Origin: Hyphomicrobiales bacterium
GTDB taxonomy: Bacteria > Pseudomonadota > Alphaproteobacteria > Rhizobiales > Beijerinckiaceae
Length of the DNA stretch: 34,441 nucleotides
Assembly: GCA_947455725.1 (NCBI GenBank)
Contig: CANGPL010000027.1
Location: forward strand, 1 to 34,441
Direction: 5' to 3'
Shown here: piece after piece, positions 1-34,441 of the stretch
How the letters are laid out: each line of letters starts with the position of its first letter
Position numbering within the stretch: the stretch's first letter is position 1
Notes under the pieces: generated by a model
Databases searched by the model: none
What the model was told of the DNA's origin: nothing
What the model saw: the letters and a program-made list of their open reading frames with translations, nothing else
Translations under genes and position numbers: made by a program

Positions 1-677
1 CCTTCGAACAGCTCACAGACCGCGCCAAGGGCCTGTCCCGCGGTGAGTTGCGGGTGGCCGTTGTCAGCACCGCCAAATATTTCATTCCCCGCATGCTCGG
101 CCGTTTTTGCAAAACCTATCCGGAGATCGATATCAAACTCGATGTTTTTAACCGCGACGGCGTTATTCAAGCCTTGCGCGAGAACAAGGTTGACCTCGCC
201 GTCATGTCGGTTCCGCCCTCGGATTTGGATGTCGAAACCGAGATGTTTCTTAACAATCCGCTGGTGGTGATTGCCCCGCCCAATCACCCTTTAACGAAGC
301 AACGCAACATCCCGCTTTCAGTGCTTGCGAATGAGGCCTTTATCTTTCGCGAAGAAGGCTCTGGAACGAGGATGATGGCGGAGCGGTTTTTTGCCGCCCA
401 CGACATTCGCCCGCGCGTCAAATTAAACCTCGGCTCAAACGAAGCCATTAAAGAGGCTGTCTCAGGCGGGCTTGGCTGCGCGGTACTTTCGCACCATGCG
501 GTTGGTGCCTACCGGATTGATGGCTCGATTGCTGTGCTTGATGTCGAGGGTTTCCCCATCCAGTCGCAATGGTTCACCGTAACGCTGCACGGCAAGCGAT
601 TAGGTCCGATTGCCGCGATGTTTCGGAATGATTTGCGGGAAATGTCGAAAGAAATTTCGGCCCGTTTCAAATTCTGA
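1..677 (+). CDS. cbbR: LysR-family regulator, CbbR-like (5' end missing)
   Basis: The reading frame is open from the first bases of the window, so the N-terminal helix-turn-helix lies upstream and is not visible. What remains is a LysR-type effector-binding domain of about 220 residues. Its first strand (RVAVVSTAKYFIPRMLGRF) and the later GSNEAIKEAVSGGLG segment are typical of CbbR regulators, which activate Calvin-cycle operons in response to metabolites such as NADPH or RuBP (family knowledge). No cbb genes are visible, and the next gene is formate-tetrahydrofolate ligase. It could therefore regulate carbon fixation genes left of the window or a C1 function. LysR effector domain is sure; the CbbR assignment is probable. 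Confidence 0.75.
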   Translation, partial: FEQLTDRAKGLSRGELRVAVVSTAKYFIPRMLGRFCKTYPEIDIKLDVFNRDGVIQALRENKVDLAVMSVPPSDLDVETEMFLNNPLVVIAPPNHPLTKQRNIPLSVLANEAFIFREEGSGTRMMAERFFAAHDIRPRVKLNLGSNEAIKEAVSGGLGCAVLSHHAVGAYRIDGSIAVLDVEGFPIQSQWFTVTLHGKRLGPIAAMFRNDLREMSKEISARFKF

Positions 678-883
678 TTGTTTCGTAGGCGACGGCAAAA
701 CATCTTCATCATCCAAATTGCGTCGCAGCATGGCGTAAATCGGATATGCGTCCGGCGTGAACATCAAGACGACGCCTATTGGGTACAAGTATCTGACGAT
801 ATTTCGATAGATTGATGCTCCCACATGCGGCAAAACACCACGATAGGTTCAAGCGTGAGCTTGATAAAAAAGGGGAGCAAGCT

Positions 884-2560
884 ATGGCTGTGAAGACCGA
901 TATCGAAATCGCCCGCGAGGCAAAAAAGAAGCCGATTATGGAAATTGGCGCCAAGCTTGGCATCCCCGCAGAAGATTTGCTGCCCTATGGCCATGATAAG
1001 GCCAAAGTCGGCCAGAGCTTTTTAAAGTCGCTCGAGAGCCGCAAAGACGGCAAGCTCATCCTCGTGACCGCCATCAACCCGACGCCAGCAGGCGAAGGCA
1101 AGACAACGACGACCGTAGGCTTGGGCGACGGGCTTAACCGCATCGGCAAAAAGGCGATTGTCTGCATCCGCGAAGCGTCCCTCGGTCCGAATTTCGGCAT
1201 GAAGGGCGGTGCCGCCGGCGGTGGTTATGCCCAAGTCGTGCCGATGGAAGAAATGAATCTGCATTTCACGGGCGATTTCCACGCTATCACCTCCGCGCAC
1301 AACCTCTTATCGGCGATGATCGATAACCACATCTATTGGGGCAATGATCTCGGCATTGACGAGCGCCGCGTGGTGTGGCGTCGCGTCATGGACATGAATG
1401 ACCGCGCGCTGCGCGATATCGTCGTGTCGCTCGGCGGCGTCTCGAACGGCTTCCCGCGCCAGACGGGCTTTGACATTACGGTTGCGTCCGAAGTCATGGC
1501 GATCCTTTGCCTCTCGAAGGACCTCATGGATCTGCAAAAGCGCTTAGGTGACATCGTGGTGGCCTATCGCCGCGACAAGACGCCTGTCTATTGCAGCGAC
1601 ATCAAAGCCGATAGCGCCATGGCGGTTCTCTTAAAGGACGCGATGCAGCCTAACCTCGTGCAGACGCTCGAGAACAATCCGGCCTTTGTGCATGGCGGCC
1701 CCTTCGCCAATATCGCCCATGGCTGTAACTCGGTGATTGCAACGACTGCTGCGTTGAAGCTCGGCGATTATGTCGTGACCGAAGCAGGCTTTGGCGCGGA
1801 TTTGGGTGCGGAAAAATTCTTTGATATCAAATGCCGTAAGGCGGGCTTGAAGCCATCCGCCGCCGTTATCGTCGCGACCGTACGCGCCATGAAGATGAAT
1901 GGCGGCGTGGCAAAGGCCGATCTCGGTACGGAAAATGTCGAAGCGGTTAAGAAGGGTTGCGCCAATTTGGGCCGCCACATTGCCAATACCAAGGGCTTTG
2001 GCGTGCCGGTTGTGGTGGCAATCAACCATTTCTTCTCCGACACGGATGCGGAAATCCAAGCGGTGAAAGACTTCGTGGCCTCGCAAGGCTCAGAAGCCAT
2101 TCTCTGCAAGCATTGGGCGCATGGCTCGGCCGGCATCGAAGAACTGGCCCACAAGGTCGTTGAACTCGCGGAGTCGGGCGTTGCCAATTTCCAACCGCTC
2201 TATCCAGACGCGATGCCTTTGTTTGAAAAGATCGAAACAGTCGCCAAGAAAATCTACCACGCCGATGCGGTTATCGCGGATAAATCCATCCGCGATCAAT
2301 TGAAGGTGTGGGAAGCAGCAGGTTACGGCCACCTCCCCGTCTGTATGGCGAAGACGCAATATTCCTTCACGACAGATCCGAATGTGCGCGGCGCACCTAC
2401 GGGCCATTCAATCCCTGTGCGTGAAGTGCGGCTTTCAGCGGGCGCAGGCTTCATCGTCGCCATCTGCGGCGAGATCATGACCATGCCAGGCCTGCCTAAA
2501 GTGCCTTCGGCTGAAGTCATCAAGCTGAACGATAAGGGCGAGGTGGAAGGGTTGTTTTAA
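884..2560 (+). CDS. fhs: Formate-tetrahydrofolate ligase
   Basis: Product of 558 residues, the usual length for this family. It catalyses ATP-dependent formation of 10-formyltetrahydrofolate from formate and tetrahydrofolate in the cytoplasm, feeding C1 units to purines, serine or formate assimilation. The nucleotide-binding loop [14 protein letters not shown] lies near residue 65, followed by the conserved [19 protein letters not shown] segment. I chose the ATG at 884 because AGGGGAG (871-877) sits 6 bases ahead of it and homologues start at the same point. An in-frame ATG at 812 would add 24 unconserved residues. It lies about 200 bases after the regulator on the same strand. No photosynthesis role is implied; it marks the left border of the cluster. 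Confidence 0.96.
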
Positions 2561-2593
2561 GAGCGATCCATTTTCGACCAAAGATTTTAAAGA

Positions 2594-2748
2594 CCCTTCC
2601 CCCTGAGGGGGAAGGTGTCGCCAAAGGCGACGGATGAGGGTCTGGTGGTTAAAATTGATGTCGGCGAAGTTCAGCTTTGTGGGGTAAACACCAGAACCTC
2701 ATCCGTCATGCTACGCATGACACCTTCTCCTTCAAGGAGAAGGAAGCC
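2594..2748. repeat. Palindromic intergenic repeat, copy A
   Basis: An imperfect inverted repeat of about 155 bases. Its left end is CCTTCCCCC-TGA-GGGGGAAGG (2595-2615), and its right end is the hairpin CCTTCTCC-TTCAA-GGAGAAGG near 2723-2743. Inside, CGGATGAGGGTCTGGTG on the left mirrors CACCAGAACCTCATCCG on the right, so the whole element can fold into one long hairpin with terminal stems. A second copy lies at 21675-21828. It sits between the 3' ends of fhs (plus) and the DUF2177 gene (minus), where it could end both transcripts. There is no open reading frame. It resembles the small palindromic elements scattered in many alphaproteobacterial genomes; the family name is not established here. 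Confidence 0.8.
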
Positions 2749-2818
2749 TTTGATTTAATTAAATGATATTGAAGGCAGATTGATAAAATAATGGCCCGCG
2801 GCGATCCACGTTAAAAGA

Positions 2819-3223
2819 CTACCACCCGAGCGAAGAAGCAATCTTCACGGTCACCGCGCTTGTAAAGCCGGTAATCAATCCGCCCCACGCCATATCGATG
2901 AGCGCGATCTTGGTGGTGAAACCCTTCATCACCGCGAGATTGGTGAGATCATAAGTGCCATAGGCAACCAGCCCAAAGATGACGCCATAGATGAGCGCGC
3001 GAAGGACCGATTGCGCCTCCAGCGCGGGCGCGATAATGATAACCACGACGCCGACGCTATAGAGAATATAAAACGCCAAAGCCGCCGGAAGATTGGGCGT
3101 ATCAAGCAAGATGCCGCCGATTTCCTGCATATAAAAGCCACGGCCGAGCCAAGTCAGCCAAACCATATCAATCGCGATCATGATAAATGCCGCGATTGCC
3201 CAAATACCGAGCCAGCCTAGCAT
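2819..3223 (-). CDS. DUF2177 family membrane protein
   Basis: Predicted 134-residue inner-membrane protein with four hydrophobic segments. The motifs AIDMVWLTWLGRGFY, YGTYDLTNLAVMKGF and DMAWGGLITGF fit the DUF2177 family, whose function is unknown. I prefer the ATG at 3223, since AGGA lies 10 bases upstream and homologues begin directly with the first membrane segment. The ATG at 3244 would add seven residues and has a poor ribosome site. It starts about 50 bases after the bchH stop on the same strand, so it is probably the last gene of the bchF-to-bchH transcript. Whether it has any role in photosynthesis is unknown; the link is position only. Confidence 0.8.
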   Translation of the reverse strand: MLGWLGIWAIAAFIMIAIDMVWLTWLGRGFYMQEIGGILLDTPNLPAALAFYILYSVGVVVIIIAPALEAQSVLRALIYGVIFGLVAYGTYDLTNLAVMKGFTTKIALIDMAWGGLITGFTSAVTVKIASSLGW

Positions 3224-3275
3224 GGTGCGCTTTTCCTGTTGCATGGCCTTTATACGGCTCGGTCAAGCAACAGGA

Positions 3276-6200
3276 TCACGCGGCGGCGCTTTCACGTACG
3301 CCCTCGAGAATATCCTCGAGGTCTTCGCTGGCGTTTTTCAACGCCTCTAGCGTGGCATCATCGGGGTTCCAATAATTACGCCGATGCGCCTCGAGCAGAC
3401 GATTGGCCATATTCGCCGAGGCCGTCGGATTAAGCGAAGCCAGACGCTCGCGCATTTCCGGATCGAGCATGAAGGTTTGCGTCAATTGCTGATAGACCCA
3501 AGGCTGCACCTCGCCCGTGGTCGCCGACCAACCAACTGTATTGGCGATATGCTCTTCAATCTGACGGACGCCCTCATAGCCATGGCTTAACATGCCATCA
3601 TACCATTTAGGATTGAGCATGCGCGTGCGCGTCTCAAGCGAGACCTGCTCGGACAAGGTCCGCACAACGCCCTCGCCCCGCGTTTGATCACTGATATAGA
3701 CCGCTGCCGTCTCGCCACCCTTGGCACGACGCACCGCCCGGCTAATACCGCCAAGCGTATCGAAATAATGATCAACCGTTGTTACACCGAGCTCAACCGA
3801 ATCGAGATTCTGATAGGCGAAATCAACCTTCGCCAAAATGCCGTTCAAAACGGCGGTTTGCTGCGTCGGCTTGCCATTCACGCCATAGGCAAAGCTTTTG
3901 CGGCGCGTATAGGTTTCAGCCAATTCGTCTTCCTCATCCCAACGGCTGTTTTCAACGAGATGATTGACGTTGGAGCCATAAGCGCCATCGGCATTACCAA
4001 AGACGCGTAGGCTGGCCGTTTCCATATCGCAACCATGCTCGGCCTGATGGGCCAACGCATGTTTGCGGATGAAGTTTTGCTCGACGGGTTCATCGGCAAT
4101 AGCAGCCAAATACGCGGCTTCCGCCAGAAGCTTGATTTGCAGCGGCAAGAGATCACGGAAAATACCGGATAGTGTGCACATCACATCGATACGCGGGCGA
4201 CCCAATTCAGTAAGCGGGATCAATTGCGCGCCCACCAAACGGCCATAGCCATCAAAGCGGGGCTGCGCACCCATCAACGCCAAAGCTTGCGCAATCGGCG
4301 CGCCTTCATTTTTCAAATTATCGGTGCCCCACAAGACAATCGCCACCGTCTCGGGCATCGTGTTGGTGTCTTCGATATGCCGCGCCAAAATGCGCTCAGC
4401 CTGTTTTGTGCCATCCTTGATCGCATAGGCACTTGGCAGGCGAAACGGATCATGCCCGTGCAAATTACGGCCCGTCGGCATCACCGCGGGATTATGCAAT
4501 ACATCCCCGCCCGGCGCGGGACGAATAAAGCGTGCATCCAAAGCCCGCATCATCGCTGGAATTTCATGATCATCCGATAACCAGCGATTGGTGTCCGAAA
4601 GCGTTTGAAGCGCCGCAAGATTTTTATCCTGATCGGCTTTGCTTAATTTAACCACGGTCGCTTCAGGCGTCGCGCCTTTGGCAATTGATTCAATAATCGC
4701 GCGATCAAAATGAATATTATGCGCAGCATCCGCCACCGCTTCGAGCATTTCAATCCGTTGCTCAGGCGATAAAGGCTCACCAACGACATGCAACCCGTGC
4801 GGGATCAGCGTGTATTCAAGCTCTAAAATCGATTTAGCGAGCGCTTCAATTTTTGTCGCAGCGTCATCGCCCCATGCGGGCTCAGGTGCAGCTAATTCCA
4901 CCAGGGCGGCCTGGCTTTGAATAAGCGCAATCAAATCCGCATCAGGCTCGACACCATCACTTAGAGCTGCGCGATAGCTTTCAATCGTGCCTTTCAGATC
5001 AAGCAAACCACGATAAAGACCCGAATGCGCAATTGGCGGCGTCATATAGCTGATTAAAGTCGCAGCCCCACGACGCTTTGCAATAGCCCCTTCGGAAGGG
5101 TTATTGGCGGCATAGAGATAGAAGTTCGGCAGATCGCCGATCATCCGATCGGGCCAATCATTAGCCGTCAAACCCGTTTGCTTGCCGGGCATGAATTCCA
5201 GCGCGCCATGCGTGCCAAAATGCAAGGCGGCATTCGCGCCGAAATCTTCTTTCAACCAGCGATAAAAGGCCGAGAAGGCATGCGTTGGTGCAAAACCCTT
5301 CTCAAACAAAAGCCGCATCGGATCGCCTTCATAACCAAAGGCCGGTTGCACGCCGATAAACACATTGCCAAGCTGCAAGCCTAAAACGAAAATCGAGCCG
5401 CCATCGCTTTGCTGCTTGCCGGGCGCTGGCCCCCATTGCGACTCAATTTCCGATAACCAACGCTCGCGCTTCACATGATTATCAACCGGAATGCGGTAAT
5501 GCACATTGGCATCGGCACCATAGCGCTCACGATTGCCGTTAATCACCGCATCCCGCAATACGTCGACAGAAGCCGGCACCTCGACCTGATAGCCCTCGGC
5601 CTTCATCGCGATCAGCGTTTTATGAAGCGACTCGAACACCGAGAGATAGGCGGCTGTTCCTGTATTGCCCGCATTCGGCGGGAAGTTGAAGATAACGAGC
5701 GCCACCTTACGATCCGCAATCGGTGTGCGACGAAGTGCGACCAAACGATCAACACGCGCTGCCAACATCTCCGAGCGCTCAATGCAGCTTTGCATGTTGC
5801 GGTCATTCTCACCCGATGGAAAAACGCATCCGCGATGGCAGCCTTTGCAGGGCTTGCCGGAATTATCCGAGCGGCCACCAAACACAATCGGCCCTGTGGC
5901 GCCATCAAGCTCGGGGATGGCAACCATAATGGTTGATTCAACCGGCAGCAGCCCGCGATCCGATGCGCCCCATTGTTCAAGCGTCTGGATTTCAGCGGGG
6001 TGCGCGGCGATATAAGGCACATCAAGCTTGGCTAAGAGATCATCGGCGGCTTGCGAATCATTATAGGCGGGACCACCAACCAGCGAGAAGCCGGTCAGCG
6101 AGACAACCGCATCGACCGTCGCGCGACCCTCTTTCATGAAATAGGACTCAATCGCGGGACGGTTATCAAGACCCGACGCAAAGGCAGGAATTACATTTAA

Positions 6201-7031
6201 TCCGCGCGCCTCAAGCGCCTCAATAACGCCGTCATAATGCTTGCTGTTACCGGCAAGCATATATGAGCGCAGGCCAAGGAGACCAACCGTTCCGGCCTTA
6301 CCGACGCGCGGTAATTTGCTCGCGTCCGTACCAATGCGGCCGGATAATTTGGGATGATAGACACCGACTTCCGGATAATCGACAGGTGGTACGATCTTAA
6401 CCCTGCCGCGCAGGGCTTTACGTGGGCCTGCGGCATAGCGATCAATGATCATCCGCACCATATTGGTGATGTTATCGTCAGAGCCCGCCAGCCAATATTG
6501 CAGTGCTAAAAAATACGCCCGAACATCTTGCGCGGTGCCGGGGATAAAGCGAAGAATTTGCGGCAAGCGTTTCAGCATTTTCATTTGCTGCGCGCCTGCG
6601 CCGGAAGGCTTATCTTTCGAGCCACCGCGAAGCCGCTTTAACAAGCCCGTTATACCGCCGGGCTCGCCATCCATTTTGAAATTGCCCATGCGGGTCATTT
6701 TCATGACTTCGCCCGCAGACAAAAGACAGATCATCGCATCGGCAGAATGGCGGCGTTCAATGAGTTCATTGATCACGGGCTTGAAGTGATCTTCCATGAA
6801 CAACATGCCGGAAACAACGATGTCGGCTGATAGAATATCAGCCCGACAGCGTTCGAGTTTTTCCGGGCGCTCCATCCATTCGGATGCGCCATGCAAGACG
6901 AGCGTTAAACCAGGATAATCGCGACGCAGCGTTTGAAACGCGCGGGCGGTTGCCCCCGCCATGTTCGAGTCCATCGATACGATAACCAACTTCAGAGGTG
7001 TGGCTATGTCCGTGGCCTTCACATTTCCCAT
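3276..7031 (-). CDS. bchH: Magnesium chelatase subunit H
   Basis: A 1251-residue protein of the CobN/BchH family. It binds protoporphyrin IX and, with BchI and BchD (not in this window), inserts Mg2+ at the first committed step of bacteriochlorophyll synthesis. Typical blocks include the N-terminal SMDSNMAGATARAFQTL, FNFPPNAGNTGTAAYLSVFE near residue 455, GYEGDPMRLLFEKGFAPTHA, LHFGTHGALEFMPGKQTGL and the C-terminal cobaltochelatase-like region. A cysteine cluster, C395, C398, C402 and C416, follows the FGGRSDNSG segment; it is seen in other proteobacterial BchH. The gene lies 60 bases after hemA on the same strand. It is absent from its common position between bchB and bchL, so it has moved within the cluster. 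Confidence 0.98.
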   Translation of the reverse strand: MGNVKATDIATPLKLVIVSMDSNMAGATARAFQTLRRDYPGLTLVLHGASEWMERPEKLERCRADILSADIVVSGMLFMEDHFKPVINELIERRHSADAMICLLSAGEVMKMTRMGNFKMDGEPGGITGLLKRLRGGSKDKPSGAGAQQMKMLKRLPQILRFIPGTAQDVRAYFLALQYWLAGSDDNITNMVRMIIDRYAAGPRKALRGRVKIVPPVDYPEVGVYHPKLSGRIGTDASKLPRVGKAGTVGLLGLRSYMLAGNSKHYDGVIEALEARGLNVIPAFASGLDNRPAIESYFMKEGRATVDAVVSLTGFSLVGGPAYNDSQAADDLLAKLDVPYIAAHPAEIQTLEQWGASDRGLLPVESTIMVAIPELDGATGPIVFGGRSDNSGKPCKGCHRGCVFPSGENDRNMQSCIERSEMLAARVDRLVALRRTPIADRKVALVIFNFPPNAGNTGTAAYLSVFESLHKTLIAMKAEGYQVEVPASVDVLRDAVINGNRERYGADANVHYRIPVDNHVKRERWLSEIESQWGPAPGKQQSDGGSIFVLGLQLGNVFIGVQPAFGYEGDPMRLLFEKGFAPTHAFSAFYRWLKEDFGANAALHFGTHGALEFMPGKQTGLTANDWPDRMIGDLPNFYLYAANNPSEGAIAKRRGAATLISYMTPPIAHSGLYRGLLDLKGTIESYRAALSDGVEPDADLIALIQSQAALVELAAPEPAWGDDAATKIEALAKSILELEYTLIPHGLHVVGEPLSPEQRIEMLEAVADAAHNIHFDRAIIESIAKGATPEATVVKLSKADQDKNLAALQTLSDTNRWLSDDHEIPAMMRALDARFIRPAPGGDVLHNPAVMPTGRNLHGHDPFRLPSAYAIKDGTKQAERILARHIEDTNTMPETVAIVLWGTDNLKNEGAPIAQALALMGAQPRFDGYGRLVGAQLIPLTELGRPRIDVMCTLSGIFRDLLPLQIKLLAEAAYLAAIADEPVEQNFIRKHALAHQAEHGCDMETASLRVFGNADGAYGSNVNHLVENSRWDEEDELAETYTRRKSFAYGVNGKPTQQTAVLNGILAKVDFAYQNLDSVELGVTTVDHYFDTLGGISRAVRRAKGGETAAVYISDQTRGEGVVRTLSEQVSLETRTRMLNPKWYDGMLSHGYEGVRQIEEHIANTVGWSATTGEVQPWVYQQLTQTFMLDPEMRERLASLNPTASANMANRLLEAHRRNYWNPDDATLEALKNASEDLEDILEGVRESAAA

Positions 7032-7091
7032 CCACTTTATCCCTATTCGTCGACGTCATCGAACCAAGATGTGCCGAATTTTTTTAACGCG

Positions 7092-8306
7092 TTATGCAAC
7101 CGCTCGATTAAGCGCGCAGTGAGACCAAAGCTCGGAAAGGGCACCAACCAAATGGTCGATATCCGCATCCGTGTGCAATGGCGTAGGCGTAATCCGTAGA
7201 CGTTCGGTGCCTTTAGGAACCGTCGGATAATTGATCGGCTGAATGTAAATGCCATACCGATCCATCAACAGATCACTAATCCATTTGCACTTCTTGGCGT
7301 CCCCTACCATCACTGGCACGATGTGGCTGTCATTGCGCATATAGGGCACACCGGCGGCATCCAATTTCATGCGCAAGCGCTGCACGCGATCCCGCTGACC
7401 GGTGCGTTCCGCATGCGATGTTTTAAGATGCCGAATGGATGCAGCCGCAGCAGCCGCAGCCGCTGGCGGTAAAGCGGTTGTAAAAATAAAGCCGGACGCG
7501 AAGCTGCGCACAAAATCACACAAAGCCGCAGACGCTGCGATATACCCCCCGACGACGCCAAAGGCTTTACCGAGCGTGCCTTCGATAACGGTTAGACGAT
7601 CCATCAAACCTTCGCGCTCGGCAATGCCGCCGCCGCGCGGGCCATACATGCCAACAGCGTGAACTTCGTCGAGATAGGTCATCGCACCATATTGATCCGC
7701 GAGATCGCAAATCTCTTTAATCGGACCAATATCGCCATCCATCGAATAGACCGATTCAAACGCGATAAGCTTAGGGCGCGCCGGATCGAGCGTTTTCAAA
7801 ATGCGCTCAAGATCAGCAACGTCATTATGCTTGAAGATATGACGTTCGGCGCGGCTATGTTTGATGCCTTCGATCATCGAGGCATGATTGCCCGCATCTG
7901 ACAAAATGATGCAATTCGGTATCAAGGCACCTAACGTGCCAAGCGCTGCCCAGTTGGAAACATAGCCGGAAGTAAACAGAAGCGCGCTTTCTTTGCCGTG
8001 CAAATCAGCAAGCTCCTGCTCAAGCTCGACATGGAAACGGTTGGTACCGGAAATATTGCGCGTGCCACCGGCACCGGCACCGCATAAATCAATCGCCTCA
8101 TGCATGGCTTTGATAACGGTCGGGTTCTGACCCATGCCGAGATAATCATTCGAGCACCAGACGCGAATTTCATTTTCACCTTTTTCAGACCGATGAATGG
8201 CGGATGGAAACACACCCGCTTTCCGCTCCAAATTCGCAAAGATGCGATAGCGGCCGTCATTGCGGAGCGTTTCGAGTTCGTTCTGAAAAAAGGCTTCGTA
8301 ATTCAT
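7092..8306 (-). CDS. hemA: 5-aminolevulinate synthase
   Basis: A 404-residue PLP enzyme of the alpha-oxoamine synthase family. It condenses glycine and succinyl-CoA into 5-aminolevulinate, the tetrapyrrole precursor used by alphaproteobacteria. Seen directly are the glycine-rich [18 protein letters not shown] segment, the PLP-contacting [17 protein letters not shown] segment and the Schiff-base lysine K247 in [17 protein letters not shown] sequence lies shortly upstream of the ATG. It sits between puhE and bchH in the superoperon, tying precursor supply to pigment synthesis. Another copy elsewhere in the genome for general haem synthesis is possible but not visible here. Confidence 0.98.
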
Positions 8307-8346
8307 AGCAAAGATTCCAGCTTTGATGGGTTCACTTCATTTCAAA

Positions 8347-9201
8347 TTAGCAGCAAGGCAGATCAGGTTTCGGTGTTAGGGTCGATTTGATGGTGGCAAA
8401 TTCTACCGGATGGTCGCTGCGAAACCGTGGCTTTGTAACGATGGAGCGCTTCGGCAGGCTCCAATTCCAAAGCTTTTCAAAGGGCAGCGGCAAAACCAAC
8501 ATCCAATGTTCAACAAGGGCCAAGGCCATCATGGTTGCCAAAAGGGTAAAGCCTATCCGGTCGGCTTCCGTGGTTGCGTCAGACACTTTTCCAACCAAGA
8601 AAAAAGTCGCTGTCGTTGCCATCGTGACCGAGAGCGGAAAAAGCAAATTCATCGGTTGCTTGTTGAGGAAGCTTTTTAAAAATTCCATATGTGGCGGCAC
8701 GAATTCTTCCGACACATTTCGAACGCCCAAAAACACATTCAACCGCGCACTCAAATTCATGCCCCAGAGCAGCAAATAGGTCCAAAGACCGATTTGATTT
8801 TCGCCGCCATAGGTCAAAATCGCGATGACAGCCGCCACCGCAATAATCGCGCTTTCATGCCAGATATTAGCTTCAATCGCATGCCAGAAATGCTTCAAAC
8901 CCGAGCAGCCTTCCTCGCAACGATCTTTACGGATACCCGTTACAAAGCCGAGATAGAGGCTGATTTCCTGCCATCCCCACGCCAAAAGCCCCGCTGAAAA
9001 TGCGAGATAAACGGACATCGTATCGCTCGAATCCGCGGTATCGCGAAGCGTCACAAGGGCCGCCAACAAAAGGGCGGTTGCGCCCAGCATGCTCCATTTG
9101 AAGGTGCGCAGCGGCAGATTATCGAGATAGAAAATCGTTCCCGTGGTAAACCACCAGATAAACAAGGCTGTTAAAACGGGAACGGCGTATTGCATCATCA
9201 A
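8347..9201 (-). CDS. puhE: Photosynthetic complex assembly protein PuhE
   Basis: A 284-residue integral membrane protein with about seven hydrophobic segments, matching the PuhE/DUF3623 family found only in phototrophic proteobacteria. Recognisable stretches are GWQEISLYLGFVTGIRK, KHFWHAIEANIWHE, NLSARLNVFLGVRN and MALALVEHWMLVLPLP. Family members affect the amount of reaction centre and LH1, probably through pigment supply or assembly; the biochemical role is unresolved. It sits 13 bases after acsF and 40 bases before hemA, the usual puh neighbourhood. Confidence 0.93.
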   Translation of the reverse strand: MMMQYAVPVLTALFIWWFTTGTIFYLDNLPLRTFKWSMLGATALLLAALVTLRDTADSSDTMSVYLAFSAGLLAWGWQEISLYLGFVTGIRKDRCEEGCSGLKHFWHAIEANIWHESAIIAVAAVIAILTYGGENQIGLWTYLLLWGMNLSARLNVFLGVRNVSEEFVPPHMEFLKSFLNKQPMNLLFPLSVTMATTATFFLVGKVSDATTEADRIGFTLLATMMALALVEHWMLVLPLPFEKLWNWSLPKRSIVTKPRFRSDHPVEFATIKSTLTPKPDLPCC

Positions 9202-9214
9202 CGATCCGTTGGAC

Positions 9215-10282
9215 TTACCAGGTTGGAGCTAAACGAATTTCGGCGTTCAAGCCCTTCTTCTTGGCTGGGATCATATAAAGCCTCAAGAAGGTGAAGCCAG
9301 CTGCCGCCGCAGTTGTGAGCTTGTTTAGTTTCGCACCAAGGCCACCCTTGGCTTGGATCTTCGCCGACCGCTCGCTGATTTCACGCAATTTATCCAAGCC
9401 TGCGTAGAAAGCAGGGTGATCCAAATCGAGTTCAAGCGGGAAGGTTTGACGCGAAATTTCCGTCGTGATGCGGAATACTTTGTCGTCATAATCCTTGATA
9501 TCAATACCAAGCGCTTTGTGGAAATACGGGCGCTGATGATCGCGCACATACATCGTCGCAAACACAGCGAGCAGGAAGAATTTAACCCAGTATTTATTGA
9601 GCCCTTCCAAGAGATGTGGATTGGCGCGCATTAACAAAGCGAACGCTTCGCCGTGGCGGAACTCGTCATTGCACCATTTCTCAAACCATTTGAAAATCGG
9701 ATGAAAACGGCGATCCGGATTGGCTTGCAATTGCCGGAAAATGGTTATGTAACGGGCATAACCAATCTTTTCCGAAAGATAAGTGGCGTAGAAAATAAAC
9801 TTAGGCTGAAAATAAGTATATTTTTTGGCCTTTGTTAAAAAGCCCAAATCAATACCAATCTTAAAATCCTTGAGCGTATCATTGATAAATCCGGCGTGAC
9901 GCGATTCATCGCGAGCCATGAATTTAAAGAGCTCGCAAATATCAGGATTTGTTCCGCGCTTCCGCATTTCTGAATACAGAATGCAGCCCGAAAATTCAGA
10001 GGTCAGCGATGAGACGAGAAAATCAACAAACTCTTTGCGCAAGCCTTCAGGCAAATCGTCAAGCGAAACATCATCCCATTCTTCCGAGCGCTTGAAATGT
10101 AATTTATTCGGATCAGACCGCATTTCGCCGATCAACTTGTCCCATTCTTCACGCACAGGGGACACATCAATGCGGTCGAGCGCGTCAAAATCGGTGGTAT
10201 AAAAACGGGGGCTGAGAACCGTGCTCTCCTGCGCCATATGCGCGGTATCTTTTGCGGAGATACTCAATCTTTCGATGGTCAT
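9215..10282 (-). CDS. acsF: Oxygen-dependent Mg-protoporphyrin IX monomethyl ester cyclase
   Basis: A 355-residue di-iron enzyme that forms the isocyclic ring E of divinyl protochlorophyllide using O2. The iron ligands appear as E96 in TSEFSG and two DExRH motifs, DESRH (125-129) and DEFRH (206-210), spaced as in the AcsF family. The start codon overlaps the preceding orf99 stop by 4 bases. No bchE (the anaerobic radical-SAM cyclase) is visible, so within this window ring closure is oxygen-dependent. Some alphaproteobacterial AcsF enzymes also need the small subunit BciE; no such gene is recognised here. Confidence 0.97.
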
Positions 10283-10578
10283 AGGTCTTCTCCCGAGAAG
10301 CTAAATTCGAGTAATTCCATAAACTCAAGATCACCCGTCAACTTAACCCATTGTTGTTCGATCCAACCCGCACGGCGAATGGTCGCTTGACGCCGCTCAA
10401 TGCGCGACTCGCCATAAGGAACTCGGATCTCTTTGCCGTGAACGAGCACTTCGTCGCCCGGCCGTACTTTCACATTGCCGTCGAGTTCGACATGCGCCGC
10501 GAGGCTTTCAAACGTGTTGACGACATGAACCGTGCACATCACGTCCTCGCGGACATCTTTTGCGAATGGATTAAGCAT
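10279..10578 (-). CDS. Conserved small protein of the puh-acsF region, function unknown
   Basis: A 99-residue soluble protein with no signal peptide or membrane segment. The centre (residues 25-60) looks like a small beta-barrel, with [20 protein letters not shown]. The C-terminal part has [22 protein letters not shown] and an acidic tail. Its ATG overlaps the puhC stop by 1 base, and its stop overlaps the acsF start by 4 bases, so it is translationally coupled to both. Proteins of this type are usual between puhC and acsF in proteobacterial photosynthesis clusters, but I know of no assigned function. Position suggests a role in reaction-centre assembly or in the cyclase step. Confidence 0.85.
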
Positions 10579-11069
10579 CAGCCCTGCCCTCCTTGGCTCG
10601 AAACATCCGGGTTAGCAACATGCGATTGGCTTTTCAAAAACGCTTTGAAAACATCAGCATTGGTGTGCCCATAGGCATCCAAATCCAGCGTCACTTTGGT
10701 TTCTTCATCGATCAATAAAACCATGCCATTTGCGAGACGCTCGAGCAGCATGGGCGCCTTTAACGAGGCTTCATTCTGCTTACGTGTCCGCATCATACCC
10801 CGCATCATGCCGCGCAAAAAGCCATTTGTGCCGGGTGCGGCAATAGCGACTATTTCCTCGGTCTGAGCATCATAGACATGGACGCTGCCATCCGACGCGT
10901 CTTCAAACCGAAGGCTGCGACTCTCCGCCACTTCCGTTTTCACAAGATCGGTCAGCGCCGGTGACGGCGACATCCTTGCAATCACAACGGACGTAATCGT
11001 CGCGGCAATCAACAGGCCGGCTGCGAAGAGCGGGGCACGAGGAAAGCGGATATCGGTCTTGTGTTCCAT
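10578..11069 (-). CDS. puhC: Photosynthetic complex assembly protein PuhC
   Basis: A 163-residue protein with one N-terminal membrane anchor (about residues 12-30) and a periplasmic domain. It has the PuhC pattern SRSLRFEDASDGSVHVYDA followed by GTNGFLRGMMRGMMR. PuhC is needed for efficient reaction-centre/LH1 assembly (family knowledge). The duplicated GMMRGMMR segment and the later LLERLANGMVLLIDEET help identify it. It is separated from puhB by 7 bases and overlaps orf99 by 1 base. Confidence 0.93.
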   Translation of the reverse strand: MEHKTDIRFPRAPLFAAGLLIAATITSVVIARMSPSPALTDLVKTEVAESRSLRFEDASDGSVHVYDAQTEEIVAIAAPGTNGFLRGMMRGMMRTRKQNEASLKAPMLLERLANGMVLLIDEETKVTLDLDAYGHTNADVFKAFLKSQSHVANPDVSSQGGQG

Positions 11070-11076
11070 GATGTCC

Positions 11077-11721
11077 TCAGGCGGTCACGACATTGGCAGC
11101 AAAACGAACGGTCTTCTGCGCCATTGGCATTGGCGTTGTAGGCTTACCCTGCAAGGCGTCGCCAAGAAGGGTGGCAACTTTCAAAGCATCGGGAATCGCA
11201 CGCAACATCGGTTCAGGATGTTTTAGGCGGAACGGACGCACATGCGGCCAGAGTATGAGCCACGCCACACGGTCTTCGCCTTTAAGCGCCACGGGAATAT
11301 CGCCAGCACCCGAGCGATACATCCGCAAACCGGCCGATTCAATCATCGCGAAAGGCAGGTTAAGCGATATCGGCAACGCAATACCAATGCGCAACACGAG
11401 GCGCTTATTGGTAATCGTGTAGATCGTTGTGCGTGCACTCGCCCAAGCCAGCCCAGAAAGGATCCCGACCGCGACGAGCGTGAGCGGCAGATACCAAAGA
11501 ATAGGCTTTGCCGCTTCAAGCAGCGTCTCACCGTCAGCGAGACGGAAGATCACCGTGAAAAGCGTGATCGTAGCAAAATAGACAGCGACCTTGCGGACAT
11601 GGAAAGCATGCGCCGCCATGTCCTGCCAGCGGGGTGAACCCTGCCATAGCATCCGTTCCCCTGCCGGCAAAACTTCCGGCAGGCCTCTTACAGGATCAAA
11701 GTCAAAATCGTCGTGGCTCAT
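11077..11721 (-). CDS. puhB: Photosynthetic complex assembly protein PuhB
   Basis: A 214-residue membrane protein starting FDFDPVRGLPEVLPAGERM, the hallmark PuhB N-terminus. LWQGSPRW, two close membrane segments (about residues 45-62 and 74-95) and a bacterial PH-like domain (TTIYTITNKRLVLRIGIALP) follow. PuhB acts as a reaction-centre assembly factor that helps form the H-subunit-containing complex. It overlaps the puhA 3' end by 4 bases and precedes puhC. Confidence 0.94.
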   Translation of the reverse strand: MSHDDFDFDPVRGLPEVLPAGERMLWQGSPRWQDMAAHAFHVRKVAVYFATITLFTVIFRLADGETLLEAAKPILWYLPLTLVAVGILSGLAWASARTTIYTITNKRLVLRIGIALPISLNLPFAMIESAGLRMYRSGAGDIPVALKGEDRVAWLILWPHVRPFRLKHPEPMLRAIPDALKVATLLGDALQGKPTTPMPMAQKTVRFAANVVTA

Positions 11722-12479
11722 AGCAAAGGCTCCGCGCGTTGCGGCGTCGCATACAGATGGCCGCCAGCGTAGTAGGCGCAGATTTTGTCTTCCTCGAGAC
11801 GCGTCACGAAATCGGCGTTTTTATGCGCCGGAACGGTGGCGAAATGTTTGCCGAGGATTGAGCGCACGGTCACGGTCCGCTTCGAGCTGCTGATCCGCGT
11901 CATCGTCGTTGGCAAAAGAACGGTACGGCCTTCAACTTCCACTTCGAAATAGCGGATGATCGCTTCAGCGCGGTCGAGCCACACATCTTTTACCTTGCCG
12001 CCAATAGTGCCGTCAGCCCCGACAACGGCCATGCCGCGTGGATCGGGATCGGTGTGGTCAATATGCCATTCAGGCACGGTACGAAGCGGCACAATCTTAG
12101 GCGTTCCATGCACGGTCACATCCGGAATATCCTGACGCTCGGCATAGGCCGCAGGTCCCACACCGTCGAGCATTGGATCACCATCGGGCTTAAGGGGCGC
12201 GCCAAGAAAGCCCGCAATCGGCGTGGCCTTAATCGGGCGCCCATCATAGGGCTGCTCGCGCGGCGCTTCGACTTCTGAGCCATCGGCCAATAAGAAAGTC
12301 TTGGGTGCTGGAATGGCCGGAAAGCCTTGCACCACAATGCCCGAACGTTCGGTTTCAAGCGGGTAGCCTTCCCGCTTGTCTTCGCGGTGCAAATAGTAAA
12401 TCACCGCGGCAAGAAAGCCCCAAAAGAGATAGAGCGTTATTTGCGCGACATCGAAATAACTGGTTATGGCTGCGTGCAT
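11718..12479 (-). CDS. puhA: Reaction centre H subunit
   Basis: A 253-residue protein with a single N-terminal transmembrane helix (residues about 12-32) and a large cytoplasmic domain. The start (ITSYFDVAQITLYLFWGFLA) and the YYLHREDKREGYPLE connector are diagnostic for PuhA. The PRC-barrel region includes GTIGGKVKDVWLDRAEAIIRY and LLPTTMTRI. The H subunit caps PufLM on the cytoplasmic side and shapes proton delivery to QB. It lies directly after lhaA (1 base between genes) and overlaps puhB. Confidence 0.97.
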   Translation of the reverse strand: MHAAITSYFDVAQITLYLFWGFLAAVIYYLHREDKREGYPLETERSGIVVQGFPAIPAPKTFLLADGSEVEAPREQPYDGRPIKATPIAGFLGAPLKPDGDPMLDGVGPAAYAERQDIPDVTVHGTPKIVPLRTVPEWHIDHTDPDPRGMAVVGADGTIGGKVKDVWLDRAEAIIRYFEVEVEGRTVLLPTTMTRISSSKRTVTVRSILGKHFATVPAHKNADFVTRLEEDKICAYYAGGHLYATPQRAEPLL

Positions 12480-12480
12480 A

Positions 12481-13947
12481 TCAGGCCTCCCTATAGCCTT
12501 CTACTCGTCCTTCTTCCCAACCGGGCTTTGACGAGTTACGCCGCATAATGCGGCTATTGCCGGAACCCACTAAAGGTCCCACGATCATCAACGTTGCGAA
12601 GAGCAACGCAATTTCTAGAATAAAAACGATGACATATCCGGTGGCCGGGCTTTTAAGCACCGAGCCGAATGTCCCAGCCATCGCGGCCTGCGAAAGTAAA
12701 TCGCGCGCCACGCCGCTAAATGCGATGCTGACGCCTGCGCATGTCGCTTGAACGCCGCCCCAAGTGCCCAGCAAAATGCCGCTCATCGATGCATTGGCAA
12801 GACCCATGGTTGCCGTCAGCGTTCCAACGGCAAAGAGACCAGCGCCGATGCCTACCCCAAAGCAGCCGCTGCGGAACAGGCCAACGGCACCCGCAAGCGG
12901 CGAGAAAACAACAATACCAAACGACATGATCCCAACAAGGAGACCAATCGCGGAAACCTTCAACGCATCAATCTTCTGGTTCAAAAGCTGTTCGGACAGC
13001 ATGAAACCCGTCAACATGCCGCCGGCCAAAATCGCCATGAGCAAGGTTGTTTGACCAACCGCCAAACCAAAAATCTGTCCGCCAAACGGCTCAAGCAAAA
13101 TGTCTTGCATGTTAAAGGCAGCAGTGCCCAAGCCGACAATCACCATCAAACGGCTAAACTCTGGCAGACGGTTCAGCTTGGCCCATGCCGCTTTAAAATC
13201 GAGGCTTGGCTCTTCGGTCTCACGTTCCTGATAGCGGCGGCGAGGCTCCATATGCCAAAGCGCAATCCCGTTAAAGATAATCGTCAACAGCGCCACGCCT
13301 TGAATAAGTTGGATAAGGCGTACTTCGTTAAAACTCTTTAAAATGAGGCTATAGGCAATGGCACTTCCCACCATGCCGACAAGCAGCATTGTGAACAACA
13401 AAGCGACAACGCGGGGGCGAACTTCTTCGGGTGCCAAATCATTGGCTAAGGCCAAGCCTGCGGTCTGCGTTGTGTTGAGGCCCGCACCCACCAAGAGGAA
13501 GGCAAGACCAGCGCCCAATTGGCCATAAATCATCGGACCATTGGTGTCGCCCGAGAGGAGCAATAAAGCAAACGGCATGATGGCAAAGCCACCAAACTGC
13601 ATCATGCTGCCGAACCAAATATAGGGGACGCGCTTCCAGCCTAGAACCGAGCGATGCGTATCGGATTTATAACCGATCAAAGCGCGAAACGGCGCAAAGA
13701 CGACCGGCAACGAAACCATCAAGCCGACAAGCCAGGCGGGAACTGCGAGTTCAACAATCATGATGCGGTTTAGTGTGCCAGTTAACAACACCGTCGCCAT
13801 ACCAACCGAAATCTGGAACAAAGCCAGACGCAACAATTTGCCGAGCGGAAGCTCAGCCGTTGCCGCATCGGCGAAGGGCAGGAATTGCGGACCAACCCGC
13901 TGCCACCCACGCGCGATTTTCGAGTTGATAAGGTCGAGACCTTTCAT
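12481..13947 (-). CDS. lhaA: Light-harvesting/reaction-centre assembly transporter LhaA (PucC family)
   Basis: A 488-residue major-facilitator-type protein with about twelve membrane helices, beginning GWQRVGPQFLPFADAATAELP and followed by RLALFQISVGMATVLLTGTLNR, both diagnostic of the PucC/LhaA (Bch2) family. It lies between bchM and puhA, where LhaA is found in purple bacteria. LhaA supports LH1 assembly and probably handles bacteriochlorophyll delivery. It overlaps bchM by 4 bases. Two paralogues are in this window (22922-24268 and 26786-28195). Confidence 0.93.
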   Translation of the reverse strand: MKGLDLINSKIARGWQRVGPQFLPFADAATAELPLGKLLRLALFQISVGMATVLLTGTLNRIMIVELAVPAWLVGLMVSLPVVFAPFRALIGYKSDTHRSVLGWKRVPYIWFGSMMQFGGFAIMPFALLLLSGDTNGPMIYGQLGAGLAFLLVGAGLNTTQTAGLALANDLAPEEVRPRVVALLFTMLLVGMVGSAIAYSLILKSFNEVRLIQLIQGVALLTIIFNGIALWHMEPRRRYQERETEEPSLDFKAAWAKLNRLPEFSRLMVIVGLGTAAFNMQDILLEPFGGQIFGLAVGQTTLLMAILAGGMLTGFMLSEQLLNQKIDALKVSAIGLLVGIMSFGIVVFSPLAGAVGLFRSGCFGVGIGAGLFAVGTLTATMGLANASMSGILLGTWGGVQATCAGVSIAFSGVARDLLSQAAMAGTFGSVLKSPATGYVIVFILEIALLFATLMIVGPLVGSGNSRIMRRNSSKPGWEEGRVEGYREA

Positions 13948-14641
13948 CGCCGCTTCAACTCCTGTGCTTTGGAGTGATAGAAGCCGCTTGTGATGTGCTG
14001 ATCGCGACCAAGCGCCCAGCCTTCAAACCGTTCGTCGCGATGCACCGTAATCGCCACCCGATTGGGGCGATGCGGGACAATCCAAGGCGAACGATTGCCG
14101 CGCGGAAAAAGCTTGCCCACGGCCTGCATGGTGCCGAGAAGAGGCGTCCATGGCGCATAGGTAAAATGCACGCCGGAGCGGCTCATCGCCGTAAAGCGCG
14201 CGAGCATATTGATCATATCGGGGTAGGAATAATGGATCACCGAATCCATGGCGACGACGTGGTCGAACATGCCCAAGGAGTTATCAATCATATCGCCTGC
14301 GATAAAATTGATTTTACCCTTACCGAGCATTCCCGGCACGCGCTCTTTAGCAAGCTCAATCAGGGTTGGTGATAAATCAATTGCCGTTACATCAGCGCCG
14401 CGCATGGCCGCTTCCACCGCTAAAGCACCCGTGCCACAGCCTGCATCCAAGAGACGGCAACCGGTGAGATCTTCGGGCAAAAAGGAGAGGAGCGTATGGC
14501 GCATCCGGTCACGCCCGGCGCGCACGGTTGCACGAATACCGCTGACCGGTGCATCCGATGTTAAGCGCGACCACGCAGCAGCAGCCGTACGATCAAAATA
14601 CGTCTCAATCTTGCTGCGGCGCTCAATATAGGTCGAGGACA

Positions 14642-14642
<1 letters not shown>
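13944..14642 (-). CDS. bchM: Mg-protoporphyrin IX O-methyltransferase
   Basis: A 232-residue SAM-dependent methyltransferase. It methylates the ring-C propionate of Mg-protoporphyrin IX to give the substrate of AcsF. The SAM motif is CRLLDAGCGTGALAVEAA near residue 80, followed by ADVTAIDLSPTLIELA, and VAMDSVIHYSYPDM is a typical BchM segment. It is coupled to bchL by a 1-base overlap and to lhaA by a 4-base overlap. Confidence 0.96.
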
Positions 14643-15586
<944 letters not shown>

Positions 15587-17152
15587 CTAGCGGCTAAAAT
15601 GGGCTTTTGCATCGTAGAGTGTCTCAACATTGATAAGGGTAATTCCCAATTCACTGGCATAGCGCTCGGTGTTGCGCTTCGCTTTACCGCGAACAAAGAA
15701 GGGAATTTTTTTCAATTCTTTTTCAGCGTCCGCCGACCAACCCGCCTCAAGATTGATTGGCTCAGACTGCGCAGTCGATGCGGCGATCATAGGCTCCGAA
15801 ACGCTCTCGCCCACAGGCGCTTTTTGTGAAGCGTGACCGAGATGCGAAGGCGCCGCCCCATCATGAAACTCGACATCGTCGCGGAACATGTGGATGAGAT
15901 GCTCTTCCAAGCCCATCATCAAGGGATGAACCCAGGTATCAAAAATCACATTCGCGCCTTCAAACCCCATTTGCGGCGAATAGCGCGCGGGGAAATCTTG
16001 CACATGCACGGGTGCTGAGATCACGGCGCAAGGCAAGCCTAGACGCTTGGCAATGTGCCGCTCCATTTGCGTACCCAGAATAAGCTCAGGCTGCAATTCA
16101 GCAATACGCGCTTCAACATCGAGATAATCATCGGTAATCAGCGCCTCGACACCGAGGCGCGTAGCGGCTTCACGCACCTGTCGCGCATATTCACGCGAAT
16201 AGGTGCCGAGGCCAACAACGTCAAAACCAAATTCGGTACGGGCCATGCGCTCAGCGGCGAGCACATGCGTGGCATCGCCAAAGATAAACACACGCTTGCT
16301 GGTCAGATAGGTTGAATCAACCGACTTGGAATACCACGGCAAACGGCTTGTCTCTTGCGCAAGAAACGCTGTCGTATCAATGCCAGCAAGACGGCCGACT
16401 TCAGCAATAAAATCACGCGTTGCACCAATGCCAATCGGCACAATCGTCGTCATCGATTGCGCACAATTTTTCTCAAGCCAGCGGCCGGCATTTTCGGCGA
16501 TCTCGGGATAGAGGATCACGTTAAAAGTCGCATCCCCCAAACGCGCAATATCGGAAGGTCGTGCGTCATATGGCGCGATGACGTTGACGGTAACGCCAAG
16601 GCTTTCAAGCAAGCGGCGGATCTCGTTCAAATCATCGCGATGGCGGAAGCCTAACGCCGTTGGACCTAAAATATTGCAGCTTTTGGGATTACGCGAGGCT
16701 TTATCCGTATTGGCTGGGCAAAGCCCGCGCACGATCCGATAAAACGTCTCGGATGCGCCCCAATTTTCTTTCTTCTGATAGGATGGTAATTCAAGCGGCA
16801 CCACCGGAATAGGCAAAGCCAGGGCCTGCGCCAAACCACCGGGATCATCTTGAATAAGTTCGGCCGTGCAAGACGCACCCACGATCATCGCTTCGGGCTG
16901 AAAACGCTCATAGGCTTCAAGGCAAGCGGTCTTGAAAAGCTCCGCTGTATCACCGCCCAAATCGCGCGCTTGAAAGGTCGTATACGTCACCGGCGGGCGT
17001 ACATTGCGCCGCTCAATCATGGTGAAAAGCAGATCGGCATAGGTGTCGCCTTGCGGCGCATGCAACACATAATGCAGGCCCTTCATCGCGGTTGCGATGC
17101 GCATCGCGCCAACATGGGGTGGTCCTTCATAGGTCCAGAGCGTCAGCTGCAT
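15587..17152 (-). CDS. bchB: Dark-operative protochlorophyllide reductase subunit BchB
   Basis: A 521-residue NifK-like catalytic subunit. D36 (in [10 protein letters not shown]) matches the aspartate that supplies the fourth ligand of the NB 4Fe-4S cluster, as described for characterised BchNB. The [16 protein letters not shown] block and the C-terminal helical extension with [14 protein letters not shown] are typical. The length fits the alphaproteobacterial family. It lies 1 base after the bchN stop on the same strand, so the N and B subunits should be made together. Confidence 0.98.
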
Positions 17153-17153
17153 G

Positions 17154-18955
<1,802 letters not shown>

Positions 18956-19042
18956 CCATGCCCTCCCGGCTGGCATCCCTTCTGTGGTCCAGAAGTTCTG
19001 AAAGCCATCCATAGGGAGAGGCTACCCTCGCCGGACATAAAG

Positions 19043-19060
19043 TGTCAAGTAATCTTGACG
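19043..19060. promoter_or_regulatory. PpsR/CrtJ-type operator, bchF-proximal
   Basis: TGTCAAGTAATCTTGACG fits the TGT-N12-ACA consensus except for the last base, and its inner CAAG/CTTG arms are also palindromic. It lies 88 bases upstream of the bchF start, in the bchF-ppaA divergent region. An overlapping weaker site, CGT-N12-ACA, runs 19059-19076. PpsR is known to repress bch operons through paired sites of this form; binding here is inferred. Confidence 0.78.
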
Positions 19061-19084
19061 TAATAAATAAATGACATTTATGAT
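19055..19084 (+). promoter_or_regulatory. Candidate sigma-70-type promoter for ppaA
   Basis: TTGACG (19055-19060) and TATGAT (19079-19084) are separated by 18 bases on the plus strand. This would leave a leader of about 150 bases before ppaA. The -35 element overlaps the first PpsR-type operator, so repression could act by direct blocking. Alphaproteobacterial promoters are loose, so this is a candidate only. Confidence 0.4.
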
Positions 19085-19141
19085 TGGTGTGATTTATAAG
19101 GGTGCATTGCTTGACGGTCAGACTAAGGCCGATCCAGCCCA

Positions 19142-19159
19142 TGTCAATGTAAGGCGACA
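19142..19159. promoter_or_regulatory. PpsR/CrtJ-type operator, ppaA-proximal
   Basis: TGTCAATGTAAGGCGACA is an exact TGT-N12-ACA match. Its centre is 99 bases from that of the 19043 site. Paired, separated sites are the usual arrangement for cooperative PpsR/CrtJ binding. It lies about 87 bases upstream of the ppaA TTG start. Confidence 0.75.
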
Positions 19160-19245
19160 CGATAAGCGGGTCCTGATCGGCGACTTCCGGTGCCTAAGTT
19201 ATAACAGGCGACGAGAGAGACGGACAGGAAAGGGGAGGTCAGGCT

Positions 19246-20151
19246 TTGGTACCATCTGATCAGGGGGAAAGCGCTCTAGCCGCCGATGACCCCTATGACA
19301 CCGATTATGGTAGCCTCTATTCGGCGGAACAGAGGGGTTCCCGCTCGTCTTGGGATGAGCAGGCCGACAAGGTTCATTTGCAGGATCTCGCCCAAACCAT
19401 TGAAAATGTGATCATTCCGCGCCTGCGGGTAAATTTGGGCGTTAGCGGCCTGCCGGTACGTGAAAAAGCGTCCAACGAGCCCGAAATCGGGCCAGATGTC
19501 GTCGAAACCTTCGCCAAACTCGTGATGTCGCATGATAATCGCGAGGCGTTCCGCTTTGTCGAAAGCCTTTATGAGCGCAATATTTCCCTCGAATCGGTCC
19601 TTTTGGACCTGATGGCACCGGCTGCCCGGCATATGGGCACCCTATGGGTGACCGACGCGTGTAGTTTTGTTGATGTCACGCTGGGAATGACCCGAATTCA
19701 GCAGATTTTGCGCCAATCGCGGCAAAATTCGCCGGATAATCTGATTAAATCGCAATCCAAAGGCCAATTATTGCTCATTCCGGTGCCGGGCGAGCAACAT
19801 ACTTTGGGCCTAAGGATCATCGAAGAATTACTGATGCGCGATGGCTGGGATGTCACCAGCAATCTTTTGGCAAGTGTGGATGACATCATTCAAATGGTGA
19901 GTTTGTCATCCTATGATGTTATTGGGCTGTCGATTAGTCGCGAAAGGCTGCTTGAACCCCTCCAATCGATCATCACTCTGATCAAACATCATTCCATGAA
20001 CCGATCTGTTCGTATCATTGTTGGTGGCGTTGTGTTTAGCGACAACCCTGAATTGGCCCATGCGATCGATTCAGACGCCGTTTTAACGGATGCGCGTAAC
20101 CTTTTGGCTACGGCAAATTCGCTCTCCCGAAGTGTTCAACTCGACTCTTAA
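19246..20151 (+). CDS. ppaA: PpaA/AerR-type B12-binding regulator
   Basis: A 301-residue protein of the AerR/PpaA (SCHIC-like) family, the anti-repressor partner of PpsR/CrtJ. The helical B12-cap segment has PAARHMGTLWVTDACSFVDV (125-144). The Rossmann-type cobalamin domain begins at about 173, with GEQHTLG (182-188) in place of the classical DxHxxG. In Rhodobacter AerR, cobalamin binding lets the protein sequester CrtJ in a light-dependent way (family knowledge). The start is a TTG at 19246, supported by AGGGGAGG 7 bases upstream. ppsR follows 20 bases later, giving the usual ppaA-ppsR pair. Confidence 0.93.
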   Translation: MVPSDQGESALAADDPYDTDYGSLYSAEQRGSRSSWDEQADKVHLQDLAQTIENVIIPRLRVNLGVSGLPVREKASNEPEIGPDVVETFAKLVMSHDNREAFRFVESLYERNISLESVLLDLMAPAARHMGTLWVTDACSFVDVTLGMTRIQQILRQSRQNSPDNLIKSQSKGQLLLIPVPGEQHTLGLRIIEELLMRDGWDVTSNLLASVDDIIQMVSLSSYDVIGLSISRERLLEPLQSIITLIKHHSMNRSVRIIVGGVVFSDNPELAHAIDSDAVLTDARNLLATANSLSRSVQLDS

Positions 20152-20171
20152 ACGACGGTAAAAGTATTATT

Positions 20172-21632
20172 GTGACCAATAAGCAAAAAAATCACGTAAA
20201 AGAGCATGTGCCAACCGTCGATACCGCGGCAGGCGCCTATGGTGTATTGACCCAAATCGACTCTTTATCAGCCGCGCAATTTCTGGCGTCGTCGTCTGAC
20301 ATCGTTTTTATTATTAATGCCGATGGAATAATCATTAATAAGGTCTTTTATTCTTCGGATTATTCCGGCGAATTGTTCAAAGATTGGGTCGGCAAGGCGT
20401 GGATTGATACGGTTTCGGTCGAAAGTCGGCCCAAAATCAAGGAAATGCTACAGGATCTGGCCAGTGGCCAGACATCCCGTTGGCGGCAAATCAACCAGAC
20501 GACCGAGCCGGGCATTGAATTGCCCATTCGCATTATCTTGTTGAAAGCGGGCACCGAGGGACATGCGATTGCGGTGGGGCGCGATATGCGGCCCGTTGCC
20601 AGTATGCAGCAACGCCTTGTGGCGGCTGAATTATCCATCGAGCAGGAATATGCGCGGCTGCGCCACGCAGAAACGCGGTATCGTTTGCTGATGCAGGTAT
20701 CGGCTGAGGCAATTTTACTGATTGATGGCCGTACGGGACGGGTGATCGAGGCCAATCCATCGGCTGCCACGATGCTTAATCGGCCCTTGAAGCGCCTAAT
20801 CGGTTCGATTTTCTCCGATAATTTCTCAGGTTCCGACCTCGGCAAAATTGAAGATATGAACATCGCCCTGCGCTCCTCGGGGCGGATGGATGAAGTGTCT
20901 TTGACGCTTGAAGGCGATCAACAGGCGGTGGCCAGCGCAACGGTCTTCCGCGAAGACAATGCCATTTATTACCTTGTGAGACTGTTCCCGCTTTCAGTCG
21001 GCACCGGCGGAACGGTCGTGTCCAAAAGCCAATCCGCGGCGATTCGCGTCATGCAGGGCATGCCCGATGGCTTTGTTCTGACCGATTTTGACCGTAAAAT
21101 TCTCACCGCAAACGCTTCTTTCCTCGAAAGCGCCCAATTGGGCGCGGAGGAACAGGCGCGCGGCGAGCCGCTTGATCGCTGGTTGGGTCGCGTGGGCGTT
21201 GATATTGGACTGCTTTATTCCAATGTCATCGAAAATGGCATGGTGCGCCAGTTTTCCACCGTCATTCGCGGCCAATTTGGAACGATTGAAGATGTTGAAG
21301 TGTCAGGCTTTGTTGCCCCGGATACGGACCCGCCCTCCATCGGCTTCACGCTTAGACGGGTAGCGCGCCGCACGATTGCGGATGATCACAGCAAAAAGAG
21401 CCTACTGCGTTCAATCGACGAAATGACCAAGCTTGTCGGCAAAGTACCGCTGAAAGATTTGGTGCGCGAAACCACCGACATCATCGAGCGGCTCTGCATT
21501 GAAGCAGCCCTACAACTCACCGACAATAACCGCGCAAGCTCGGCCGATATGCTCGGGCTTTCGCGGCAAAGCCTCTATGTCAAACTGCACCGCCACGGGA
21601 TAGAGGATAAAGGCTTTGGTGATAAAGGCTAA
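20172..21632 (+). CDS. ppsR: Transcriptional repressor PpsR/CrtJ
   Basis: A 486-residue redox/light-responsive repressor. It has an N-terminal PAS-like region, a Q-linker helix near 160-200, two further PAS domains (about 170-270 and 290-400) and a C-terminal Fis-type helix-turn-helix (about 435-478, ADMLGLSRQSLYVKLHRHG). It starts with GTG at 20172 and has no strong ribosome site, so it may depend on coupling to ppaA. The only cysteine is C442 (IIERLCIEAAL), equivalent to the conserved redox cysteine in the DNA-binding domain. The second PAS-domain cysteine of Rhodobacter PpsR is absent. Targets are the TGT-N12-ACA sites found here before bchF/ppaA, bchG and pucB. Confidence 0.95.
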   Translation: MTNKQKNHVKEHVPTVDTAAGAYGVLTQIDSLSAAQFLASSSDIVFIINADGIIINKVFYSSDYSGELFKDWVGKAWIDTVSVESRPKIKEMLQDLASGQTSRWRQINQTTEPGIELPIRIILLKAGTEGHAIAVGRDMRPVASMQQRLVAAELSIEQEYARLRHAETRYRLLMQVSAEAILLIDGRTGRVIEANPSAATMLNRPLKRLIGSIFSDNFSGSDLGKIEDMNIALRSSGRMDEVSLTLEGDQQAVASATVFREDNAIYYLVRLFPLSVGTGGTVVSKSQSAAIRVMQGMPDGFVLTDFDRKILTANASFLESAQLGAEEQARGEPLDRWLGRVGVDIGLLYSNVIENGMVRQFSTVIRGQFGTIEDVEVSGFVAPDTDPPSIGFTLRRVARRTIADDHSKKSLLRSIDEMTKLVGKVPLKDLVRETTDIIERLCIEAALQLTDNNRASSADMLGLSRQSLYVKLHRHGIEDKGFGDKG

Positions 21633-21674
21633 TAAATAAAGTCTATTCGCGGCCACGCGCGGCTACTTGTTTAC

Positions 21675-21828
21675 CTGCTTCTCCTTGAGGGAGAATCTGT
21701 CGGCGGAGCCGACTGATGAGGGGCTGATGGTCGTTATTCAGCGATGCCAAGCGATCCCCCAACGACAAACAGCAGAACCTCATCCCCCTGCTCCGCAGGG
21801 ACCTTCTCCTTCAAGGAGAAGGACGCCT
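21675..21828. repeat. Palindromic intergenic repeat, copy B
   Basis: The same element as 2594-2748, about 154 bases. The right terminal hairpin (ACCTTCTCC, TTCAA loop, GGAGAAGGA, about 21801-21822) is identical in both copies. The left end (CTTCTCC-TTG-AGGGAGAA) and the inner TGATGAGG/CCTCATC arms are diverged. Copies flank intergenic sites only. Here it follows ppsR and may stop its transcript. Confidence 0.78.
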
Positions 21829-21865
21829 TCTGATCGCGATATTGACTAGTCAGCCCGTTCATTCC

Positions 21866-21917
21866 GGACCGCGAGCCTCCCGGCTCGCATTCATGCGCGG
21901 CAGGAGCCGCGCGGTCC
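21866..21917. repeat. GC-rich nested hairpin cluster
   Basis: An 8-base outer pair, GGACCGCG (21866-21873) with CGCGGTCC (21910-21917), encloses CGAGCC-TCCC-GGCTCG and GCGCGGC-AGGA-GCCGCGC. The inner stems share bases with the outer stem, so the folds compete. It is too short and lacks the arms for a tRNA. It may be a second type of mobile palindromic repeat or a terminator-like structure; no T-run follows. Confidence 0.55.
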
Positions 21918-21963
21918 ACCAGTGCACATTCAACGCAATTAATGACGCACCCCCATCAAAATG

Positions 21964-21981
21964 TGTAAATCTAGATTGACA
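21964..21981. promoter_or_regulatory. PpsR/CrtJ-type operator before bchG
   Basis: TGTAAATCTAGATTGACA is an exact TGT-N12-ACA match centred 38 bases ahead of the bchG ATG. Further TGACA half-sites occur at 21977-21981 and 21990-21994. A longer palindrome, TGACAT-N15-ATGTCA (21990-22016), runs into the start codon. The site predicts PpsR control of the bchG operon. Confidence 0.75.
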
Positions 21982-22010
21982 TAAAATTCTGACATGCCAA
22001 ATTGCCGGTC

Positions 22011-22922
22011 ATGTCACAATCGATCGCCCGGCCTAAAGAGCTTAATGTTCCGGCCCTCGCTTCCATTCTCGAGCTTTTAAAGCCGATTACTTGGTTTGCA
22101 CCGATGTGGGCCTTTGGCTGCGGCATCGTCTCGTCCGGCGCGCCTGTCTTAGATAATCTTGGTATGCTCGTTTTGGGCGTTTTGCTGTCCGGCCCCTTGG
22201 TGTGCGGCACGAGCCAGGCGGTCAATGATTGGTATGATCGGCATGTGGACGCAATCAATGAGCCCAATCGGCCTATTCCCTCGGGGCGTATTCCTGGCCG
22301 TTGGGGCATCAATATCGGTCTGATCTGGTCGGGCCTCTCTTTATTGGTTGCGGCTGAAATCGGACCTACGGTTTTTTTCGCCGCCCTTTTCGGGATGGCT
22401 GCGGCGTGGGCCTATAGTATGCCGCCGCTCCGTTTCAAGAAAAATGGCTGGCTCGGCAATAGCGCGGTTGCGATTTGTTACGAAGGGCTGCCTTGGTTTA
22501 CGGGCGCCGCCATCATGATGCATGGCGTGCCCTCAAACGCGATTATGGCCTTGGCTTTGCTTTATAGCATTGGTGCGCATGGCATCATGACGCTCAATGA
22601 TTTCAAATCCGTCGAAGGCGATCGCGAGATGGGCCTCATGTCCCTTCCCGTCCAACTCGGTGTTACGAATGCGGCAAGACTTGCGTGCATTGTTATGGCT
22701 GTGCCGCAACTCGTCGTCATCGGCTTGTTGATCCGCTGGGATAAGCCGTTTCATGCGCTTGCGGTTTCGGCGCTCTTGGTTGCGCAATTCATTCTGATGA
22801 GGCGATTGCTGAAAGACCCCAAGAAGGAAGCGGCTTTTTATAACGCGACTGGCACAACGCTTTATGTCATCGGCATGTTGATAAGCGCCTTTGCCGTTCG
22901 TACCACGATAGGAGGCCTATAA
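22011..22922 (+). CDS. bchG: Bacteriochlorophyll synthase (prenyltransferase)
   Basis: A 303-residue UbiA-family membrane enzyme that esterifies bacteriochlorophyllide a with geranylgeranyl diphosphate (phytyl after BchP). LKPITWFAPMWAFGCG is the typical start, and the prenyl-diphosphate site is NDWYDRHVDAINEPNRPIPS. About eight to nine membrane helices are present. I take the ATG at 22011; a TTG at 22002 in the same frame would add three residues. Neither has a strong ribosome site. Its stop overlaps the next start by 1 base, and it is the first gene of the bchG-orf-bchP-tspO operon. Confidence 0.96.
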   Translation: MSQSIARPKELNVPALASILELLKPITWFAPMWAFGCGIVSSGAPVLDNLGMLVLGVLLSGPLVCGTSQAVNDWYDRHVDAINEPNRPIPSGRIPGRWGINIGLIWSGLSLLVAAEIGPTVFFAALFGMAAAWAYSMPPLRFKKNGWLGNSAVAICYEGLPWFTGAAIMMHGVPSNAIMALALLYSIGAHGIMTLNDFKSVEGDREMGLMSLPVQLGVTNAARLACIVMAVPQLVVIGLLIRWDKPFHALAVSALLVAQFILMRRLLKDPKKEAAFYNATGTTLYVIGMLISAFAVRTTIGGL

Positions 22923-24268
22923 TGTCATCAAAGGGACTTGGCTGGCTAGGTATTGTTCGACTGGGTCTCGTCCAGACCTCGATCGGTGCGATTGTTGTTT
23001 TATGCACATCAACGATTAACCGATTAATGGTGGTCGAATATGCCCTACCGGCTCTCGTGCCGGGCATATTGGTGACATGGCATTATTTACTGCAAATCAT
23101 GCGCCCCCGCTGGGGCCATGGCTCTGATGTTGGCGGTCGTCGAACGCCTTGGATCATTGGCGGTATGGCCATTCTCGCACTGGGTGGTTTTATCTCCGCA
23201 CTCGCAATCAGCGTTATGGCCTATAACATGGTGCTGGGCCTGATCGTTGCCGCCATCGCCTTCACCTTGATTGGAACAGGCGTTGGTGCCGCAGGAACCT
23301 CTCTTCTCGTACTGCTTGCCAAAAGCGTCGAGAAAGAACGCCGTGCAGCAGCCGCGACCATTGTCTGGATCATGATGATTGCAGGCTTTGTGGTAACCGC
23401 TGGCTTTATCGGCAAATATCTCAATCCGTTTTCGCTCGAACGTCTAACGCTTGCAGCAGGCTTTGTTTGCGCGGGTGGCTTTGTTTTATCCTGCTTAGCG
23501 ATTTTCCGTTTAGAGCGTTCAGCGCTCCCCGATGTGAAACCAGAACAAACGCAAGAAAAGCCGGAATTTCGCGGCGCGCTGAAAGAAGTGTGGCAAGATC
23601 AAATCGCACGTCGCTTTGCCATCTTCGTATTCGTTTCGATGCTCGCCTATAGCGCGCAAGAATTGGTGCTTGAGCCCTTCGGCGCCTTGGTGTTCGACAT
23701 GAGCCCCTCGCAAACGGCACTGCTTGGCGGCGCGCAACATGGGGGTGCGTTGACGGGCATGATCCTTGTCGGATTGCTCGCGACGCTGTGGAGCAAATCG
23801 CGTCTCATGGCGCTGCGCAACTGGATCATCATCGGCTGCGCGGGCTCGGCCCTTGCACTCGTGAATTTGGTCATCGCATCGCGCATTGGCCCTGCATGGC
23901 CGCTCGTGCCTTCGATCTTCGTGCTTGGTCTCGCCAATGGCATTTATGCGGTAGCCGCCATCGGTTCGATGTTTAATCTCGCTGCAAGCGGTGGTGAAGC
24001 GCGCGAAGGCCTGCGGATGGGATTATTCGGCGCGGCGCAAGGCGTGGCCTTTGGCATTGGCGGCTTTGCCGGATCAGGCCTTTCCGATCTCATGCGCGCT
24101 TGGCTTGGCTCGCCCGTCAGCGCCTATTCGATTGTGTTTGGCAGCGAGGCCCTTTTGTTTTTCGGAGCTGCATTGCTGGCCGCGCAAATGGGTCAAACGA
24201 GTGAGGCGCGCCGCGAAGAAATAAACTTTCAACATCAACAAACCCGAATGGAAATGAGCGGAGGATAA
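22922..24268 (+). CDS. PucC-family transporter of the bchG-bchP operon
   Basis: A 448-residue twelve-helix major-facilitator protein of the PucC/LhaA family, equivalent by position to the orf428-type gene between bchG and bchP in Rhodobacter clusters. It begins GWLGIVRLGLVQTSIGAIVV and has the family signatures STINRLMVVEYALPALVPG and LEPFGALVFDMSPSQTA. AGGAGG lies about 6 bases ahead of the ATG. Its position between the chlorophyll synthase and the reductase suggests handling of bacteriochlorophyll or its delivery to antenna complexes; the substrate is unproven. Confidence 0.92.
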   Translation: MSSKGLGWLGIVRLGLVQTSIGAIVVLCTSTINRLMVVEYALPALVPGILVTWHYLLQIMRPRWGHGSDVGGRRTPWIIGGMAILALGGFISALAISVMAYNMVLGLIVAAIAFTLIGTGVGAAGTSLLVLLAKSVEKERRAAAATIVWIMMIAGFVVTAGFIGKYLNPFSLERLTLAAGFVCAGGFVLSCLAIFRLERSALPDVKPEQTQEKPEFRGALKEVWQDQIARRFAIFVFVSMLAYSAQELVLEPFGALVFDMSPSQTALLGGAQHGGALTGMILVGLLATLWSKSRLMALRNWIIIGCAGSALALVNLVIASRIGPAWPLVPSIFVLGLANGIYAVAAIGSMFNLAASGGEAREGLRMGLFGAAQGVAFGIGGFAGSGLSDLMRAWLGSPVSAYSIVFGSEALLFFGAALLAAQMGQTSEARREEINFQHQQTRMEMSGG

Positions 24269-24271
24269 CGC

Positions 24272-25462
24272 ATGCTGGAACGCACAGTATATGACGTTGT
24301 AGTGGTTGGCGGTGGCCCATCGGGTGCGACGGCCGCCCATGATTTAGCCCGCGTTGGCCGCAATGTTGTGATGTTGGACCGCGCCGGTCGCATCAAGCCT
24401 TGCGGCGGCGCCATTCCGCCCCGCGCTATTCGCGATTTTGAAATTCCGGATGAATTGGTCGTCGCCAAAATCAATTGCGCCATGATCGTTTCACCCAAAG
24501 ATCGACGCGTCGATATGCCCGTTGATGGCAGCTATGTCGGCATGGTCGATCGCGATGTGTTTGACGAATGGCTGCGCAACCGCGCCCGTCAATCCGGCGC
24601 CGAGCGGCGCACCGGCACCTATGAGCGTTTCGAACGCGATGCCGATGGTGTGGCGGTTGTCGTCTATAAAGACGCCGAAGGCATTGAGGAACGAATCCGC
24701 GCCCGCTTGGTGATTGGTGCCGATGGCGCTTTATCCAAAGTCGCACGCGACACCGTGCGCGGTGGTGATCGCATGCCTTATGTTTTCGCCTATCATGAAA
24801 TCGTCAAATCACCCGATATCGGCACCGCCGATTTCAGCCCCGCACGGTGTGATGTGTATTATCGCGGTACGCTGTCGCCTGATTTCTATTCATGGGTCTT
24901 CCCGCATGGCGACACGATGAGCATCGGCACCGGCAGCGCGAATAAAGGCTTTTCGTTGAAAGGCTCGGTAGCTGATCTTCGCAAACTCACGGGCCTTGAT
25001 AAAACCGAAACCATCCGCAAAGAAGGCGCGCCCATTCCGTTAAAGCCGCTCAAAAAATGGGACAATGGCCGCGACGTCTTACTCGCCGGCGATGCCGCCG
25101 GTGTCGTAGCGCCTGCTTCTGGCGAAGGCATCTATTACGCCATGCTCGGCGGGCGTCTTGCGGCAGAGGCGGTTGATCTCTGCCTTGCAACCGGCGACGC
25201 CAAGGCGCTGCTCACGGCGCGCAAACGCTTTATGAAGGACCATGGCACCGTCTTTTTCGTCTTAGGAATCATGCAGCGTTTCTGGTATGGCAGTGATGGT
25301 ATGCGCGAACGCTTCGTCAAAATGTGCGAAGATAAGGACGTGCAACGCCTGACATGGGAATCCTACACCGAGAAAAAGCTGGTCCGCAAAGACCCGTTGG
25401 CTCATCTTAAGATTTTCATTAAGGATACCGCGCATCTCTTGGGTCTCGCCAAAGTAACATGA
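24272..25462 (+). CDS. bchP: Geranylgeranyl reductase
   Basis: A 396-residue flavoprotein that reduces the geranylgeranyl tail of bacteriochlorophyll to phytyl. The N-terminal FAD fold is VVVGGGPSGATAAHDLAR (11-28), followed by CGGAIPPRAI. A second FAD motif is VLLAGDAAGVVAPASGEGI near residue 270, and the C-terminal part is as in the ChlP/BchP family. A strong GGAGG ribosome site lies ahead of the ATG. It overlaps tspO by 4 bases. Confidence 0.97.
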   Translation: MLERTVYDVVVVGGGPSGATAAHDLARVGRNVVMLDRAGRIKPCGGAIPPRAIRDFEIPDELVVAKINCAMIVSPKDRRVDMPVDGSYVGMVDRDVFDEWLRNRARQSGAERRTGTYERFERDADGVAVVVYKDAEGIEERIRARLVIGADGALSKVARDTVRGGDRMPYVFAYHEIVKSPDIGTADFSPARCDVYYRGTLSPDFYSWVFPHGDTMSIGTGSANKGFSLKGSVADLRKLTGLDKTETIRKEGAPIPLKPLKKWDNGRDVLLAGDAAGVVAPASGEGIYYAMLGGRLAAEAVDLCLATGDAKALLTARKRFMKDHGTVFFVLGIMQRFWYGSDGMRERFVKMCEDKDVQRLTWESYTEKKLVRKDPLAHLKIFIKDTAHLLGLAKVT

Positions 25463-25971
25463 TCGATTTATCGGACAGCTATACACAGGCGATCATCGCC
25501 GCAGCCATAGGCGCTACCCTCGTGGGTGCCATTGGCGGCTTTCTAACCGAGATCGGTCCTTGGTATCGCTCCTTACGCAATCCGGCATGGAAGCCGCCGG
25601 ATTGGGCCTTCGGGCCGATCTGGACGGTGATTCTGGTGCTTGTGACCATTGCCGCTGCCAAAGGATGGGTAGCCGCCCCCGACGAAACAGCGCGCCAAGC
25701 CATCGTGATCAGCTTTGCCGTCAACGGCCTTCTCAATATTGGCTGGAACCTGTTTTTCTTCAAACTTCGCCGCCCCGATTGGGCGCTGATCGAAGTCGCC
25801 TTTTTATGGTTTTCGATCCTCACGATGATCATCGTTTTGCTGCCCTTTTCGGTCGAGGCCGCGCTTTACGTGGCGCCCTATCTCGTCTGGGTGTCCATCG
25901 CCGCGCTTCTGAACCGAAAAATCGTGCTTTTGAACCAGCCTTTTGGCGGGGTTGAGCCACCGCGCACCTAA
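25459..25971 (+). CDS. tspO: TspO/MBR family tryptophan-rich sensory protein
   Basis: A 170-residue membrane protein with five helices and the family motifs GPWYRSLRNPAWKPPDW and NIGWNLFFFKLRRPDWAL. In Rhodobacter, TspO binds porphyrins and lowers photosynthesis gene expression in oxygen, acting through the AppA/PpsR pathway. It is translationally coupled to bchP (ATGA). No isoprenoid isomerase gene follows bchP here, unlike in Rhodobacter; a type 2 isomerase is found further right (30668). Confidence 0.94.
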   Translation: MIDLSDSYTQAIIAAAIGATLVGAIGGFLTEIGPWYRSLRNPAWKPPDWAFGPIWTVILVLVTIAAAKGWVAAPDETARQAIVISFAVNGLLNIGWNLFFFKLRRPDWALIEVAFLWFSILTMIIVLLPFSVEAALYVAPYLVWVSIAALLNRKIVLLNQPFGGVEPPRT

Positions 25972-26064
25972 GCGCGCTTCAAAAATTCCCGCTCCCGTCT
26001 TGCCGTCCACCCGTAAGCTGTGATCCGTCGCAATCACTTGCTGACCCATGACTTTTCCTAAGGT

Positions 26065-26082
26065 TGTCAAAACAAATTGACA
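26065..26082. promoter_or_regulatory. PpsR/CrtJ-type operator, puc site 1
   Basis: TGTCAAAACAAATTGACA is an exact TGT-N12-ACA match with symmetric CAA/TTG arms, the best such site in the window. Its right half contains the TTGACA hexamer that looks like the puc -35 element. It lies 148 bases upstream of pucB. Confidence 0.82.
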
Positions 26083-26104
26083 ATTATAACTGTCATAATA
26101 TGCT
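26077..26104 (+). promoter_or_regulatory. Candidate pucBA promoter
   Basis: TTGACA (26077-26082) and TATGCT (26099-26104) are separated by 16 bases. Both hexamers fall inside PpsR-type sites, so repressor binding would cover the whole promoter. Transcription would start about 115 bases before pucB. This is a candidate without experimental support. Confidence 0.5.
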
Positions 26105-26108
26105 TACA
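26091..26108. promoter_or_regulatory. PpsR/CrtJ-type operator, puc site 2
   Basis: TGTCATAATATGCTTACA is an exact TGT-N12-ACA match, 8 bases after the end of site 1. The two centres are 26 bases apart, so the two dimers could bind side by side and cooperate. Confidence 0.75.
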
Positions 26109-26229
26109 TTCGTCGTCTTACGACAACGAACCGAAGCCCGCCCGTGCTTTGCCCGGCCGGTCTTTTTTTCGAAGACCCGCGTGCGGGTTCAGCACGAGAC
26201 TGATCGCATTACTCCATGGAGGTAGCGAT

Positions 26230-26385
26230 ATGAGCGATGATGCAAACCGCGTCTGGCCAACCGGCCTTACCCACGCGGAATCGGAGGAACTGCACAAACA
26301 CATTATCGATGGTGCCCGCGTATTCGGTGCCATCGCGCTGTTCGCGCATTTCCTTGCTTATGTTTATTCACCTTGGCTTCACTGA
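26230..26385 (+). CDS. pucB: LH2 antenna beta polypeptide
   Basis: A 51-residue antenna protein with one membrane helix. [20 protein letters not shown] is the typical LH2 beta N-terminus, and H40 in [15 protein letters not shown] is the expected bacteriochlorophyll ligand of the B850 ring. H22 and H24 lie on the cytoplasmic side. The start is set by GGAGG 7 bases ahead of the ATG. pucA follows 12 bases later. An LH1 beta would have a different end, so LH2 is favoured. Confidence 0.95.
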
Positions 26386-26397
26386 GGGAGAACGGAC

Positions 26398-26622
26398 ATG
26401 AATCAAGGAAGAATGTGGACAGTCGTCAAGCCAACGGTTGGCATTCCAGTATTTCTGGGCGCCGTGGCGGTGACGTCTTTGATTGTGCACTACGCCATCT
26501 TGTCCCACACGACGTGGTTCCCAGCCTTCTTAGAAGGCGGCCACAAAAAGGTCTCGATGGAGATTCAGACAACCGTTCCGGCTGATCTGGCTCTTAAAGG
26601 CGTAGCGATCTTGAATTCCTAA
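26398..26622 (+). CDS. pucA: LH2-type antenna alpha polypeptide (LH3-like pigment pocket)
   Basis: A 74-residue antenna alpha chain. [10 protein letters not shown] at the start and [16 protein letters not shown] at the end of the helix identify it as LH2 type, with H31 as the ligand for B850 bacteriochlorophyll. Where B800-850 complexes carry Tyr44-Trp45, this chain has Phe44-Leu45, the pair known from B800-820 (LH3) of Rhodoblastus acidophilus 7050. Residue 41 is Phe, as in LH2. The C-terminus is some 20 residues longer than the usual 53-residue chain ([18 protein letters not shown] and on). The ribosome site GAGGGAG lies 7 bases ahead of the ATG. A hairpin follows the stop. Confidence 0.93.
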
Positions 26623-26641
26623 TTCAAGACGATTGACGAAT

Positions 26642-26675
26642 AAGGGGTCGGGATCCAAGGGTTCCGGCCCCTTTC
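26642..26675 (+). terminator. Hairpin after pucA
   Basis: AAGGGGTCGG and CCGGCCCCTT (26642-26651 and 26664-26673) pair with one G-T wobble around a 12-base loop. Only a short T-run follows, so it may stop transcription or protect the pucBA message while allowing some read-through to pucC, as known for puc operons. Confidence 0.6.
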
Positions 26676-26785
26676 AGGCATCGGGCACCCATCGACTGAT
26701 CGTCGAACGCGACGCCTTTGCCCAAAACAGCTTAAGCCGCTCACGCGCATTTATCATTTAGGGGTGGAAAGGGACTGGCTCACCA

Positions 26786-28195
26786 ATGAACCGCGTCGGC
26801 CTGAAAATGATACAAGTATGGGCCAGCTATGGGCCACGCTTTCTTCCCTTCGCCGATGTGGCAACGAAGGAGTTGCCGCTCAGCCGTTTGCTACGTCTGT
26901 CACTCTTTCAAGTCACAGTCGGCATGGCGCTTGTCTTGCTCGTCGGCACGTTAAACCGCGTCATGATTGTCGAGTTGGATGTACCCGCCTCGCTTGTCGG
27001 CATCATGATTTCGCTGCCGCTCCTTTTCGCGCCCTTCCGCGCGCTAATCGGCTTTAAATCCGACATCCATGAATCAGCGCTTGGATGGCGAAGAGTCCCC
27101 TTTATCTTTCGCGGCACGATGATTCAATTTGGCGGCCTCGCGATTATGCCTTTCGCGCTTCTGGTGCTTTCAGGCGGCGGCGAATCCGCGCGCTATCCCG
27201 TTTGGGTGGGACAATTCGGCGCTGGCATTGCCTTTCTGCTGGTTGGCGCTGGGTTGCACACGGTGCAAACCATTGGCCTTGCGCTGGCGACCGATTTAGC
27301 GCCCACCGAATCCCAGCCCAAAGTCGTTGGGCTTATGTATGTGATGCTGCTCTTGGGTATGATTGTCAGCGCAGTTACCTTTGGTGCCGCACTTGCCGAT
27401 TTCACCCCGCTGCGCCTGATCCAAGTCATCCAAGCCTGCGCCGTCATCACCCTCGTTTTCAACAGTATCGCCGCTTGGAAGCAAGAGGGCCGACACGCGG
27501 CACGGCGAAACCCCGCCAAACAAAAACCTACGTTCAGCGAATCATGGGAGTCCTTCGCCGCCGGTGGCAATGCCGTTCGACGCCTTGTCTCGGTTGGTCT
27601 CGGCACCATGGGATTCAGCATGGCCGATGTTCTGCTTGAGCCCTATGGCGGGCAAATCCTTCATCTCAGCGTTGGTGCTACAACAAGCCTCACCGCGACC
27701 CTGGCCGCCGGTGGCCTCATCGGCCTCGCTTTGGCGTCGCGCGTCTTAAGCCGCGGAGCCGATCCCTTCCGCATGGCAAGTTACGGGGCACTTGCGGGTA
27801 TCCCAGCTTTTGTATTGGTCATTTCCTCAGCATCCTTCAATGAACCGCTTCATTTTGCATTAGGCACCCTCATGGTCGGTTTTGGTGCCGGCTTGTTCGG
27901 CCATGGTACGTTGACAGCGACGATGAATCTCGCGCCGCGCAGTCAGGTCGGCTTGGCGCTTGGTGCATGGGGCGCATCGCAAGCCGTTGCGGCAGGGCTT
28001 GCCATTGCCATTGGTGGCGTGCTGCGTGATTTAGTTTCCAATTTGCCGCTACAGGGCAATTTTGGTCCGTCAACCGGCTATATGTGCGTCTATGCGCTTG
28101 AAATTATATTGCTGATAGCGACTTTGACCGTGATGGCACCGCTTATTGGTCCCAATCGAGCGTCATCCATGCTTCGCGATGAGGCGGCTCCTTAA
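26786..28195 (+). CDS. pucC: LH2 assembly transporter PucC
   Basis: A 469-residue twelve-helix protein of the PucC/LhaA family. It starts WASYGPRFLPFADVATKELP, followed by RLLRLSLFQVTVGMALVLLVG and LNRVMIVELDVPASLVGIMI. PucC is needed for LH2 formation and probably brings bacteriochlorophyll to, or shepherds, the antenna polypeptides. It lies about 160 bases after pucA, so the three form the expected pucBAC order. Its last 4 bases overlap the convergent stop of the next gene. It is closer to LhaA (12481-13947) in sequence pattern than to the bchG-bchP paralogue. Confidence 0.93.
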   Translation: MNRVGLKMIQVWASYGPRFLPFADVATKELPLSRLLRLSLFQVTVGMALVLLVGTLNRVMIVELDVPASLVGIMISLPLLFAPFRALIGFKSDIHESALGWRRVPFIFRGTMIQFGGLAIMPFALLVLSGGGESARYPVWVGQFGAGIAFLLVGAGLHTVQTIGLALATDLAPTESQPKVVGLMYVMLLLGMIVSAVTFGAALADFTPLRLIQVIQACAVITLVFNSIAAWKQEGRHAARRNPAKQKPTFSESWESFAAGGNAVRRLVSVGLGTMGFSMADVLLEPYGGQILHLSVGATTSLTATLAAGGLIGLALASRVLSRGADPFRMASYGALAGIPAFVLVISSASFNEPLHFALGTLMVGFGAGLFGHGTLTATMNLAPRSQVGLALGAWGASQAVAAGLAIAIGGVLRDLVSNLPLQGNFGPSTGYMCVYALEIILLIATLTVMAPLIGPNRASSMLRDEAAP

Positions 28196-28557
28196 GGACT
28201 TTGTGAAAGCCAGGCCATGCATAACAGCACCCCCGCCAGCCCCGCGCTACCATGGACCAAAAGCATGGCATTGGCTTTCACCTTAGACCCGCGGCCAATA
28301 ATCGGACGAAGCAATCCGAAAAAGGCAGCAAGCGCGAGGAAGCCCGCGGCCATAGCGCCGAAATCACCGGCGGGAATGGCCTCACCCACCGGCCAGCCTT
28401 TGAGCAGGATCACGACCATCTCGAGCGATCCAAGCCCCAATAAGAAATGCAGCCCGATGAGAACCGATTTTCGCTTCCCGCGTATGAGAAGCAAGGCTAA
28501 GGCAAAACCAAGTAACATCGTGGCTAAAGGGAGTAGCATAAGCGGAAAATGCGGCAT
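28192..28557 (-). CDS. Small membrane protein of unknown function, convergent with pucC
   Basis: A 121-residue protein with four hydrophobic segments (LMLLPLATMLLGFALALLLI, then KSVLIGLHFLLGLGSLEMVV and two more). I recognise no family. The ATG at 28557 is taken as start; an in-frame TTG at 28608 would add 17 residues and neither has a clear ribosome site. The stop overlaps the end of pucC by 4 bases on the opposite strand. Good hydrophobic periodicity and tight packing against pucC argue that it is real. Upstream of it, facing right, begins the repeat protein gene, so the two are divergent across about 220 bases. Confidence 0.65.
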   Translation of the reverse strand: MPHFPLMLLPLATMLLGFALALLLIRGKRKSVLIGLHFLLGLGSLEMVVILLKGWPVGEAIPAGDFGAMAAGFLALAAFFGLLRPIIGRGSKVKANAMLLVHGSAGLAGVLLCMAWLSQSP

Positions 28558-28775
28558 GGGGATCTCGGCCAAAGGAACGCGCAACGGAACTTCGGCAACG
28601 ATAACCAAGAAAGCCGGTTTCCGGCAAGATCGGCAAATCGTCCAAGCGCAATCGCGGACTTGCCAGACCTACCATTCTATCGCAGTTTTAAGGCAAGACT
28701 TCAGTCCGCACTAACGGTAATAAGGGCGATCACACCGGCGCTCAAACTCCATCTCAACAGACAGGCGCAAATGTC

Positions 28776-29714
28776 ATGAGCACACTAAATACCCGGATTT
28801 ATAAGGCCTATGGTGACGCGGTAAATGCGGTTAACCGGCTGCATAAAAAGAAATTCGATAAAGATTTCGTTTTTCTGATCTCCAACGCCGACAACCACGC
28901 CGCAGAAGCACAAGAGACGCTTGAAGAGCGGATCGCCAAAGCGGGTGTTCCGGCGAGTGACGCGGCAGGCTTCATCGAATGGATCAATCAGGGCTATTCG
29001 CTTGTTGCCGTTCGCGCGCCATGGGGCGAGTCTCGCAACGCCACGACGATCCTCGATAAATTCTCGCCCGAGAAAATTCCGGTTGCGAATAAGAAATATC
29101 AATCGCCGACCTTTCTCAATGGAACGCCATTTTCGAGATTTTTCGAACTTCCGTTGCTTTCAAAAGACCCGACGCCCTTCGCGACGTTCTGGAATATGCC
29201 GTCTTTGGTGAAATCCTCGACGCCGTTTTCGAGCTGGCTTGGAATCCCGACGATCTGGCGGCAGCCTTCCTCGGAAACATCCTTGTTTGGCATTCCAAAA
29301 CTTCTCCGCACGAAGCAGAGCTTTTCGTCTTGGTATAATCTGCCTTTATTGACGAAGACGCCGCGCCCCTTCTCGGACTTTTTAGGCATGCCCGAACTCA
29401 CCCGGACCTCAACACCGTTCTCGGCCTTTTTCCGGGTGCCCTCTTTGATCCATCAAACGGGATGGGATGCGCAACTTCATGGATGGCCGAAAATTACGAA
29501 AAGCGGGACGCCATTCTCGGATTTCCTTGGCGTCAATGTGCTGTTGAAAAAGGACAATACAACCTTCTCAGCCGACAGCGTGACAAAGCTTAGCCGAGTG
29601 GCGGCACCGTTTTCGTCCCTGCTCGGCCTGCCGACCGTTTTAAAGCGTAGCTGGTCCCTATCGGACATGTTAGGAATCCCGACGCTCTTAAAGCCGCGCA
29701 AAACCGGCGAGTAA
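28776..29714 (+). CDS. Protein with twelve tandem 16-residue repeats, function unknown
   Basis: A 312-residue soluble protein without signal peptide or membrane helix. Residues 1-105 form an alpha/beta-looking domain with HAAEAQETLEERIAKAGVP and QGYSLVAVRAPWGESRNATT, faintly like small stress-response domains. Residues 116-307 are twelve uninterrupted repeats of exactly 16 residues with consensus x-T-P-F-S-x-F-L-G-I-P-x-L-x-K-x. Position 11 is Pro in 10 of 12, position 4 is Phe in 9 of 12, position 13 is Leu, Ile or Val in all, and position 15 is Lys, Arg or His in all. A short basic tail follows. It sits between the LH2 genes and cytochrome c2. I do not recognise the repeat family. A role at the membrane surface of antenna assembly is speculation from position. 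Confidence 0.85.
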   Translation: MSTLNTRIYKAYGDAVNAVNRLHKKKFDKDFVFLISNADNHAAEAQETLEERIAKAGVPASDAAGFIEWINQGYSLVAVRAPWGESRNATTILDKFSPEKIPVANKKYQSPTFLNGTPFSRFFELPLLSKDPTPFATFWNMPSLVKSSTPFSSWLGIPTIWRQPSSETSLFGIPKLLRTKQSFSSWYNLPLLTKTPRPFSDFLGMPELTRTSTPFSAFFRVPSLIHQTGWDAQLHGWPKITKSGTPFSDFLGVNVLLKKDNTTFSADSVTKLSRVAAPFSSLLGLPTVLKRSWSLSDMLGIPTLLKPRKTGE

Positions 29715-29783
29715 TCGCACTCGATTGGCTAGACTTGGCGATTTGGGCGGTTAACCCTGTCGGATCAGCTTGGATGGGCCAAA

Positions 29784-30089
29784 ATGAGCATAGATGAGTT
29801 TATCAAAAGCGGCCTTGCGACCGACCTCGTAGTGGTTGTTATGACCATCGAGGCGGTCTTTGTGACCTTTTACCTGCGGCGCGCGGGGCTAAATTCGTCT
29901 GTTCCGGGCTTTTTGGCAGCCCTTTTGGCCGGTGCCTTTCTTGTTTTAGCGCTGAATGCGGCACTCACCGGATCGACAATGGGCGAGATTGCTGTCTATC
30001 TGGGACTAAGCCTCCTTGCGCATCTGGGTGAGCTTGCCCTAAAAATTCGTGGTCTGAAGGCAAATCCAAATCAGAGGCACCAGACGTAA
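29784..30089 (+). CDS. Small three-helix membrane protein, function unknown
   Basis: A 101-residue protein with three hydrophobic segments (about 12-31, 41-61 and 66-88) and a polar C-terminus. GGATGGG lies 5 bases ahead of the ATG. It is 69 bases after the repeat protein and 47 bases before cytochrome c2 on the same strand, so it may belong to one transcript with them. I recognise no family. Confidence 0.75.
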   Translation: MSIDEFIKSGLATDLVVVVMTIEAVFVTFYLRRAGLNSSVPGFLAALLAGAFLVLALNAALTGSTMGEIAVYLGLSLLAHLGELALKIRGLKANPNQRHQT

Positions 30090-30136
30090 ATGATCGTCAG
30101 TCCAAGCGTGGCTGACTGAAAAAGGGATGAGTAACA

Positions 30137-30517
30137 ATGTCCAAGAACTTTATTTTTTCGTCGATTGCTGCAGCGATGCTTCTTGCCACCCCAGCTTTGG
30201 CCGATGGCGATGCAGCCAATGGCGCGAACGTGTTTATCAAATGCAAGGCCTGCCATGAAAATGAGCAGGGGGTGAACAAAATCGGCCCGACGCTGAAGGG
30301 TGTTGTCGGCCGCAAGGGCGCATCGGTTGAAGGCTATAACTATTCAGACGGTGCCAAAGCCAAGTCCGCCGAGGGACTTGTGTGGACGGAAGAGGCGCTG
30401 GCCGCTTACCTGCCCGATCCAAAGGCATATGTGCCTGGCACCAAAATGGCGTTTGCTGGTTTGAAAAACCCGCAAGACGTGGCGGATGTGATCGCCTATC
30501 TCAAGTCCAAGCCATAA
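30137..30517 (+). CDS. cycA: Cytochrome c2
   Basis: A 126-residue periplasmic class I cytochrome c. A signal peptide of about 22 residues ends at LLATPALA-DGDAANG. The haem site is CKACH (residues 36-40 region), and the distal methionine is in PGTKMAFAGLKNPQD. The length and spacing fit soluble cytochrome c2, which carries electrons from the bc1 complex back to the photo-oxidised reaction centre, here through the tetrahaem PufC. AAAGGGA precedes the start, and a strong terminator follows. Confidence 0.93.
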   Translation: MSKNFIFSSIAAAMLLATPALADGDAANGANVFIKCKACHENEQGVNKIGPTLKGVVGRKGASVEGYNYSDGAKAKSAEGLVWTEEALAAYLPDPKAYVPGTKMAFAGLKNPQDVADVIAYLKSKP

Positions 30518-30554
30518 GCGGCAACCGCTCTGGCTCATGCCAGCCTATGTGATG

Positions 30555-30594
30555 AAAGCCCGATGTGATCCAATCAATCACATCGGGCTTTTTT
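30555..30594 (+). terminator. Rho-independent terminator after cytochrome c2
   Basis: A perfect 15-base stem, AAAGCCCGATGTGAT with ATCACATCGGGCTTT, encloses a 7-base loop, and the stem runs into six T residues. It ends the cytochrome c2 transcript, so fni (start 30668) probably has its own promoter. Confidence 0.93.
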
Positions 30595-30667
30595 GTATTC
30601 GCTTTAACACGGCTTTTTTCGCAAAACCGGTCTCCACTTTTGCGCACCATGCTATAAGATCGCCCTC

Positions 30668-31687
30668 ATGACGGATATTGAGCGGCGTAAACGCGATCAT
30701 TTAGACATAGTCCTATCAGGCACGGCGGCCCATTCGAAGCCCGCTGGTTTCGACGGTATTTCCTTCGAGCATAACGCGTTGCCGGAAGTAAATTTGGACG
30801 AGATCGATCTCTCGTCCCGCTTTTTAGGCTTCCCCCTCCGCGTCCCCTTTCTCGCGTCCTCGATGACCGGTGGACCGGTTGAATCCATCACCATCAACCG
30901 TGCCTTGGCCGAAGCCGCGCAGCATTGCGGCTTTGCGATGGGCGTCGGCTCGCAGCGCATTGCGCTCACCACGCCGGAGACGCACGGGCTCGGCCGCGAA
31001 TTGCGCCGTCTCGCCCCTGACATCCCGATCTTCGGCAATCTCGGTGCCGTTCAGCTCGTCAGCGGCATGGGCGTGGACGATGCCCGCCGCGCCATCGACG
31101 CGATTGAAGCCAATGCACTGATCCTCCACCTCAACCCGTTGCAAGAAGCCTTGCAACATGGCGGCGATACTAATTTCAAAGGCGTGGCCGTGGCCATTGA
31201 GCGCCTCTCCAAACAGATCAGCGTGCCCGTCATTGTCAAAGAGGTCGGCAGCGGCATCTCCGCCGCTCTTGCCGGACGGCTCATCGCCTGTGGCGTTGCA
31301 GCGATTGATGTCGCGGGCGCGGGCGGCACCAGCTGGGCGGCGGTTGAGGGAAAGCGGTCAACGGACACATCCGACCAATCGCTCGGCGAAATTTTCCGCG
31401 ACTGGGGTATTTCAACCGCCGAGTGTCTAGCAGAAATCCACGCCGTCCATCCGGCTATTCCGCTCATCGCATCGGGCGGTATTCGCCACGGGCTTGATGC
31501 CGCAAAGGCCATCCGACTGGGCGCGTCGCTTGTCGGCCAAGCCGCCTCCTTGTTACCCGCTGCCACCAAAAGCACCGAGGCGGTTATCGCGCATGTGGAA
31601 GCGTTTGAACGGGCGCTTAAAATCGCGTGCTTTGTTACGGGCTCAGCATCGCTGGCGGATTTACGCCACGCCGCTTTGCGCCGCTAA
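30668..31687 (+). CDS. fni: Type 2 isopentenyl diphosphate isomerase
   Basis: A 339-residue FMN-dependent enzyme converting isopentenyl to dimethylallyl diphosphate, precursors for carotenoids and the bacteriochlorophyll tail. It begins RRKRDHLDIVLSG, and LASSMTGGP, FGNLGAVQL, the HLNPLQE motif near residue 160 and the phosphate-binding DVAGAGGTSWAAVE segment are all typical of the Fni/Idi-2 family. It stands alone between cytochrome c2 and the convergent puf operon. It replaces in function the type 1 isomerase found near bchP in other photosynthesis clusters. Confidence 0.95.
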   Translation: MTDIERRKRDHLDIVLSGTAAHSKPAGFDGISFEHNALPEVNLDEIDLSSRFLGFPLRVPFLASSMTGGPVESITINRALAEAAQHCGFAMGVGSQRIALTTPETHGLGRELRRLAPDIPIFGNLGAVQLVSGMGVDDARRAIDAIEANALILHLNPLQEALQHGGDTNFKGVAVAIERLSKQISVPVIVKEVGSGISAALAGRLIACGVAAIDVAGAGGTSWAAVEGKRSTDTSDQSLGEIFRDWGISTAECLAEIHAVHPAIPLIASGGIRHGLDAAKAIRLGASLVGQAASLLPAATKSTEAVIAHVEAFERALKIACFVTGSASLADLRHAALRR

Positions 31688-31708
31688 GTTCAAAAGTCTT
31701 CAGATCAT

Positions 31709-31736
31709 AAAAAACGCCGGAACTTTCGTTCCGGCG
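31709..31736 (-). terminator. Rho-independent terminator of the puf operon
   Basis: Read on the minus strand, CGCCGGAAC-GAAA-GTTCCGGCG is followed by TTTTTT. The stem is a perfect 9 bases with a stable GAAA loop. It lies 27 bases after the pufC stop. On the plus strand no T-run follows, so it serves puf rather than fni. Confidence 0.92.
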
Positions 31737-31762
31737 CCAAGTTGCCTGGGTGGAACAACCGC

Positions 31763-32788
31763 TCAGGGATTCGGGATACGCAATTCAGGATAATCCTTCA
31801 CCATGCTCACCCCATAAAGCGGCTTATTGACGCCTTGGTGGCAGGTTGCGCAGTTAACTTTGGCGACATCGCCCAATGGACCCAACCGGTTCTTCGGGAA
31901 GGTGCCTTGCAGCGAGGCCATGAAGGTCTCATTCACATCGGTGACCATTCGGAGCCCGTGCCAGGCAGGCACGCGTTGCGGACGGCTTTCTGACCAGCTC
32001 GCGAATTGGCGCGAGTTATGACAGAAGGTGCAGTTCACACCGAGCGCTTCCGACATATGGATCATGAGAGCATAGGTGACTTCTGTGTCGTGAATGCTGG
32101 CACCCGGCTTGCCGGTTGGCAGTGCTTCCGTACCATCGACCCGGATCTGCGCACCCTTCGCCAAAAGCGTGGTGAACGGATCGTAAGGAAGCGAGGTCAT
32201 GCCCACCGATTTCGACGCAAGGCCCTCGCCCTGACGGCTTGCCGACATGCCCTCGGCATGCGGAGGTCCGTCATTCTTGAACCAGATATTGGCGGGCACG
32301 GCGTGGCCCCGGTGGCAGGTATAACACGTCACACCCGTCTGCTGCACATGCGGCGTCCACATCGTGTTGATCTGACGCGTCATCTGCAACATGCGGCGCG
32401 CGACGACCTTGGTGTAAAGGCTGTCATCCGCCATGTTCTCAGGGTTGTGGCAATAGGTGCACCCTTCATCCGGCGCGATCCAATTGGTGATGGCACCCAT
32501 CAAACGGTTGAACTCTTCGACATCAATATCGCCAAGCACTTTGACGTTTTGATAGTCAGGGCTGTCCTTGACCTTGATGCCGGAGAGTTGCGCCGGAGGA
32601 TCAGACTCGGGCGCGATGTTCTTCGACTTGAGGATCGCCTCGGTGCGTGGATTTTGCGTCAACACCATTCCAACGCCGCGAGGGCCCAATTGGGTTGATG
32701 CCATGGGTGGACGTTCCCATTGCAGCATCATGGCAAGGGTGAGCAGGGAGCCTACGATGATGGCGATAAATGCGAGACCGTATTTCAT
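31763..32788 (-). CDS. pufC: Reaction centre tetrahaem cytochrome c subunit
   Basis: A 341-residue protein with four haem-binding CxxCH motifs at 110-114, 155-159, 253-257 and 313-317, the pattern of the reaction-centre-bound cytochrome. It passes electrons from cytochrome c2 to the oxidised special pair. The N-terminus has one hydrophobic helix (about residues 3-23) but no cysteine for lipid attachment, so it is probably anchored by an uncleaved helix. GGAGGG lies 7 bases ahead of the ATG, and the gene starts 15 bases after the pufM stop. Confidence 0.97.
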   Translation of the reverse strand: MKYGLAFIAIIVGSLLTLAMMLQWERPPMASTQLGPRGVGMVLTQNPRTEAILKSKNIAPESDPPAQLSGIKVKDSPDYQNVKVLGDIDVEEFNRLMGAITNWIAPDEGCTYCHNPENMADDSLYTKVVARRMLQMTRQINTMWTPHVQQTGVTCYTCHRGHAVPANIWFKNDGPPHAEGMSASRQGEGLASKSVGMTSLPYDPFTTLLAKGAQIRVDGTEALPTGKPGASIHDTEVTYALMIHMSEALGVNCTFCHNSRQFASWSESRPQRVPAWHGLRMVTDVNETFMASLQGTFPKNRLGPLGDVAKVNCATCHQGVNKPLYGVSMVKDYPELRIPNP

Positions 32789-32803
32789 GATCGTGCCCTC
32801 CGC

Positions 32804-33778
32804 TTACTTGGCCGCTAGGGCAGGATCGAGAACAGGCGCCCACATATCGTAAGCGTATTCCGGTGCAAAACCGTGTTTGATACCCCAGAGATACCAATTA
32901 TCCACGACGGTGCCGGTGAGAAGAATACCGATACCACCTGCAAGCGGGCAGAGCACGGCAAACCACCAAGCCCAACGATGGATCGATTCCATCGTGGCGT
33001 TGAAGCCCATCGTCCAGCGCCAGAACAAGGCTGCGCGCTCGGATGCTGTACCGCGGTCAACAATCTGCTCGATTTCCCGCTCACCACCCAAACGCGATAC
33101 CGCGAGAATGGTCGCCGCATGCATCGCAAAGATCAGAGCCGAACCATAGAGGAAGGCAATCGAGAGCATGTGGAACGGATTATAGAAGAGATTGCCGTAG
33201 CGGATCGAAAACGCCGCCGTCCAATCGAGATGCGGGAAGATACCGAAAGGTACTGCCTCACCGAAATTGCCCATCAAGACCGGGCGGATAAAGCCCAAGA
33301 CGAGGTAGAGCCAAATCGCGGCTGCGAAAGCCCAGGCCACATGCGTCCCCATGCCGAGCGCTAAAGCGCGACGATAGGTGCGCACCCACCACAAAATGAT
33401 GCTGGTCGTCAGGAAGAAACCGGCCATCAGCCACCATCCACCTTCCGCCATTGGCGGGAAGTGAAGGCCATATTTGGCCGGTGGTGGCTCAAGCGCCAAC
33501 CAGAACAATTGCCGCACAAATTGGATCGGATTCCAATTCACCGACGCCAACATATTGAAGCCGATAATTTCGAACGCGATGAATCCGCAAAGCAGCGAAA
33601 TGCTACCAATCCAGCCGAGATAAAGAGGGCCGATTTGCGCGTCACCGATGAGGCCAAGAAGATGCACAAAAGTTGGCTTGCCAATACGCTCCCGCTCAGC
33701 GCCTTGAGGAAGCGGGATACCGAAATCACCGGGCCCGTGGATCTGTGTGCGGGTAAAGATATTTTGATATTCGATCAT
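32804..33778 (-). CDS. pufM: Reaction centre M subunit
   Basis: A 324-residue five-helix membrane protein. [17 protein letters not shown] is the usual start, and [20 protein letters not shown] holds a pigment-ligand region. Later come [18 protein letters not shown] and the iron/quinone part [19 protein letters not shown] chose the ATG at 33778 (MIEYQ, as homologues start); GAGGA is 8 bases upstream. An ATG two codons earlier (33784) is also possible. pufL ends 9 bases before the earlier ATG. It forms the photochemical core with PufL. Confidence 0.97.
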
Positions 33779-33793
33779 CGTCATCGTCCTCGT

Positions 33794-34441
33794 TTAGGAC
33801 CAGATTGGGAGGTCAAGCCACCAGTTCCACCACTCAGGCCAACCTCTGGTCCAAAGCGGTCCACTGATCACGATACAGACGGCGCTAAAGAACACAGCAC
33901 CGAGGGCTAGGAACAAGCCAAGGCGATGAATGCCAAGCGTACCAATCGAGTATCCAATCGTATCGCGGAAAAAACTATTCTCGTGCTCGGCTGTCTTGAC
34001 CGGCTCACCCTTTTGCGGGTTCGTGGCGGATAGAACGAGCGCGCCATGCAGTCCGAGTGCCATTGTCGTCGTGAAGAAGAGCGACACGGCAATCATATGC
34101 GCTGGGTTGTAATGAAAGTGCAGATATTGGTAGCCAACATTCGACACCCAATCGAGATGGCTGATAATGCCATAGGGAAAACCGTGACCCCATGCACCCA
34201 GCAAAATCGGGCGAACAACAACGAGTGTCACATAGGCGCCAATCGCAAAGCTGAACGCAATCGGCACATGAAAGCCAATGCCGAGCTTGCGGCAAATTTC
34301 AACTTCCCTGAGCGCCCATGACACAAAGGCTCCGATCGCACAAACCGTAATCACCTGCCAAAAGCCACCTTCTTTGAGAGGGGCCATACCCAGACCATAT
34401 TTGAGGTCCGGTGGCGCAATGTTAATTTGAAAAATATTCCA
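33794..34441 (-). CDS. pufL: Reaction centre L subunit (5' end beyond window)
   Basis: The frame is open to the last base of the window, so only the C-terminal 215 residues are seen, starting at [38 protein letters not shown] includes the special-pair histidine region, [18 protein letters not shown] carries the iron/QB-side histidine, and [18 protein letters not shown] is the last helix region. The missing part is the N-terminal helix A. pufB, pufA and the operon promoter must lie to the right of the window. Confidence 0.97.

Follow-up and report, generated by a model that had tools for sequence, protein, structure and literature searches.

Which product is made by a gene that stands beside the LH2 genes and encodes a protein composed largely of short, regular repeats? 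Few antenna complexes have been studied as thoroughly as LH2, which is usually described as consisting of alpha and beta chains only. The window, that is, the whole stretch of 34,441 nucleotides of DNA that was analysed, carries such a gene downstream of pucBA and pucC (Table 1), and its twelve 16-residue units call for an explanation in terms of the antenna, of its assembly, or of neither.

The repeat gene and its setting

A preliminary description of the window had located the gene between pucBAC and a cytochrome c gene, and matches to the Pfam families PF00556, PF03209 and PF00034 bear this out. PucC is known as an LH2 assembly factor. The best PDB match of the LH2 alpha chain is 1ijd_A, ungapped over residues 1-52, and this match, together with the Phe44/Leu45 pair, leads us to expect blue-shifted, LH3-like absorption. 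Nine of the 11 PDB relatives of this alpha chain are deposited as nine copies.

Table 1. Features of the puc locus in the window
Feature	Position	Strand	Evidence or remark
pucB, LH2 beta	26230..26385	+	PF00556
pucA, LH2 alpha; Phe44/Leu45 as in B800-820 (LH3) alpha 1ijd	26398..26622	+	PF00556
pucC, LH2 assembly MFS protein	26786..28195	+	PF03209, E 3.3e-150
Gene of the twelve-unit, putative ribbon protein, 312 aa	28776..29714	+	ORF; 8 relatives; Ka/Ks about 0.1
N-terminal domain, residues 1-111, compact alpha/beta fold, ferredoxin-like type	28776..29108	+	
Twelve 16-residue units, residues 116-307	29121..29696	+	Register match to LH2 gamma
Short charged C-terminal tail, RKTGE	29697..29711	+	
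Cytochrome c	30137-30517		PF00034

Several other reading frames surround these genes. A small hydrophobic ORF on the reverse strand (28192-28608), between pucC and the repeat gene, has matches of 70-97 residues at 60-84% identity in all eight relatives and no Pfam family above cut-off, and a hydrophobic protein of 101 aa (29784-30089, +), between the repeat gene and the cytochrome c gene, has a tblastn match at three of the eight relative loci (L001, L006, L008). A TspO/MBR protein (25459-25971, +) lies directly ahead of pucBA. A second PUCC-family protein (12484-14022, -; E 1.1e-131) is probably a core-antenna assembly factor of the LhaA type. The contig ends within pufL (33794-34441), and pufBA is probably missing from the assembly, since the sole LHC pair found in the genome is the puc pair.

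The division of the repeat part into twelve units of 16 residues without insertion or deletion was confirmed by lag scores. The mean BLOSUM62 score of the protein against itself is 0.86 at lag 16 (1.17, 1.12, 1.32 and 1.04 at lags 32, 48, 64 and 80), compared with a top score of -0.06 over lags 1-80 in 2000 shuffles, so that the 16-residue period is far above chance. The core of the unit reads (T/A)P(F/L)Sx(F/L)LG(I/L)PxLx(K/R). The positional counts of the preliminary description were reproduced for proline at position 11 (10/12), an aliphatic residue at position 13 (12/12) and a basic residue at position 15 (12/12; seven Lys, four Arg and one His), but phenylalanine occupies position 4 in eight units rather than the nine claimed. 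Likewise, the TPF element is missing from units 4, 8 and 12, as had been reported, but unit 10 also lacks it and unit 5 has QSF in its place. The 64-residue super-period proposed on that basis is weak: lag 64 gives the highest of the five scores, but permutation of the unit order gives p=0.034 for the window protein and 0.073 for L005, and a two-unit period does equally well in the window protein (p=0.026). Serine is found at position 5 in 8/12 units of the window protein and in 70/108 units of its clade.

This clade consists of the window protein and eight full-length relatives (L001-L008) with 52-78% identity, found by scanning genome contigs of bacteria and archaea. Four are recorded as Beijerinckiaceae, three as Rhizobiales or Hyphomicrobiales bacteria and one as a Rhizobium sp., and most come from MAGs. 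The 12 x 16 architecture is kept without indels in all nine members. In comparison with L001, L006 and L008, Ka/Ks comes to about 0.09-0.11 for the N-terminal domain and 0.07-0.12 for the repeats, values that are rough at Ks >1; a ratio of about 0.1 in both parts indicates that the gene is under purifying selection. No second copy was found in the window's own genome.

Searches of the window protein against Pfam and NCBIfam returned nothing above cut-off, and no model in either library covered the 23 members of the A4 profile. One weak match per library, each to a single one of the 23 members, was set aside (CrcB, E 0.0095; Pribosyltran, E 0.0012). The YflT stress domain (PF11181) was likewise rejected for the N-terminal domain, where it scored 12.3 bits against a cut-off of 26.2, and none of the 23 A4 members matched it at E<=0.01. 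In an AlphaFold2 model built from a nine-sequence alignment, residues 1-110 are folded (pLDDT mostly 81-91) and, in fold comparison, resemble other proteins only in the common ferredoxin-like arrangement, a likeness from which no function is drawn; a PII/CutA-like fold is at most a candidate. The repeats are modelled at pLDDT of about 30-46 with no repeat fold, a result that so shallow an alignment could also give, and the longest helix in the model has at most 13 residues.

Relation to the LH2 gamma of Rhodopseudomonas

A phmmer search of the window protein against 177,635 distinct PDB sequences gave one match at E<=1, namely LH2 gamma of Rhodopseudomonas palustris (7zcu_S; E 5.2e-4 over 83 gap-free residues). 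This protein (RPA1495, Q6N9P5; structures 7zcu, 7zdi, 7ze3 and 7ze8) is built, like the window protein, on a 16-residue repeat, and the earlier statement that no described family of this form was known is therefore not supported. When the unit profiles of the two proteins were rotated against each other, a single one of the 16 rotations stood out (score 12.5; next -11.2), and it aligns Pro 11, the aliphatic residue at 13, Lys 15, Gly 9 and an aromatic residue at 4. Against permuted columns this gave p=0.00025 for the twelve units of the window, p=0.0014 for 65 units of 12 family proteins and p=0.0055 for 43 units of short forms, the latter two sets having been chosen by a window-seeded scan. 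Profile searches of the PDB were weaker than the single sequence: the A2 profile (nine relatives) found gamma at E 0.26 as its sole match at E<=10, and the A3 profile (23 relatives) found it at E 1.2, fifth of six. Moreover, when gamma was used as query in the order sample described below, two low-complexity repeats (G328 and G002) outscored the window protein, so that score alone is not decisive for gamma likeness. The two proteins also share an aromatic residue at position 7 of the common register, as well as a position at the puc locus, which gamma has in the Rhodopseudomonas-like genomes read.

According to the available portions of the structural study (PMC9618040), gamma is an extended ribbon outside the LH2 ring, near the cytoplasmic side, enclosing six of the nine subunits with a mean unit spacing of 27.6 Å and with one Ser-liganded bacteriochlorophyll per alpha/beta pair. 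The same portions describe gamma as confined to Rhodopseudomonas and its partial coverage of the ring as unexplained. The suggestion that the repeats are membrane-surface or pigment-protein contact motifs is consistent with this published geometry. In build, however, the two proteins differ: gamma is a protein of about 10 kDa with six units and no N-terminal domain, whereas the window protein has 312 aa, twelve units and a folded N-terminal domain. Furthermore, the serine that binds bacteriochlorophyll is at position 8 of each gamma unit, whereas the twelve window units have F, W, L, F, Y, L, F, H, L, D, L and L there. Serine at this position occurs in 0/12 window units and in 3/108 units of the nine clade members, and the published ligand is thus absent from the window protein; Ser5 is at most a candidate ligand. 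Among 44 unit-bearing proteins, those with Ser8 are the ten Rhodopseudomonas-like long forms, in their gamma-type units, and L052, L054, L055 and L060, with a single such unit each. Because it has neither Ser8 nor the six-unit, domain-free build, the window protein is not gamma itself but a longer variant in the same family. The published restriction of gamma to Rhodopseudomonas may be true of the Ser8-rich type, but it does not extend to the family as a whole.

Additional antenna polypeptides are familiar in other forms. The LH1 gamma of Blastochloris viridis and the gamma-like polypeptides of Rhodopila globiformis are transmembrane, and PucE (14-kDa LH2 gamma) of Rhodobacter capsulatus is an LH2-associated third polypeptide. 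The B. viridis and R. globiformis polypeptides are, like the proposed ribbon, extra polypeptides on the outside of an antenna ring, but the accessible text of PMC10214105 gives them as separate chains, 16 and 11 per LH1 ring. The model of the window protein, with no helix longer than 13 residues, differs from such transmembrane chains. A gamma-like LH2 protein outside Rhodopseudomonas was not found described in the literature searched, which lay mostly outside subscription journals.

Proteins that combine features of both types are encoded in genomes close to Rhodopseudomonas. In the family of G340, the gamma query matched 11 of 179 genomes in three genera, and these are called Rhodopseudomonas-like here because in one of them (G554) gamma shares 98% identity with the chain of R. 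palustris. Ten long proteins of 212-222 residues could be delimited in seven of the 11 (L083-L090, L092), encoded either immediately ahead of gamma or next to another pucBA pair. An hhalign comparison shows their N-terminal domain to be homologous to the one in the window protein (probability 98.8%, E 9.8e-17). The repeat part opens with a window-type unit (e.g. AAPFSNLIHAPVLL), continues with gamma-type units bearing Ser8 (e.g. GPYKSFSGTPLLLD) and in nine of the ten ends with another window-type unit (e.g. NPTPLSSWLGLPVLSK), so that both types are present in one chain and in one register. The gamma query matches these long forms at 47-63% identity. As far as their sequences go, the long proteins with an N-terminal domain are the link between the window protein and gamma; they share with the former the domain, the window-type first and (in 9/10) last units and the linkage to pucBA, and differ from it in having about 6-7 unit lengths rather than twelve. 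In two papers on purified Rhodopseudomonas LH2 (PMC9618040, PMC9897067), the parts available report gamma and make no mention of the long form.

One of these long proteins may already have appeared in expression data. In the available part of PMC6879726, rpa3011 is a hypothetical protein next to pucBAd (rpa3013, rpa3012), and low light induces the two together in at least 14 of 17 strains of R. palustris. At L092, a ribbon gene lies after a pucBA pair; a further pair is found beyond the gene on the opposite strand, and the other flank carries a LuxR-type response regulator and two bacteriophytochromes, which is the published order of rpa3009 to rpa3016. This gene order suggests that the L092 ribbon is RPA3011.

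Occurrence beside LH2 genes

The distribution of the repeat gene was assessed in two samples of genomes that have one genome, G000, in common. The order sample contained 397 genomes, of which the A1 profile matched 30; a genome was counted as ribbon-bearing if its translation held the N-terminal domain and at least two units, and 19 of the 30 qualified. The other 11 (G050, G092, G202, G292, G301, G309, G333, G336, G346, G378 and G380) matched in the N-terminal domain only, with no units in the translations. PF00124 was present in 76 of the 397 genomes, including 18 of the 19 with a ribbon; the remaining one, G184, does have a pucBA pair. The search with PF00556 covered G184 and the 76 with PF00124, that is 77 of the 397 genomes. 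Genomes with at least four LHC genes were taken as LH2-bearing, together with G000 and G184, whose two LHC genes are the puc pair (n=24), and the remaining 53, with one or two LHC genes, as LH1-only. On this division the repeat gene occurs in 19/24 LH2-bearing genomes and in 0/53 LH1-only genomes as judged by the profile alone (Fisher 8e-14). In all 19, no more than about 4 kb separates pucBA from the repeat gene, and the alpha chains encoded at these sites begin with MNQ or MNN, like LH2 alpha. One genome counted as a miss, G024, has a divergent ribbon after pucC when the locus is read. Four others, all of one genus (f31 g37) with several puc pairs (G030, G073, G139, G190), have no ribbon at the puc loci fetched (L094-L097, L129 and L130, with one G190 locus left out).

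In the class sample of 250 genomes, all searched with the A4 profile and PF00556, LHC genes were found in 18. Ten were classed as LH2-bearing, namely G000, G660 (whose sole pair has an LH2-like alpha chain) and eight genomes in which the LHC genes number four or more. The remaining eight, with two LHC genes each, were classed as LH1-only by PF00556 alone. A ribbon of at least four units was present in 8/10 of the former and 0/8 of the latter (Fisher 0.001; 0.002 without G000). The count becomes 9/10 if G657 is included, in which the N-terminal domain and one clear unit lie beside pucBA (L106); in the LH2-bearing G689, no ribbon was seen near the puc locus read (L120). Together with the f31 g37 genus, G689 forms a natural contrast set without a ribbon near the puc loci read. 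The A4 profile matched 18 genomes of the class sample, nine of them without LHC genes. Eight of these nine matches were to the N-terminal domain only, with no unit-like motif (G576, G599, G607, G683, G694, G708 in one frame, G743 and G806), and the ninth, G635, was low complexity. A repeat-bearing ribbon was thus found in 0/232 class-sample genomes without LHC genes.

Among 50 genomes of the window's family, the LH2 alpha query found one further LH2 genome, G824, in which the ribbon gene follows pucBA directly; the Rhodoblastus acidophilus alpha chain from the PDB had no match above 65% identity in these 50. In a gene-order scan of 53 loci, pucB and pucA were matched in 53/53 and the ribbon in 46/53, figures that speak of nearness and not of frequency, as most of the loci had been fetched for a ribbon match and many of the same proteins had gone into the model. 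The order pucBA-pucC-ribbon is that of the window clade and many others, pucBA-pucC-long ribbon-gamma is that of the Rhodopseudomonas-like genomes, and elsewhere the order is pucBA-ribbon-pucC or the ribbon lies on the opposite strand beside pucBA. The proposed link to antenna organisation has thus held up, in that the repeat gene was found only in pucBA-bearing genomes and close to the pair in the genomes searched. It had been noted that homologues common in non-phototrophs without puc would speak against this link; in such genomes the matches cover nothing beyond the N-terminal domain, and the translations read showed no unit-like motif.

Probable role at the LH2 ring and competing explanations

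The window gene probably encodes a long ribbon that wraps LH2 and belongs to one family with the LH2 gamma of Rhodopseudomonas, a reading for which our confidence comes from the larger order sample and the bridging long proteins. By analogy with the gamma structure, the repeat part would have no fold of its own and would extend along the exterior of the LH2 ring near the cytoplasmic face, each alpha/beta pair being matched by a single unit of 16 residues. The hydrophobic residues at positions 4, 7, 8, 10 and 13 and the prolines would fix the ribbon to the ring and the bilayer, the basic residue at position 15 would point towards the lipid head groups, and the folded N-terminal domain could stay cytoplasmic as an anchor or assembly handle. 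The low pLDDT of the modelled repeats is what might be expected of a chain that needs the ring.

The length of the window protein bears on this role. By simple arithmetic from the published spacing, twelve units would extend over about 331 Å, compared with about 248 Å for nine, and the ribbon should therefore either overlap with itself where the ring has nine subunits, belong to a larger ring or extend to an adjacent one. Outside the window clade, between 1 and 8 units were detected per protein, over a span of 1 to 9.4 unit lengths (most often about 5 and 7-8), and in four of these proteins (L047, L048, L050 and L059) the unit spacing is about 25-27 residues instead of 16.

An unlikely alternative to a lasting subunit is an LH2 assembly factor, whose repeats line up the alpha/beta pairs during ring closure while the N-terminal domain contacts PucC, and which then leaves. 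The ribbon gene does lie near pucC, itself annotated as an assembly factor; gamma, the sole form seen in a structure, has no N-terminal domain; the window units have no pigment ligand at position 8; and the accessible portions of PMC9618040 name only gamma in purified LH2. Yet the repeat and its register are those of a stable subunit, and gamma-type units with Ser8 occur within proteins that carry the N-terminal domain. The surplus of twelve units over the nine subunits expected from the alpha chain would also suit a linker between LH2 rings, or from LH2 to the core complex, with some units on each ring. We regard this as distinctly improbable, as the relatives beyond the window clade are mostly about 5 to 8 unit lengths long, less than one nonamer, and gamma stays on one ring in the available text of PMC9618040.

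Explanations that separate the protein from LH2 fare worse. The highly regular 16-residue spacing in the window clade could be that of a self-folding solenoid, an option raised in the preliminary description, or of a soluble scaffold that resembles gamma by convergence. Such a reading is very hard to sustain when the repeats reach no confident fold, albeit in a model from an alignment of nine sequences that is weak evidence in itself, and when the homologous N-terminal domain and the gene order are shared with the neighbour of gamma. That a stress or redox protein unrelated to the antenna came to lie here by chance is scarcely credible: the sub-threshold YflT likeness and the N-domain-only relatives in genomes without LHC genes point that way, but the repeat gene was found in none of the 53 and the eight LH1-only genomes and in none of the 232 class-sample genomes without LHC genes.

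If the window gene does encode an LH2-wrapping ribbon, a wider proposal can be made, although tentatively and with some doubt on our part: the ribbon family would be a general, overlooked third subunit of alphaproteobacterial LH2, Rhodopseudomonas gamma would be a late, pigment-binding offshoot, and the ribbon of the window clade would be long enough to close the whole ring, marking a ring of more than nine, self-overlap or the tying of rings. A ribbon gene next to pucBA in the majority of the LH2-bearing alphaproteobacteria covered here would mean that a third subunit may have been missed in many LH2 complexes, and a ribbon regarded as peculiar to a single genus looks widespread. Ser8-bearing and Ser8-lacking ribbons are open to comparison, and the family offers a natural length series, up to twelve units, for asking what ribbon length does. 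The Rhodopseudomonas-like genomes also hold a third kind of ribbon (L086:9076-9627, -; L087:12668-13120, -; L091:27-659, +), which has no N-terminal domain and about nine units by eye, eight of gamma type and a last one of window type, enough for a whole nonamer.
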